From contig NZ_CP046803.1 of assembly GCF_009763805.1 (NCBI RefSeq), forward strand, positions 496,001 through 560,000: a stretch of 64,000 nt of DNA, in the 5' to 3' direction. This DNA comes from Vibrio cidicii. GTDB taxonomy: Bacteria; Pseudomonadota; Gammaproteobacteria; Enterobacterales; Vibrionaceae. Below the pieces are notes generated by a model, which saw nothing but the letters and a program-made list of their open reading frames with translations, made no database searches and was not told where the DNA came from. The stretch's first letter is position 1, and every line of letters starts with the position of its first letter. The translations under genes were made by a program, and so were the position numbers. Positions 1-64,000 of the stretch are shown one piece after another.

Positions 1-1
1 G

Positions 2-2255
2 TATTGGGTGGTCGTCACGCTGACCTTCATCCTTTTTGCCCTTTTTAGCCGCTCTCTATATCAATCAAATATACAAAAGTATCAGGATAAGCAACTGCTC
101 CAGTTGGAACTGTTTTCCTCCTCGGTAGACTCTTTACTGAAAAGTCAGGAGTCGCTACTCGAAGTGGTCGGTCGCCAACTGATTTTGAAAAACGATTTTA
201 CCCTCACCGCTGCTATGCAGATCCGGCCCATCTTGGATGATTTGATGAACATCCATTCCGCAATAGGCGGATTCGGTCTGAGCGATGCCGAAGGTAACTT
301 CCTCGCGGTAAGTTCTAATATTCACCTTTCGGACATGACCAACCTAAAACTCAATCCGGTCACCCACGAAAGCTTTTTACAAACGTTAAATTCCAACCGA
401 ATGGTGCTCGGACGGACCTACTTCATGCCTGCGTTACAAACGCTGGTGATCCCCATCCGTAAAGCGATTCGAGATCGCAAAGGGAATGTAATTGCGGTTA
501 TGACCGCAGGGCTGAAAGTGGACTCAACACTGGTCTTTCGTAACGACATCCACGACAACCCATTCAACCGCGTTAGTCTGATCCGCGAAGATCTCTACCG
601 CACCTTTATTTCAGCCGAAGATATGGGTATTGATCCCTATGCGACTCCCGTGGAAGATGTTCGCTATCGGCAAGCAATCACAGCCGTAGCAGCCAATATC
701 TCTCTTACAGAGGCCGAATTAAAAAGGCAACAGAAACCCGTCACTTTTATCACCAACAGCCTTAACCACTCCGAAATAATGACGGTGAAATATTTGGCGG
801 ATTATCAACTCTGGGCGGTGTCTACCACCGACATGCGTTTCCTCAATCAAACATTTCACCAACAATTTGGCCTCTATCTGCTGATTTTCTTCGCCGTTCA
901 ATTGGCCTTTTATGGATTAGTTTCGATCGATCGCGGAAAATGAGAAAGAGACATTAGAACGGCTCAACTACCAAGCGACACACGATGCCCTGACAGACCT
1001 GCCGAATCGACTTTATTTGCGCAACACCATTCCTCTTTGGACCAAGAACAAAACGGCCCCTTTCGCGCTCTTATTCATCGATATCGACAACTTCAAGAGT
1101 GTCAATGACACTCACGGACATGACTTTGGCGACCAAGTTTTAAAGCAGATTGCTCAAAGGCTCAGCAGTTTTCTGACTCCTGAACGTTTAATCGTCCGTG
1201 AAGCCAGTGACGAGTTCATCATGTTAGTCAGAGAGACCGATCCAAGTTTGTTGCGCATTCTTGCCAAAGAGATGATCGCCAGCATGTCACAAACCTACTT
1301 AGTCAATGACGTGCATTTTTTACTCAGTTGTAGCATTGGCATCGCGGTATACCCAACCCATGGAGCCGATCTTGATGCACTACTGCGCGCAGCAGACATC
1401 TCAATGTACCAAGCCAAGCAAGATCGCAACTCCTTTCGCCTGTTTACCACCGAGATGCAGGCTGACCACTTGTACAAAATGCGGGTGGAGCAGCGCCTAC
1501 GTTTGGCGATTGAGAACAAAAGTCTCTCGATGGTTTATCAACCTCAGGTGGATGTGCATGGTCATTTTCATGGTGTGGAAGCCTTGGTGCGTTGGCAAGA
1601 TGATGAGCTAGGATTCATTCCACCAGACGTTTTTATCCCGATCGCCGAAAGCTCCGGCTTAATGGTCACATTAGGCAAATTTATTATTGAGCGCAGCGTT
1701 AATGAGATGGCTATTTACGTTAAGCCTCAGCGACGTAAGCTCAACCTTTCGATCAATATTTCAGTTAAACAGTTCATGCAGAAAGACTTCTCCTATCACC
1801 TGCTCAAAGTGATCGAAGAAGCCAATTTTGATCGAGAGTCCGTCACCCTTGAGATCACCGAAAATCTGTTTATCGAAGATCTGCAGCAGTTCAAACCAAT
1901 CTGCCAAGAAATCCACCAATTAGGCCTGAAGATTTCACTGGATGACTTTGGTACAGGCTACTCTTCACTGAGTATGCTCAAAGCACTTCCGATTGATGAA
2001 CTGAAAATAGATAAGAGTTTTGTCGATCACATCGAACATGACGCAAAATCCTACAATATGGTGAGAAACATCATCGCAATCGGTAAAAACTTCGGTATGG
2101 CGGTGTTGGCAGAAGGGGTAGAGACGCGGGCACAGGCTGATCTACTGGCAAAATGTCATTGCGATCTATTGCAAGGTTATTACTACTCAAAACCTCTGGA
2201 TATTAAAGCTCTGACTGAATATCTCGATAAAAATACCCCGCACAAGGCGGGGTAG
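2..2255 (+). pseudogene. Membrane GGDEF-EAL sensor protein, 5' partial, frameshifted
   Basis: This protein would sense a periplasmic signal and hydrolyse cyclic di-GMP. The reading frame is open at the window edge, inside the first membrane segment, so the true start lies upstream. An extracytoplasmic sensor region of about 250 residues is followed by a second membrane segment (near 862-920), a GGDEF domain and an EAL domain. The GGDEF signature is degenerate (ASDEF), so cyclase activity is doubtful. The EAL domain keeps EALVRW, the DDFGTGYSS loop, AEGVET and QGYYYSKP, as in active phosphodiesterases. The frame breaks at 923-933, where TCGATCGATCG looks like a 4-bp duplication. Removing 4 bp joins the two parts in frame (VSIAENEKE). 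Without that correction the protein stops at 943. A sequencing error cannot be excluded. Confidence 0.85.
2229..2254 (-). terminator. Intrinsic terminator of the chitinase gene
   Basis: An 8-bp perfect stem, TACCCCGC/GCGGGGTA (2234-2241 and 2247-2254), has a 5-nt loop. On the minus strand it is followed by five T residues (2229-2233). It lies just after the chitinase stop and overlaps the last codons of the convergent GGDEF-EAL gene. Confidence 0.8.
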
Positions 2256-2271
2256 TCTAAGATGCGATACG

Positions 2272-3570
2272 CTATTTTTGTTGCATTTCGGTGTACATCG
2301 CATCGACCAACTTACCACTTGGATCGCCCGAAAGTTCCCAAGTAAAAATACCCGCTAAGTTGGCTTGTTTCGCCCACTGCGCTTTCGCTTTGATGGAGCG
2401 TTGGTCCTCAAAAGAGATAAACACTTTTTTCTCAGGATTCCACAGATACGGCGCTTGAGATTGCTCATCGTAGTTATATTGATAACCTTGTTTTTCACCG
2501 TAGTTTTTCACCAGATCCCAGAACATAAAGTAACCATTTTCTCCAGTACCGAACTGCGCCCCTTGTTCAGAAAGTAAGTCTGCTTTTGGCGCTTGGCCGT
2601 CGTAATTCTTAGTGCCCTGCCAGCCACGGCCATAAAACGCAGCGCCAATCACCAGTTTCTCACTCGGGATCCCCTGCTCTATCATTTGATTGATAAAGAC
2701 GTCAGCCCCCATCCCCCACCAACTGCGCTCTGTGGCATGCAAGTTGGTGATATGTCCGGTCTGCTGACCCCAACCACCGAGGAAATCGTAGGTCATGGCA
2801 AACATGTTGGTCAGGTAGGGTGAGGCTGATTTCCAGTCGATTTGCGCGGCTTTTGCGCCGACACCCACTGCGGTTGATAACTCATACTCACGCTTTGTCT
2901 GTTTTTCCAATGCATCTAGGTCTGCACGCATGGTTTTGACCAAATAAGTGAAGGCTTCACGCTCTACCGCTTTTTGCTCGTCAGACAACTTGGTTGCAGG
3001 GTCCCACGGAGAGGTGGTTAAACCGCCGCCGCCGGGATATTCCCAGTCAAGATCAATCCCATCAAAGAAATCATATTGATGAATCAGTTCAACGGCAGTT
3101 TTGGAGAATTGCGCCATCGCTTTAGGATCTTTGACCATCGCATGGAACGGCTCAGACATGGTCCATCCACCAAAAGAAGGCAAAATTTTGAGTTGTGGAT
3201 GTTGCTGCTTCAATTGAGCGAGCTGCGCAAAATGGCCCTTATAAGGCACTTTCACTGACACTTTGCCAAAATCTTTTTCTAGCGCAGCTTCCGTATCCAC
3301 CACAATGGCACTGAAAGGCGCTTTGCCTTGACACTGCTTTGCAACCAGCTTTTGCACGGTATCAGAGGCCCCAGTATGCGGTCCACACATGCTTAAAAAG
3401 GCATAAATAACGTGCGTCAGCTTTTCAGCGGGGATATCTTGCACTGTGTAGGGGTTCGATGGATTGGCGTATTGCCAATCGGCAAAGTAACCCGCAACCA
3501 CTTTGTCGCCTGCGAACGATGCAGCGCTAAAACAGGTTAAGAGTGCAACAGAGATAAGCGTTTTTTTCAT
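2272..3570 (-). CDS. Secreted GH18 chitinase
   Basis: This enzyme cleaves beta-1,4 links in chitin outside the inner membrane. The start at 3570 is preferred over an ORF opening at 3621 because GGAGGG lies just upstream (3575-3580) and the protein then begins with a clean signal peptide (MKKTLISVALL...ASFA). The mature part starts VVAGYFADW, the first beta strand of the GH18 barrel. The catalytic signature DGIDLDWEYP matches DxxDxDxE, with the final E as proton donor. The product is 432 residues, a single catalytic domain with no visible chitin-binding module. It reads toward the GGDEF-EAL gene, and its terminator overlaps the end of that gene. The family call is firm; the exact chitinase subtype is not determined. 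Confidence 0.92.
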   Translation of the reverse strand: MKKTLISVALLTCFSAASFAGDKVVAGYFADWQYANPSNPYTVQDIPAEKLTHVIYAFLSMCGPHTGASDTVQKLVAKQCQGKAPFSAIVVDTEAALEKDFGKVSVKVPYKGHFAQLAQLKQQHPQLKILPSFGGWTMSEPFHAMVKDPKAMAQFSKTAVELIHQYDFFDGIDLDWEYPGGGGLTTSPWDPATKLSDEQKAVEREAFTYLVKTMRADLDALEKQTKREYELSTAVGVGAKAAQIDWKSASPYLTNMFAMTYDFLGGWGQQTGHITNLHATERSWWGMGADVFINQMIEQGIPSEKLVIGAAFYGRGWQGTKNYDGQAPKADLLSEQGAQFGTGENGYFMFWDLVKNYGEKQGYQYNYDEQSQAPYLWNPEKKVFISFEDQRSIKAKAQWAKQANLAGIFTWELSGDPSGKLVDAMYTEMQQK

Positions 3571-3715
3571 AATTCCCTCCAGAGTTAACCTCACTAAGCT
3601 ACTCTCAGGAACCGTTTTCATCCCGACAATCTCATCAAGCTGCGAGTCATTTAAGAATTCTCGCCGTTAGGTTGCACCCGTTGCACATTTTTTGTGCCAG
3701 AAAAAAGGGGTCAAC

Positions 3716-4708
3716 TCAAGCTTGCCGACCTTGCATCTGCTCATCTAAATTCAGCACAGTGAGGGCATTACTCACACTGGTGGCAATCACATCGACAGCG
3801 CCAGTACGCAGTGCACCAAGCAGCGCTAATGGCTTACTGTTTTCCGCCGCAATCGCAATCACTTCAGAGATGGGACGAAACTCTTCTATCCCTAAGCCAA
3901 TCACGCGATCACTCATGACGGTGTTGGCGACGTTGCCATGAATATCAAAGAAATCGTAGCCAGCAAAATCCCCCACCACACCTTGCTGCAAACGAGATTG
4001 CACCACTTCATCGGGCGTGAACCATCCTAAATCAACCATATAGCTGTTTTCGCTCATATCACCAATACCAACCAGAGCAATATCCGCTTTTCTCGCCAGA
4101 TCAAGCGTCTGTTTTACTGTCGCATTTTGCATAAATGCACGTTTCTGCTCACGGTTTTCGGCGTACGCAGGCGCATAGAGAGTTTCTGAAGTGCCACCGT
4201 ATTTTTTTGCCAACTGGCGACAAATATGGTCCGCGTTAAACATACCTCCGCGTGGGTGAATGCCGCCAATGCCACAGACAAATTTGCAGTCACGCGGGGT
4301 AATGACACCAACGTGGTGCGCAACCGCAGAGACATTTCGCCCTTGCCCAACCGACACCACCATGCCATTTTTCAACGTGCTGGTCAGGTAATTCGACACT
4401 AAGCCAGCCACCTGCTGACGCTGTGCTTCCTCGCTGGGTTGATCCAACGCCACCAATGCACGCTTTACGCCAAAACGCTCGATCAAACGTTGCTCAATTT
4501 TGGCGCTAAACACTGGATGATATTTGACGGTAATTTCAACAATCCCCTCGTCTCGCGCTTGCTTGAGCATCCGCCCCACTTTTGCGCGCGACACTGAAAA
4601 TTTCTTGGAGATCTCTTCCTGAGTCGCCCCGTCTTGATAGTAGGCAACGGAAATTTCAGTCAATAAATCTGTATTTTCAATCGATATCTCTTGGTTTGAA
4701 CCGCTCAT
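3716..4708 (-). CDS. SorC-family sugar-responsive transcriptional regulator
   Basis: This 330-residue regulator has an N-terminal helix-turn-helix (about residues 15-60, with ATQEEISKKFSVSRAKVGRM as recognition region). It is followed by the large SorC/DeoR-type effector domain, which binds phosphorylated sugars. It is divergent from tal and tkt across a 462-bp control region holding repeated GAGCAAATG(C/T)TCA sequences. It therefore probably controls itself and the tal-tkt genes in response to a pentose-phosphate intermediate. That target assignment is inferred from position only. A GGTGGA sequence sits upstream of the ATG at 4708. Confidence 0.85.
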   Translation of the reverse strand: MSGSNQEISIENTDLLTEISVAYYQDGATQEEISKKFSVSRAKVGRMLKQARDEGIVEITVKYHPVFSAKIEQRLIERFGVKRALVALDQPSEEAQRQQVAGLVSNYLTSTLKNGMVVSVGQGRNVSAVAHHVGVITPRDCKFVCGIGGIHPRGGMFNADHICRQLAKKYGGTSETLYAPAYAENREQKRAFMQNATVKQTLDLARKADIALVGIGDMSENSYMVDLGWFTPDEVVQSRLQQGVVGDFAGYDFFDIHGNVANTVMSDRVIGLGIEEFRPISEVIAIAAENSKPLALLGALRTGAVDVIATSVSNALTVLNLDEQMQGRQA

Positions 4709-5170
4709 CTACATTCCACCGTTATCAAGGAGCGCTATTATCGTCTTATCTGAGCAAATGCTCATTGACTTAGCATATGTTATAGCCGAGTTTAGCTGCA
4801 ACTTTTGCTCATGGAAATGACATTTTCTCAGTAACGAAAATGTTAATGTTTGTTCGACGCTAATCCACACCAGATAAGGGCAAACGTTTATTTACTTTTT
4901 CTCCGATTACCCACAAAGAAAAACGTTGATAGAGGTCACCTTCCCCCCCATTCAGCCATTGACTTTCTAGGCTGATAGGATAAATATGGACACATCATTT
5001 ACTCAGCCATCGAGCAAATGTTCATAACAAATGTTCGGTCGCTAAATTTTTTCTGACCAATAGAGAGTGTGACGGAAAATCCGCACTAAACTATTCGCGA
5101 GTCAGTTTACAAATGTATTCGCTCTGGCGCTGACCGCCGAGCGGTAGCCCGTTATATAGGATGATCGATT
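4709..5170. promoter_or_regulatory. Divergent control region between sorC-type gene and tal
   Basis: This 462-bp gap has no gene. It holds a palindrome TGAGCAAATGCTCA at 4751-4764 near the regulator start, a related half-site TTTTGCTCA at 4803-4811, and two related copies on the tal side (GAGCAAATGTTCA at 5012-5024 and ACAAATGTTC at 5027-5036). The shared element is read here as a candidate operator for the neighbouring SorC-family protein. No promoter boxes are called with confidence. The tal start at 5171 has only a weak ribosome site (TAGGATGATCG region). Confidence 0.5.
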
Positions 5171-6121
5171 ATGAGCAACAAGTTAGAGCAACTTCGCAAG
5201 CTAACCACTGTGGTAGCAGACACTGGTGAAATTGATGCAATCAAAAAATACCAACCAGAAGATGCAACAACAAACCCTTCTCTGATTCTTAAAGCTGCTC
5301 AAATCGCTGAGTATGCGCCTCTGATCGATGCTTCTATCGAGTATGCAAAAACTCAAAGCGATGACAAAACGCAGCAGATCCAAGACACTTGTGACATGCT
5401 TGCAGTAAACATCGGTAAAGAAATCCTAAAAACTATCCCAGGTCGTATCTCTACAGAAGTTGATGCTCGCCTATCTTACGATATGGAAGGCAGCGTAGCG
5501 AAAGCACGCCAACTAGTGAAAATGTACAACGATGCTGGCATCACTAACGACCGCATCCTTATCAAACTTGCGTCTACTTGGGAAGGTATCCGCGCAGCTG
5601 AAATCCTAGAGAAAGAAGGCATCAACTGTAACCTGACTCTTCTATTCTCATTCGCTCAAGCGCGTGCTTGTGCAGAAGCGGGCGTATTCCTAATCTCTCC
5701 ATTCGTTGGCCGTATTATGGACTGGTACAAAGCGAAAGAAGGCCGCGACTTTGAAGCATCAGAAGATCCAGGCGTACTGTCTGTAACTAAGATCTACAAC
5801 TACTACAAAGAGTACGGCTACAAAACGGTTGTTATGGGCGCAAGCTTCCGTAACATCGGCGAGATCCTAGAACTTGCTGGTTGTGACCGTCTAACTATCG
5901 CTCCTGCTCTACTTGCAGAACTAGAAGCAGCAGAGGGTGAAGTTGTAGAGAAGCTTGTAGATTCGGAAGGTTCTGCAGAGCGCCCTGCAGCAATGACTCA
6001 CGCTGAGTTCCTGTGGGAGCACAACCAAGACCCAATGGCAGTAGAGAAGCTTGCAGAAGGTATCCGCAACTTCGCTGTAGACCAAGGCAAACTAGAAGCA
6101 ATGATTGAAGCTAAGCTTTAA
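5171..6121 (+). CDS. tal: Transaldolase
   Basis: Transaldolase moves a dihydroxyacetone unit from sedoheptulose 7-phosphate to glyceraldehyde 3-phosphate in the non-oxidative pentose phosphate pathway, in the cytoplasm. The 316 residues match the length of the TalA/TalB class. Family signatures are clear: [12 protein letters not shown] near the N terminus and [12 protein letters not shown], whose lysine forms the Schiff base. [12 protein letters not shown] comes later. Tkt follows after 80 bp that contain a strong hairpin, so the two genes may be co-transcribed with partial termination. Codon choice is strongly biased, as expected for a highly expressed gene. Confidence 0.97.
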
Positions 6122-6136
6122 TCTACAGAATTTATA

Positions 6137-6160
6137 GAGGGGAACGTTTGCGTTCCCCTC
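6137..6160 (+). terminator. Strong hairpin between tal and tkt (attenuator or terminator)
   Basis: A perfect 10-bp stem GAGGGGAACG/CGTTCCCCTC has a TTTG loop. The sequence after it (TTCACATCCTTT) is only moderately T-rich, so partial termination, or RNA stabilisation of the tal transcript, is as likely as full termination. A similar GGGAAC/GTTCCC stem serves as terminator at 21931-21954. Confidence 0.6.
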
Positions 6161-6201
6161 TTCACATCCTTTAAGCAACAATCTATTTATCGGTATTTAT
6201 T

Positions 6202-8194
6202 ATGGATCGTAAACATCTAGCAAATGCAATCCGCGCACTCAGCATGGACGGCGTACAAAAAGCAAACTCAGGCCACCCAGGGGCACCTATGGGTATGGCT
6301 GATATCGCTGAAGTTCTTTGGCGCGGCCACCTAAACCACAACCCATCAAACCCAGAGTGGGCTGATCGCGACCGTTTCGTACTCTCTAACGGCCACGGCT
6401 CAATGCTGATTTACTCGCTACTGCACCTAAGCGGTTACGAGCTTTCTATCGATGATCTGAAAAACTTCCGTCAGCTTCACTCTAAGACTCCAGGTCACCC
6501 AGAGTACGGCTACGCTCCTGGTATCGAGACAACAACGGGCCCTCTAGGTCAAGGCATCACCAACGCTGTTGGTATGGCAATGGCTGAGAAAGCGCTCGCA
6601 GCGCAGTTCAACAAAGAAGGCCACGACATCGTTGACCACTTCACTTACGTGTTCATGGGCGACGGCTGTCTGATGGAAGGTATCTCGCACGAGGCATGTT
6701 CTCTAGCGGGTACGCTAGGTCTTGGCAAACTGATCGCATTCTGGGATGACAACGGCATTTCTATCGACGGTCACGTGGAAGGCTGGTTCTCTGACGATAC
6801 GCCTAAGCGTTTTGAAGCATACGGCTGGCACGTTATCCCAGCAGTGGATGGTCACAATGCTGAAGCGATCAACGCAGCGATTGAAGCTGCAAAAGCGGAT
6901 CCTCGCCCAACGCTTATCTGTACTAAGACCATCATCGGTTTTGGTTCACCAAACAAATCGGGTTCACACGACTGTCACGGTGCACCACTAGGTGCGGAAG
7001 AAATTGCCGCAGCACGTGAGTTCCTAGGTTGGGAACATCCAGCATTTGAAATCCCTGCTGACGTTTACGCACAGTGGGATGCCAAAGCCGCAGGCGCTGA
7101 AAAAGAAGCCGCTTGGAACGCGAAGTTCGAGGCATACGCAGCCGAGTACCCTGAGCTTGCCGCAGAGTTCAAACGCCGCGTAAATGGCGAACTGCCAGCG
7201 CAGTGGGAAGAGAAAGCAAGCCAAATTATCGCTTATCTTCAAGCAAACCCAGCAAACATTGCGTCACGTAAAGCATCGCAAAACGCTCTAGAGGCATTTG
7301 GTGCTCTACTACCTGAGTTCATGGGCGGCTCTGCTGACCTAGCGCCTTCTAACCTAACCATGTGGTCGGGTTCTAAATCTCTAGAAGCGAACGACTTCTC
7401 TGGTAACTACATCCACTATGGTGTACGTGAATTTGGTATGACTGCTATTATGAACGGTATCGCACTACACGGTGGTTTTGTTCCTTACGGCGCAACATTC
7501 CTAATGTTCATGGAATACGCTCGTAACGCAATGCGTATGGCAGCTCTGATGAAAATTCAGAACATCCAAGTGTACACTCACGACTCTATCGGTCTTGGCG
7601 AAGATGGCCCAACTCACCAACCAGTTGAGCAAATCGCGTCTCTACGTTTGACTCCAAACATGAACACATGGCGTCCATGTGACCAAGTGGAATCGGCTGT
7701 AGCATGGAAACTAGCGATTGAGCGTAAAGATGCACCAACAGCACTTATCTTCTCTCGTCAAAACCTAGCGCAACAACCACGTAGCGCTGAGCAAGTTGCA
7801 GACATCGCCAAAGGTGGTTACATCCTGAAAGACAGCGATGGCAAACCTGAGCTAATCCTAATCGCAACAGGTTCTGAAGTTGAACTAGCAGTGAAAGCCG
7901 CTGAGCAACTAACCGTAGAAGGTAAGAAAGTACGCGTTGTTTCAATGCCATCAACCGATGCATTCGACAAACAAGACGCGGCTTACCGTGAAGCAGTTTC
8001 TACCATCAGACGTAACAGCACGTATCGCTATCGAAGCGGGCATTGCGGATTTCTGGTACAAGTACGTTGGTTTCGACGGTCGCATCATCGGCATGACGAC
8101 TTTTGGTGAATCTGCGCCAGCTGACCAGTTGTTCGAAATGTTTGGTTTCACTGTAGAAAACGTAGTGAACACAGCAAAAGAAATTCTCGCGTAA
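6202..8194 (+). pseudogene. tkt: Transketolase with a one-base frameshift near the 3' end
   Basis: Transketolase transfers two-carbon units between sugar phosphates using thiamine diphosphate. The N-terminal part shows the cofactor-binding signatures ([34 protein letters not shown]). The middle carries [12 protein letters not shown]. The frame breaks at the TTT run 7997-7999: as written, the product ends early at 8109 (635 residues). Removing one T gives [18 protein letters not shown] and the normal C terminus, stopping at 8194 with 663 residues, the usual length. The gene is central to metabolism and otherwise perfectly conserved, so a sequencing error is more likely than a real null allele, although a second tkt may exist elsewhere. 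It pairs with tal upstream and ends at a clear terminator. Confidence 0.93.
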
Positions 8195-8220
8195 TCACGA
8201 TTTCAGACCAAATCAAACTC

Positions 8221-8250
8221 AAAGCCCTGCTTTATTTAGCGGGGCTTTTT
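8221..8250 (+). terminator. Intrinsic terminator after tkt
   Basis: The stem AAAGCCCTGC/GCGGGGCTTT (one G-T pair) has a loop of about 8 nt and ends in a T run, 27 bp after the tkt stop codon at 8194. Confidence 0.85.
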
Positions 8251-8403
8251 GTGTCTACCTACTTTATTTCCTGTTACAGGCATACACTTTCCATCATTTT
8301 CCTACATGAATGCTTCACTTTTTTTTCTATAACTCTTCTATAGTTATAGGCAGACCTGCAATTGTAGGCAGCAAGAAAAATGACAAATAAGGAACATTCA
8401 GTT

Positions 8404-9279
8404 ATGCGCAGCACGAAAGCCTGTCTTATCACTCTCTGTCTATCATTCAGTTTTCCTCTCTTTGCGGCAACCTCAACAGCCGATTTACCCGACACAGTAT
8501 GGGTGGTCGAAAACTATCAGCAACTCCTAAAAATCAATCCTCGCTCACCAAACTCGATAGAAACGACTCTGCCAGTGCAAGGATTAGCGTCGGGGGAAAA
8601 GATTGTCGGCATCGATTTTAGAGTTGCGCGCGGCGATCTCTATGCACTGAGCAATCAAGGACGCATTTTTATCATTAATCTCTCATCAGGTGTCGCAACG
8701 CTAGTACCGGGATCTAAACCGACTGAGCCGATCAACGATGGACATTGGGGGTTCGATTTTAACCCAGCAGCAGACAAGATGCGTGTGGTCGGAAAACAAA
8801 ACCTCAATCTGCGCTTGCACCCTGACACTGGTGCTATTGTCGATTTTGATGGCAAAACGCTTGGCACTCAAATGGATCCAAGGCTCACTTATGACCAAGG
8901 TGATGTCAACGCAGCTTACACGCCAGATATTGTCGCTGCGGCCTACACTTACAACCCAACCAATGAAAAGCTCACCACCAATTATGCTATCGATAAGCAG
9001 CGCGGAACCTTGGTGATGCAAGGCACGAAAGAAGGAGCAACACCTGCCGTTTCTCCCAATCTTGGCGTTCTCTACACCATAGGTGGTCTTGGTATTGAGC
9101 CGATTCAAGATGCTTCATTAGACATTAGCGATATCAAGAATGTCGCGCTTGGAACCATCACCACATCAGCCAGCCTGCCAGTAAAGCTGGTAGTGATTGA
9201 TCTTGACACGGGCCTCGCGAAACTGTTGGGTCACTTCCCGAGTGGTAAAACGATCACTGGCTTAGCAATTGAGCCCTAA
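8404..9279 (+). CDS. Exported DUF4394-domain protein
   Basis: The start at 8404 is chosen because AAGGA lies about 10 nt upstream and the protein then opens with a signal peptide (MRSTKACLITLCLSFSFPLFA). An ATG at 8380 is also in frame. The mature protein of about 270 residues is a repetitive beta-type sequence matching the DUF4394 family, with recurring segments such as IVGIDFRVARGDLYAL, WGFDFNPAADKMRVV and TYNPTNEKL, suggesting a propeller-like fold. No catalytic residues are evident. It is followed after 5 bp by a second exported protein and then a GGDEF-EAL protein, so the three probably form one operon. The function is unknown; a periplasmic or surface role is inferred. Confidence 0.8.
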   Translation: MRSTKACLITLCLSFSFPLFAATSTADLPDTVWVVENYQQLLKINPRSPNSIETTLPVQGLASGEKIVGIDFRVARGDLYALSNQGRIFIINLSSGVATLVPGSKPTEPINDGHWGFDFNPAADKMRVVGKQNLNLRLHPDTGAIVDFDGKTLGTQMDPRLTYDQGDVNAAYTPDIVAAAYTYNPTNEKLTTNYAIDKQRGTLVMQGTKEGATPAVSPNLGVLYTIGGLGIEPIQDASLDISDIKNVALGTITTSASLPVKLVVIDLDTGLAKLLGHFPSGKTITGLAIEP

Positions 9280-9284
9280 TTCTT

Positions 9285-9905
9285 ATGAGGTGTACCTTGT
9301 ACAAAAGACAATGGTGGTTATCGCTGCTTTGCTTCGCCGCTAGCGTGACGCAAGCCACTGAGATTCGCGTGGAAGTTCGAAAAGCAACGGGAGAGCCGTT
9401 AGAAAACGCGGTGGTATTTCTAAAATCAGATCGATTAAAGAGCCAGCTAAAACCGTTGAGTAACGCAGAAATGGCACAGAAAAATCGTGCGTTTGTGCCC
9501 GGCGTGCTTGTAATTACCCAAGGAACTGCGGTTGATTTCCCCAATCGCGATACGGTTCGCCACCATGTTTACTCTTTTTCGCCGGCGAAAACTTTTGAAC
9601 TTAAGCTCTACATCGACAAACCAGAACAGCCCGTTATCTTCGACCAAGCAGGCGTAGTTGAACTCGGTTGTAACATCCATGACAACATGCTGGCTTGGAT
9701 ATTGGTATCAGAAACGCCAGTCTATACACAAACCAATCAACAAGGTGAGGCTATTTTTCTCGGTCAAATTCCAGAGCAGTATGAGATTGATGTTTGGCAT
9801 GCCAGCCTACCATATGGCTCACCGTTTGTGACTTCAAGCGTGACCGTCGATGCAGAGCCCATTTTACTTCGTATTACCATGCCAGATTCTGGAGGGAGAT
9901 TGTGA
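9285..9905 (+). CDS. Periplasmic cupredoxin-like protein (methylamine-utilisation-protein type)
   Basis: This is a 206-residue exported protein with a signal peptide ending near VTQA. The central region has the form of a blue-copper domain. PGVLVITQGTAVDFPNRDT precedes RHHVYSFS (His), and GCNIHDNMLAW supplies Cys, His and Met in the order expected for a type 1 copper site. The C-terminal part resembles a beta-sandwich. It lies 5 bp after the DUF4394 gene, and its stop codon overlaps the GTG start of the GGDEF-EAL gene (GTGA). This indicates translational coupling and suggests that it feeds a periplasmic redox or metal signal to that protein. The copper site is read from the motif and the sensing role is inference. 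Confidence 0.75.
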   Translation: MRCTLYKRQWWLSLLCFAASVTQATEIRVEVRKATGEPLENAVVFLKSDRLKSQLKPLSNAEMAQKNRAFVPGVLVITQGTAVDFPNRDTVRHHVYSFSPAKTFELKLYIDKPEQPVIFDQAGVVELGCNIHDNMLAWILVSETPVYTQTNQQGEAIFLGQIPEQYEIDVWHASLPYGSPFVTSSVTVDAEPILLRITMPDSGGRL

Positions 9906-12261
9906 GTCTAAACTGGGCATTTTTCCAAGAGAGTCTATCTAGGCGCTTTATTTTTATCACTTTGTTACTGCTGATTGCTGTGCAGGCCATCAGCCTTACT
10001 TTGGTTAATATAACCGTGGACAAGCATGTTCGCGAGGAAATCAGACAGTCATTAGAAGTATCAAAACGCGTTTGGAATCAATTGTTGGCACAATCTAATT
10101 CTATGTTACAAGAGAGTGCAGAAGTGCTCGCTTCCGACTTCGGTTTTCGCTCTGCCGTCGCCACGCAAGATCAAAGCACCATTGCCTCCGCGCTGTTAAA
10201 TAACGCCCAGCGCATCAACGCTTCCATCGCCATTTTGATTGATGCTAACTGGCAGCTAAAAGCCGCTTCTTCTGAGGCTGTTTTGCTAGACGACACGTCA
10301 GTCTATAAAGAGATTATTCAACGTTTTGACAAGCAAAAGCCCTTTCAACTGATGATGTACAACGGCAAACCGACCCAGTTTGTCCTAGCTCCAGTGCATG
10401 CTCCGCGAGTGATCGGCTACGTTTTGTTGGGTTTCGATATTGACCAAGAACGCATTTTACAAGCTAGCCAACTGGCGGGGATTGAAATTGCCCTTCTCTC
10501 TTCATCAACAGGTGAAAAAACCATCAACGTCGTGGCCAGTTCAGAGGCCATTGCTGACTATTTTCGTTCGCAAAACAGCAGCATGGCACAAGACGATCAC
10601 TCACTTCAGGATATAGTGATCAATCAAGAAGTTTTCATCAGTGGGGTAATCAGCGAACAAACCTCGACACAGCATTGGGTTCATGTGGTCTTCCTGGAAT
10701 CTTTGCCAAAGGCCAGCGAGAAATTTAACCAACTTTCCACACAATATCTGACGGTGAGTGGTGTTGGCATTATTTTCTTCACTTTAGCCATTTTTGCCCT
10801 GTCTCACAGGACCATAAAGCCGTTAATTACCCTGACTGAAGCCACGACTGAACTTGAGAAAGGTAATTTCTCCTCCGAGATTGAGGGGACGGATCGCCTC
10901 GATGAGATCGGCCAACTCGCCCGGGGTTTCGACAAAATGCGCACTAGCATCGAAGATCAGAGAGAGACCATCACTCAACTGGCTTACTTCGATCCCCTGA
11001 CCCGTTTGCCAAACCGTCTCAATTTTAAACAAAAACTCAGCGAGGCAATGGCGTCTAATACGTTGAAGCAAATTTCCGTTATTACGCTAAACCTCGATCG
11101 CTTCAAGCAAGTAAATGATGTGCTCGGCTATGAAGTGGGCGATCGTGTACTCAAAACCGTTGCCAAGCGTTTAAGTGACACGGCACACACACGCCCAGCC
11201 ATAACGGCTCATGTTAGTGGCGATGAATTTTCCGTGATGCTGGAGACCTCCCACCAAACACCTTTTGAAGCCGCGCAGCAACTGAAGCACTGTTTGGATG
11301 ATGCGTTTGAAATCGAAGGAACGCACATTGATCTCAGTGTGTCGATCGGTATAGCGTCTTGGCCAAAAGATGCCACCGATCCTGATGCGCTTATCCACGC
11401 CTCACAAATTGCCATGTACGCTGCGAAATCGAAAAAAGAGCAGATCGTGGTTTACAGCCAAGCCTTGGTGACGGCAGCGCCACAAAACTTATCACTACTT
11501 TCTGAGTTACGCCGAGCAGTGCGAGAAAATGAACTGCGAGTTTTCCTGCAAGCTAAAGTGGAGACAAAATCCTCGCTAGTAGCCGCCGCTGAAGCCTTGA
11601 TTCGTTGGCAACATCCCAGTAAAGGTATGATCGCACCCTATCAGTTTGTTCCCTTCGCCGAACAGACTGGCTTCGTGCGTGAAATTACTAAATGGGTGAT
11701 TAGAGAGGTCGTCAGCCAGTGGCATAACGTGCAACCGCTGCAAGGACAGATGGTCATCTCGATTAACTTGTCGACTTGGGATCTCATGACAGGTCAGCTA
11801 CCTGCTTTTCTTGATTCACAGTTGAACGAATTCAAGGTACCAGCTGAGGGTATCTGTTTAGAAATTACCGAAAGCGCCATCATGGAAGATCCGAAGGTTG
11901 CCCAACAAACCTTAAATGAGCTTGCCAAAATGGGCTTTCACCTTTCCATCGACGATTTTGGTACAGGATATTCGTCACTCGGCTATCTAAAACAGCTACC
12001 AGTCAATGAACTTAAAGTCGATAAATCTTTTGTCCTCAATATGATAGAGAATAACAACGACAGAATTATCGTCAGCTCCACCATTGAATTAGCGCACAAT
12101 TTAGGGTTACGTGTTGTCGCAGAAGGGTAGAAACCCGCGAATTGCTTGATGCACTAGCAGTGCTGCAATGTGATGAAGCACAAGGTTATTACATCAACAA
12201 ACCGATGCCGATGGAGGAGTTTGTTGTTTGGCGTGACCAGTGGTGCGCTCAGCATACTTAA
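9902..12261 (+). pseudogene. Membrane GGDEF-EAL protein with one-base frameshift
   Basis: This cyclic di-GMP enzyme would be 786 residues. The GTG start at 9902 overlaps the upstream stop. In order it has a membrane segment (about residues 15-35), a periplasmic sensor region of about 250 residues, a second membrane segment (near 10750-10805), HAMP, GGDEF and EAL. The GGDEF motif reads SGDEF, a variant found in some active cyclases. The EAL motifs are complete (AEALIRW, EITESA, DDFGTGYSSLGYL, VVAEG). The frame stops at 12130 because a G appears to be missing from the run at 12125-12127. With GGGG the sequence continues as EGVETRELLDAL and QGYYINKP to a stop at 12261. The break is so near the end that the written protein loses part of the EAL lobe. 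Confidence 0.88.
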
Positions 12262-12309
12262 CCTAACGATATGCACCAGCACTCACCTTTGTCATACTGA
12301 CCTAAAAAC

Positions 12310-12333
12310 AAAACCCAGCCTGCGCTGGGTTTT
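12310..12333. terminator. Bidirectional terminator between GGDEF-EAL and aer-like genes
   Basis: A perfect 10-bp stem AAAACCCAGC/GCTGGGTTTT has a CTGC loop, with A-rich and T-rich edges on the two sides. It lies between convergent genes and can serve both. Confidence 0.85.
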
Positions 12334-12357
12334 ATTGTGTTCAGCCATTCAGAGCCA

Positions 12358-13921
12358 CTATCGCTCTTGAAAACGCTCAGCCAGTTGATAAAACTCGTTT
12401 ACTTGATCTTTGAGTTTCAGGCTATTTTCTTCCACGATGCGCGTGGCCGCCAAGTTTTGCTCGGCTGCGGATGCGATAGAGTGAATGTGCTGATTAACAT
12501 CGCGCGACAGCGTGAGTTGCTTATTGGCCGAATCGGCCACATCTTCCATCAAACTGTCCATGCTTTGCATCATTTGTTCAACTTCCGCCAGCCGCACAGC
12601 GCTTTGCGAGGCACTTTGAGAGCACGCTTCGGTCTGCTCGCGGTTGCTAATAATATCGCTTTGCCAGCCCTGAATCGTGCCAAGCATGTCATCAATGCTG
12701 GATTTGATCTGCAATGTCGCTTTCGATGTACGCCCGGATAGTGCTCGCACTTCATCAGCCACCACAGCAAAACCGCGTCCCTGCTCACCCGCCCGCGCCG
12801 CCTCAATCGCCGCGTTTAAAGCCAACAAGTTGGTCTGCTCTGCAATTCCCCCGATCTCTTCCATCAGTTTGCTCACTCTTTCCGCTTGCTCGCTGAGTTG
12901 GTAAGTGGTTTGGGTCGCTTTTTCTGCTTGGCTACTCAAGCGATTCAAATTTTGCTGCGTGTGCTCAATGGTTGTTTTGGTTTGCGCGCAACTTTGCACT
13001 GTTTCATCTATCAAGCCGTGCGCATTACGAGTGCTATCGAACACCGCATTGGCGGCTTGCTCCATCGAATCCGCGGCATCACGCACTTGACGAATGTCCG
13101 TCGCTTGCTGGCCAAGCGCTTGAGAAACTTCTTCCGTCGTCGCGCTCAACTCATCGGCCAAGTTTTGCAGCGGGCGAGCGGAGTCGGTCATTCGGCCCAA
13201 AATGGTTCGAATTCGCGCAGAGGCCATTTTTAAATGGAAATCGGCGACAGAAAACGGCGTGTTACCGGAATAGATCAAACGGCTCACACTATCAAACTTG
13301 GATTGTAACTTTTTCAGCTGACTCGGCGTGTCGATCAACTCTTGACGAAACAGTAATCCCAACGCTGCTGCCGGAAGCAGGTTTCGCCAACCAAGTCAAT
13401 AGGCCTTCAGCATGCAACACCTGAGCGAGCATCGGCGCGGACACTGAGCCTAAAAGAATCGCGTAGCGCAGACTGTCACTCAGTTGCAATGACCACGTCC
13501 GGCCATTTCTTTCCGCACTGAGCAACGATTGATACGCTTTGGCGGCAATATTAACCCATTCGCGTTTTGGCTTAACACGCACCGATTGATAGCCGGACAT
13601 TACGCCATTGTCGTAAATTGGGGTGACATAGGCATCAACCCAGTAGTAACCGCCTGATTTAGTGCAATTTTTAACGATGCCACGCCAAGCTTTACCCTGC
13701 TTGAGATTTTTCCACATATCACCGAACGCGGCCTTCGGCATGTCCGTATGACGAACGATGTTGTGGTTTTGCCCTAGCAATTCATGTTGCTGATATTCCG
13801 CAATGCGACAGAATGCCTCATTGCTGTAGGTAATGACCCCTTTAAGATCGGTAGTAGAAACAAGCTGATCTTGTTCACTTAGCACGGTCTCATGAGCTGA
13901 TTTCGAAAGACTAACTGACAT
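12358..13921 (-). pseudogene. aer: Aer-like PAS chemoreceptor (energy taxis), frameshifted
   Basis: This receptor would steer swimming by redox state. The N-terminal PAS domain (about residues 20-120) has the Aer-type FAD-binding signature NIVRHTDMPKAAF. A hydrophobic membrane anchor follows, then a methyl-accepting signalling domain whose hairpin tip is intact ([35 protein letters not shown]). The frame breaks at 13375-13376, where one extra base separates LAKPA from [10 protein letters not shown]. Correcting it gives 520 residues, close to the usual Aer length. The start at 13921 is chosen over 13972 because the PAS domain begins properly there. The break may be an error. No partner chemotaxis genes adjoin it. 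Confidence 0.88.
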
Positions 13922-14141
13922 AGTGGCACATCTTTTTTGTTGGAATAGTTGAACGCCGCAATTTATACACAAATATGAATAATATTACAAAGAGGGATTC
14001 ACATTGCTTATCAACAGCATGATAGCCGTCATTATTTTGTGGATTTTATTGATGAGAACTTTCTTACAAGCAGAAAAATGAGCTTTACAACAAAGTTTTC
14101 TACTAAGGTTTATGCAATCGAGTTGAGCTTATGGCAAACGG

Positions 14142-14168
14142 AAAGGCCAGCTCAATAAGCTGGCCTTT
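14142..14168 (-). terminator. Terminator downstream of the MaoC gene
   Basis: A perfect 11-bp stem AAAGGCCAGCT/AGCTGGCCTTT has a CAATA loop. It lies 28 bp past the MaoC-type stop codon on the minus strand. Confidence 0.75.
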
Positions 14169-14196
14169 TGGCATGGTTTAGATGCAGGTCTCTAAG

Positions 14197-14874
14197 TTAG
14201 AAATGCAATTGAATAACTGAGACTACTACCGCTGCTGGTCGACGTATCCCTTCGATCTCGACTTTAATTTCACGTTCGATTTCGAGACCTTTTTTAATCG
14301 GTGTCACTTTAGTCAACACGCTTGAAGCCCGTAGATTGTTGCCTACTTTGACTGGATAAGGAAAGCGCACTTGATTGAGGCCAATGTTCACTACCATTTT
14401 CGCTGTCGGAAACAGCGGCTTATCCGCGTCCACAGAATCGGTTAACTTGGGCAATAGCGCCAACGTCAAAAATCCGTGTGCAATGGTGGTTTTGAATGGC
14501 GATTCAATGGCTGCGCGTTCAGGATCAGTATGAATCCATTGCATGTCTTCTGTAACAAACCCAAATTGGTTGATACGCTGTTGATCAACATGAATCCAGT
14601 CGCCGACATGGATCACCTGACCAATTTTTTCTTGCAACTCATCGTAGAGTCTTTGCGCTTCTGCATTTAAAACAATCGGTTCCGGCACAGAAACTTCCTC
14701 GTTTACCGCAGGCTGCTGATGGTCGCGTACTTTTGAAAAAAGAAAGCTTCCTTGTGCTTTTTCCAAAAAGTCACCCCAATAATCGCGCAGCGTCGGGGAC
14801 ATCCAATTCATAAACTCAGTATGATGTGCAGACCATGCATCAACTTTGTCTCTAAAAAGATTTGTGACTTTCAT
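14197..14874 (-). CDS. MaoC-type (R)-specific enoyl-CoA hydratase
   Basis: The product is 225 residues. The C-terminal 140 or so form a hot-dog hydratase domain with the hydratase-2 motif, seen as WIHTDPERAAIESPFKTTIA followed by HGFLTLAL. The aspartate and histidine of this motif are catalytic. The N-terminal 80 residues are an extra helical part seen in some marine homologues. The reaction is reversible hydration of trans-2-enoyl-CoA to (R)-3-hydroxyacyl-CoA, which links fatty acid breakdown to polyhydroxyalkanoate precursors. No polyhydroxyalkanoate genes lie next to it in this window. It stands alone on the minus strand with its own terminator. Confidence 0.88.
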   Translation of the reverse strand: MKVTNLFRDKVDAWSAHHTEFMNWMSPTLRDYWGDFLEKAQGSFLFSKVRDHQQPAVNEEVSVPEPIVLNAEAQRLYDELQEKIGQVIHVGDWIHVDQQRINQFGFVTEDMQWIHTDPERAAIESPFKTTIAHGFLTLALLPKLTDSVDADKPLFPTAKMVVNIGLNQVRFPYPVKVGNNLRASSVLTKVTPIKKGLEIEREIKVEIEGIRRPAAVVVSVIQLHF

Positions 14875-15348
14875 AAAAAAACCTTGGTTAATGATTTGCC
14901 CAACTGGCTCAACCAGTTAATTTTGAAACACTTCACATATTGTTGCAAATACTTTCGGGCGAACAACTGTAATCTAAAAAGAACAAAGATAATAAATATC
15001 AAAACGTTATCAATAAAACATCATTTTATTTATTTGACCGAGATAGAGTTAATACTCCATAAAATAGCCCTTTTCTCGCTCTCTTACCTTAAAGGTAGAG
15101 AAGTCGCCATTTGCACATATCTTCTTCCTCTATCTTGCAAAAAAGCCTGCAAGATAAGCGCCAAATAGTCATTGATAGCAAGTGACACACCACTAAAAAT
15201 CCAAATCACATATTGACTCATCTATCAATCAATATGTGATTTAGCGATGTTAAAATCAGATCCTAGTCAACAGTCTGCTTTAGCCCATTTGAACAAGAAT
15301 CGAATATAAGAGAAACTGGTTTAATAGAAACAACTGATTAGTGATACC
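14875..15348. promoter_or_regulatory. Intergenic region with a perfect 14-bp inverted repeat
   Basis: No gene is seen in these 474 bp. Two features stand out. A perfect 14-bp inverted repeat AAATCACATATTGA/TCAATATGTGATTT (15203-15216 and 15229-15242) has a 12-nt spacer and lies about 110 bp upstream of the hybrid kinase. A stem TATCTTGCA/TGCAAGATA lies at 15131-15139 and 15148-15156. Neither is followed by a T run, so protein-binding sites are more likely than terminators. The factor is unknown. Confidence 0.45.
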
Positions 15349-18300
15349 TTGATGATAAAGTTCGCGGACATTCGTATTCGTCCTAAGTTAATTGCCCTTT
15401 TAATCACGTTTGGCATTTTGCCTATGGTATGCGTAACGATTTTCAGTGGACGCATGGCTGGTAATGCGTTAATCGACAAATCGTTTGAAGAGCTACAGGC
15501 CATTCAGTCGTTGCGTTTCTACCGCCATTGATACATTTTTTAGCAAGCGATTGCTTGATATCAGCATGCTTGCTTCCACGTCGGAAATGCTTGATTTTGG
15601 CCAACAACTCAGTGAGTCCGCGACGACTGAATCACAAAGTCAACTCGAAGAAACATTGCGCCACTTCGTCGAATCTTATGGCTATCGCGATCTGTTTATC
15701 CTTTCACCGCAAAACGGGAAAATCCTCTACGCCTTGCGAGACAAGAGCCGTATTCGCTCCATTAATCTCAGCTACGAATCGAGCGATCCGGCCCTCGCCC
15801 GACTTTGGGCCAAAGAACTGAGCCACCCGCGTGCACTTTTTACCGACTTTGCCAAAAGCAAAGCCGCTGATAATCAGTACGTCGCTTACTTTTCTGCGCC
15901 GATTTTGGACCAAGAAGGTAAATTGATTGCCATTGTCGCCGTACAAGTAATGCCGGAATTAGTAACCGAAATTGTCAATTCCCGTGTCGGTATGGGAGAA
16001 ACCGGCGAGTCCTATATTATTGGTCTTGAAAACGCGACGGATACATTCTCGTTGCGCTCAGATCTGGTTACGATGGGCAACGGCTTATATGTGGTTGGCT
16101 ATAGGCTCAGCAGTGGTGAGCCCGATTACTGGCGTGACGCGCAATCTGCGGGCGAGCGCGGCGGGCAAGGCATATATTTCGACAGCCTCGGACTTCCAGT
16201 TCTGGTCACCTTCCACAAATTGGATATCCCCGGCCACGACTGGTATCTGATCTCCAAAATCAATCAAGACGAAGTCACCACTTCGGTTTATCACGTGTAC
16301 CAGATCCTCCTGGCAATCGGCGTGGCTTTGTTTGTTATCGTCTGCTTTATTGCCATCAAGTTTTCCTCGTCAGTTACTCAGCCTTTGCTCGAAAGCATGG
16401 GGTTTGCCCAGCGGATTGCCGAGGGCGACTTAGAGTCCGCGTTAACCATTAACCGCAAAGACGAGCTCGGCGAATTAAGCCGTTCACTCAACAATATGGC
16501 TTCGCAACTGCGCGACTTAGACTGGCTGAAATCGGGCAAAGAGATGTTAGACAATGAAATCCGTGGCGATCTCAACCTCGAACTGTTGTCAGACAAGTTT
16601 ATTACCTTTTTCAGCAAACATATGAATGCCCAGTTAGGTGCGCTCTATCTGTTTGAAAACGACCGATTGGAGCTGCGTGCCTCCTATGCGTTTTCTGATC
16701 GTCATGGCAATTTCAACCAACTCAAACTCGGCGAAGGCATGGTCGGTCAAGCGGCACTGGAGCGCCAAGTGATCGCCTTTAACCATCTGCAACATAATGT
16801 GCCGAGCTACAATTTTGCCGCTGGGGAAACTATTCCATGTCATTTTCTCGCCATCCCATTAGCGGTTGATGAACAGTTAATTGGCGTCGTGATGCTCGGC
16901 TCAAACCAAGCCTACAGCTCGATTCAACGCCGCTTTGTCGATGAGATCGTCAGCAATCTCGCCATTGTGTTTAACGCCACCAAAGCGCGTTTGGTGATCA
17001 ACTCACTGCTACTGGAAACGCAGCAGCAGAAAGAGAGCCTAAGCAAAGCAAACGAAGAGTTAGAACAGCAGACTCAGGCATTGCGCGCCTCGGAAGAGGA
17101 GTTGCAGGCGCAGCAGGAAGAGCTGCGCGTCACCAATGAAGAGCTGCAAGAGCAAACCAAAGTGCTCAAAGAATCGGAAGCCGAGCTGCAAGCCCAGCAA
17201 GAAGAGCTACGCGTCACCAACGAAGAGTTGGAAGAGCGAACCAAAGCGCTTGAGCAGCAGCAAAACGAGATGAAAGAGAAAAATGAGGCGCTGCGAGAGG
17301 CGCAGCAAGTGGTGGAAGAAAAAGCCAAAGAGTTGGAAATCGCCAGCAAGTACAAGTCTGAGTTCTTGGCGAACATGTCGCACGAACTGCGCACACCGCT
17401 CAACAGTATTTTGATCCTCTCGCAGTTGTTCGCCAACAACAAAGATGGCAACTTAACCGACAAACAGATCGAATCAGCCAAGGCGATCAACTCATCGGGC
17501 TCTGACCTACTCTCTTTGATTAACGAAATTCTCGATCTTTCCAAAGTTGAAGCTGGGAAAATCGACTTGCATATTGAAGATGTATCGCTTGCCAGCATAG
17601 AGCAGGATTTGTTGCGCCTGTACAAAGAGATCGCCGACGACAAAGGGCTCGATTTCCAAGTCATCTGTGCCGGCAACTTGCCCGTGAGCCTTGAAAGTGA
17701 CTCGCAGCGACTGCAGCAAATTCTGCGCAATCTGCTCACCAACGCGTTCAAATTCACCCATGAAGGTGCCGTGACGCTGAACATGGCTCATCCGTCGCAA
17801 GAGCTGGCAAAACTGCTCAACAAGCCGCGTGAAGAGTTGATCGCCTTTTCGGTTCGTGATGACGGCATCGGCATTAAGCAAGATCAGCAAGTGGCGATTT
17901 TCCAAGCCTTCCAGCAGGCCGATGGCAGCACCAGCCGCAAATATGGCGGCACAGGGCTCGGCTTGTCTATCTCCAAAGAACTGGCCCATTTGCTCGGTGG
18001 TCGTATTCATCTTAAGAGTGAAGAAGGAAAAGGCAGCACCTTTACCGTGGTGTTCCCGCTGAAATATACCGAGAAAGCACGTAACGAGATGGAAAGCTTG
18101 CCGCAGATTAGCCTCGCGCCACTGGAAATCACCGAGCGCGAAGCGACAGTAGAAGCGCAAGAACATGCGGTGGCACCCACAGCTACGCCGCAACCGCCCA
18201 TCCGTATCGAGAAAGCAGAACCCGTTCTCAGCGCCAGTGACAGTTATGTGGAAGACGACCGACAATCGATTGTCGCCGAAGATCGCACCTTGTTGATCAT

Positions 18301-19451
18301 TGAAGACGATCGCGCGTTTGCTGGTGTCATGCGTGATTTTGGCCGCGAGCGAGGCTTTAAATGCATTGTCGCCGAAACAGGTGAAAGCGGCTTGCACTTT
18401 GCTCAATACTACAACCCGAGCGCCATCATTTTGGACATTGGCTTGCCCGGCATCGACGGGTGGACCGTGATGGAGCGCCTTAAAGAGAACCCAGAAACGC
18501 GCCATATTCCAGTACATTTTATGTCGGCCAACGACGCCAATTTGGACGCGCTACGTATGGGCGCGATTGGCTACCTCACCAAACCGGTTGATATGAAAAA
18601 GCTTGAAAAAGCATTTGGCAATATTGAAGAAATTATCTCCAAACCCGTGAAACGCCTTCTGGTGGTGGAAGATGATGCCATTCAACAAGAGAGCATTCGC
18701 CAGCTGATTGGCGAAGATGACGTGCATATTGTTACCGTGCCAACGGGCGAGAAAGCGTTGAGTGAGCTGGAGTCGGCACGTTATGACTGCATGGTGCTGG
18801 ATTTGGGCCTTGAGGATATGACCGGTTTCGAGCTGCTTGAGCGTATTCGCCGCAGCGAAACGGCGGCGCGAGTGCCCATCATTGTGTATACCGGACGCGA
18901 GTTGAGCAAAGAGGAAGAGAAAGAGTTAAATCGCTACGCCGAGAGCATCATCATCAAGGGGGTCAAATCCCCTGAGCGCTTGCTGGATGAATCCGCGCTC
19001 TTCCTTCATCGTGTGGAAGCCAACTTACCAAGAGAAACAGCAAGGTATGTTGCGCGCAGTGCACAATAAAGAATCGGTTCTGATCGGCAAAAAAGTTTTG
19101 CTGGTTGACGACGATATGCGTAATGTGTTCGCTCTCTCCAGCATTTTGGAAGACAAAGGCATGGATATTGTCATTGCCCGAGATGGTTTGGAGAGCTTAG
19201 ATAAGCTAAAAGAAAACCCGGATATTGATGTCGTATTAATGGACATCATGATGCCAAGGATGGATGGTTACGAAGCCATGGAAGAGATCCGTAAACAAAA
19301 AGTTTACGAAAAGCTGCCAGTGATCGCGCTGACGGCAAAGGCGATGAAGGGCGATAGAAGTAAGTGTATTGAAGCGGGTGCGAGTGATTACCTCGCCAAG
19401 CCAGTCAATACCGATAAGTTATTGTCAATGTTGCGAGTATGGTTGTACTGA
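15349..19451 (+). pseudogene. Hybrid sensor histidine kinase with three receiver domains, two frameshifts
   Basis: With two one-base corrections this is a 1366-residue kinase. It has a membrane segment (residues 15-37), a periplasmic Cache-like domain, a second membrane segment near 16300-16370, HAMP and GAF. A long coiled coil follows with repeated EELRVTNEELQEQ heptads, then HisKA (FLANMSHELRTPLNS, phospho-His), an ATPase domain (NLLTNAFKFT, DDGIGI, GTGLGLSI) and three receiver domains. The receivers carry phospho-acceptor aspartates in ILDIGLPG, VLDLGLED and [11 protein letters not shown]. The frame breaks at TTT 15516-15518, just after the first membrane segment, and at AA 19030-19031 between receivers 2 and 3. 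As written, the N terminus and receiver 3 are separate ORFs. CheR, CheB and a REC-GGDEF protein follow within a few bases, so all four act in one pathway. Confidence 0.88.
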
Positions 19452-19452
19452 A

Positions 19453-20292
19453 ATGGAAAGCGTGACTGATCTTTCAAACGAACAATTAGAAATTCAACTG
19501 CTGTTGGAAGCGATCTATCGCAAATATGGTTATGACTTTCGCGAATATTCGCTCGCTCATACCAAGCGACGGCTCGAATATCGACGTGCGATTGAAGGCA
19601 TGTCGAACTATTCGCAAATGCAGCACAAAGTGATCAACGACGCGCGTTTTTTTGATCAAATGCTGCTCGATCTCTCCATCAACGTCACGGAAATGTTCCG
19701 CGACCCTTGGTTCTACAAAAAGGTTCGTGAGCTGATTATTCCTCATTTGCAGACCTACCCGTTTGTCAAAGTTTGGCATGCGGGCTGCTCAGCAGGTCAA
19801 GAAGTCTACTCGATGGGCATCATGCTTGAAGAAGAAGGGATGAAAGATCGCGCGCAAATTTACGCGACCGATTTCAACGAAGCCATTTTGGAAAAGGCCA
19901 AAAAAGGCATCTATCCGATGGATTTGGTTCGCCAATACACGACAAACTACCAAGCCGCGGGAGGCAGCGCTTCTTTCTCTGACTACTACATTGCCGACTA
20001 CGACAGCGTGATCATGAAACTCGCGCTGCGAGATAAAATGTTGTTCACCCCACACAACTTAGCCACCGACGGTGTGTTTGGCGAAATGAATGTCATTTTT
20101 TGTCGTAACGTATTGATTTATTTCAACAGAGAGCTGCAGAACCGCGTATTTAAACTTTTCTACGATAGCTTAGTACCGGGCGGTTTTCTCTGCCTCGGCT
20201 CAAAAGAATCGCTGCGTTTTTCTGATATCGCGGACAAGTTTGATTTGGTCTCAGAAAAAGAAAAGATTTATCGCAAGAAACGGATTAGGTGA
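19453..20292 (+). CDS. cheR: CheR-type protein-glutamate methyltransferase
   Basis: The 279-residue protein transfers methyl groups from S-adenosylmethionine to receptor glutamates. The ATG at 19453 follows the kinase stop by one base. The N-terminal helical domain contains LDLSINVTEMFRDPWFY. The SAM-binding domain shows VWHAGCSAGQEVYSMGI and the later signatures FCRNVLIYF and LCLGSKESL, all typical of CheR. No methyl-accepting receptor is adjacent. The likely target is the coiled coil of the upstream kinase, whose Gln/Glu-rich heptads resemble methylation segments; this is inference. It belongs to an operon with the CheB protein 3 bp downstream. Confidence 0.92.
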   Translation: MESVTDLSNEQLEIQLLLEAIYRKYGYDFREYSLAHTKRRLEYRRAIEGMSNYSQMQHKVINDARFFDQMLLDLSINVTEMFRDPWFYKKVRELIIPHLQTYPFVKVWHAGCSAGQEVYSMGIMLEEEGMKDRAQIYATDFNEAILEKAKKGIYPMDLVRQYTTNYQAAGGSASFSDYYIADYDSVIMKLALRDKMLFTPHNLATDGVFGEMNVIFCRNVLIYFNRELQNRVFKLFYDSLVPGGFLCLGSKESLRFSDIADKFDLVSEKEKIYRKKRIR

Positions 20293-20295
20293 TAC

Positions 20296-20877
20296 ATGAG
20301 TTGTCGTGGCCACACATACAGCGCAGTTGTTATTGGCGCATCCGCAGGCGGCCTTGCAGCCGTTGGAGCGCTATTACGTCAGTTGAAGGATTCATTTTGC
20401 TTGCCAATCTTACTGGTGCAACACATTAGTCCCTCGCCAGAAAGTTACATGGCCACGCACTTTGACAGCAAAAGCCACCTGAGCGTACAAGAAGCTGAAG
20501 ACAAACTGCCCATCCGCCGCGGCAATATGTACATTGCTCCGCCCAACTACCACATGATGGTAGAAGTCGATGGCTGTATTGCCCTTTCAGTCGATCCACC
20601 TGTGAATTATTCACGGCCATCGATTGATGTGTTGTTTGAAACCGCCGCCGACTATTATGGCCCATCGTTGGTTGGCGTGGTGTTGACGGGCGCGAATTCC
20701 GACGGCGCGCTTGGGCTAAAAAAAATCAAACAAATGGGCGGACTGGCAGTCGTTCAATCCGTCGAAAGTGCCGAGGCGCAGGCCATGCCAGCCGCCGCGA
20801 TTGAAACGGCCAATGTCGATCATATCCTCCCTCTGGACGAAATTGGTCATTTCTTAAATTCTCTATGTGACTGTTAA
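20296..20877 (+). CDS. cheB: CheB-type methylesterase lacking a receiver domain
   Basis: The 193-residue product is the catalytic domain of CheB alone. It shows GASAGGLAAV (nucleophile Ser), VQHISPSPESY (His) and VVLTGANSDGALGL (Asp) in the order expected for the Ser-His-Asp triad. Standard CheB has an N-terminal receiver domain that gates activity; here it is absent. Control may therefore come from the kinase receivers or the REC-GGDEF neighbour. The gene sits between cheR and the REC-GGDEF gene with gaps of 3 and 2 bp. Confidence 0.92.
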   Translation: MSCRGHTYSAVVIGASAGGLAAVGALLRQLKDSFCLPILLVQHISPSPESYMATHFDSKSHLSVQEAEDKLPIRRGNMYIAPPNYHMMVEVDGCIALSVDPPVNYSRPSIDVLFETAADYYGPSLVGVVLTGANSDGALGLKKIKQMGGLAVVQSVESAEAQAMPAAAIETANVDHILPLDEIGHFLNSLCDC

Positions 20878-20879
20878 CC

Positions 20880-21890
20880 ATGCAAGATAAAGCAACCATA
20901 CTCATCGTTGATGACAAAATCGAAAACCTGCTCACGCTAGAAGGCCTACTGGACGCTTTTTCGGTAAACGTAGTCCGTGCCACTTCCGGCGAAGAGGCCC
21001 TTGCCCTAACGTTAGACTACGATTTCGCGCTGGTACTACTGGACGTACAGATGCCAACCATGAATGGTTACGAAGTGGCTGAGTTGATGCGTGGTAACCG
21101 CAAAACCCGTCATATTCCGATTATTTTTGTCACTGCGGCCTCGAAATCCGAAGAAAACATCTTCCGTGGTTACGAACACGGGGCGGTAGACTATCTGTTT
21201 AAACCGTTGCATCCACTGGTGTTTCGCAGCAAAGTGCGCGTTTTTATTGAGCTGTTTGAACAGCGTCATGCCCTGAAAAAGAAGACCATGGAGTTTGACC
21301 AAAAGCTCTCTGAGCTAGAGGAGTTGCAGCAACAATTGGAAGAGACCAACGAACAACTGTTGCTGCTCTCGACCACCGACAGCCTCACTGGCCTGCACAA
21401 TCGCCGCCGTTTTGAAGAGATCTACAGCGACGAATGGAATCGAGCTCTACGGTCAAATACCTCAGTATCGATGATCATCTTCGACATCGATCACTTCAAA
21501 ATGTACAACGACTCTTTTGGCCACCAGCAAGGGGATGAATGTTTGCGTATGGTCGCGGAAGCGATTCGCAATATGAAGTTACGTTGTCTCGATAAGGTCG
21601 CGCGCATTGGCGGAGAAGAATTTGCCGCGATTTTGCCTGAAACCGATCTTGAAGGCGCGAAACACGTGGCGGATCGTATTCGCACTACAATAGAAGCGCT
21701 ACGCATCAAACACAGTGAAAATGCCAGTTACCCTCATGTTACGGCCAGCCTTGGGATTTGCTCTATGGTGCCGCAAGCCGACGGCAATATCCGCCTACTA
21801 CTGAAAAAAGCAGACGAAGCGTTGTACAAAGCCAAACGCACGGGTCGTAACCGCATTGCCGAAGCTTGTCACACGGAGCTCGTTTCGTAG
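20880..21890 (+). CDS. Response regulator diguanylate cyclase (REC-GGDEF)
   Basis: The protein is 336 residues. The receiver domain (about residues 5-125) has ILIVDDK, the phospho-acceptor in LLDVQMPTMNGYE and a KP switch region (FKPLHP). A coiled-coil linker of about 35 residues leads to a GGDEF domain with GGEEF, an active form, and an upstream RCLD that fits the RxxD inhibitory site five residues before it. It should make cyclic di-GMP when phosphorylated, probably by the operon's hybrid kinase. As last gene of the operon it is followed by a terminator about 40 bp away. Confidence 0.94.
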   Translation: MQDKATILIVDDKIENLLTLEGLLDAFSVNVVRATSGEEALALTLDYDFALVLLDVQMPTMNGYEVAELMRGNRKTRHIPIIFVTAASKSEENIFRGYEHGAVDYLFKPLHPLVFRSKVRVFIELFEQRHALKKKTMEFDQKLSELEELQQQLEETNEQLLLLSTTDSLTGLHNRRRFEEIYSDEWNRALRSNTSVSMIIFDIDHFKMYNDSFGHQQGDECLRMVAEAIRNMKLRCLDKVARIGGEEFAAILPETDLEGAKHVADRIRTTIEALRIKHSENASYPHVTASLGICSMVPQADGNIRLLLKKADEALYKAKRTGRNRIAEACHTELVS

Positions 21891-21930
21891 CGCCTCACCA
21901 CCTGCTTGGTGCTTATCACACTTTACACTT

Positions 21931-21954
21931 AGGGGAACGTTCGTTCCCTTTTTT
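21931..21954 (+). terminator. Intrinsic terminator of the signalling operon
   Basis: The stem AGGGGAAC/GTTCCCTT (one G-T pair) has a 4-nt loop and runs into six T residues. Confidence 0.8.
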
Positions 21955-22114
21955 GCTCTTTGGCGAATACCTTTTACTCGCCTAACACTCTTGCTTTCTG
22001 AACACGGCTTAAATCAAATTCTCACATAACGAGAAATAGTAAATTAAATTTCATTCCTTTTCTTAATCAATAAGAATTATAGTTGTGTTATGAATTTGTA
22101 CACGTAAAAATCAC

Positions 22115-22849
22115 ATGAAAGAAAACAAGATGAACGCCAATCAGGTTAACGAAAAAACGTTACAACTGCTGATGCAGGTTGCGGTGAACGACGAGCCGGT
22201 TTCAGCCAAAACTCTAAGCGAACAATTAAACGTTCCGCTCAGCAGCTTGTATCGCCATTTGAAATTACTCAAAGAGTGGAACCTGATTGAAGAAAGCGCC
22301 CATGAAAAAACGCTGATTGTTGGCCCCGCAGCACTGCTGTTGATGCGCAGCTATCAAACCAGTCAGCACAGTCTTGAATCGGTGGAAACGATATTAGCGC
22401 GTTTACAGCATCAGACTGGAGAGCTCGCCGCTTACATGGTGCCTGTAGGTTATCGCGCTTTGTGCGTTCGTCAGAAAGAGAGTATGCAGGCGCTACGATG
22501 TAGCTACGTCCAGGGTCAAAGTCAACCACTACTTCGTGGCGCCTCATCCAAAGTGATGCTCGCTTTCATGCCGCAACAACGATGCGAACGGATTCTGCGC
22601 TATTTCGGCCAAGAACAGCGACTAGAGAAATGGCAGGAAGAGCTCGACACCATTCGCCGTAACGGCTACGCAGTGAGCACGTCGGAGATTGATCCCGGGG
22701 TTTCTGGTATCAGTGCTCCGGTCATGAAAGGAAGTAAACTGATTGGCGCAGTCACGGTCATGGCTCCAGCTCACCGGGTGGATGCCGACAAGCAACGAAT
22801 CATTTTACATGTTTTACAGGCAGCGAGAGCGCTCCCACCAGAAAGGTAA
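22115..22849 (+). CDS. IclR-family transcriptional regulator
   Basis: The 244-residue protein has an N-terminal winged helix (about residues 10-70, EPVSAKTLSEQLNVPLSSLY) and a C-terminal effector domain with GISAPVMKGSKLIGAVTVMA, typical of IclR. A second in-frame ATG lies at 22130. The neighbour 7 bp downstream is a ureohydrolase-fold protein, so the pair may belong to amino acid or histidine breakdown control. The ligand is not predictable. The upstream region is very AT-rich (22010-22110), fitting a promoter. Confidence 0.85.
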   Translation: MKENKMNANQVNEKTLQLLMQVAVNDEPVSAKTLSEQLNVPLSSLYRHLKLLKEWNLIEESAHEKTLIVGPAALLLMRSYQTSQHSLESVETILARLQHQTGELAAYMVPVGYRALCVRQKESMQALRCSYVQGQSQPLLRGASSKVMLAFMPQQRCERILRYFGQEQRLEKWQEELDTIRRNGYAVSTSEIDPGVSGISAPVMKGSKLIGAVTVMAPAHRVDADKQRIILHVLQAARALPPER

Positions 22850-22856
22850 TGCCGCC

Positions 22857-23693
22857 ATGTTAAGCTTTTTCAAACGTCATCAAAAAGCCAGTGTGATTGA
22901 ACATCATCACTCCCCTTTTACCTATCTCACCTTAAGTGAGTTCGTGAAACCTATGACAATCGTCGAGTTTGAAACAGCGCAACAGAGCCTAGAAAACGCC
23001 AGTGAATGGTTATATCAGCTCAACGAACGTAAAACGGGTAGCGACTGTGACAATTTTTCGCGCAAAGACGTGGAAAACGGCAACTATCAGGAAGCGCTAA
23101 GCCGCGCGCTTTCACGTCATGCGATTCCGATTGTTCTTACCAATTGTGCAGAAAGCGTACTCTCTTCAATGCCTGTGCTATTTAGCGACAGTGAAGAAGT
23201 TGGGTTGGTCAATTTGAGCCACAGCATGGGGCTCAAAGCAACGTTGGACGTAAAACTCGGCACCGCTTTTCACTTTGCCCTCACTCGCTATCACAACACC
23301 CGGGCCTTTTTCGTTGGCGTCAACGAGGGCCATACCAGCAGCGCAGTTTGGGAACACGCCGAAGATCTCGGTTGCAATTGGCTGACAGAGAAAGAGTTCA
23401 CTTTCCGTCATCGCAACGATTGCAAGGAACACTTGGGCAGCTTTATCGATCACTGTGACCGGCTGGTGATCTCGATTGATTTGGCGTCGATTGTTGCCAA
23501 AGCCAGCATTGAAGATTGCCAAGCGCTCGACATGCAAATGGTGATGCGCACTTTGCGCCAATGTTTACTCTCAGGTAAAACTACCTTTATCCAAATTGTG
23601 GGCGATCGCGATAAGCTCATCTACTCGCGCGAATGCAAAAACATGCTGGAAGAGTTAGATCAGCTCACCGATTTGCTCCACCACGCGGCATAA
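22857..23693 (+). CDS. Ureohydrolase (arginase/HutG)-fold protein without metal ligands
   Basis: The ATG at 22857, 7 bp after the IclR stop, gives 278 residues. The order of segments follows the arginase/agmatinase/formimidoylglutamase fold. NLSHSMGLK stands where the family has the DAHxD metal site, and VISIDLASIVA stands where it has SxDxDxxDP. Both sites lack the manganese-binding aspartates, and no GDHS-like motif is seen early on. The protein therefore probably binds a ligand or partner rather than hydrolysing a guanidino compound. Coupling with the IclR regulator suggests a regulatory role. The family call comes from pattern reading without an alignment and is moderate. Confidence 0.6.
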   Translation: MLSFFKRHQKASVIEHHHSPFTYLTLSEFVKPMTIVEFETAQQSLENASEWLYQLNERKTGSDCDNFSRKDVENGNYQEALSRALSRHAIPIVLTNCAESVLSSMPVLFSDSEEVGLVNLSHSMGLKATLDVKLGTAFHFALTRYHNTRAFFVGVNEGHTSSAVWEHAEDLGCNWLTEKEFTFRHRNDCKEHLGSFIDHCDRLVISIDLASIVAKASIEDCQALDMQMVMRTLRQCLLSGKTTFIQIVGDRDKLIYSRECKNMLEELDQLTDLLHHAA

Positions 23694-23721
23694 AAAAATC
23701 ACCCGTTTGGGTGATTTTTTT
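23692..23721. terminator. Bidirectional terminator
   Basis: A perfect 13-bp stem (AAAAAAATCACCC and its complement) has a GTTT loop. It overlaps the stop codon of the ureohydrolase-fold gene and serves the convergent helicase gene as well. Confidence 0.85.
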
Positions 23722-23734
23722 ATTGAGGACTAAA

Positions 23735-25018
23735 TTAACCGCGACGCGCTTTCAAGCGTTTGACCATCGCTAAGCGACGTTCTGCCGCGGCCTGATCGGT
23801 CGGCTCGTTGGCGTTATTACGTCGACCTTGACGATTTTTAAACGACGGCTTGCTATTGAGTTTGTCGATGTATGCGGTACGGCTTTTCGGCTCGTATCCG
23901 GCCAGTTCGATGCGGCGGATCTGCTGCTTAATTAAGTTTTCCACCTGGATCACCGTCAGCTCTTCTTCGCGATTGACGAAAGAGACCGCATGACCTTGTT
24001 TGCCCGCACGGCCAGTACGGCCAATACGGTGCACATAGTCTTCCGCCAAGAACGGCATGTCATAGTTGACCACGTGTGGCAAATCTTCGATATCTAACCC
24101 ACGCGCGGCGACATCGGTCGCGACCATCACGCGCACTTTGCCCGTTTTGAACTCTTCAAGCGCGCGACGACGTGCACTTTGCGCTTTGTCGCCGTGGCAA
24201 ACCGTGGCTTTGATGCCGTCTAGCTTGAGCTCTTGCACAATCTCGTTGGCAGTCTCTTTGTAGTTAACAAACACCAGCACCTGCTGCCAGTTTTTGCGGC
24301 CAATCAGTTCCGACAACAACTCTGTTTTGCGTTCTTGATCAACCGGATACAGCACGTGTGCAATCGTATGTGCGGTGGTATTTTCACGCTCAACGGCGAT
24401 GCGTTTTGGCTTACGTAGAATGTCTTTCGACAGCTCGTTAAGCTGGCTTGAGGTCGTGGCAGAAAACATCATGATCTGCGGATTGGTGTCCACGTCGAGA
24501 AGAATCTTGCGTACCGCGCTGATAAAGCCCATATCTAGAATGCGGTCCGCTTCATCAAACACCAGAAATTCGATATTGGCGACCGTCACATTGCCCGCTT
24601 CGATGTGCTCTTCCAAACGTCCCGGCGTCGCCACTAAAATATCGACGCCATTTTCTAAAGCACGTTCTTGGCTCGACATTTTACGACCACCAAAGACCGC
24701 CGCTACCGTGAGGTTGGTGTATTTGGTGTAGGCTTTGATGTTGTCGGCAATCTGCTCAGCCAGTTCACGCGTCGGCGCAAAAATCAGCGCTCTGGCTGAT
24801 TTACGCGATGCCGTTTTACTGCTGTCGAGCAATTGCTGGATCAAAGGCAGAGAAAAAGCGGCGGTTTTGCCAGTTCCAGTTTGCGCAGTGGCAAAAATAT
24901 CATGGCCACGGCGGGCGACAGGAATGGCTTTTTGCTGAATTGGGGTTAGCTTTTCATAGCCACACTCTTCGAGCGCTTTCACGACTTCGGGAGCAAAACC
25001 TTGAGATGCAAATGACAT
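23735..25018 (-). CDS. rhlE: DEAD-box RNA helicase, RhlE-like
   Basis: The 427-residue ATP-dependent RNA helicase has all core motifs in order: Q motif (GYEKLTPIQQKAIP), motif I (AQTGTGKTAAF), PTRELAEQI, TPGRL, DEAD (FDEADRILDMGF), SAT, and in the second domain VATDVAARGLDI and HRIGRTGRAG. The short basic C-terminal tail (RRNNANEP... MVKRLKARRG) fits RhlE-type helicases, which act in ribosome maturation and RNA turnover. It is monocistronic, with a shared terminator. RhlE is the best guess within the family; SrmB and DeaD are less likely because the long C-terminal domains are absent. Confidence 0.88.
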   Translation of the reverse strand: MSFASQGFAPEVVKALEECGYEKLTPIQQKAIPVARRGHDIFATAQTGTGKTAAFSLPLIQQLLDSSKTASRKSARALIFAPTRELAEQIADNIKAYTKYTNLTVAAVFGGRKMSSQERALENGVDILVATPGRLEEHIEAGNVTVANIEFLVFDEADRILDMGFISAVRKILLDVDTNPQIMMFSATTSSQLNELSKDILRKPKRIAVERENTTAHTIAHVLYPVDQERKTELLSELIGRKNWQQVLVFVNYKETANEIVQELKLDGIKATVCHGDKAQSARRRALEEFKTGKVRVMVATDVAARGLDIEDLPHVVNYDMPFLAEDYVHRIGRTGRAGKQGHAVSFVNREEELTVIQVENLIKQQIRRIELAGYEPKSRTAYIDKLNSKPSFKNRQGRRNNANEPTDQAAAERRLAMVKRLKARRG

Positions 25019-25145
25019 GGAGCGTTTCCTTAAACAGACAAAAAGTTAATCGCGTAAACAAATGGCCGAGCATTCTACCTGAAAGCGAGTGATATATCTC
25101 ACGATATTCGACAATTCAATGAAAAAACTTCAGTGTCGACTCTGC

Positions 25146-26135
25146 TTACTTGGCGTGGGCGCCGCATAAACGTAGCAAAATCGCCTCAAGTTCGTCCCAA
25201 GGCATCCGTTGTGAGTCAATCACCTCGATACGCGATTCAAATCCTTCCAACGACATCTGGTTGACCGACAGCACGCCATTGGCGCGATTAAAGGCGTAAC
25301 AGCCTTGATCGGTGTTGATGACCGCTTTAACACGCTCTGCGGTTAAGTCCGTCAACATGGAAAACAATTGGTCAAAATTAAAACGATACTCCGCGCCAAT
25401 CAGCCAGCCGCAACTGAAATAGCCCTGCCCTTGATTCTCTTTACGCACATACGCCTGCCCCGGCTGCAACTGAAACTGCGGCTCCATATCAGCATGATGG
25501 TGATGATGCGCTTCAATATGCGTTGATGCACTGCCATGAACGCGCTCAATGTCGAGCACTTCCAGCGGCAACTGTCCATCGTGGATTAACTTGCTAAACA
25601 CTTTCGCTGGCGTTTGATCGGTCAGCCAATCATTAAACACGTCAATATCGTGGGCATGGCACAAATCCACCTTGCTACCAATCACCACATCGGCGCAGGC
25701 GAGCTGATCATTAAAGTTCTGATTACTGGTGTATTTTTCATCACTGAGATTGCGAGGGTCCACCAGCGCAATCGTCGCTTTGAGATCAACATATTCTTGA
25801 TACTGCGCCGAGGTGAGCGTTGCAATCACTTGTTTTGGATGGCCCAGTCCGGTCGGCTCAATCAACAAACGATCGGGATTTTGCCTTAGCAACGCGGTGA
25901 TCCCAACACTCATCGGCACCCCAGCGGTACAACACATGCATCCACCGGGGACCTCTTTAATCACAGCGCCGCTTTCTGTCATCATCGCGCCATCAATGCC
26001 GATTTCACCGAACTCATTCACCAACACCGCCCACTTTTCATTGGCTGGTTTGTTTTCGAGCAGATTGAGAATCGTGGTCGTTTTGCCGACACCGAGAAAG
26101 CCAGTAATGATGTTAGTTGGAACCCGCTTGGCCAT
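25146..26135 (-). CDS. yeiR: COG0523 GTPase, YeiR-like zinc chaperone
   Basis: The start at 26135 has GGAG upstream and gives 329 residues; an upstream in-frame start at 26156 lacks support. The N-terminal GTPase domain has GFLGVGKTT (Walker A), the family metal-binding motif GGCMCC and EPTGLGHP. The G4 element reads IGSKVDL rather than NKxD. A histidine-rich stretch (HIEAHHHHHAD) in the middle fits metal storage or transfer. The CobW C-terminal domain ends the protein. The sequence resembles E. coli YeiR, a zinc-binding GTPase. No clear Zur box is seen upstream. It is divergent from the trmK-like gene. Confidence 0.88.
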   Translation of the reverse strand: MAKRVPTNIITGFLGVGKTTTILNLLENKPANEKWAVLVNEFGEIGIDGAMMTESGAVIKEVPGGCMCCTAGVPMSVGITALLRQNPDRLLIEPTGLGHPKQVIATLTSAQYQEYVDLKATIALVDPRNLSDEKYTSNQNFNDQLACADVVIGSKVDLCHAHDIDVFNDWLTDQTPAKVFSKLIHDGQLPLEVLDIERVHGSASTHIEAHHHHHADMEPQFQLQPGQAYVRKENQGQGYFSCGWLIGAEYRFNFDQLFSMLTDLTAERVKAVINTDQGCYAFNRANGVLSVNQMSLEGFESRIEVIDSQRMPWDELEAILLRLCGAHAK

Positions 26136-26282
26136 AGTCTTCTCCAGAAAATACAAGGTTTAGGCGGCTATTTTACTTTTCATCCAAGAAGTTGCACCTC
26201 TTTTCCACGCATTTCACTTCGCAACCGATGGCAAAAACCACTACAATCGCCCGCTTTGAGTCCCGCCTTTATCGGAGCGAAA

Positions 26283-26948
26283 ATGAAACTGAGTCAACGC
26301 ATGCAAACTCTGCAATCCATGGTGAGCGACGAGTATGACCATATTTGGGATTGTTGCTGCGATCACGGCTATCTGGGGCTTGCGTTGCTGCAACAGACAC
26401 AAAGTGCCAAGGTGCATTTTGTCGACATCGTGCCGCAGCTAACAGAAAAAGTGAGGCAAACGCTTGAAGCAAACCACACGGCTCAACGCCATCGCTGGCA
26501 TGTCGAGTGCGTTGACGTTGCGCAGTTGCCTTTGGAAGGTTTTGCAGGCCGACATTTGATAATCATTGCCGGTGTCGGTGGCGACTTAACGCTCGCACTG
26601 ATTGAACAAATTTGCCAGCGACACCCGCAAGCCGAGTTGGAGTTTCTGCTCTGCCCGGTGCATCATCTGTACATGTTGCGCCAAGCTCTGCGTCGCCTTA
26701 AGTTTGGCCTGATTGACGAAAAGCTTATTGAAGAGAATCGCCGCTTTTACGAAGTGTTGCACCTATCGCGCCAGCAAGATACGCATCGAGAGCTTTCTGT
26801 CGTTGGGGATTCAATGTGGTCTCGCGCGCCGCTGGATATCGCCAAACGCTATCAGGCAACGACCATTGCCCATTATCAACGCTTGCAGCGCGGCCATGGT
26901 GAGGCCATGTCGACGATCATTGAAAACTATCAAAACGTGATGCTTTGA
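26283..26948 (+). CDS. trmK: tRNA (adenine22-N1)-methyltransferase, TrmK family
   Basis: The protein is 221 residues from the ATG at 26283, which has GGAG about 7 nt upstream. It shows the class I methyltransferase pattern of the TrmK (DUF633) family: WDCCCDHGYLGLALLQ is the SAM-binding loop, VHFVDIVPQL the acidic strand and IIIAGVGGDL the region equivalent to motif IV. The family methylates N1 of adenine 22 in tRNA. The gamma-proteobacterial branch is less studied, so the exact target is not certain. It stands between divergent and convergent neighbours as a single-gene unit. Confidence 0.8.
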   Translation: MKLSQRMQTLQSMVSDEYDHIWDCCCDHGYLGLALLQQTQSAKVHFVDIVPQLTEKVRQTLEANHTAQRHRWHVECVDVAQLPLEGFAGRHLIIIAGVGGDLTLALIEQICQRHPQAELEFLLCPVHHLYMLRQALRRLKFGLIDEKLIEENRRFYEVLHLSRQQDTHRELSVVGDSMWSRAPLDIAKRYQATTIAHYQRLQRGHGEAMSTIIENYQNVML

Positions 26949-27067
26949 CGCGTCATTGACCTTTCCAGCTAATCGCACCATAAGTGGCTTAACCCCCTTA
27001 ATTGACACTGGTTTTTCCAGCTCAAATAAGGGGAAAAAGAGATCAAGTCACTGATTCACCAACCTGA

Positions 27068-28162
27068 CTAATCTGTAAAATTCGGATAGTCGGTGTAACC
27101 CTTCTGATTACCACCAAACAGCGTTGCGCCATCGAGCTCGGCCAGTGGATGCCCGTTCTCCAAACGGCTAACCAGATCTGGGTTAGCGACAAAGGGACGA
27201 CCAAACGCGACCAGATCGGCGTACCCTTTTTCCAGCACCTCCTGCGCACGTGCTGGAGAGTAACGTCCAGCAACGATAATGGTATTGCTGAAAAACTCGC
27301 GCAGTGCGATACGAAACGCTTCTGGGATAGTCGGCGCATCGTCCCAGTCGGCCTCCGACAGATGTAAATAAGCGATATCGCGTGCTTGTAGTTGCTGCGA
27401 GGCTTGCAAAATGGTCGGCACAATATCAGGGCAGTTCATGTCTTTGAAAGTGATAAATGGCGCTAACCGTACACCGACTTTATCGGCGCCAATCGCTTCG
27501 ATCACCGCATCAACAACCTCAAGCAAAAAGCGCATCCGATTTTCACGGCTGCCACCGTAGCGATCGGTGCGTTTATTCGAGTTGGTGCGCAAAAATTGGT
27601 CAATCAGATAACCATTGCCACCATGGATTTCTACCCCGTCAAAGCCCGCTTCGATAGCCCGCTTTGCCGCGAAAGCAAAATCATTTACCACACGATCAAT
27701 ATCGGCTTGAGTCATCGCACGTGGCTCAACGCAGTCCACCATCTGCCCGTTGCCGTTTTCGTCAGCAATCCATACTTTGGTTTCCACTGGCGCCAAAGCA
27801 GACGGCGCGATTGGCAACTCGCCTTTTTGAAACACAGGGTGAGAGACTCGGCCGACATGCCAGAGCTGACAAAACATCGGCGCTCCTTTGGCATGCACCG
27901 CGGAAGTCACTTGCTGCCAGCCTTGCACTTGCGCATCGGTGTACACGCCAGGCGTGAAAGAATAACCTTGCGAGTCGTCTGAAATTTGCGTCGCTTCGGA
28001 AATGATCAGCCCCGCACTGGCACGTTGCTGATAGTACTGGGCCATCATGGCGTTTGCGATATTGCCGGGTTGAGTGCTGCGCGCGCGTGTCATCGGCGCC
28101 ATGACGACTCGATTGGCTAGCGCTTGGCCTTTCATTTCTGTTGGTTGAAACAGTTTACTCAT
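27068..28162 (-). CDS. nemA: Old yellow enzyme-type alkene reductase (NemA-like)
   Basis: This 364-residue FMN enzyme reduces activated alkenes, maleimides and nitro compounds with NAD(P)H. It opens with LFQPTEMKGQALANRVVMAP, typical of the family, and carries EIHGGNGYLIDQFLR, whose His and Asn lie in the active site. FGRPFVANPDLVSRL near the C terminus binds FMN phosphate. It follows the glutaredoxin 2 gene by 10 bp on the same strand, so the two form a detoxification operon. The divergent LysR-type gene is the likely regulator. In E. coli nemA is controlled by NemR, a TetR protein, so the control differs here. Confidence 0.92.
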   Translation of the reverse strand: MSKLFQPTEMKGQALANRVVMAPMTRARSTQPGNIANAMMAQYYQQRASAGLIISEATQISDDSQGYSFTPGVYTDAQVQGWQQVTSAVHAKGAPMFCQLWHVGRVSHPVFQKGELPIAPSALAPVETKVWIADENGNGQMVDCVEPRAMTQADIDRVVNDFAFAAKRAIEAGFDGVEIHGGNGYLIDQFLRTNSNKRTDRYGGSRENRMRFLLEVVDAVIEAIGADKVGVRLAPFITFKDMNCPDIVPTILQASQQLQARDIAYLHLSEADWDDAPTIPEAFRIALREFFSNTIIVAGRYSPARAQEVLEKGYADLVAFGRPFVANPDLVSRLENGHPLAELDGATLFGGNQKGYTDYPNFTD

Positions 28163-28172
28163 TACTCTCTCC

Positions 28173-28790
28173 TTATTTCAGCAGTGACACGCTGGTTTCT
28201 TCACTGGCAAACTGCATCCACGCCAGCACCGAGTTTTCCCATTGGATCTGCGGCGCGCTGAAAAAGCCGCGCAAAATCGAGAAAATCACCGCCTGATCAA
28301 TGACCGTCAGCGGCTGTTTCAACAATTCGCTGGCATTTTGGATCACCACCTCCACCTGCTTGGCAATCTCGGCAGTATCGGCCAGCAAGGCTGCAAAATT
28401 CAGCGCTTCGGTCTCCTTTTTTGCTCGCCAAGCGCGTTTGGCTGAGTCAGTGCGAAACTCGCGCAGATCCATTGCTGACCAGCGCGGGTAGCCGATTTTT
28501 TGCAGCGGTAAAAAGGCGCTGCTTTGCCATTCTAAAACCGAGTTCGCTGGTTGGTTCGTTTCTGCTGAACCAGCCAAGTTGAGCAGATATTGGATAATGT
28601 CTAAACTCTCTGCGATGGCGACCCCATTGTCTTTAACCAGCACAGGCACTTGTTTACTGCCCACCAATTCAGTGGTGGTTTTATCGTCATCATAATCGAT
28701 GGTTTCGACTTCAAGCTTAAGGCCGAGCATGCCAGCAACAAAGCGGACGCGGGCACTAAATGGGCAATGTTCATAGATGTATAATTTCAT
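28173..28790 (-). CDS. grxB: Glutaredoxin 2
   Basis: The 205-residue protein has the GST-like fold of Grx2: a thioredoxin domain (residues 1-75) and a helical C-terminal domain. It starts MKLYIYEHCPFSARVRF. The active site is CPFS instead of CPYC, so only the first cysteine remains, which would allow a monothiol mechanism. VGSKQVPVL holds the cis-proline and IAESLDIIQYL the glutathione-binding acidic residue. It is upstream of nemA in the same unit. Confidence 0.9.
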   Translation of the reverse strand: MKLYIYEHCPFSARVRFVAGMLGLKLEVETIDYDDDKTTTELVGSKQVPVLVKDNGVAIAESLDIIQYLLNLAGSAETNQPANSVLEWQSSAFLPLQKIGYPRWSAMDLREFRTDSAKRAWRAKKETEALNFAALLADTAEIAKQVEVVIQNASELLKQPLTVIDQAVIFSILRGFFSAPQIQWENSVLAWMQFASEETSVSLLK

Positions 28791-28962
28791 GTTTCTTTCC
28801 TAACTCTTTTGGGGCGATTCACGCACAGAGCCACTGGCCTAGCGTTTGGTCCAATGATGTCGATGCGCCATAGTTGAGCCAGTATATTCATTCGAAATAA
28901 TTTGATAATTTACCGTTTATTAAATTCATTATTTAGAATTTCCAAACAATCAAGGGACTCCA

Positions 28963-29896
28963 TTGGATAAATTTGCCGACATGACGATGTTTGCCAGCAT
29001 AGTCAAAAACCAAGGGCTTGCCGCCGCAGGCAGAGAAACTCGGGCTCTCCCCCGCCACCGTGACCGCGCGCTTACAAGCGCTGGAAGAGCGTTATGGCGT
29101 GAAGCTGCTCAATCGCAGTACCCGCCATCTCTCGCTCACCGACTCTGGCGCGACGTATTACCAAGCATGTTTAGAGATCCTTGAGGCGGTCAAAGCGACA
29201 GAAAACCTGCTGCAAACTGGTAGTAAAGAGGTGCGTGGCACGTTGAAAGTCGCCGCGCCGAAAGACATTGGCAAGCAGTACATCTACCCGATTTTATCGG
29301 CCTTTTGCCAGCGCTATCCTCAAGTCGTGCCTTATCTCTATCTCAATGATAACTTGGTGAATATTGCCGAATCAGGTATCGATGTGGTGGTAAGGTATGG
29401 CTCACTGGCCGACAGCAATTTGATCTCCCGCCGCTTAGCGGCCAGTCAGCGCGTACTGTGCGCCTCACCAGCGTACTTAGCCCAAAAAGGGATGCCGAAA
29501 ACGCCACATGATCTCGCTCATCATGATTGCTTGGCGATGCTACGCAGTAATGAGGAGCTAAAAACTTGGCACTTTCAAGCCAGCGAACAGCGCGATGCCA
29601 TTACCATAGTGCCAAAGCGATTTTCAGACGATGGGGAAGTGATCCGGCTCTGGGCACTGGATGGCGCAGGCATTGCGCTCAAATCGATTTTGGATGTGCA
29701 GGAAGATATTCAGCAAAAGCGCCTTGTCACCGTATTGGATGGCTACATGAAAAACTTCAACACGTCTGCAGCCAGTTTGAGCGCCGATCTCAACGTGATT
29801 TACATGAGCCGCCAGTACCAACCTAAACGCATTCGCTTGTTTATCGATTTTCTCTTTGAGCACTTTGCACAGCCGATACCGCCTAATCCAGAGTGA
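28963..29896 (+). pseudogene. LysR-family regulator, one-base frameshift in the HTH
   Basis: With one base removed this is a 310-residue LysR-type regulator starting at TTG 28963 with AAGGGA upstream. The winged helix reads DKFADMTMFASIVKNQ, then AAAGRELGLSPATVTARLQ. The substrate-binding domain has FCQRYPQV and DVVVRYG. The extra A lies in AAA 29036-29038, inside the DNA-binding helix. As written, translation ends at 29184, and the downstream frame has its own ATG only at 29018. It is divergent from grxB-nemA and is their likely regulator. A sequencing error is possible. Confidence 0.88.
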
Positions 29897-29898
29897 AA

Positions 29899-30783
29899 CT
29901 ACTGTGAGCGAACGGCATGGTGTGTTTGCTTTGCCAGCAGGCGATAATGATCTTTAAGGTGGTGGCAACCATAGCGCGGTGCGATAGCATCATTGCCCAT
30001 CGCGGCAAGGAAAAATTCGAACGGGCCAGCCCATTTTTCAGGCAGATGTTGCGCAATCCCCAAACTGGCGCGGCGCATCCAATCAGGCAAATGAGTCAGC
30101 TTGGCTTCGCGCTCTAAGGCGTCAAAAGCCAGTTGCGCAATCTGCTTGGCACTCAGTACGTCAGGGCCACCGACATCAAGCTCTTGCTCAGTGCGCGATA
30201 TGGCCTCTAGGCAAAAGCGTGCCAGATCCGCGCCATGGATCGGGTTGAGTTTCAACTCCCCCTGACCAAAAAGATAGACGCGCCCACTTTTTGCCATATG
30301 ATAAATCTCCTCCAGATCAGAAAAAAATCCGTTGGGACGAATCACGCAAGGCGTAACAGTGGTCGAACTAAGAAGTCGTCGAGCAAAACGCTCTTTGGCA
30401 TTGAGCAAGCGCACCTTGGGAAACTGCGCGGCATTAAATGCCGATACATAGATAAATTTTTTCACGCCAGCACGCTCAGCTTCCAGCAGCAAGTTGAGAT
30501 TCGCGCCGTAATCGACATCCGCATAGCCCAGCCCATCACGCTGACGGGTGATGCCCAAACAAGAAATCACCACCTCCACGCCATCGCAGATGCCTTGCAG
30601 CTGCTGCGCGTCGGTCACCTGCGCTTGGACAATCTGCGCGTTGTCCACCCCCAGTTGCTGCAATTTGCTTCGGCTCCTAGCCAGCGCTTTGAAATCCATC
30701 CGTTGTTCAAGCAGTTGCTTTACGATGTGTGAACCTAAATAGCCCGTTGAACCAGCAACGAGAATACGCGGGGAATTGTTCAT
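29899..30783 (-). CDS. NAD(P)-binding SDR-like protein (NmrA type)
   Basis: The 294-residue protein starts at 30783 with AGGAG upstream. VAGSTGYLGSHIVKQLLE is a Rossmann GxxGxxG motif, followed by ALARSRSKL, where arginines suggest NADP preference. EVVISCLGITRQRDG and KFIYVSAFNA are typical of the atypical short-chain dehydrogenases that include NmrA and complex I assembly factors. No Tyr-x-x-x-Lys pair is evident, so catalysis is uncertain. Its ATG overlaps the stop codon of the upstream membrane gene (TAATG), so the pair is translationally coupled and probably controlled by the TetR protein. Confidence 0.82.
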   Translation of the reverse strand: MNNSPRILVAGSTGYLGSHIVKQLLEQRMDFKALARSRSKLQQLGVDNAQIVQAQVTDAQQLQGICDGVEVVISCLGITRQRDGLGYADVDYGANLNLLLEAERAGVKKFIYVSAFNAAQFPKVRLLNAKERFARRLLSSTTVTPCVIRPNGFFSDLEEIYHMAKSGRVYLFGQGELKLNPIHGADLARFCLEAISRTEQELDVGGPDVLSAKQIAQLAFDALEREAKLTHLPDWMRRASLGIAQHLPEKWAGPFEFFLAAMGNDAIAPRYGCHHLKDHYRLLAKQTHHAVRSQ

Positions 30784-31394
30784 TATTTTTCTCCTGACGA
30801 AAGTTGTTCCTCTGGGCGATATGGCTCCTCTTTTAATATATGACTGACCAGCAATTTGAGGTAAAACAAGGGAAGGAACCACTCCATGCCTTCGGCTGCA
30901 CTAAACACATACAGGCAAAGCAAAATACTTAGTGAGTAACATGCCAGTGCTACTGGTCGCTGCAAATAGAGCGGCGTGAGCAAAATAGTGATGCTGGCAA
31001 GCAACATGTATCCACCGACTGCCACTATCCAAAACAGATCGAAAGAGAAAAATGCCCAGCTAAACAGCGATAACTGGACAAAGTGCGAGGTAACAAAAAA
31101 TAGATGTTGCTTAAAACCTTGACCTTCACGGTGATACCAACGCTTGGCGCTTGAGGTGGCATTGGTAATGATGCCGCCGACAATATCCGCGCTGAGCAAT
31201 CCGGCAATCAGATACTGCGGCCAGCGCCAATCCAATTGTGACCAATATGCATACACAACGATGCTAAGCCCCGCCACCAAAGGCAAAGAGTACTGCAATT
31301 GCTTTTCTGCTTTGGTCGCCCCCGGGCCAATAAATTTCTCCATTGCCCCCGAAAAACCCGGTTTCACATCGGGGACATTCCAATCAATTTTCAT
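30783..31394 (-). CDS. Membrane protein of unknown function, TetR-controlled
   Basis: The start at 31394 is preferred because GGAGG lies 5 nt upstream (31399-31404 region) and the protein then begins MKIDWNVPD. An ATG at 31406 is also in frame. The 203 residues contain about five hydrophobic segments (LVAGLSIVVYAYW, YLIAGLLSADIVGGII, LFSWAFFSFDLFWIVAV and others). No family is recognised. It heads the operon with the SDR-like gene. Two inverted operator-like sequences lie between it and the tetR gene. Confidence 0.7.
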   Translation of the reverse strand: MKIDWNVPDVKPGFSGAMEKFIGPGATKAEKQLQYSLPLVAGLSIVVYAYWSQLDWRWPQYLIAGLLSADIVGGIITNATSSAKRWYHREGQGFKQHLFFVTSHFVQLSLFSWAFFSFDLFWIVAVGGYMLLASITILLTPLYLQRPVALACYSLSILLCLYVFSAAEGMEWFLPLFYLKLLVSHILKEEPYRPEEQLSSGEK

Positions 31395-31410
31395 CGCTGC
31401 CTCCATTTTA

Positions 31411-31478
31411 GACCACTTGGTCTTTTTTAACTTAGAAGGTTTTTCTGACTAGGTAAAGGCATTTTTGACCAAGTGGTC
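31411..31478. promoter_or_regulatory. Twin TetR operator candidates
   Basis: GACCACTTGGTC (31411-31422) and GACCAAGTGGTC (31467-31478) are near-palindromes and exact reverse complements of each other. They lie in the gap between the divergent membrane-protein and tetR genes, 56 bp centre to centre. The arrangement suggests one dimer site controlling each promoter. Confidence 0.7.
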
Positions 31479-31548
31479 CAAATAAAAATCGCTGTGTTAT
31501 ACTGCGCGACAGCAATGATGAATAAAAGTAAACAAGCAAGGAACAGAG

Positions 31549-32103
31549 ATGCCCAAGATCATTGACCATGAGCAGCGCAGAGAAGAGATCGCGTTAAGAT
31601 CCGCTGAACTATTTCTCGTTCATGGCTACAAGAATATCGGTATGCGCCAGCTCTGCGACCAACTGGGCATGAGCAAAAGTGCGCTCTACTACTATTACAA
31701 AAGTAAGGATGAGCTGTTTCGCGCTGCCACTGAAGCGATTGTCAACTTTGATAGCGATGCCATCGCTCATCGGCCTTCGGCCGAGCAGGCAACGCCAGCA
31801 CAACGAATCGAAAACTTCCTGCTGATCATGCAGCAAATCGCGCCGAGATATTTTCAAGAACTAAAACTGGTTTCCGATTACATTGATGTTATCGGGCAAG
31901 AACAAATCGCTGACGACGAATGTATGAAGCTTGCAAACCAGAAATACCTCGCCATGCTCAGCCACTATGTCTCCAAAGAGCTCGGCGAGATGCTATTTAC
32001 TCTTTTACTCGGCCTGCTGAATCACCAGCTTTTGATTGGTAGAACCTTAGAAAGCAGCTACATAACCAAGCTGGTTAGCACCACCTTAAGACAAGATTTG
32101 TAA
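31549..32103 (+). CDS. TetR-family transcriptional regulator
   Basis: The 184-residue repressor has the N-terminal TetR DNA-binding domain (AELFLVHGYKNIGMRQLCDQ then LGMSKSALYYYYKSKDELF). The all-helical C-terminal ligand domain has no recognisable ligand signature. It is divergent from the membrane-protein/SDR operon with twin palindromes between them, so repression of both directions is likely. Downstream, 14 bp after its stop, lies the left end of the integrated element, marked by a displaced DUF3820 gene end. Confidence 0.88.
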   Translation: MPKIIDHEQRREEIALRSAELFLVHGYKNIGMRQLCDQLGMSKSALYYYYKSKDELFRAATEAIVNFDSDAIAHRPSAEQATPAQRIENFLLIMQQIAPRYFQELKLVSDYIDVIGQEQIADDECMKLANQKYLAMLSHYVSKELGEMLFTLLLGLLNHQLLIGRTLESSYITKLVSTTLRQDL

Positions 32104-32116
32104 GGTGGGAAAGCTG

Positions 32117-32272
32117 TTATCGCGCTCGATTATCTCGCTTCAACGGTTTTACCACCGAGTCTAGCCCTTCGATTTTTAACGCCAAGCAAAGCTGTAGCAA
32201 TTGGCCTAATTCCCCTTCTGGAAATCCTTTGTTCGCAAACCAAAAACAATTAAATTTCTTCGGGAAAGATCA
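32117..32272 (-). pseudogene. Displaced 3' end of a DUF3820 gene (left junction)
   Basis: On the minus strand this reads FWFANKGFPEGELGQLLQLC then LALKIEGLDSVVKPLK and a stop. It matches the C-terminal half of the DUF3820 protein encoded at 56267-56494. Upstream homology reaches DLPEEF, with two extra bases disturbing the frame, and ends near 32272. The most economical reading is that this is the original 3' end of the host gene, left behind when the 24-kb element integrated, while the 5' part lies at the far junction. Confidence 0.8.
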
Positions 32273-32339
32273 CAAATTGTATCATTGAGTACTATACATA
32301 TTCATGTCGATAGTGTCATAAAAACCAAGATAAACTCTA

Positions 32340-33045
32340 AAAGTGCTATTCATCAGAAAGCCTTCCAGTGAGAGGAAACTCGCCCAGATCTGGATACAAA
32401 GGACGGAAAAGCTTTCAAGAACAGCAAAGGCCGAGATAGTTAAAGGTGCATCCGTAAAGAATTGGCAGAGAATGGTAATAGCCTTAATGCAAAACTATTG
32501 CAGCAAACATAAAATGTCTGTCGCTTCGAACCTGTTGTCTCTAGCCGTTAACGCATGGATCTGAATCAAAAATGGACGGGTGATATCAAATATTTTGCCG
32601 CAAGCGAAGGTTAGCTGTACTTGACTATCATCTTTGATCTTTACTCACGACAAGTGATCGGTTGGTCTATGGATACGTGGATGGTGGCTACGCTAGCCTG
32701 TGATGTACTATCTATGGCCCAGTTTCCGTCGAGGCTCCCCTGAGTCGGCTTGTTCATAGTGCTCGAAATAACCCATATAACTCAAAAGACTATCGAGGCT
32801 GAATAACGAATTACAATTTAAAGTAGCACGTGGTTAGAAAAGGAAACTGCTGGGAGACTGGCTGTATTGAGAGCTTTTTCCATTGTGTGAAAGTTAAAGA
32901 GATCCAATACGAGCCGATCATGACCAAAGATGAGATGCGCCAAACGGTCTTCGAGTTCATTGAGGTTGATTTTATTCTTACGAGTAGGCTCAGTGCGCTT
33001 AGTTATTTAAGCCCAGTTCACTTCATCAAGCAACATGTCGCTTGA
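32340..33045 (+). pseudogene. Decayed IS3-family transposase remnant
   Basis: Pieces of an IS3-type OrfB are readable in several frames: NQKWTGDIKYF, then a stop, LYLTIIFDLYSRQVIGWSMD, a remnant of the VHSD region near 32755, and RKGNCWETGCIESFFH followed by the usual C terminus (LSALSYLSPVHFIKQ). Stops and frame changes interrupt it throughout. It differs from the intact IS3 copies elsewhere in the element. No ends are identified. It marks older turnover at the left edge of the element. Confidence 0.8.
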
Positions 33046-33707
33046 TGAAGTGCCCAGTCAGGTTGGAATAGGTCACTATTATAATAAACGCATTCTGTGA
33101 CAGAGAGTGAGTCAGGTAAGTCACTCTCCTTAAACATCACATCAGCTATGCACGACGTTCGGAACTGAAATAGTCATACAATAAATCAAGTGGCGTATGT
33201 CCCGCATGTTCTAACACTCTCGCTCGCAGTATCCCTTCTGTGCAATCGGCTAACTCATCCCAATCTGGATTGGAACTCAGAAACAACTCTCCACAACTGT
33301 CAGGAGTGTTTTTGTTCCAGATTTCCTCAATCTGATATTCGAGGTCACCATTAAAATCTAAATTATCTTCCAGATCTTCAACAAAATTATCCCATTCATC
33401 CAAGGTCATCCATATGCCACCTGTACCATGAACATTAAGAGCATAAAACTCAAAATCTGGAATATATGGTGATGATTTTGATAGGAATGGAGTATTTAAT
33501 ACTATGCCATCAGGATCAACGGCAGCACTTAACTGCTGGTCAGAGCCACAGAATACATCACATTTTAGGAGTCTAGAATAACGCGCGTTGCTTGCTAACT
33601 CGTCACTTAGTCCTGCAAATTTGAGCGCCTCAATTAGCTCTTCAGTCCTGATCAGTGCCGACTCTTGTTTTTGCATGGACTGATAACAATTGAATCCAGC
33701 GTTTCTA

Positions 33708-34872
33708 AATAGCTGTTCCTAAATGTAGATCACCGGTGTGTAAAAAAGAAGGGAACTCGGTACCGTTTGAGCGATCTGATCAGTCGCCAAACATACAAAC
33801 CCGCAACCGTTACCGAGTTCCTATGATTCTAACATTACCTGACCGCGCTGAACGACGTCGTATCACCAAAAAGATGCATAAAACTAAGGATAAAGACCAT
33901 TACCGACGCTTGAATGCCATATTGCTACTTTCTCAAGGGCATTCTGTTACCACAGTCTCGAATATTCTGGTTGCAGCCCGCTCTTCTATAGGACGCTGGA
34001 TTCATTGGTACACGGAATGCGGCATCGATGGCTTGGAAAGCTCAACTCGAGGCAGAGCCACGACGCTCCCATTTCTTCAAATTGCCGCTGTATTGACTGC
34101 TTTACTCGCACTGAATCCTCAAAGTCTGGGATATCAGCGTTCACGTTGGAGTACCGAGCTGATGGCGATTGAAGTAAATCGGATATTTGGGTTTAACGTG
34201 CACTCATCGACCATTCGTCGATGGTTGCCTAAACTTGGGATTGTCTGGCGAAGAGCCTCTCCAACATTGCATATCAAAGATCCAGATAAAGAAGCCAAAC
34301 TCGCCAGAATCAAAGAGGCATTAGCGCGTTGCGACGCCGACCATCCCGTGTTTTATGAAGATGAAGTCGACATTCACTTAAATCCCAAAATTGGCTCAGA
34401 TTGGATGCCAAAAGGTCAACAAAAGAAGGTGGCGACACCGGGACAAAATGCTAAATACTATCTTGCAGGAGCTCTGCATGCTAAGACCGGTAAAGTCTCG
34501 TATGTCGGAAGTAGCAGTAAGAACTCAGAACTGTTTATTGCGATGCTGGAGCAGTTGAAACGCCAGTACCGCCGAGCGAAAACCATTACTCTTATCGTGG
34601 ATAATTACATCATTCACAAGAGCAGAAAAACACAGGGTTGGTTAAAGCAAAATCCGAAGTTTGTTTTGCTTTTTCAGCCAGTGTACTCGCCTTGGGTAAA
34701 CAAAATAGAGAAGCTTTGGCATGCGTTGCATGAAACGGTGACACGGAATCATCAATGCAAAGCAATGTGGCAACTTTTAAAGCGGGTTCGATACTTTATG
34801 GATAACGTTTCACCATTTCCCGGCGGTGGTCATGGGCGACAAAAAAGTGAAGCATAATTAGGAACAGTTATT
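33708..34872 (+). mobile_element. IS630-family insertion sequence, copy 1
   Basis: The 1165-bp element has ends AATAGCTGTTCCTAA and TTAGGAACAGTTATT as inverted repeats, flanked by TA on both sides; the original target was CTAG. A subterminal inverted repeat (GAACTCGGTA... and ...TTACCGAGTTC) lies before the transposase ATG and could block read-through from outside. It appears identical to copy 2 at 41896-43060. It encodes one DDE transposase. Confidence 0.93.
33823..34857 (+). CDS. IS630-family DDE transposase (copy 1)
   Basis: The ATG at 33823 gives 344 residues and is preferred over an upstream in-frame start at 33736, because the region between holds the subterminal inverted repeat. The N-terminal helix-turn-helix (AERRRITKKMHKTKDKDHYR) is followed by the catalytic domain: FYEDEVDIHL (D), TLIVDNYIIHKS (D) and SPWVNKIEKLWHALH (E), the IS630/Tc1 pattern. 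Full length and no frame breaks, so it is probably active. Confidence 0.93.
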   Translation: MILTLPDRAERRRITKKMHKTKDKDHYRRLNAILLLSQGHSVTTVSNILVAARSSIGRWIHWYTECGIDGLESSTRGRATTLPFLQIAAVLTALLALNPQSLGYQRSRWSTELMAIEVNRIFGFNVHSSTIRRWLPKLGIVWRRASPTLHIKDPDKEAKLARIKEALARCDADHPVFYEDEVDIHLNPKIGSDWMPKGQQKKVATPGQNAKYYLAGALHAKTGKVSYVGSSSKNSELFIAMLEQLKRQYRRAKTITLIVDNYIIHKSRKTQGWLKQNPKFVLLFQPVYSPWVNKIEKLWHALHETVTRNHQCKAMWQLLKRVRYFMDNVSPFPGGGHGRQKSEA

Positions 34873-35296
34873 TAGCAAGTTGCTGAAATCCTTGATTTAG
34901 AGAACATCGCCTATTTTCTAGTGGGATAGTACGAAATTCCGTCTTAAAAATATCAGATAGAATCTTGGTCGATACCTCAGAGAAAGAAGCAAATGCATTG
35001 GTTAACATAACTCACCTTATAGCTGGCTAATTTACCGAACGCGTCTGATTTTGTTGATACGGCATACCCCAGCCATGGATTCATTATTACCAAATAGGTA
35101 CCCTCATTTTTACAGCAGACGCACCATTGCCATGAGTGGCAAATATGAGTATACAGAATCAGATAAAAATGACAATATATTGTTTTATAGGGTAAAAATA
35201 ATACTTTTATTTATATTAGTGCATACGATTATGAATAAAAAAACGAAGTAAATTTATTTACGCAGTAGGACTATATTATCGAATAGGAGGTAATTT

Positions 35297-35788
35297 ATGA
35301 GGGTTTTATATATAAACGCTTTTTCTCTCTTATACTCCGAGCGTTATATCAATAACCATGAATCAGTTCGCAATGCATACCGATCCGGTCACTATAAAAC
35401 CACCCTAGATGTCATGGAGTCGATACCACACGATACCCTGTCAGCAAAATTGCTAGAAAGAGCAGCCCTATCGGTAGGAATGTTAATTTATCCAGTAGAG
35501 CCTAGAGGAGCCCGAGACCTGCTTATCAATATGCAGATATTCAATAAGGCATCCATAGCGCCCGATATCGACTGGACTGGTGTATTGCGAATGGGTAGCA
35601 ACAACCATATTGCACGCATACGAAAACACGTTGAGATAGCTCGTGTCAGTGAGTGGCGCAGTTGTGGAGATTTGTTTTATTGGGAATTGAATCATCTTCG
35701 AAACCTCCATCTAAAAAGCCCATCGAATAAGGGGGTAACACCACAACTATTACGTCAAATCCGAGCTATCGAACAGGTAAAGTTATGA
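35297..35788 (+). CDS. Hypothetical cargo protein, first of a coupled pair
   Basis: This 163-residue protein has a textbook ribosome site (AGGAGG, 35285-35290). It starts MRVLYINAFSLLYSERYINN and looks helical and slightly basic, with no signal peptide. No family is recognised. Its stop codon overlaps the ATG of the next gene (ATGA), so the two are made together. Size and pairing would fit a toxin-antitoxin or immunity pair, but nothing in the sequence proves it. Confidence 0.65.
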   Translation: MRVLYINAFSLLYSERYINNHESVRNAYRSGHYKTTLDVMESIPHDTLSAKLLERAALSVGMLIYPVEPRGARDLLINMQIFNKASIAPDIDWTGVLRMGSNNHIARIRKHVEIARVSEWRSCGDLFYWELNHLRNLHLKSPSNKGVTPQLLRQIRAIEQVKL

Positions 35789-36000
35789 ATGATGATAAAC
35801 AACAAGAAGAATTTGAAGAAGGCTCCATCAGATTTATGCAAACAATCCTACAGGAAAAGGCGCTAGCCTCTGTGGTTATGGGAACAAATGGCAATATTGT
35901 AGTCCAGTATTGCGATAGCATTACCGTATACAAGCAGGACAACTCTGCGGATCTGGCTGCTAAGTTACTGAAGCTAGTAGCAGAAGCTCAATGCAATTAG
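35785..36000 (+). CDS. Small acidic hypothetical protein, second of the pair
   Basis: The 71-residue product begins with an acidic stretch (MNDDKQQEEFEEGSIRF) followed by a compact alpha/beta-like segment (ASVVMGTNGNIVVQYCDSIT). It overlaps the upstream gene by 4 bp. A hairpin CCTCATG/CATGAGG (36026-36032 and 36047-36053) lies just after it. The acidic character would fit an antidote or binding partner of the larger protein, which is inference only. Confidence 0.6.
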   Translation: MNDDKQQEEFEEGSIRFMQTILQEKALASVVMGTNGNIVVQYCDSITVYKQDNSADLAAKLLKLVAEAQCN

Positions 36001-36464
36001 AGCTTTGGGAAAACAAAATCAACAGCCTCATGCTTGTTATCACGCACATGAGGCCGATGATGTACCACACTAGTTTAGTTTAGAGCACAATAATCTAAAT
36101 AATCAAGAAAACAATTTATCAAATGATGAGAAACGGTGTTCAGCTCAAAAGCTATTATTTTTTGTTAAGGATGCTTATATATTAATCAATAGAGAGTTTG
36201 GTTAACAATTAAATACTGGATTAAAAAATGATCAGCGAAAAGGCAAGATTCATGCTAACTATGAAGAACGCTTGGATAACGTGGCTAAAGGTGGCCGTAC
36301 CCTTAACCTCAAATAAGGTGTAAGTGGCCTACATTCCTGACCTTACTATCTACAGAGCAGCTCTTTGAGCTTAATCGCGCAAAATATTTAATTTTAAACA
36401 CTGATCTACATGACTCCTATCTTTGGGGCAAAAACTAACGAGTAGCCAACAACTCAAGAACCTG

Positions 36465-36619
36465 AGATCAGAATTAGCATTTAGGTCATCATCCCAGATC
36501 GAAATTTGTATTTAACTCGCGCTCTTAGATCGGAATTAGCATTAGTCTATCCTTTCTAACTCAGGATTAGCATCTAACAACCCAGTTATAAAGCGGAGTT
36601 AGCACTAGCCCGTAATTGA
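36465..36619. repeat. Five-unit degenerate 31-bp tandem repeat
   Basis: Units begin at 36465, 36496, 36527, 36558 and 36589, exactly 31 bp apart. The conserved half resembles AGATCGGAATTAGCATT; the other 14 bp vary. The array lies in a gap of about 940 bp (36001-36936) with no convincing gene. The only other structure noted in that gap is a hairpin at 36026-36053. A protein-binding array is more likely than a coding repeat. Confidence 0.6.
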
Positions 36620-36936
36620 TGTACCGAAAGTAACCCAATATATTGGAATAGCTGACAACAAGTATTTTAATGACAAATATCACACTTTAGACTGAATAAA
36701 AAATACACAAAAATCATAAAATCAATGAGTTGAAATCAACTCGCGACTTGTATGCCATTATTTTGCCACTTCCCATACCTACTAATCTCTGTGACTATCG
36801 GTTCAGTACCAGTGAGTAATTGATAAGAATTACGTTGACATTGCTGAACCATTATTCGGCATAGCTGAGAAAGTGAGCGTAAGTATTACAACCAAATACT
36901 TCCGCACAGTGAAGAAATCACCATGAGTTATAAAAA

Positions 36937-37380
36937 ATGGAACATTACGAAAAAATTATCATCAAGGGTTTGCTTGGCGGTGGCAGTACGAACGAGGCTT
37001 TTTCAAGCCGTTTAATTCAGGGCACTGGAATTGAGAAAGTCGAAAGTGTGAGCGAAATGTGGGCTTACCTCGAAGGTGAACTTCAGCAGAAAGTCATTGA
37101 TGTGATTGAGTCAGTTTTTTGTGAGGAAATTGAGACTAACAATCTAATCAAAGGATTGGTTAAGCATGTTGCGCAGCGGGGTGCCCTTGCTGAATATTAT
37201 GCATTAGATCTCTCGGAGCGTAGCCAATTTACCGAAGACGAAGAACGTGAAAAAATAATGGAATTATTCGAAGCGAAGAAAAAAGTCTGGGAAGAAAAAG
37301 AAAAAACGTTCAATGCACATGACTATTACAACGCAGAAACCAGAGCCAGACTGTGTAACGTGTCGCGAGTGCTGTACTGA
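36937..37380 (+). CDS. Hypothetical cargo protein, start of a three-gene unit
   Basis: The protein is 147 residues, acidic and mostly helical (LQQKVIDVIESVFCEEIETN, then a charged stretch EEREKIMELFEAKKKVWEEK). No family is recognised. Its 3' end overlaps by 62 bp a small cysteine-rich ORF in another frame, which in turn overlaps a third gene by 4 bp. This tight packing is typical of phage or plasmid modules. The ribosome site upstream is weak. Confidence 0.6.
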   Translation: MEHYEKIIIKGLLGGGSTNEAFSSRLIQGTGIEKVESVSEMWAYLEGELQQKVIDVIESVFCEEIETNNLIKGLVKHVAQRGALAEYYALDLSERSQFTEDEEREKIMELFEAKKKVWEEKEKTFNAHDYYNAETRARLCNVSRVLY

Positions 37381-37465
37381 TTTTTACGATTACACAAGCG
37401 ATGCGCGTAGCATTTGGGACACTGGAGCCTGCCTTCGTTGCTACATAAAGGGTGAAGTTCAATGA
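37319..37465 (+). CDS. 48-residue cysteine-rich zinc-ribbon-like protein
   Basis: This short ORF starts at ATG 37319 inside the end of the previous gene, and its stop overlaps the next start (ATGA at 37462-37465). The product has CVTCRECC and, 18 residues later, CLRC, a CxxC...CxxC pattern able to bind zinc. Its support is the placement, which exactly fills the gap between two genes with coupled overlaps, together with the cysteine pattern. The function is unknown. Such mini-ribbons are common in phage-like modules. Confidence 0.55.
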   Translation: MTITTQKPEPDCVTCRECCTDFYDYTSDARSIWDTGACLRCYIKGEVQ

Positions 37466-37710
37466 GCAAAAGCATTAGAAAGTGGGTAGCAATACCAGAT
37501 CGCCACGATGAATACTTCGACGGTAATTTCAATGAACTTGACGGGTATTATAAAGACGATAGATCCATGAAAAATATTTATAACTCTTACAAAGTGAATG
37601 ATGGTGACGTTGTTTTTTGCGGCCATTGCGACACGGAAGTAATCGAAACTGATAGTTGGGCGGACGCTGTAGTTTGTCTTGGTAGTGGTGAGATTATCGA
37701 AGATGCTTAG
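37462..37710 (+). CDS. Small hypothetical protein, third of the unit
   Basis: The product is 82 residues, acidic, with a central CGHCDTEVIE and a later cysteine (AVVCLGSGE), a partial zinc-ribbon look. The start overlaps the stop of the cysteine-rich mini-gene. No family is recognised. The 357 bp after it (37711-38067) hold no gene, only a hairpin AACCCACA/TGTGGGTT (37805-37812 and 37824-37831) and the 18-bp boundary motif at 38042. Confidence 0.6.
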   Translation: MSKSIRKWVAIPDRHDEYFDGNFNELDGYYKDDRSMKNIYNSYKVNDGDVVFCGHCDTEVIETDSWADAVVCLGSGEIIEDA

Positions 37711-38041
37711 GCGGGTTTCTAGGTATCGCTGCCCTGCTTGCGATACAGTCGGTTACTGGTATCCATCTTGATCGAAAGCTGTCGAATTTGTAACCTTTGG
37801 ATGTAACCCACAGATATTACATGTGTGGGTTCATAAGTATCCAGCACGATACAAGCGCTAACATAAACTCCTGTTAAATATTGTTTTTCGACTCACCTTA
37901 AAATCTGGGTGAACGCTTTCGCTCACCCTAAATTTACTGAAAGTCTATTTAATGAAAAAAAACACATTGGCAACACTCATTGAACTCGCTATCAATGAGG
38001 ACGTGTCCTCTTTTCTCTTAATCGGTGTGTAGTCTTACTCA

Positions 38042-38059
38042 GGGACAAAAGCGCCTTAG
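38042..38059 (+). repeat. 18-bp boundary motif, site 1
   Basis: GGGACAAAAGCGCCTTAG is identical to the copy at 41556-41573. It lies 8 bp downstream (minus-strand sense) of the stop codon of the 38068-38604 gene, at the left edge of a cargo module. Confidence 0.55.
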
Positions 38060-38067
38060 TTCATTCA

Positions 38068-38604
38068 TTACTGGTGCCCTTTCCAAAATTCTTCAATTTC
38101 CCATAACGCGCGGCTGCCCATTACTTCTCTGATTGATTGGATCACTTGTTCATATTGATCTGAGGAAAATTTAGACCACCTTGCAAGCTCAGCCTCTTTC
38201 CAGCGAAACTTCAGTCCTCCGATATTACTTCGGCACAAAGCGTTCAACAACACAGCATCTATGGGAGGGTGCAAATCGACGACCTTTACGTGCGAATCAT
38301 ATCCCCCGCAAACCAAAGCCGATTTTAAGTACATGTTGATTAATTTGGCGGCGACCCCATGAGTAAAGGTCAATCCTATTTTACTCGCTTCAGCAATAAG
38401 TTGTTCACGCCATAGGCGGTGCTGTTTATCAATGTCCACTCTTGCTGGTAGTTTATCTGGATTGTCAACCAATGTGTCTAAACCTATAGACTCGATAAGT
38501 TGTTTACCTTGTTTTACCGTAAACCTTGCCTCCTTGACACTTGACGCTCTGGAAGCTGCCCATGCAGAGAAGCGATGTTTATGTTCAGTTATTGTGTATG
38601 TCAT
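38068..38604 (-). CDS. Hypothetical protein next to the DUF3644 gene
   Basis: The 178-residue product (MTYTITEHKHRFSAWAASRA...) is basic at the N terminus and rich in helices. It mentions no known motif; the middle reads FTHGVAAKLINMYLKSALVC and the C terminus SRALWEIEEFWKGHQ. It lies 48 bp after the DUF3644 gene on the same strand. The two are bracketed by boundary motifs at 38042 and 40139, so they probably form one two-gene module. Homologues of this type are seen in island cargo, but no function is claimed. Confidence 0.65.
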   Translation of the reverse strand: MTYTITEHKHRFSAWAASRASSVKEARFTVKQGKQLIESIGLDTLVDNPDKLPARVDIDKQHRLWREQLIAEASKIGLTFTHGVAAKLINMYLKSALVCGGYDSHVKVVDLHPPIDAVLLNALCRSNIGGLKFRWKEAELARWSKFSSDQYEQVIQSIREVMGSRALWEIEEFWKGHQ

Positions 38605-38652
38605 CGGTTTAATCTTTTCTCATTTAAGGACAATGAAGCGCTTTACAGAAAG

Positions 38653-39958
38653 CTACTTTTTCTTTGAAGCTTGAGCCTTCGCTTGCTTAATAAAGTCATC
38701 CTTCGTTGTAATGTGTCTAACCAGATCATCAACCGCATCTTGAGAATAAATGTGTGTATTGGATATCTTTTGGTAGTGGTGGTGTTTGTTAGACGTTGCT
38801 TTCCAATTTAGCTTTTTTAGTGCTGCTTGGAAGCAATGATTGTTTATCGTTGGCTTTCCTCTCTTGTCTCGAGCTACTAAACACTTCTCTAGCTTTACGA
38901 TATCGTAGTTAGCGTGAAGGGTTTTATTGATTGCATCAATAGCAGTCTTTTGAGTAAAAGTATGCGTTTTCTCTGGGTCTACTTGTTTTTCTACAATGAG
39001 AGCTTTTTTCAACCGCTCCAAGTCCTGAGTTTTACCATTAGCAGCAGCAAGTATTATCTGACTATCTTTTTCATTGCGAGCGTATACAAGTGATACGTTA
39101 ATAGGTATGGCGAACTCAATATCATCTTCTTGCTCAATTTCGTCTTGTACCGTTTGAGCTAATTCAAGAATATCTTCCGCAGCTTTACCATATAATGAGC
39201 TTAACATCGCTTTTGGTGGCATTTTGAAATCACCAACTAGCGATATCATGCCAGCATGCTGAGACTGCATAAATGGTATCTCAGCAAAATCTTGAAACTT
39301 GGATGAGTAATTTAGAACGCCTGATTGAAAAATTCGAGAGGCCAATCCTTGAAGCTCTGGCATAAGTAAATGAACTGCACCATCACGCCAATCAGCTATA
39401 CGAGAGATATTCTTCCTTACATTGTCATTCTCTTTGAACAACTTATCCAAACATTGTCGCAAAGAAATTGTTTTCTTAACGCCTTGTTTATTCGATTTCT
39501 CAAATATTGATTCTTCACCATCACGCTCAATGATAATTGCCTTAAGTAGCTGTTCCCAAGCTGTTGAGTACATCATGACAAATCCATCTAACTTATTTTC
39601 AAGTGATGGTCTGTTATAAAGCTCTAAGGCGAGCATCATATTATCTTTGGATTTTTTGAGCAGAGCTTTCGCTAAGTTAGATTTACATTTATGACCTAAC
39701 TCTTGATAGTGTTTGCTTTGAGATAAACGCTTTTTGAACTCGATGAAACTTACGTCTAGTACATTTATTGCTTCGTACGTATTAGCTTCGATCTCAGCTA
39801 AGAAACTGGGTGATCTGTCCCTTCCCGTAGTAAGACTTGAATGTACTGGGTTTCCAACCCACTTGCTCAAGAAGCTCTTCTTTTGTGAAAGTAGAACTCT
39901 CAGTTTGATGCTTATGTAAGAATTGGTACAGCAATAGCTGCATATCGGTTTTAGCCAT
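38653..39958 (-). pseudogene. DUF3644 (HEPN-like) protein, one-base frameshift
   Basis: Correcting one base in the AAA run at 39804-39806 gives 434 residues starting MAKTDMQLLLYQFLHKHQ, a winged-helix-like N terminus, then QFLAEIEANTYEAIN. The DUF3644 core follows (MMLALELYNRPSLENKLDG, AWEQLLKAIIIERDGEE). It includes ADWRDGAVHLL, which contains R-x4-H, the pattern of HEPN ribonucleases. The C-terminal third has DIVKLEKCLVARDKRGKPT and HHHYQKISNTHIYS. Without correction the N terminus is out of frame. The HEPN connection and a role in phage defence are family-level inferences. Confidence 0.72.
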
Positions 39959-40138
39959 TTTGCACTCAAATATATGATGGGACTATTGCAATGCATGTTA
40001 TTGAATAGCAACGAGCAGTTCAGAGAGAGGCATCAAAGAATGGGATTTTTCTAGAAAGTAGCATCAGCTTTAGGGACGAACTTCTAAAACAAGACCCAAA
40101 TCAAAATTGTCCAGAGACGTCTCACGACGCCCAGCTTG

Positions 40139-40156
40139 GGGACAAAAACGAGTTAG
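40139..40156 (+). repeat. 18-bp boundary motif, site 2 (variant)
   Basis: GGGACAAAAACGAGTTAG differs from the main form at three positions. It lies in the 613-bp gap between the DUF3644 gene (39958) and the gene at 40572. That gap holds no other gene, but has a hairpin GATGGC/GCCATC at 40467-40481. Confidence 0.45.
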
Positions 40157-40571
40157 GCTCTGAGGTCAATAACTCGTTTCATTTGCCTCAACTACTCAAG
40201 TCTAATGGACGAGGTGCTAGATGTTCTGAAACGCTATCAACAGAGAATTGTTAGCTAAGCATACAAACGATAACCAAGCTAGAGTGTGATTTGATTACTT
40301 CATTTATTCGCATCATTTTTTGGATGCGCATAACCTTGAGGCAGAAGCGACTTACCCACAGTCATTCATTTTGTTTGCTTCGAGACAGTAATTCTATAAA
40401 TGCAATGAATTTTCGATAAACGAGTATTGAAGAAATTGCTATAAATCAATAAGATAATTAGTGAGCGATGGCGGTGCCATCGTGCCACTAGGTGAAGTTT
40501 TGAGTATCTCAGGGTTTTGCCAATACACCATTTTTTCGAGGTTCTGTAGGGAATTTAAGAGGAAATACTAA

Positions 40572-41471
40572 ATGACTATTCTAGATCCAGAGAAGGTGCT
40601 ACCTCGCGCCAACTGTACTATCGTACGCCATGAATCATACGGTTCTACTAGTACAAATCAAACTGAGATCGTACGATCTATCAAGGCAAACTTTGACAAC
40701 AATTCTTATGTCCAAGCCTTTACAATTGCTGTTCACGCCAACCCTGAGGGGTCGCCACAAGAGCAAGAGCTGGCATACCTCATTGAATACAGCGATGGAC
40801 ATATAGAGTTGTTTGATAAGCACTCGATGTCAATCAATCGCTCTCCGAGAGAAAGTGAAGTTCTTTCTATGCTCCGAACGCTTGTTTATCTGGGTTTTGG
40901 CGATCGCCTGTTTTACTGCACGAAACGTCTATATTCGCAGGTTTTTCAACAAACTCCGCTCTTAACCGTAGCAGTGATTAAGGCTAAGGGGGTTAAATCT
41001 CTGCTCCCTCATTGGCATGAGTTTACATCGGTGAATAACGAAGCTTATGAAACTTTCCCTAAGTCTATTTATAAAGCAAAGGAATGGGACAAAATAGCTG
41101 AGCTGACACAAATCTCAATCAACGAGGTTCAAGTTCTAAACTCAATTGATTTCGCAGACAGTCTTTGTTCTGATGATGAGGTTATAGCGGGCTATCTTGG
41201 GCGAAGCTTCAAGAAGTGGATCTTTGTTTGTCGTCGTGGACGCAAGGCTTACATGACCTTTTGTGACGAGCGCACAATTCATTTGGCTTATCACTCCATT
41301 GTTGGCAAGTACAATATGAAAGCTTACGGTGACTTCATAAAAGAAAGCGTTGTAGAAAGTAAAGCTCAGCGCTTAATTAGTGTTAATCAAGGGCAATTCA
41401 TTACGGAATTTAATGAACACTATCACAAGTGGTTATTCGAACGCGCAATAGACAACTTGTTAATTGTTTAG
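40572..41471 (+). CDS. Hypothetical cargo protein, 299 residues
   Basis: A single-gene module between two boundary motifs. AGAGGAA lies before the ATG at 40572. The sequence looks like a soluble alpha/beta protein (FTIAVHANPEGSPQEQELAY, YLIEYSDGHIELFDKH, RLFYCTKRLYSQVFQQTPLL). No signal peptide, membrane segment or known motif is seen. Placement in a cargo region with HEPN-like and DUF6119-like genes suggests a defence or counter-defence role, but nothing in the protein itself supports that. Confidence 0.65.
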   Translation: MTILDPEKVLPRANCTIVRHESYGSTSTNQTEIVRSIKANFDNNSYVQAFTIAVHANPEGSPQEQELAYLIEYSDGHIELFDKHSMSINRSPRESEVLSMLRTLVYLGFGDRLFYCTKRLYSQVFQQTPLLTVAVIKAKGVKSLLPHWHEFTSVNNEAYETFPKSIYKAKEWDKIAELTQISINEVQVLNSIDFADSLCSDDEVIAGYLGRSFKKWIFVCRRGRKAYMTFCDERTIHLAYHSIVGKYNMKAYGDFIKESVVESKAQRLISVNQGQFITEFNEHYHKWLFERAIDNLLIV

Positions 41472-41555
41472 AACGAAGGGAGGATATTATCCTCCTTTTT
41501 TCATTAATTGATAAATACCTAATTTTTAATCACAATCTAGTTTCGGCCTCGTTCC

Positions 41556-41573
41556 GGGACAAAAGCGCCTTAG
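41556..41573 (+). repeat. 18-bp boundary motif, site 3
   Basis: GGGACAAAAGCGCCTTAG is an exact copy of site 1, 3.5 kb away and in the same orientation. It lies between the 40572-41471 gene and the three-gene membrane module. A second, weaker relative (TGCCCCAAAGTAACTCC) lies about 30 bp after it. Confidence 0.55.
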
Positions 41574-41895
41574 CGCGATTGCTCTAAACCGCTTCTGCCC
41601 CAAAGTAACTCCGGGTCTAGATGCTCTTCACCAAACGAAAATGTTCACATTGACCACTAATCCTCTGTGGTTCTGTTCAGCTTCTTATTTAGCTTTTGGT
41701 CATTTTCTTTATTAGCTAAGTCCGTTATGAAGTTAATGTTTGACGCAATCACGCTATAAATGCAAAACAACTGAGCATATACAAGGCAAAGTAACACACA
41801 AAGACCAGCAAACGAAAACAGGTCAGGCACTTTCAAATACAAGCTTGTACTCACTAGGAACGGCTTAATGGAAATACCAATCAACAGCACTGCTA

Positions 41896-43060
41896 AATAG
41901 CTGTTCCTAAATGTAGATCACCGGTGTGTAAAAAAGAAGGGAACTCGGTACCGTTTGAGCGATCTGATCAGTCGCCAAACATACAAACCCGCAACCGTTA
42001 CCGAGTTCCTATGATTCTAACATTACCTGACCGCGCTGAACGACGTCGTATCACCAAAAAGATGCATAAAACTAAGGATAAAGACCATTACCGACGCTTG
42101 AATGCCATATTGCTACTTTCTCAAGGGCATTCTGTTACCACAGTCTCGAATATTCTGGTTGCAGCCCGCTCTTCTATAGGACGCTGGATTCATTGGTACA
42201 CGGAATGCGGCATCGATGGCTTGGAAAGCTCAACTCGAGGCAGAGCCACGACGCTCCCATTTCTTCAAATTGCCGCTGTATTGACTGCTTTACTCGCACT
42301 GAATCCTCAAAGTCTGGGATATCAGCGTTCACGTTGGAGTACCGAGCTGATGGCGATTGAAGTAAATCGGATATTTGGGTTTAACGTGCACTCATCGACC
42401 ATTCGTCGATGGTTGCCTAAACTTGGGATTGTCTGGCGAAGAGCCTCTCCAACATTGCATATCAAAGATCCAGATAAAGAAGCCAAACTCGCCAGAATCA
42501 AAGAGGCATTAGCGCGTTGCGACGCCGACCATCCCGTGTTTTATGAAGATGAAGTCGACATTCACTTAAATCCCAAAATTGGCTCAGATTGGATGCCAAA
42601 AGGTCAACAAAAGAAGGTGGCGACACCGGGACAAAATGCTAAATACTATCTTGCAGGAGCTCTGCATGCTAAGACCGGTAAAGTCTCGTATGTCGGAAGT
42701 AGCAGTAAGAACTCAGAACTGTTTATTGCGATGCTGGAGCAGTTGAAACGCCAGTACCGCCGAGCGAAAACCATTACTCTTATCGTGGATAATTACATCA
42801 TTCACAAGAGCAGAAAAACACAGGGTTGGTTAAAGCAAAATCCGAAGTTTGTTTTGCTTTTTCAGCCAGTGTACTCGCCTTGGGTAAACAAAATAGAGAA
42901 GCTTTGGCATGCGTTGCATGAAACGGTGACACGGAATCATCAATGCAAAGCAATGTGGCAACTTTTAAAGCGGGTTCGATACTTTATGGATAACGTTTCA
43001 CCATTTCCCGGCGGTGGTCATGGGCGACAAAAAAGTGAAGCATAATTAGGAACAGTTATT
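41896..43060 (+). mobile_element. IS630-family insertion sequence, copy 2
   Basis: It is 1165 bp, with the same ends as copy 1 and flanked by TA; the target was again CTAG (GATA-CTAG-CAGTG on the minus strand). It sits inside the membrane-protein gene in the opposite orientation to that gene. Confidence 0.93.
42011..43045 (+). CDS. IS630-family DDE transposase (copy 2)
   Basis: This copy appears identical to the transposase of copy 1: 344 residues with the DDE motifs FYEDEVDIHL, TLIVDNYIIHKS and SPWVNKIEKLW. The two copies being alike points to recent transposition within this element. Confidence 0.93.
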   Translation: MILTLPDRAERRRITKKMHKTKDKDHYRRLNAILLLSQGHSVTTVSNILVAARSSIGRWIHWYTECGIDGLESSTRGRATTLPFLQIAAVLTALLALNPQSLGYQRSRWSTELMAIEVNRIFGFNVHSSTIRRWLPKLGIVWRRASPTLHIKDPDKEAKLARIKEALARCDADHPVFYEDEVDIHLNPKIGSDWMPKGQQKKVATPGQNAKYYLAGALHAKTGKVSYVGSSSKNSELFIAMLEQLKRQYRRAKTITLIVDNYIIHKSRKTQGWLKQNPKFVLLFQPVYSPWVNKIEKLWHALHETVTRNHQCKAMWQLLKRVRYFMDNVSPFPGGGHGRQKSEA

Positions 43061-43338
43061 TAGTATCACTGCTGAGATAACCACAACACCAACCAACAAC
43101 TGTACTCGCTTTTTATCTGCTTCTGGGAATATAGCAGACGAGCTTGGCTGAATAACCTTACGCATGGCTTGCGGGTAAATGTAAGCAATCCAAATCCCCA
43201 TGATAGTAAAAATCATGGCTGACCCGTTTTGCAAAATACTAACTATAGGCGACACGTCGCTGTAGGTTATGTCGTCTTTGAATATCCAACTAACTAAGGC
43301 GATGAAGCAAGCTAAAGCAACATGCCAAATCAAGGTCT

Positions 43339-44196
43339 TCATTGTCCAACCGCTTCTTCTTGTTCTTCCTCAATAAACGCTGATAGTAGTTTACCACGCT
43401 TAAACTCCATAGCCTTAAACAAACGCTCTGTTGTGTAATGCCCTGTGTCATCACGACCACCACCTGCTAAATCGTTTACAGGTAGAATGCTTTTGACAAC
43501 GAAGTTATCTAACCAGACAACCCCTGAATTCTCTTTCTTGAAGCCAATATTTCGCCATTCATCACCACCCGCGTATTCACGCTCGTATAGTTCGATCAGG
43601 TCTTTCAGCTCTTTTACTGTCGGCTTAGCCTCAATGTTAACTTCTACTCTTCGGTTTGCTCTCGTCACTTGACTTGAAACGAAAGGCAGACCTTTGAATA
43701 AGTTAGTCCAACCGCTTTGCTGCACTACCTGAGCACTAATCACATCACGTTTAACGAAATGAGTGATTTCACCTGTCAGACCTTCCAAGTCGGCTTCAGT
43801 AGTTGGTTTCTTAAACTGCTCGGAATAAGCCTGAAACCATAAATTGCCTTTCTCGCCTTGCTTGGTCGGAGCAAACGAAATAGACAGATACTTACCCTTA
43901 CCGCCTTTCCGCTCTTTCTCTATGACCTTTCTTTGTCTGAAATCACTATGTAGCTCTACATAGTCACGCATGAATCGGTTCATGATTTCTGTGTCAGAAA
44001 CAGAGTTCGGAAAGCGAATAGACGCGAAAATATCTAACGAGGGGACAAACCAGTAATAAGCAGCTTCACCCCAAATAACGCGGTCTTCACCGACGTTATC
44101 ATCAGCATTGTAAAGGTTATTGTCTTTTAACCCTGCATCAGCCTTAATGCCGTATACACCGTTACCCTGACCAATAGCACGCCAAAGGATAAGCAT
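43339..44196 (-). CDS. Hypothetical protein, middle gene of the three-gene operon
   Basis: The 285-residue product has AGGAG before its ATG at 44196. It starts MLILWRAIGQGNGVYGIKAD and includes PSLDIFASIRFPNSVSDTEI, a basic stretch (RQRKVIEKERKGGKGKYLSI) and TRANRRVEVNIEAKPTVKEL. It seems soluble and alpha/beta. No family is recognised. It follows the small first gene by 16 bp and overlaps the membrane gene by 4 bp, so the three are made together. A sensor or nuclease role is not supported by any motif. Confidence 0.65.
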   Translation of the reverse strand: MLILWRAIGQGNGVYGIKADAGLKDNNLYNADDNVGEDRVIWGEAAYYWFVPSLDIFASIRFPNSVSDTEIMNRFMRDYVELHSDFRQRKVIEKERKGGKGKYLSISFAPTKQGEKGNLWFQAYSEQFKKPTTEADLEGLTGEITHFVKRDVISAQVVQQSGWTNLFKGLPFVSSQVTRANRRVEVNIEAKPTVKELKDLIELYEREYAGGDEWRNIGFKKENSGVVWLDNFVVKSILPVNDLAGGGRDDTGHYTTERLFKAMEFKRGKLLSAFIEEEQEEAVGQ

Positions 44197-44212
44197 ATAA
44201 TCTCCTGTGCCC

Positions 44213-44434
44213 TCATCGCGTTTCTATTGCTTTCAAGTAAACTTTTTTACGGTTGCCGTAGCCAACGGTTTGATCATCCCAAAGCAGTGTGTCTTCTAAA
44301 GAGATTCTGTCTTGAAACCATTTATGTAAGGAGTCGAGCATTACATCCATGCTCAAAGGTTCGAAGTAATCGTCACCTCGACGAGCAAAGCCCAACGACT
44401 TGTATTTGAAAAATGTAACCAGACCTTCGCTCAT
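44213..44434 (-). CDS. Small hypothetical protein, first gene of the three-gene operon
   Basis: The ATG at 44434 has AAGGAG just upstream; another at 44449 is less well placed. The 73 residues (MSEGLVTFFKYKSLGFARRG...) are compact with a mixed charge pattern and end KKVYLKAIETR. No family is recognised. As first gene of a coupled operon it may be a small regulator or antidote, which is speculation. Confidence 0.6.
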   Translation of the reverse strand: MSEGLVTFFKYKSLGFARRGDDYFEPLSMDVMLDSLHKWFQDRISLEDTLLWDDQTVGYGNRKKVYLKAIETR

Positions 44435-44558
44435 GAAAACTCCTTTCATTTATTAGGGTTACAGTAAATCACAAACCGTGTTTAACTCAAAGTTTTTAGG
44501 CTAATGTGCGACTTTCGAAACTAGTTTCTGTCTAGAGACATGTTATGCGCCATGCTTA

Positions 44559-44576
44559 GGGACAAGAGTGTCTTAG
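44559..44576 (+). repeat. 18-bp boundary motif, site 4 (variant)
   Basis: GGGACAAGAGTGTCTTAG has three differences from the main form. It lies between the three-gene operon and the DUF6119-like gene. The next 350 bp (to 44927) show no convincing gene, although an ORF of 66 codons (44540-44740) crosses the motif. Confidence 0.45.
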
Positions 44577-44927
44577 AGTGGATGTTCAAAACATGTAAGT
44601 ACCGCTCATTCCACAGATTTGAATGCGCGAGCGATGAGCCAAAAGTAAACTTTCCCAATGGCAATATCTTTGGCCATGTAACTTACGAATGGTTGGACTC
44701 TGGTGGAGAGTTAGCTAAATATGGTAGCGCAATTCTTTAGGAAGTTCAGGCTTCCTGTTGAGCAACTTAAACTTATGATTTTTGCTAATCCTCTAAAAAA
44801 TATGACTATTATCAAAGTTCTATGGACTTAGTTTTTAATTACCTTTAAACACCTTTCATATAGTGTGTAAATTGGTTGAATGAGTATTTTGTGTTGTTGA
44901 ACTTAGGCCAATCTACGGGAATGTTGA

Positions 44928-45849
44928 ATGAAACGAAATGTAGTTGCTTTTTTGAGCAAAAAGAATCTATCACTTGCGGATATACAGAATAGTAAAAAGC
45001 AATTTTCCTCACATCGTAAGAGCGATGAAGATGATTTGGTTCTTTGTTTGTCAAACCATACTGGCACCGCAGAATGGGCTGGATTGTTCTCTGACTATAA
45101 TATTGATGATCGTCACTTTAAACAAAAATCAGTTAAAGGGGCCTTTTTTGTTAGAGTTGATAAGCGCTATGTGATTTTTACATTCGGTCACGGTAGAAGC
45201 TTGATTGATAAATCAGCAATTGAGCGCGGCTTTGGGTTGAGAGTGTCAATGAATCTAGGAGATCCCGAACAACTAAAATCTATCGACAAGTCAACGTTAG
45301 ATCGAGTCGCAAGAAACACACGTTTCTCAAGTAGCTATGAACTCAGGCATTCAGGATTTTGACTTCGCTTTCGATCACGAGATTTTAAAATCGATAACCG
45401 CCACCGTTAGCAAACAAGATGAAGAGCTTGAAATGGTCTCTGGTAATGACTCTGTATCACTCTATACCGAAATAGAGGCTGACAAATTTCGGGAGATTGC
45501 TGAACGGTTGGTTGCCGCATATTTCAGTGACCACTACAAAGAACAATACCCATGGGCAGAGTTTATAGGCTTAGAGTCTGATCCAGAAATAGTCAACAAA
45601 CTAGAAACTACGTTAGTCGAAAGGTTTAAATCAAAATGTGTAGATGGGTTCTGGCTCGCACCTCCCAAAATTATCGACTATCATAATTTTTCCGGTTTTG
45701 TCTACTCCACAAAGACGATAAGAAGTGGATGCCCTTGTAAGCATCCAGAATTAAAACTGAGTGCCTTTTTGGAGGAAGCACCGTTTAAAAGTAAAGAATC
45801 AATATCAATTAGCACTCTAAAAACCAAAGAAATATATCTATACGTGTAG
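44928..45849 (+). pseudogene. DUF6119/TIGR04141-like protein, frameshifted and truncated by IS3
   Basis: The N-terminal part (MKRNVVAFLSKKNLSLADIQ) carries GAFFVRVDKRYVIFTFGHGR and GFGLRVSMNLGDPEQLKSID, hallmark segments of the sporadically distributed TIGR04141 family. The frame breaks near AA 45340-45341; removing one base joins SSSY to SGIQDFDFAFDHEIL. The IS3 copy at 45845 then ends the protein (stop TAG inside the IS end), so about the last third of a usual family member is missing. The family occurs in variable islands and is suspected of a defence function, which is not proven here. Confidence 0.72.
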
Positions 45850-45852
45850 TGG

Positions 45853-47033
<1,181 letters not shown>

Positions 47034-47090
47034 AAAGTCACCTATTTGTCTCTGAGATGTATTTTAACATCTCTATTTAGGTGGCCAAAT

Positions 47091-48398
47091 TTACTGTACC
47101 ACTACAACAAAACCTTTATCGATGTTGGTCTTGTAAATACAGTAAAACTGTCTTTGTTGCCTAGTTAACTCCCTAATAAATCTACGACTCTCATCAATAG
47201 CTAATTGCTTATTTTTCCTCACCTGTTCCTCACGTTCTTTTGTGGAACGATTAGGTGATTTAGATAGAAATTTTTTTCTTTTTTCGTCGATTAGATTGCG
47301 GCGATACTCATGATTATCTCTAAGATCTACTCGGAAGTTTGCTCCAGAATTGAGTTCACCATCAATTCGCTTACGGCGAGATTTAGCAGAAAGCTTAGGC
47401 TCAATCTTATCTGAGAAAACAGAAGTTAGCAGATTTTTGCTAAACGGTGAGGTTGTATCACTCATGAATTCGCTCTTAAACCTTCTGACAGACTCATCAA
47501 TCGTTGCTTCATTGGACGAGTCAACACGATACTTGTCATAGAGATACTCTAAAAATTCCAGTCCCTCACCTCTCACATTTAGTGAGCACCACTCCCCTTT
47601 ACGACCACGAACTTTCTTGCTATTTATCTTAATCTTCAGATAGCGATTGCCTTTAGTGCCTTTGGTTGCGACAGGCGTGATCGGTGATGAGATGGGAGCA
47701 ATATGCTCAAACTCCATAAGAGACTTGGTTAGTTCTTCTCCAGTTTTAGGTTTACAAGTTTGTAGATGCTCGATCAAAGCTTGCCTAACCTTGTGGCTAG
47801 TACTCTTACCCTTTACAGGCGTAACTCGGTCAATTTGTTGTTCTGCGTTTCTCTCCATAACCGTAACTGGGTCTAAAAACCCATAGCGTGCATTAATTTC
47901 TGATTGAACAGCCGAGTGATATGACAAATCATTAGGATTATAAAACTCTAATTTTTTCTGAGTCTTATGATCAAGGAGAGATACAGCAACATGTAGGTGA
48001 GGCTTGCGACGCTGACCATTTTCATCGAGCATGTGCTTTCTAGTAGGGATATGCATTTCTGCATAATAGTTAAGCTCATCAAGATCACGATGAGGAACAT
48101 TTGCGCGAAGCACCTCATCAACAATAGCCTTGTGCATCTCATACTGCTCACTGGTCGGTATTTCGCTGTATTTTTTTATATCTGTCTCATCAAAACTGAT
48201 AGTAATGTGCTTGTACGCTCCATCCCATTTGCTTCTGTATTTTGCAATCCAATTTGCGTCCCGCTCGATGGCCTCTAGCGAGCCATGAATTGGAACTCGT
48301 GTATCGTACTCATCCCGATGAACCCCTGTGGTTCTAACCCTGCCGTTAACAAGGTAGTCACCGATGCCATTAATGCGCGTTGAAAATCTAATAATCAT
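47091..48398 (-). pseudogene. Relaxase (mobilisation protein), C terminus cut by IS3 copy A
   Basis: The 435 residues visible include YKHITISFDE and NYYAEMHIPTRKHML, then KPHLHVAVSLLD, which carry the clustered histidines of relaxase active sites. A strand-transfer tyrosine is probably among those near the N terminus; which one is not clear. The last residues (GFVVVVQ) are read from the IS end, so the native C terminus is lost. The relaxase nicks oriT and pilots the strand in mobilisation. It follows the MobC-like gene by 4 bp. Truncation may spare the catalytic part. Confidence 0.75.
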
Positions 48399-48402
48399 TT
48401 GG

Positions 48403-49215
48403 TTATTTCTTTTTAACTACTTTTATGTGCTGACCAAGGCTTTCCTCCATCAAAAATTTTAGAGCTGACATTTGTCTATAAATGAGCACAAATTTCATAT
48501 CTAAACCAGAATACCTTTCTTGTAGTGTTACTAACGCTCTACCAACACTATTTAGGCGTGAATAATAGAACCGCTCAGTCTTAAGAATTAGGTTAATGTA
48601 ACCAAGATCTACAGGTTGGATTTTGTAGTTAGGTTTTAGCATTAATTTGCATAGTTGTTGAACAGATTCAGTCCCGACTGCCTTGTCATATAGTTGGCTG
48701 TAGAGCGAGTCGGTGACTCTAAAACAAACAACAGAACTTGTGCTGTTTTTTTCCTCTACATCCTCATCAAAAATAACACCTTCAGATACAAAATCATCGC
48801 CTTTATTACCGAGGTATCGAATCGAAGATTCTGGCTTAGGAAACGTTGAGTTATGCACTGTAAGAAGGTGACATATTTTTCTAAGACAGATTAGGTAATT
48901 TGTTAGCTGAAAATCGACTTTTGATTGTATTGATTCTTCATTATTAATCATCCCCCAAAATATCTTTGAAAATGAATCAAAGTGAGACTTTTCAATTTCC
49001 AAAATAGACACAGCCATCAGCTCTCTAGATACATCAACAGGAGGAACTATTCTATCAACATCAATCATTCTTCTAGCAAAGATATTGATGCTTTCTCCAT
49101 TGAGTAAAAGAGGCTCTAACTCTTCCTTTAAATTGTTGTCGATTCTAAAGCCAATAATTTTGCTTAAAGTCTCCTTCTTTTTCTTTTGTTTATTTTGACT
49201 CTCTTTTTTTGTCAT
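48403..49215 (-). CDS. MobC-like accessory protein with two similar half-domains
   Basis: The 270-residue protein starts with a lysine-rich tail, then IIGFRIDNNLKEELEPLLLN followed by GESINIFARRMI, a ribbon-helix-helix-like segment. A second, similar segment comes about 140 residues later (VVCFRVTDSLYSQLYDKAVG then TESVQQLCKLML). Both follow the pattern FR(I/V)xxxL...ES(I/V)xxxxxxM(I/L). Such proteins bind oriT and recruit the relaxase. It is first in the mob operon, with the oriT-like hairpin just upstream, fitting that role. Confidence 0.6.
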   Translation of the reverse strand: MTKKESQNKQKKKKETLSKIIGFRIDNNLKEELEPLLLNGESINIFARRMIDVDRIVPPVDVSRELMAVSILEIEKSHFDSFSKIFWGMINNEESIQSKVDFQLTNYLICLRKICHLLTVHNSTFPKPESSIRYLGNKGDDFVSEGVIFDEDVEEKNSTSSVVCFRVTDSLYSQLYDKAVGTESVQQLCKLMLKPNYKIQPVDLGYINLILKTERFYYSRLNSVGRALVTLQERYSGLDMKFVLIYRQMSALKFLMEESLGQHIKVVKKK

Positions 49216-49258
49216 AATCGTTATTTTTATTTTATTGGCGGAGACAATAAATGGGATT

Positions 49259-49327
49259 TTTAAGGGCCCCCCTTAAAGCACGAGATTGTTGTTTGCGGAT
49301 GCAAAAATGTAAACAATCTGGACGTGC
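49259..49327. other. Candidate origin of transfer (oriT)
   Basis: Directly upstream of the mob operon lie two nested signals. TTTAAGGG/CCCTTAAA is a stem around 49259-49277. A longer inverted repeat has GCACG plus AGATTGTT on the left (49278-49290) and AACAATCT plus CGTGC on the right (49312-49327), with a 3-nt bulge. Such a hairpin beside relaxase genes is typical of oriT. The nick site is not identified. Confidence 0.55.
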
Positions 49328-49445
49328 CTCCACAGTTTAGTTCTCCACCTAACTTAATGGTACTATATTTTTTTGGTTACACAAATTCACATATTTGAAT
49401 CAAAGTAATGTGGTTACTATAATTAATGATAAACGAATAAATATT

Positions 49446-49817
49446 ATGACTAAAAAGAAAGTTTTAATTGATCACCTTAACCTCAACGAGGTGCAAAAAA
49501 GAGAGTTTTTGAAGTTGGTTTTGGGAAAGGTCGAAAGTGGTAGACTAAAGCCAATTCAGGTTAATAGATTGAAATCGAAATATGAAAATCAGCTATTAGA
49601 ATTCAAAGAAATAATTAATATATATAAATCAAGAGGATTCTCAAACAAACATCTAACAAAACTATTTAAAAGTGGATTTGGTATATCTAAAAAGGATGCT
49701 TCGATTTGTATAAATATCCCAGAATATCAACTAGAGTTATTTATACAAAAACATCTACCGCAACACACAAGAAAATTCAAACATAAAATAAAAACTAATG
49801 ATACTAAAAATAAATAA
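49446..49817 (+). CDS. Hypothetical basic protein of the plasmid backbone
   Basis: From the ATG at 49446 the protein has 123 residues (a TTG at 49395 is also in frame). It is basic and very AT-rich in coding: MTKKKVLIDHLNLNEVQKRE, a middle YKSRGFSNKHLTKLFKSGFG and a C-terminal HKIKTNDTKNK. It may be a DNA-binding protein of the mobilisation or replication module, divergent from the mob operon across the oriT-like hairpin. No ribosome site is obvious and no family is recognised. Confidence 0.5.
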   Translation: MTKKKVLIDHLNLNEVQKREFLKLVLGKVESGRLKPIQVNRLKSKYENQLLEFKEIINIYKSRGFSNKHLTKLFKSGFGISKKDASICINIPEYQLELFIQKHLPQHTRKFKHKIKTNDTKNK

Positions 49818-49921
49818 TAACAGACAAAATATTATAGAGTATCTGGTTAAGAACCACATAATACATGCCCCTAAAAATGGTAAAATTCATGTTCACAAAC
49901 TACCTCAAGAGTTAATCCAAA

Positions 49922-49945
49922 AAAGCCTCCACTTAAGGAGGCTTT
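49922..49945. terminator. Terminator at the 3' end of rep
   Basis: A 9-bp stem AAAGCCTCC/GGAGGCTTT has loop ACTTAA and lies 6 bp past the rep stop codon. It can serve both strands. Confidence 0.7.
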
Positions 49946-49951
49946 CATATT

Positions 49952-51343
49952 TTAAAACAGGCTATTTTCACTTAAATTGGAGAATAGATCGGAATCCCTT
50001 TCGGCCTTAGGTTTCTCTGGAACCTTAGTAGCTCTTTCGTCCACACTCGTATCTGTAACTTCCTTTAAAGCAACATCGTCAGATGTAGGCTCGATACCAT
50101 CAGGTTTAGGCTCACTATTATTCATAATTTCGGGTTGGGATTTAAATGACGCTTTGGCTTGTTCTTTGCTACCAACACTACCCCTTTTAATCGCCATTAT
50201 TTCCTCCTCAACCGTTCTGGTATCCTCGATATTTATGAGTTTTTCCAACCTATCCATCCTAGATCTACCCTTGCCCTTACTCTTACTCTTACTCTTAGAT
50301 TTAGCCTTCTCATTTGCTAATCCTGATGGATCAATAGTTATAGAGACACCGACAATTCTGCGCCCTCTGGTTTCGACCTTAAACAATTCGCCATTCTTTT
50401 GAGTTACAATTTTAAGTGCTTTTTCTGACACATCAGGATCTTGAGAAATTTCGTTAATTTCATTTAATGATTTATGTACAACATGTTTGCAAAAATCACT
50501 ACCATTTTTGTATCGATTAGTTGTCCCCATCTCCTCTCGTAACTCCTGAATAGTTACATTAATTTCTCTAACTGATGTTCCTGTATCTAAATGATATCTA
50601 CGTAAAAGAACCAACCACATTCTCATAGTAAATTCTGATTTAGAACTTTTAACTAGATAAAGAGGCAGTGCTGTATAACCGATACGCTTCAAATCTTGGC
50701 AGTAAAAAACCAAAAATGGCATAAATCTAGGATTTAACTCAACCGAAACGACCTCATTACCCTCAATCAATTGAATGCGACTAAAAATTGGAACTACATC
50801 CCTGCACCTTTTTCCATTTTTCTCATATTTGTATTCAAATGCGGTGTTAAAATTCGTACTAGATGCAGCCTGCGCTATACTCTCAGATAACCTGCTAGGG
50901 GCTATATTTATACGTGAATCTGGCGACCAATAGCTGACAAAATCGCGTAAATTAAAGCTAAATTGCAGATAGCTAGGGTGTTTACAAAAAAATATACTCG
51001 CACACTCAAGCAGACCTAACTGATCCCATTGAATAGAAGGTTCACTTCCCTCTCCAGACTCTAGGTACGTATTTTCCATTAATCGATCATTTTTCTTTAA
51101 CTCGATTAACTCAGATTCTCGATCATCGCCCTTAATTACATTCTTGTGAATTTTAATTAAATCAACCTCAAGGTTGTTCATGTGGCTATTTAATGCACTA
51201 ATCAAAAACTTATCGGTAGGAACAAACGCAGCAACTGCGGATGCCATAATTCGCTGTTGCTGGAGTGTTGCATGAGGGGAAACTAGCAATCGGCTAAAAT
51301 TTGCTGCGCCGTTTTTCTCAATTTCACTTAAATTCATCATCAT
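49952..51343 (-). CDS. Rep_3-type plasmid replication initiator
   Basis: The 463-residue protein has two winged-helix-like halves of the RepB/RepE class, for example SFNLRDFVSYWSPDSRINIA and NVTIQELREEMGTTNRYKNG. A Lys/Ser tract (KAKSKSKSKSKGKGRSR) links to a long acidic, low-complexity tail. It reads away from five iterons (51433-51539) that it should bind to start replication. An inverted repeat between iterons and gene could be its own operator. An initiator inside a chromosome suggests that the element once was, or can be, a plasmid. The gene looks intact. Confidence 0.82.
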   Translation of the reverse strand: MMMNLSEIEKNGAANFSRLLVSPHATLQQQRIMASAVAAFVPTDKFLISALNSHMNNLEVDLIKIHKNVIKGDDRESELIELKKNDRLMENTYLESGEGSEPSIQWDQLGLLECASIFFCKHPSYLQFSFNLRDFVSYWSPDSRINIAPSRLSESIAQAASSTNFNTAFEYKYEKNGKRCRDVVPIFSRIQLIEGNEVVSVELNPRFMPFLVFYCQDLKRIGYTALPLYLVKSSKSEFTMRMWLVLLRRYHLDTGTSVREINVTIQELREEMGTTNRYKNGSDFCKHVVHKSLNEINEISQDPDVSEKALKIVTQKNGELFKVETRGRRIVGVSITIDPSGLANEKAKSKSKSKSKGKGRSRMDRLEKLINIEDTRTVEEEIMAIKRGSVGSKEQAKASFKSQPEIMNNSEPKPDGIEPTSDDVALKEVTDTSVDERATKVPEKPKAERDSDLFSNLSENSLF

Positions 51344-51373
51344 AATCTCTAAATTTTTTAGAAGGTTAATAAC

Positions 51374-51409
51374 TTATTTGCGAAAATCAAAATTTTTTTC
51401 GCAATAAAT
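51374..51409. promoter_or_regulatory. Inverted repeat upstream of rep (possible autoregulatory operator)
   Basis: TTATTTGCGAAA (51374-51385) is mirrored by TTTCGCAATAA (51398-51408) with one base less, in an AT-rich spacer just before rep. The half-sites share TTCGNA with the iterons, as in plasmids whose initiator dimer represses its own gene. Confidence 0.55.
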
Positions 51410-51432
51410 AAGGAACTTTCTGCACTTACGCT

Positions 51433-51539
51433 ACCGATATTGTTCGTAATAAATACTGATATTGTTCGTAATAAATACCGATTTTGTTCGTAATAATACT
51501 GATGTCGCTCGCAATATTACTGATATTATTCGCACTAAT
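51433..51539. other. Iteron array, candidate replication origin (oriV)
   Basis: Five direct repeats start at 51433, 51455, 51477, 51498 and 51519, with spacings of 22, 22, 21 and 21 bp. The shared core is GATATTGTTCGTAATAA, with changes in the last two units. The spacing of about two helical turns and the position upstream of a Rep_3 gene are diagnostic of an iteron origin. The AT-rich stretch at 51340-51400 could be the melting region. Confidence 0.8.
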
Positions 51540-51639
51540 TCTCCTATGATACTGTAATATAAGGATTATTTTCATCCTAAAGTTTCTTAAAGTTTTAAAA
51601 GAGAAAAAGTCTAAAGAATTAAGATTGGAGGAAAGACAT

Positions 51640-52018
51640 TTGGAAAACAGATACAAGATTAGGATTTTGATGGAAGAACTTTTGAGTGTAAGTAGTCCAG
51701 TTGTGGGAATTGATAATGTGTTAGTTCCTATCTCGTGGGGGAGTGGTTTTGACTATTGATATCGGTTATAGCCTTTTTATTAACGCACCTACTGCTTTCC
51801 CGATGACATTGATACTCTTCATGGCAATGAACGAATTACTATCGATGTCCAACCACCTCAAAACCATAAAGATCCTGATGCCCTACCAACCTCACCCATC
51901 GGTACTAGAGCTAATAACCAAAGACTCAATTAAAAAAATTAAGTCCTTTTTAGCCCTAAACGGAGAATTTAAAAATTTCGAGTTAGACACTCGTACCTTA
52001 CAATCACCATCGCTGTAG
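51640..52018 (+). CDS. Two overlapping small ORFs after the iterons (doubtful)
   Basis: A TTG-started ORF of 39 codons (51640-51759, MENRYKIRILMEELLSVSSP) has GGAGG about 8 nt upstream. It overlaps a GTG-started 91-codon ORF (51743-52018) with a hydrophobic middle (AFPMTLILFMAMNELLSM). The good ribosome site and the overlap suggest coupled expression. No similarity is recognised, and the second ORF runs toward the repeat array. Treat as tentative. Confidence 0.3.
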
Positions 52019-52029
52019 TCAGCGATCGC

Positions 52030-52890
52030 AGAACCTCCAAAGTTGAGGCATACAATCCCCCTAAAAACACCATAGTTAAGGTGCTGAATGTACCTATAAT
52101 CACCAGTGTTTAGCGGTAGCGATCCCAGAATCACCATAGTTTCAGGCGCTGGATGTGCCTATAATCACCAGCCTTTTGCGATGAGCGATCCTAAAAACAC
52201 CATAGTTGAGTGCTTCGAGGTACCTACAATCACGGTTGCGCTCCCAAAATCACCATAGTTCAGGCACTGGATGTCCGACAATTACCAGCCTTAGGCGATG
52301 AGCGCTCCCAAAATCACCATAGTTGAGTACTTCGAGGTACCTACAATCACGGTTGCGCTCCCAAAATCACCATCGTTCAGGCACTGGATGTGCTTATAAT
52401 AACCAGTTTTAACGATAGCGATCCCAGAATCTCCATAGTTCAGGTGCTAGATGCACCTATATTCACCAGACTTAGGCAGTGAGCGATCCTAAAAACACCA
52501 TAGTTGAGTGCTTCGAGGTACCTACAATCACGGTTGCGCTCCCAAAATCACCATAGTTCAGGCACTGGATGTGCTTATAATAACCAGTTTTAACGATAGC
52601 GATCCCAGAATCTCCATAGTTCAGGCAATGGATGTGCCTATAATCACCAGTTTTAACGGTAGCGATCCCAGAATCTCCATAGTTCAGGCAATGGATGTGC
52701 CTATAATCACCAGTTTTAACGGTAGCGATCCCAGAATCTCCATAGTTCAGGTGCCGGATGCCCTATAATCACCAGTGTTTGGTGCTAAGCGATCCTTGAA
52801 TCACCATCGTTCAGGTGCTGGATGTCCTATAGTCACCAGCGTTAGGCGGTGAGCAATACTAAAAACACCATATTTAACGGGCTGCAATCT
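52030..52890. repeat. Tandem array of about 14 units of about 63 bp
   Basis: The box CCATAGTT and its variants occur at 52070, 52134, 52200, 52253, 52317, 52370, 52433, 52498, 52551, 52614, 52677, 52740, 52804 and 52868. The steps are 63-66 bp, with three short steps of 53 bp. Each unit also has a second, related half (TATAATCACCAGT about 28 bp on). The middle units are nearly identical and the outer ones diverge, as in satellites that homogenise by unequal exchange. Steps of 63 and 53 are close to six and five DNA turns. The array lies between the iteron region and the recombinase gene. It is probably a protein-binding array. Confidence 0.8.
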
Positions 52891-54101
52891 CAGAATATCC
52901 AACGAACTCTCGTCGAAAGAGCTATGGGTATGACATTTAATACTCCCTCATACCATGCCCTTTAATAGAATGAAAAACTCACTAAGACACCAAAAAGTCG
53001 AGTGATGAATAAAGCTCACGATTGAAATTATTGTCTTGTAAGAATAATGAAAAATCACGATCCGCGACAAAGCCAAACTTACAAGCTAACTCAACGAAGG
53101 TTGAGTCCGGATAGTCATACGAAAACTCTTCGGACGATGGATAATTAAACATGAGAGAAAGATAGTTTGTAGTAACTCCATCAACTTTATTTTTTCCTCC
53201 ATTATCACGAATAGTATCTGCAATAACTTCCATTCCTTTCTCCATAAACATAGCCTTATCAAGTGACGCCCAATAAGTTTTACCACACTCTAAACTCAAT
53301 TGACTCCATTGATAACGACCTTTACTAGGAAATAAGCACTTTGTTAAATCGAAAGCATGGAGTTTCTTAAAAATGCTTGATAAGAATTGGTCACCATCAT
53401 CAACTTTAATGTTACTTTTACTGCCGTACATATATACAAAGGGTAGATAAAGTCCTTTATTACCATCGTCAGCCTTTAAGTACTGATATGGCAACATTGC
53501 AAGCCTTCGCTTTTGTCCATTTTTGAAGTGCCAAGTAATATCGACACAGTTAGCGTACTTGGTCTTAGCATCGCTGCAAGGTTCAACCACACGATTTAAT
53601 GTAATTGAAGAAATAAAACGATAGAAATTATTACGGATTGCGTATCTTTCTGGATGAGAATAATCAGTACGAACATCGCCACTGAAAATTTCTGGCAAGC
53701 TCTCTAACTCGTCTGCGCTTAACACAACATTGTTGTTATTAATGGCATCTAACTTTGCCTCTAGATCTGAAATATTGCTTTCACAGTCTTCAAGAAGATC
53801 TAAAAACGACATCGCTTTTTGGGCTTTATAACGCGTAACCAGTTCATCTCGTCTTTCGTGCTCTATCGCCAACTCTGCCTCAATATTTAGTTTCTCATTT
53901 TCAATAGCGTTATTATTGGTCTTATCGGATTCAACGAGATATGCATCCTTACATATCTCTAGCGTCAAGAAATCCAGCATGTTTGCATTGTAAACCTCTT
54001 GATCATGCTCTCCCTTCATAGCCAAGTTTGTAGTGGTACAGTAAATTTGGCCACCTAAATAGAGATGTTAAAATACATCTCAGAGACAAATAGGTGACTT
54101 T

Positions 54102-55282
<1,181 letters not shown>

Positions 55283-56266
55283 CCACTACAGTTGCACACA
55301 TAATTTACTCTGTCGCCACCTTTATCCACAAAAACCATCGCTCCTCCACAAATACCACAACGAGCAAGACGTTTTAGTAATGGTATTTTGCCACTACTTG
55401 TATTCCTTCCTCGTTTTTTGGATTTACACATTTTAAGTTTACGTAATGTGGCTTCATCAATTATGGGGGGATAGTAATTTTCCAAAACATGGCTGACACC
55501 TTCTATATGAAAGGTTTTTTCCCCAATCAATGAACGATTAGCCCATAGCTGACTGATAGCAGTATAATCCCATGTATTCGATTGTTTTACAGTACCCTTT
55601 GTTCGTGTTTGCTTGTACTCGAAATTTGCATCAAGGTACTGTTTAATTTTTAAGTCCCCGTAACCTGCAAGTTTCATTTCAACCGCTTTTTTTACACCTT
55701 CGGCATTGATATTAAGAGTATTTGTAGGTTGATCTATCCAGAATGGTGAGCGTCCTAGTGCTCCTTGTGGCTTACCTGTATCTTTCCAATGCTTTAAAGC
55801 GATCTTCTGCGCCGCAATTATACGCTTCGACTTAGTTCTAGATTCTTCGTTAGCACGCTCCATTGTCAAAAAGGAATACATAAGATCTATGAAAAGGTGC
55901 TTGCTGCTCGAGTCGTACATTTTATCATCGATGTGCGTATACACTCTTACGCCATTATTGATGAAGTCCAGTAGTTGAGCCATTGCGACATTTGTAGCCT
56001 CTCTGGAAATTCGGTCGAGAGAAAAAATTACTAGGATGCTCCCATGCGCTATTTCACCACTCTCAATACGAGATAAAATAACCCCAAACTCACCATCTTT
56101 GTGGCTGCCATGGTAGGCGCTTAACCCCTCGTCGACGAAGTCCTCGTCATGAATAGGAAGACTATACTCTTGCGATAGACGTTCAAGGACACTTCTCTGT
56201 TGCTGTGTTTCTAAACCAACGCCTTTGAGCTGCTTAGTAGTACTGACGCGAGCGTAATTATAGATT

Positions 56267-56494
56267 TTAGGGATATTTCTCATACTTAAGGGGCTTCACT
56301 ACAGAATCTAAGCCCTCAATCTTGAGGGCTAAACATAGCTGCATTAAATCACCCAACTCTCCCGAAGGAAACTGTTTTTTATTGGCAAACCAGAGCAAAT
56401 AAGCTTCCGGTAGATCGATCAGCATTCGCCCAGCATATTTGCCATAGGGCATCGGCATACGCGCCAATTTTAGTAAGTTCTCTTTTTCCAGCAT
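56267..56494 (-). CDS. DUF3820 protein, host gene rebuilt at the right junction
   Basis: The 75-residue protein reads MLEKENLLKLARMPMPYGKY, then LIDLPEAYLLWFANK and GLDSVVKPLKYEKYP. The 5' part is native. From about codon 26 on, the sequence probably comes from the element, because the displaced native end lies at 32117-32272 and differs by roughly a third of its bases. The recombinase ATG lies inside its last codons. The family is small and of unknown function. Integration preserves a full-length gene, a common strategy of site-specific elements. Confidence 0.82.
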   Translation of the reverse strand: MLEKENLLKLARMPMPYGKYAGRMLIDLPEAYLLWFANKKQFPSGELGDLMQLCLALKIEGLDSVVKPLKYEKYP

Positions 56495-56569
56495 CGCGTT
56501 TTTATCCTGTCTTTGCTAAACAACAAAGACTATCATTGTGCCCCTTTGTAACCAAGGTGAAAACAGAAG

Positions 56570-56878
56570 ATGAAATCAGCGTGTATCGGCGCATGCAAAA
56601 ATAATGGTGGGATTTGCCAAGGTTGCCATCGCACCATGGCGGAAATTGTCAATTGGGCATCCAGCAGCGATCAGCAAAGAGAGCACATTTTGTCACAACT
56701 TGCAGGCCAAGAGGCCACCCATCAATGTCCAAGTTGCCACCAACCAACCCATTGTGACATCAGCGCGGGCAAATCGACCTGTTGGTGTTTCGATTTAGAA
56801 GAAAGAGAGATCGCCACAGAGTTAAAAGGCAAAAGCTGCTTGTGTCGTCGCTGCCTCGAAAAAACACCGCTCGTCTAA
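56570..56878 (+). CDS. DUF1289 / cysteine-rich CWC protein
   Basis: The 102-residue protein starts MKSACIGACKNNGGICQGCH followed by RTMAEI, the DUF1289 signature (Cys-rich, then CxGCxRT). A second cysteine cluster (CPSCHQPTHCD and CWCFDL) matches the CWC family. Metal binding, probably zinc, is likely. The function is unknown. It is the first host gene on the right of the integrated element and diverges from the DUF3820 gene. Confidence 0.82.
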   Translation: MKSACIGACKNNGGICQGCHRTMAEIVNWASSSDQQREHILSQLAGQEATHQCPSCHQPTHCDISAGKSTCWCFDLEEREIATELKGKSCLCRRCLEKTPLV

Positions 56879-56922
56879 AGCCAGAGAGCGGTGTTTGATG
56901 TTGGATGAGCGAAGGTGAACGA

Positions 56923-58038
56923 TCAGTTGCTTACGGCTGGTTGCACCATGGTTGCGATGTCGGAAGACCAAATTTGAATCGCCGACTGGTTGAGATCCGC
57001 TTCGGTCATGTGGGCAACGTGAAATTCAAACAGACGTAGCTCATCCGAAGGCTGGAGATAAATCTGTTTACGATGCACAGCAAGCGCAATCTCATCCGCT
57101 TGCACGCTGATATCCTGCTGTAAGTTTGCTTTTAAACGTTGATGCATTTGCTGCACTTCGTCACTGAATTCCTGCGCACTGATGGTGCCATTTTTCGTGT
57201 AATCAATCACTTTCGCGATGATATCTTTGGCTTGCATCCAATCTGGCTGCTGGGCGAACTCAATTAACGCTTTGGTTGATAAACGCCCCGCCGCTTTTTC
57301 TTCTTCGACGGACACCGCAACTTTTTCTTGCTCGGCATCAGTCACGAGCGCATTTTCAATCCGTTTGGCCAACACCTGATTTGCCAATTGGCGCGACAGC
57401 GATTCCTTACGGCTCATTTTGCTGTCTTCATCCAAATCAAACAGTGCGTCGGTCGATGTGCGCGTTGCAACCAAAATGCTCGGTGTTTGCTCCACACTCT
57501 CTGGCTGCGCGGCAGCAAGCTGCGTGGTCGATGGCTGCGATTTCTTCACGAGTTTAACATCAGCAAAAACACGATCAATCGCATCTTCAGCGTCACGCGT
57601 TCTAAAATCGCCAACCAGAATCAGCGTAACCTCTTCTTGATCACCGGTGATCAGGGTTTGCTTACTGCCCACTTGTTCTAGTACTTCACGCAGCGCATCC
57701 GCCAGCGGTTGCTCACTCAATAGCGCTTGCTTGCTGTACAAACGTTGTGCGCGGCGCTCTTTCCCCACCCCTAAGCGAATAGCGACAGCCTCTTTACTGC
57801 GACGTGACGGCATCAGTACGTAACGAATGTGGTTTTCCAGCGTACCGATTTTCATCTGTCTTGGCAGGCTGAGGTCGGTGGTTGGCATCCAGTTTTGTTC
57901 TGGTGTCAATGAGAGTGTTTCAATCTCTGCGTGGGCAGGAGAAAGAGCACAAGTCATCGACATTAAGCCAAACACAAGCGAATACTTTACTTTTTTTATC
58001 AGTGGATTAGATACTGCGAATAACACGAGAAACCTCAA
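56923..58038 (-). CDS. Exported M16-like protein lacking the zinc site
   Basis: The protein has about 371 residues from a TTG at 58038; the start is uncertain. A signal peptide ends at ALSPAHA. The mature start (DLSLPRQMKIGTLENHIRYV) and VAIRLGVGKERRAQ follow the N-terminal pattern of M16 (pitrilysin-type) peptidases. The catalytic HxxEH helix is missing where it would be expected, and the sequence jumps to a later domain. It is probably a non-catalytic relative. It lies alone on the minus strand. Confidence 0.55.
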   Translation of the reverse strand: MRFLVLFAVSNPLIKKVKYSLVFGLMSMTCALSPAHAEIETLSLTPEQNWMPTTDLSLPRQMKIGTLENHIRYVLMPSRRSKEAVAIRLGVGKERRAQRLYSKQALLSEQPLADALREVLEQVGSKQTLITGDQEEVTLILVGDFRTRDAEDAIDRVFADVKLVKKSQPSTTQLAAAQPESVEQTPSILVATRTSTDALFDLDEDSKMSRKESLSRQLANQVLAKRIENALVTDAEQEKVAVSVEEEKAAGRLSTKALIEFAQQPDWMQAKDIIAKVIDYTKNGTISAQEFSDEVQQMHQRLKANLQQDISVQADEIALAVHRKQIYLQPSDELRLFEFHVAHMTEADLNQSAIQIWSSDIATMVQPAVSN

Positions 58039-58247
58039 TCAAGGCAAATATACCAAACAAGCAAACTTGTTATATCTGTTGATCAAGACGTCTGAAAATA
58101 GCTTCCTTGTTCGCACCTGTGCAAGTGGCCATAGGTTAGGCATGGGAGTCAGAGTGGAACTGATTTTTGCGACATCTTATAAAAATCAGCCGGGATTATA
58201 GTGCATTTTTTCATCACCACAATCCCTAATGAAATAAAGTCTCGAAA

Positions 58248-58781
58248 TTAAGACAAGAGATCGCCCACTGACTGTTCAGGGGCTGAAATACCCTTGTCTT
58301 GCTCGTTATCTGGTGTTTGCGCCAAGATTAATTGACACAGCCATACACAAGCAGCGCAGTAAAAATGGGCTGAAATCGCATGGCAGAGAGGCTTAGGTTG
58401 CTTACTCATCTGCTGTGCTAAATGCTGCAATTGCTGAGCACTCTGTTCAACAATCACTTGATCCTTTGGGCTGTTCAACGAGATTGGATGGTTTTGCGTG
58501 ACCTCAGTAAAAAGCTGCGTTACGGCAAGGACTTTCTGCCTTTGTGCTAAATTGGGTTGCATGAGTTCACCAAGCCGCGCGGCGTACTCTGCGCGGATCT
58601 CACCCCGAGGTTTGACCTGATTGAGCGTCGCTAGCAGATTACGCACCGTAAAACGAAAGTCGGCGGGCAGCAGTAGATCATAAAGATAAGGACGAAGCCA
58701 TAACCACAATTGCAGCGCAACCAGCACGGCAAACATTCCGAGTAAAATCAGCAGCACCGTTTCAATCACAAAGGTATTCAT
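58248..58781 (-). CDS. Membrane-anchored hypothetical protein
   Basis: 177 residues with one N-terminal membrane segment (ETVLLILLGMFAVLVALQLW), then a helical cytoplasmic or periplasmic part and a Cys-rich hydrophobic segment (FYCAACVWLCQLILA). No family is recognised. Its start lies 1 bp after the stop of the SRPBCC gene, so they share an operon. Confidence 0.7.
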   Translation of the reverse strand: MNTFVIETVLLILLGMFAVLVALQLWLWLRPYLYDLLLPADFRFTVRNLLATLNQVKPRGEIRAEYAARLGELMQPNLAQRQKVLAVTQLFTEVTQNHPISLNSPKDQVIVEQSAQQLQHLAQQMSKQPKPLCHAISAHFYCAACVWLCQLILAQTPDNEQDKGISAPEQSVGDLLS

Positions 58782-58782
58782 A

Positions 58783-59715
58783 TTAGCCCTTTTTAAATAG
58801 CATCACTTCCGTACGCAATTGGTCTGGAGCGACTTCATTTGGAGTATCGAGATACTTTTCAATGCCCAGCGGGCGGGATTTAACTTTAAATTTCTTAGCA
58901 CGCGTTAGTGATGCAGCAAAGGCCCAAGCATTGCCAAGAAATTGATATTCGCCTTGATGTTCCACCGCAAAAATGAGTCCCGCGGGAATCGTGCCCGCGA
59001 CAAACTTCTCCGCTGCAGGCATTGGTTCAGAAACGGGCAGACAGGTAATGAAATCGAAACGCCGTTTACGCATTGACATAGATTGATAGAGCGTAAATTG
59101 CTCGCCACATGCTTTGATATTGTGTAGCGCCACGTAATCATTAAGGTTATCCGTATGGCGCTTTGCCAGCGTGGCAATTTCGTCCAACGTTGCCGAACCC
59201 CAAACGCCAATATAGTGGGTTTCGGGTAGAACTCGTTCGCCCAGCTCTCGAACTTTACTGTCAACACGCCCGGTTTCTAGCGCACTTTTTAGCATGCGCA
59301 AGCCTCGGTCATAGTCCATACGCAGCATGTTACGAATAAAGCTCTTGAGAAAAAACAGATACCACGGCAGGTGGCCGCGATACTGCCATTCCACTTTACA
59401 ACCTGAGCCCGAGGGCGTGAGATTAAAACGTACTTCAGCGTAGCTTTTAAACGGTTTGAGAAAGTGGAGACGGTACACCAATTGGTTGTCGTATAGATGC
59501 GCCAGTTCCATTCGCCCTTGGCCAATACGTTTACCTTTCCAAGTGTAGTAAGCACCCGGTTGCTGCTGAAAAGTGCTGAATGTCACTTCACTGTTTGGCT
59601 CTAAGATCAGCCATGGTGACCATTTCGGCCAGGTGGTGAAATCGCTAATGTAGTCGATGGTTTTCTCGACACTTTTTTCGACGTGGATACTGCGGCTAAC
59701 GCGACATTCAGGCAT
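58783..59715 (-). CDS. SRPBCC-family protein with GyrI-like C-terminal part
   Basis: The start at 59715 has GGAGAG upstream and gives 310 residues. The N-terminal 150 form a START/SRPBCC domain (SRSIHVEKSVEKTIDYISDF, WPKWSPW, VEWQYRGHLPW), which usually binds hydrophobic ligands. The rest (ETHYIGVWGSATLDEIATLA, AGTIPAGLIFAVEHQGEY) has the look of a GyrI/AraC effector-binding domain. Together they would be a small-molecule sensor or carrier. The partner gene downstream is a membrane protein. Confidence 0.75.
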   Translation of the reverse strand: MPECRVSRSIHVEKSVEKTIDYISDFTTWPKWSPWLILEPNSEVTFSTFQQQPGAYYTWKGKRIGQGRMELAHLYDNQLVYRLHFLKPFKSYAEVRFNLTPSGSGCKVEWQYRGHLPWYLFFLKSFIRNMLRMDYDRGLRMLKSALETGRVDSKVRELGERVLPETHYIGVWGSATLDEIATLAKRHTDNLNDYVALHNIKACGEQFTLYQSMSMRKRRFDFITCLPVSEPMPAAEKFVAGTIPAGLIFAVEHQGEYQFLGNAWAFAASLTRAKKFKVKSRPLGIEKYLDTPNEVAPDQLRTEVMLFKKG

Positions 59716-59905
59716 TTTATCTCTCCAATGAAACGGTACCAAACCCGTACGATGTGCTCAGACAACTCAATGAGATAACGATTGTACGCCTTCGTTGTGA
59801 ACTCGCCAACTGCACCGCTAAGGCTTCAGAGGTAATCCTTTACACTATTTACTCACCAGCCTGTTAGGCAAAGCGCTCGCTGGTTAAGCAAAGCGCACTC
59901 ATCGG

Positions 59906-61258
59906 TTAAGCAAAACACACCTGCGCCCAGCGCGCGAGGCCCGCCGTGACTGAGCCGAAATAGTTGCCGCTGACCAAAGGAATATTCGGCAGCTCACTTT
60001 CGATTGCCTCTCGCAGCACTGGAGAACGCGCAGAGCCGCCCGTCATAAAGATAACGTCTGGTTGTTTGCCACCTTGCGCGACCGCCTCACGCACCAACTC
60101 GACCATTTTGAGTTTCGGTACTTCAATCGCGGCGATCATCTCTTGACGTTCAATCTCCACTTCAAGCGTTTCCGATAGCAGATTGAGCGACAGGCGACAT
60201 ATGTCTTGTTCCGACAACACAATTTTCGCCTCTTCGGCGCGACGCGTGATTTGATAACCCAGCGTCTCATGGTAAACCTGCAGCAGTCTCGCCAGTTTTT
60301 CTGGCTCTTGTGCTTCTTTATGCAGTGTCTTTAACGCTGCTAAATTCTGTCGCGAGTAAAACTCATTTTGCGCTTGCACATTGTTAATCGCGATCGGATT
60401 CCAGAACTGCGTTCTCGGCATATCAATGCCACTGAGCGCTTTACTACCAAAGCCAAATGGCGTCATCAGTTGACGAAATGCCAGATGAATATCGAGATCG
60501 TTTCCGCCCACTCGCTGCCCGGTGTGGGCAAGCAAACTGGCGCTGCGATCTTTCTGACCCCGCCATGTCGGCCCCATTTCGAGCAATGAGCAGTCGGTGG
60601 TGCCGCCGCCGATGTCCACCACCAACACCGTTTGATTTTGCGTCAAAGTCGCTTCGTATTCCAACCCGGCAGCAACAGGCTCGAACTGGAATTCTATCTG
60701 TTTAAACCCAGCCCGCTGCGCAGCGCGGCGTAAAATACTTTCTGCCTGACGATTCGCCACTTCACCGCCACGGCCATGAAAGTTAACCGGACGACCAATG
60801 ACCGCACTTTCAATCGCCGTTTGTGTATTTTTCTCGCCGTTTTGGCGAATATTCGCCATCATGGCGCACACCAAATCTTCAAAAAAACTCAGTTGGATAT
60901 CATGCAAACCGGACGCACCCAAAAACGATTTCGGTGACTTTACGTAATAGAGATCACGCGGATCGGCTAAATAGCGATCCAGCGCGGCTTGACCGAAGGC
61001 GACATCTTGCGCGTGAAGCTCGATACTCTCTTCACGGTTTTCCTTGATTGAACGACGCAGCAGTTGTTCACCGATGGCATCAAACGGTTTAATGTTGCGA
61101 TGGCGAAAAAGGTGCTCGGATACCGATTCTCGACTGGGTGCCGATAGCGTTGACGGGATGTAGTAGCTGTCACCTTCAAGCGGGAGCAGTTGTGGCTCGC
61201 CCTCTTGCATCACTGCAATCGAGCAATTTGCCGTACCATAATCAAAGCCAATAAACAT
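59906..61258 (-). CDS. yegD: Hsp70-family chaperone YegD
   Basis: The 450-residue protein is an Hsp70 ATPase domain without a substrate-binding domain. FIGFDYGTANCSIAVMQEGE is phosphate loop 1, VLVVDIGGGTTDCSLLEMG loop 2 and DVIFMTGGSARSPVL the adenosine motif. Length and start match E. coli YegD. Its cellular role is poorly known. The gene stands alone with its start close to the end of the next unit. Confidence 0.92.
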   Translation of the reverse strand: MFIGFDYGTANCSIAVMQEGEPQLLPLEGDSYYIPSTLSAPSRESVSEHLFRHRNIKPFDAIGEQLLRRSIKENREESIELHAQDVAFGQAALDRYLADPRDLYYVKSPKSFLGASGLHDIQLSFFEDLVCAMMANIRQNGEKNTQTAIESAVIGRPVNFHGRGGEVANRQAESILRRAAQRAGFKQIEFQFEPVAAGLEYEATLTQNQTVLVVDIGGGTTDCSLLEMGPTWRGQKDRSASLLAHTGQRVGGNDLDIHLAFRQLMTPFGFGSKALSGIDMPRTQFWNPIAINNVQAQNEFYSRQNLAALKTLHKEAQEPEKLARLLQVYHETLGYQITRRAEEAKIVLSEQDICRLSLNLLSETLEVEIERQEMIAAIEVPKLKMVELVREAVAQGGKQPDVIFMTGGSARSPVLREAIESELPNIPLVSGNYFGSVTAGLARWAQVCFA

Positions 61259-61341
61259 AGTGCCTCCCGTCGCTGATAAAAAAGGTCGGCAATGCTAACT
61301 CAGGGAAGCGGAAATAGCCAGTCGCGTTGACAGAAGCGAGA

Positions 61342-61986
61342 TTATTGGCGTGAAAAACGTGATGTCGGCAAACAAAGCACCAAAGCAAAGAGCAAAATAA
61401 AGCCAGGCATAAATAACATTCCGTGACTGATAGAATAATAGTGATTCAGCAAGTAAAACAAAATCACCGTCAACGCATAATTCGCTAAAGCCAAGAAGCA
61501 GAAAGCAACCAAGGTAAATTTGAGCTTGCTAAATGAGAGGCGCTTTATTAATAGTGAAGAAAGATAATAAGCCACCAATAATGACACCTGCCAAAATGGC
61601 CGCATTAATAGCAAGGAAAATAGCGCAGAAATAATGATAATCTGATTTATGTCATACAAGTTGATGTCTTGCGAGAAGAGATAAATAATGGGTAAACCAT
61701 TTTCCCATGAAACCGACCACGAAAGACTATTGTGCCAACTGATAAATAGCGTAAAACAACTCACCGCATAAAAAGTTTTCTGCTCGAGAAAAGGTTGCAA
61801 TACCTGCACATAATAGGCGCGCCACGCTTTATTAGCGCTTTTTTCCCAAGGCTTAGTGAGAAGAAAGCGTGGGCCTTTAAAGTCAAACGGATGGTTATCA
61901 GGGATTTGGCTAGGCAACAAGAATAAGAACGTCAGCAAATAAGCGATCGACAACAGAACCACCTCAAAGATCAGTGCCAAACTCAT
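61342..61986 (-). CDS. Multi-pass membrane protein of unknown function
   Basis: The start at 61986 overlaps the stop of the binding-protein gene (ATGA) and gives 214 residues. About six hydrophobic segments are seen (IFEVVLLSIAYLLTFLFLL, AVSCFTLFISW, IIIISALFSLLLM, ALANYALTVILFYLL, FMPGFILLFALVLCL). No family is recognised. Translational coupling suggests that it works with the binding protein. Confidence 0.65.
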   Translation of the reverse strand: MSLALIFEVVLLSIAYLLTFLFLLPSQIPDNHPFDFKGPRFLLTKPWEKSANKAWRAYYVQVLQPFLEQKTFYAVSCFTLFISWHNSLSWSVSWENGLPIIYLFSQDINLYDINQIIIISALFSLLLMRPFWQVSLLVAYYLSSLLIKRLSFSKLKFTLVAFCFLALANYALTVILFYLLNHYYSISHGMLFMPGFILLFALVLCLPTSRFSRQ

Positions 61987-62957
61987 TCCACCCACTCCGC
62001 ATGCGACGGCGCTTGCAAACCCCAACGTTTCATTTCACTCTCGCTAAAAAGAGCCCTCCCTTGATTACCGATTTGAATAGGGATAGCACTGGCTGGTGTT
62101 CCCAGAAGTATCTGGTTGATGATTTGCCCTGCCTGCTTGCCTTGTGCATCGCCAAACAGCACCACACCACCCGACGTTTTGCCTTTGCCGACAGAAAAAT
62201 CCCAAAAACCGTATAAGGGTACGCGGGTGTGTTGATTGGTCCAAGTAAGTACCTCTTCGGATGGCGTATTTCTGCCAGTTGTCACATCGGTGAGGGTTTG
62301 ATACAAACCGACAATAATGGCGTCTACCCCCTCGCTTTGCGCAGAGTCAACTGTCCTCTGCCAAGCTTGAAAATCGCCAATCAGATGAATTTTCACATCG
62401 ACCGCTAAACTTTTTTTCATTAATTGATACTGGCTGTCAATATAACTTGCAGCAATTTCAGAGGTCACACCGGAGTCAAATAATATCCATACTTTCAAAT
62501 TGCGTTTTCCTATGATACGTTTTATTTCACCAATATTTTTCACAAATAGCGGCAGCTCAAGAACACCCGTCACCTGTGCTTTTCCATGGTAAGTCGCTAA
62601 CAGTTTTCTCGGATTAATATTAATACCAAGAAAGATGAGAGAAATAGGTTCATTGTAGAGTTTTGGCAGCATATAATTTAGTGCATTGTCGTCACCCAAC
62701 ACGACGATCTTGGGCTGCAATTGTTGATATGTAGCAAACGCTTTCTCCGCCATCAACGGATATTGCTCTCGCGGCAAACGTTTAGTGTTCATCTCAAACG
62801 TGACAATATCTGCTTTATCTGCTACTTCACTGCGCAGCCCCTGCAAATAACTCTTATCCCACTCGTATTGCTCGTGGTAACTCTCAATCACCAACACTTG
62901 TTCTGCGCGTGATGAAATAGAAAACAGCAAGATGAGCAGTATTCCGAATGCTTTCAT
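61983..62957 (-). CDS. Periplasmic ABC-type substrate-binding protein
   Basis: The ATG at 62957 has GGGTGA upstream and gives 324 residues starting with a signal peptide (MKAFGILLILLFSISSRA). The mature protein reads EQVLVIESYHEQYEWDKSYL, KIVVLGDDNALNYMLPK, GVDAIIVGLYQTL and GVVLFGDAQGKQAGQIINQI, the two-lobe pattern of COG2984-type binding proteins. No ATPase or classical permease gene is adjacent. In vibrios such proteins often accompany a membrane sensor, and a sensor gene starts just upstream in the opposite direction (63096), so signal input rather than import is likely. Confidence 0.8.
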   Translation of the reverse strand: MKAFGILLILLFSISSRAEQVLVIESYHEQYEWDKSYLQGLRSEVADKADIVTFEMNTKRLPREQYPLMAEKAFATYQQLQPKIVVLGDDNALNYMLPKLYNEPISLIFLGININPRKLLATYHGKAQVTGVLELPLFVKNIGEIKRIIGKRNLKVWILFDSGVTSEIAASYIDSQYQLMKKSLAVDVKIHLIGDFQAWQRTVDSAQSEGVDAIIVGLYQTLTDVTTGRNTPSEEVLTWTNQHTRVPLYGFWDFSVGKGKTSGGVVLFGDAQGKQAGQIINQILLGTPASAIPIQIGNQGRALFSESEMKRWGLQAPSHAEWVE

Positions 62958-63095
62958 TATGTTCACCCAAAGTGTTTCTTTCTATTGCAGTGTAGTTGAA
63001 ATTATCAATAACAATGAAATCTGCTGGGTAGGCAACATTGGTTCAACGCATTTGCATCTATACTGAAAGCAAAGTGTCAGGAGCCACCTATCAAT

Positions 63096-64000
63096 ATGAG
63101 CAAAGTCCAGCAGTACGAAGAGAGCATTCATAACCCGCTATTCAGCCGCATTGGTCGGCGAATTGTGCTGATCATGATCATCATCAGCGGCGTGATCACC
63201 TTGTTTACCACATTGCTGCAACTTTATTGGGATTACGATAAAGAGTTTAATGATGTCGAACAGCGACATTACGAAATACAGAGTGTGCACGCAGGTTTGT
63301 TATCGGCTTCGCTGTGGTCGTTCGATATGGTGTTGCTGCAAGAGCGATTGGATGGCCTAGTCAACTTACCCAAAATCGATTTCTTAGAGATTCGTTCGGA
63401 CGATTATGTGTTTAGTGCCGGGCACAAGGTCGAACAGCGAGCGATTGGCAGCCGCTTTCCGCTTATTTATCAAAACCCGCTGGATGGCACGTCGCAAACC
63501 ATTGGCACCATTTACGTCGAATCAGATGCTGGGCAAATTTATCAGCAATTGATCCGGCAATTTTTAATGACGCTGACTATGAACGCGATTAAAACCACCT
63601 TAGTTTGCACCATCATCTTGATGGTGTTCCACACGAGTGTAAATCGGCGTATTTTTGAAATCGCCAAATACCTGCGCAATTACAATCCGCGTCATCCCGC
63701 CGAAACCCTTGGCATTAGTCCACTCCGATTGGGCGATGGAAAGCGAAGATGAACTCGATTGGCTGGGAGATGAAACCAACCGCATCACGACTAGCGTGAC
63801 TACGCTGTATCGCAACATCAAACGTGAGCAAGAGCGCTTTACCGACTTTACTCATGTGTCATCCGATTGGCTGTGGGAAACCGATCACCTCGGCCGTTTA
63901 ACTTTTTGCTCTGAAGCGATGCTCAATGCACTCAACCTAAGCGAAGATCGCAAGCCGCTGCTGAGTGAGCTGGAAGCGTTCTCCCACGCCAATCAATTAA
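63096..64000 (+). pseudogene. Membrane sensor protein with PAS domain, frameshifted, 3' partial
   Basis: The N-terminal part has a membrane segment (IVLIMIIISGVITLFTTLLQ), a periplasmic region (HYEIQSVHAGLLSASLWSFD) and a second membrane segment (TTLVCTIILMVFHTSV). The frame breaks at GG 63711-63712. Removing one G joins RHPAETL to ALVHSDWAMESEDELDWLGD and restores a HAMP-like and PAS segment (VSSDWLWETDHLGRLTFCSE) that continues off the window. The output domain is not visible; GGDEF or histidine kinase would be usual. It is divergent from the binding-protein operon. Confidence 0.75.

Follow-up and report, generated by a model that had tools for sequence, protein, structure and literature searches.

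A tandem array in an integrated element of Vibrio cidicii is probably an orphan iteron array for a GalRep-type plasmid initiator

Which protein would a long tandem repeat array in a Vibrio cidicii contig bind, and does the locus serve as a centromere, as part of a replication origin, or as the remnant of one? The window studied here, i.e., the whole 64,000-nucleotide stretch of DNA that was analysed (G000:C1:496001-560000, from a genome of two contigs), had been given a first-pass annotation that placed a candidate centromere or incompatibility region at 52030..52890. The repeat array is real: Tandem Repeats Finder (TRF) reports a period-63 array of 13.4 copies at 52060-52884, and autocorrelation agrees, with self-identity of 0.40-0.44 at lags 181, 63, 298, and 244, where 200 plain shuffles reach 0.32 at most. 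It extends slightly beyond the annotated interval on both sides. The array and its best single site are as follows.

51992-52900, plus strand: array of 30 direct sites of ~17 bp, 16 of type A and 14 of type B (site layout curated by hand)
52119..52135, plus strand: best single site, type A (GCGATCCCAGAATCACC), the only match without mismatch to GCGATCCYARAATCACC genome-wide

A sites are of the GCGATCCCAGAATCACC type and B sites of the ATGTGCCTATAATCACC type, with GATC present in 9/16 of the former vs. 0/14 of the latter. Neighboring sites lie 30-34 bp apart, plus three gaps of 20 bp; specifically, A-to-B distances are 32-34 bp and B-to-A distances 30-32 bp, or 20 bp in three short units. The two types alternate, except for B, A, A near the left end and A, A at the right end, and the first sites overlap the end of the upstream ORF. 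The A-to-A steps (in order: 33, 64, 66, 53, 64, 53, 63, 65, 53, 63, 63, 63, 64, 64, 31) reproduce the units of 63-66 bp, three of them 53 bp, that had been described before, and the A and B sites correspond to the two related halves previously recognized in each unit.

Two ordinary explanations of such a stretch were rejected. Coding is one, as already suspected in the first-pass annotation: each of the six frames through 51980-52909 carries 13-25 stops, and an 86-aa ORF (52508-52768), which spans near-identical 63-bp units, is taken to be accidental. Structured RNA is the other, as no Rfam family reaches its gathering score anywhere in the window. A 6-bp hairpin (AGGTGC..GCACCT type) is possible in many A-to-B spacers between 52079 and 52702, with 88.9% of cells paired (13/500 shuffles reach that; 8/13 spacers given, 6 distinct rows) and two pairs changed on both sides (159/500 shuffles reach that; the same 6 rows); because these spacer sequences are too few, we make no hairpin claim.

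The identity of the likely binding protein comes from a homologous array. When species genomes were scanned for three AATCWCCA cores spaced as in the array, at least 111 stretches were returned, of which two were looked at. The first is an array in Photobacterium galatheae S2753 (NZ_JMIB01000027.1, L065) with 44 exact-core sites of both A and B types, 29-34 bp apart with one step of 63. The second (L104) was rejected as a homologous array, being a 7-bp microsatellite in Vibrio thalassae. The P. galatheae array shares with the window its A and B sites, ~31.5-bp spacing, ~63-bp dimers, and direction; it differs in its spacers, in its number of sites (44 with the exact core vs. 30 in all), and in that an initiator-like gene follows it. 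This gene, which encodes 373 aa, lies ~0.84 kb downstream, and four exact-core inverted sites stand between it and the array. A matrix built from the P. galatheae array alone finds 23 places of at least 7 bits in the 64-kb window, 21 of them within our array and 2 elsewhere. Across the whole V. cidicii genome, all 12 matches to GCGATCCYARAATCACC with 0 or 1 mismatch fall in the array, and 2 with 2 mismatches fall outside it. Deviations from the P. galatheae consensus are frequent in the window (AATCTCC in 4 A sites, GCGCTCC in 4, and left halves of B sites that match only weakly), so some of the sites may not bind.

The 373-aa product, whose family we here call GalRep, has no Pfam match and bears the UniRef name "Replication protein." Fold prediction places it nearest to the initiators RctB and RepE, with RctB as the best match (one confident match, from a prediction built from 8 sequences), and the gene is thus predicted to encode an initiator with a twin winged-helix fold. 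The family is small (a search of 5.8 billion sequences gives 8 proteins at E <=0.001), and three of its other genes also have related, GATC-bearing sites upstream. A profile search of the sequences of solved structures gave no true relative, a scan of viral contigs gave no confirmed member, and we found no study of GalRep in the open-access literature searched.

Given the P. galatheae homologue, the initiator-like fold of its gene, and the GATC sites upstream of three relatives, our preferred reading of the window array is an iteron array (i.e., for incompatibility or copy control), and not a centromere. Of the two functions first proposed for it, incompatibility thus stands and centromere does not, and the broader proposal of a protein-binding array appears likely. 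We infer that GalRep binds the window sites, about one per three helical turns. Partition sites can hold tandem phased direct repeats, and this resemblance is the attraction of a plasmid centromere bound by a partition protein. We nevertheless regard that reading as highly improbable, since the P. galatheae array lies upstream of an initiator-like gene with single inverted sites just before it, and a Pfam scan of 17 element proteins (a subset of the element ORFs) gave no ParA/ParB match, in agreement with the earlier failure to see such a pair.

The host itself encodes an obvious candidate, the chromosome-2 initiator RctB, which is the best fold match of the GalRep model and which, according to the available text of one report, has several chromosomal binding places in V. 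cholerae (PMC11711613). Its binding to this array seems the least credible reading of all: the motifs that the same text gives for most RctB sites (the TGATCA iteron and the TTACGG 29/39-mer) each occur 0 times in 51980-52909, although three reported RctB regions, including crtS, are also described there as devoid of both (PMC11711613). We therefore take the binding protein to be a plasmid initiator, and not a host protein. The earlier expectation of a new or host-encoded protein is accordingly retained in its first half, as a family without a Pfam model, and dropped in its second.

Spacing near whole helical turns had also been proposed. The 30 site positions have a coherence of R = 0.73 at 10.62 bp per turn, vs. 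a mean R of 0.30 in a jitter control with gaps shifted by <=5 bp (0/2000 reach 0.73), a comparison that overstates the significance of the phasing because the units were copied from one another and their gaps are not independent. Phasing in the window is loose but present. Given this copying, other arrays are the better judge of phase. The P. galatheae array reaches R 0.78 (jitter control 0.26), and in less regular relatives the mean distance of a gap from a multiple of 10.5 bp is 1.79 bp in P. damselae, 1.53 bp in V. chagasii, and 1.31 bp in G300, vs. 2.57 bp for random gaps of 18-130 bp (P 0.027, 0.0024, and 0.0002, respectively; gaps >130 bp were dropped, with gaps of 990 bp in G300, 2305 bp in G152, and 2220 bp in Shewanella left out). 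Judged by gap coherence, V. chagasii shows weak phasing (R 0.44 at 10.5 bp). The proposal would have been contradicted by homologous arrays spaced without regard to the helical phase; instead, these relatives follow that phase loosely.

The sites are also rare. Paired sites occur in 2/329 family genomes, the window genome (7) and G315 (35; probably corresponding to the P. galatheae record), and the array was found in 1/227 genus genomes, i.e., in none but the window's. Among the matches listed by blastn at E <=10, other genus genomes give pieces of at most ~45 bp (best E 0.0012). A DNA search of plasmids left the array unmatched and matched only the small gene upstream, and a DNA search of phages with the array region gave no match. 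The three-core pattern hits 29 stretches in viral contigs, where stricter site and array patterns have no match.

The array belongs to an integrated element of ~24 kb, whose ends are approximate. The features that bear on its origin are as follows.

49952..51343, minus strand: Rep_3 initiator gene, 463 aa, with Rep3_N and Rep3_C (Pfam)
51432..51532, plus strand: 22-bp tandem repeats, 4.7 copies, adjoining the Rep_3 gene (repeat by TRF; presumed iterons)
51655..52018, plus strand: small membrane-type gene, frame broken, 3' end overlapping the array (sequence comparison)
52982..54025, minus strand: C-terminal piece of a serine integrase, ending just past the array
54028..55290, plus strand: insertion sequence splitting the integrase (identical inverted copy at 45845-47107)
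55201..56283, minus strand: ORF of the N-terminal piece of the serine integrase (Resolvase, Recombinase); its listed 3' end overlaps the insertion sequence
56267..56494, minus strand: host gene with a QSregVF_b domain, right end of the element (ends approximate)

The right end is thus the QSregVF_b gene beside the integrase, and a displaced end of a gene of this type lies at ~32133-32242, the short shared stretch alone being not significant. In another genome (G134) a related integrase also adjoins a QSregVF_b-type gene, with a Rep_3 gene alongside and without the tandem array. The small membrane-type gene resembles a V. parahaemolyticus plasmid (CP099948.1) over 51660-51922; it matches that plasmid at L003:5268-5618 and L003:8001-8265, one match being divergent from a Rep_3 gene and the other preceding 21-bp repeats and a further rep gene. 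The element carries two pairs of insertion sequences, each 100% identical: the inverted pair at 45845-47107 and 54028-55290, which we take to be IS3-like, and a direct pair at 33705-34875 and 41893-43063, presumably IS630-like. A DUF6119 protein is split across two overlapping ORFs (44928-45849), and PADLOC lists candidate defence matches to PDC-S19 (38653-40011, E 5e-72) and to a piece of PDC-M18A (43339-44196, E 6e-20). Beside the Rep_3 gene (47091-49215, minus strand) are proteins of 435 and 270 aa—by eye, a candidate relaxase and accessory protein—with no naming match in Pfam, NCBIfam, or PHROGs.

We presume the 22-bp repeats to be the iterons of a different replicon that belongs to the element itself. 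The unrelated Rep_3 protein, acting with these repeats, probably drives replication of the element, which makes the array an orphan. The Rep_3 gene and its repeats form a presumed origin 0.5-0.6 kb from the array, so its first description as lying next to the origin holds. This proximity could also mean that the array is an additional control region to which the Rep_3 protein binds. We consider that very unlikely, as the 22-bp repeat agrees with the array site at 8/20 positions (82% of shuffles reach that), the site that the array does match belongs to another initiator family (GalRep), and no comparable array accompanies the relatives of this Rep_3 in the G152 and G134 elements.

The cognate initiator, in turn, was not detected. 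The GalRep profile has no match in the V. cidicii genome at E <=1, in a run where the positive controls scored 1e-149 (V. chagasii member) and 7e-181 (P. damselae), both being in the profile itself or almost so. The profile detects members in 2/329 family genomes (G300 and G315), and a single GalRep sequence finds 0 in 227 genus genomes. With no GalRep gene detected in the genome, the window array is a site array and not a complete GalRep replicon. We thus favor, with good though incomplete confidence, an iteron array for a GalRep-type plasmid initiator, captured from a second replicon and now orphan, its initiator gene having been lost or replaced. Such an array would stay silent in the cell unless a GalRep-type plasmid enters. 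Its extra sites would then titrate GalRep and pair (handcuff) with the iterons at the GalRep-type origin, and replication from that origin would be lowered or blocked, i.e., classical iteron incompatibility. Extra iterons are described as titrating the initiator, pairing origins, and lowering copy number in the accessible portions of work on RctB at ori2 and on iteron plasmids (PMC6090056, PMC11711613). Among the matches listed in the open-access literature searched, so far as their text was available, we found no orphan iteron array in an island.

The array may be a relic of a lost origin or a selected decoy. In the latter case, the island would keep the iterons to destabilise, or exploit, competing GalRep-type plasmids, a reading we hold to be rather unlikely. 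Precedent comes from SGI1, whose parS-like sites bind the ParB of an IncC plasmid and destabilise the plasmid, as the available part of PMC10954446 has it; the thirty sites with recent unit copies, and the lack of either an initiator gene or a remnant of one in the genome, also fit. Against it, the element looks worn (its integrase split, its small gene and DUF6119 gene broken), the array was found in no other genus genome, and neither site type stands out clearly from the A-to-B spacer by stronger conservation. Over 9 copied units, the values are 0.39 bits for A sites, 0.37 for B sites, and 0.60 for the A-to-B spacer, and B sites give 0.61 over 13. It is a similarly doubtful idea that the ~30 alternating A/B sites form a DNA-only interference device, capturing and cross-linking GalRep so that an island without a protein of its own expels or limits a competitor.

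Two other arrays were noted. In G152, a 63-bp array (L023:2307-2780) precedes a Rep plus AAA-ATPase operon by ~0.4 kb, and further copies of its GATCGGGATTTGCAT-type site flank the operon. Like the window array it is built of 63-bp dimers, here with halves of 30 and 33 bp and ahead of a rep operon, but its site is of the GATCGGGATTTGCAT type and its initiators are not related to GalRep by BLASTP. Kinship with the Rep plus AAA-ATPase replicons was therefore rejected (the sites differ, and BLASTP against GalRep gives only chance scores), and from sequence comparison the G152 array seems parallel rather than homologous, three-turn spacing with 63-bp dimers having seemingly arisen twice. In Shewanella xiamenensis (NZ_AP026733.1, L027:4382-4610), the CDS annotated as "hypothetical protein" (OO995_RS21580, 4377-4607) coincides in part with 5.5 copies of a 42-bp repeat that holds initiator-like sites, and is probably a mis-annotated iteron array.

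These data turn an unexplained repeat into a candidate DNA-protein pair, the P. galatheae gene and its ~17-bp site, and point to a small family of putative initiators, predicted to fold like RctB and RepE, whose P. galatheae member has an unusually long iteron array. Were such orphan arrays active in trans, an island would need no more than DNA to exert incompatibility on plasmids. Among known systems, RepE/RctB-type iterons (F incC, Vibrio ori2-inc) are like the window array in being short direct sites near whole helical turns for an initiator of this predicted fold, and RctB 12-mers, as far as the available descriptions go, share GATC with many window-type sites; the second chromosome of this bacterial family itself derives from an iteron plasmid, according to the portion of PMC11711613 at hand. 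The window array is unlike those loci in its other site sequence, its far greater number of sites, its place in an integrated island, and the absence of the initiator gene both in cis and elsewhere in the genome. SGI1 is the closer parallel in setting, described in the available text as an integrated mobilizable element with binding sites of a plasmid maintenance protein (PMC10954446); it has two parS sites whose effect was tested, whereas the window has ~30 putative initiator sites and no known helper. SGI1 replication itself also destabilises the helper plasmid, as stated in the accessible part of PMC7433901. Together, the parS and replication effects of SGI1 indicate that such action of islands on plasmids is possible, and the window array, if it acts likewise, would extend the parS case to replication initiators.
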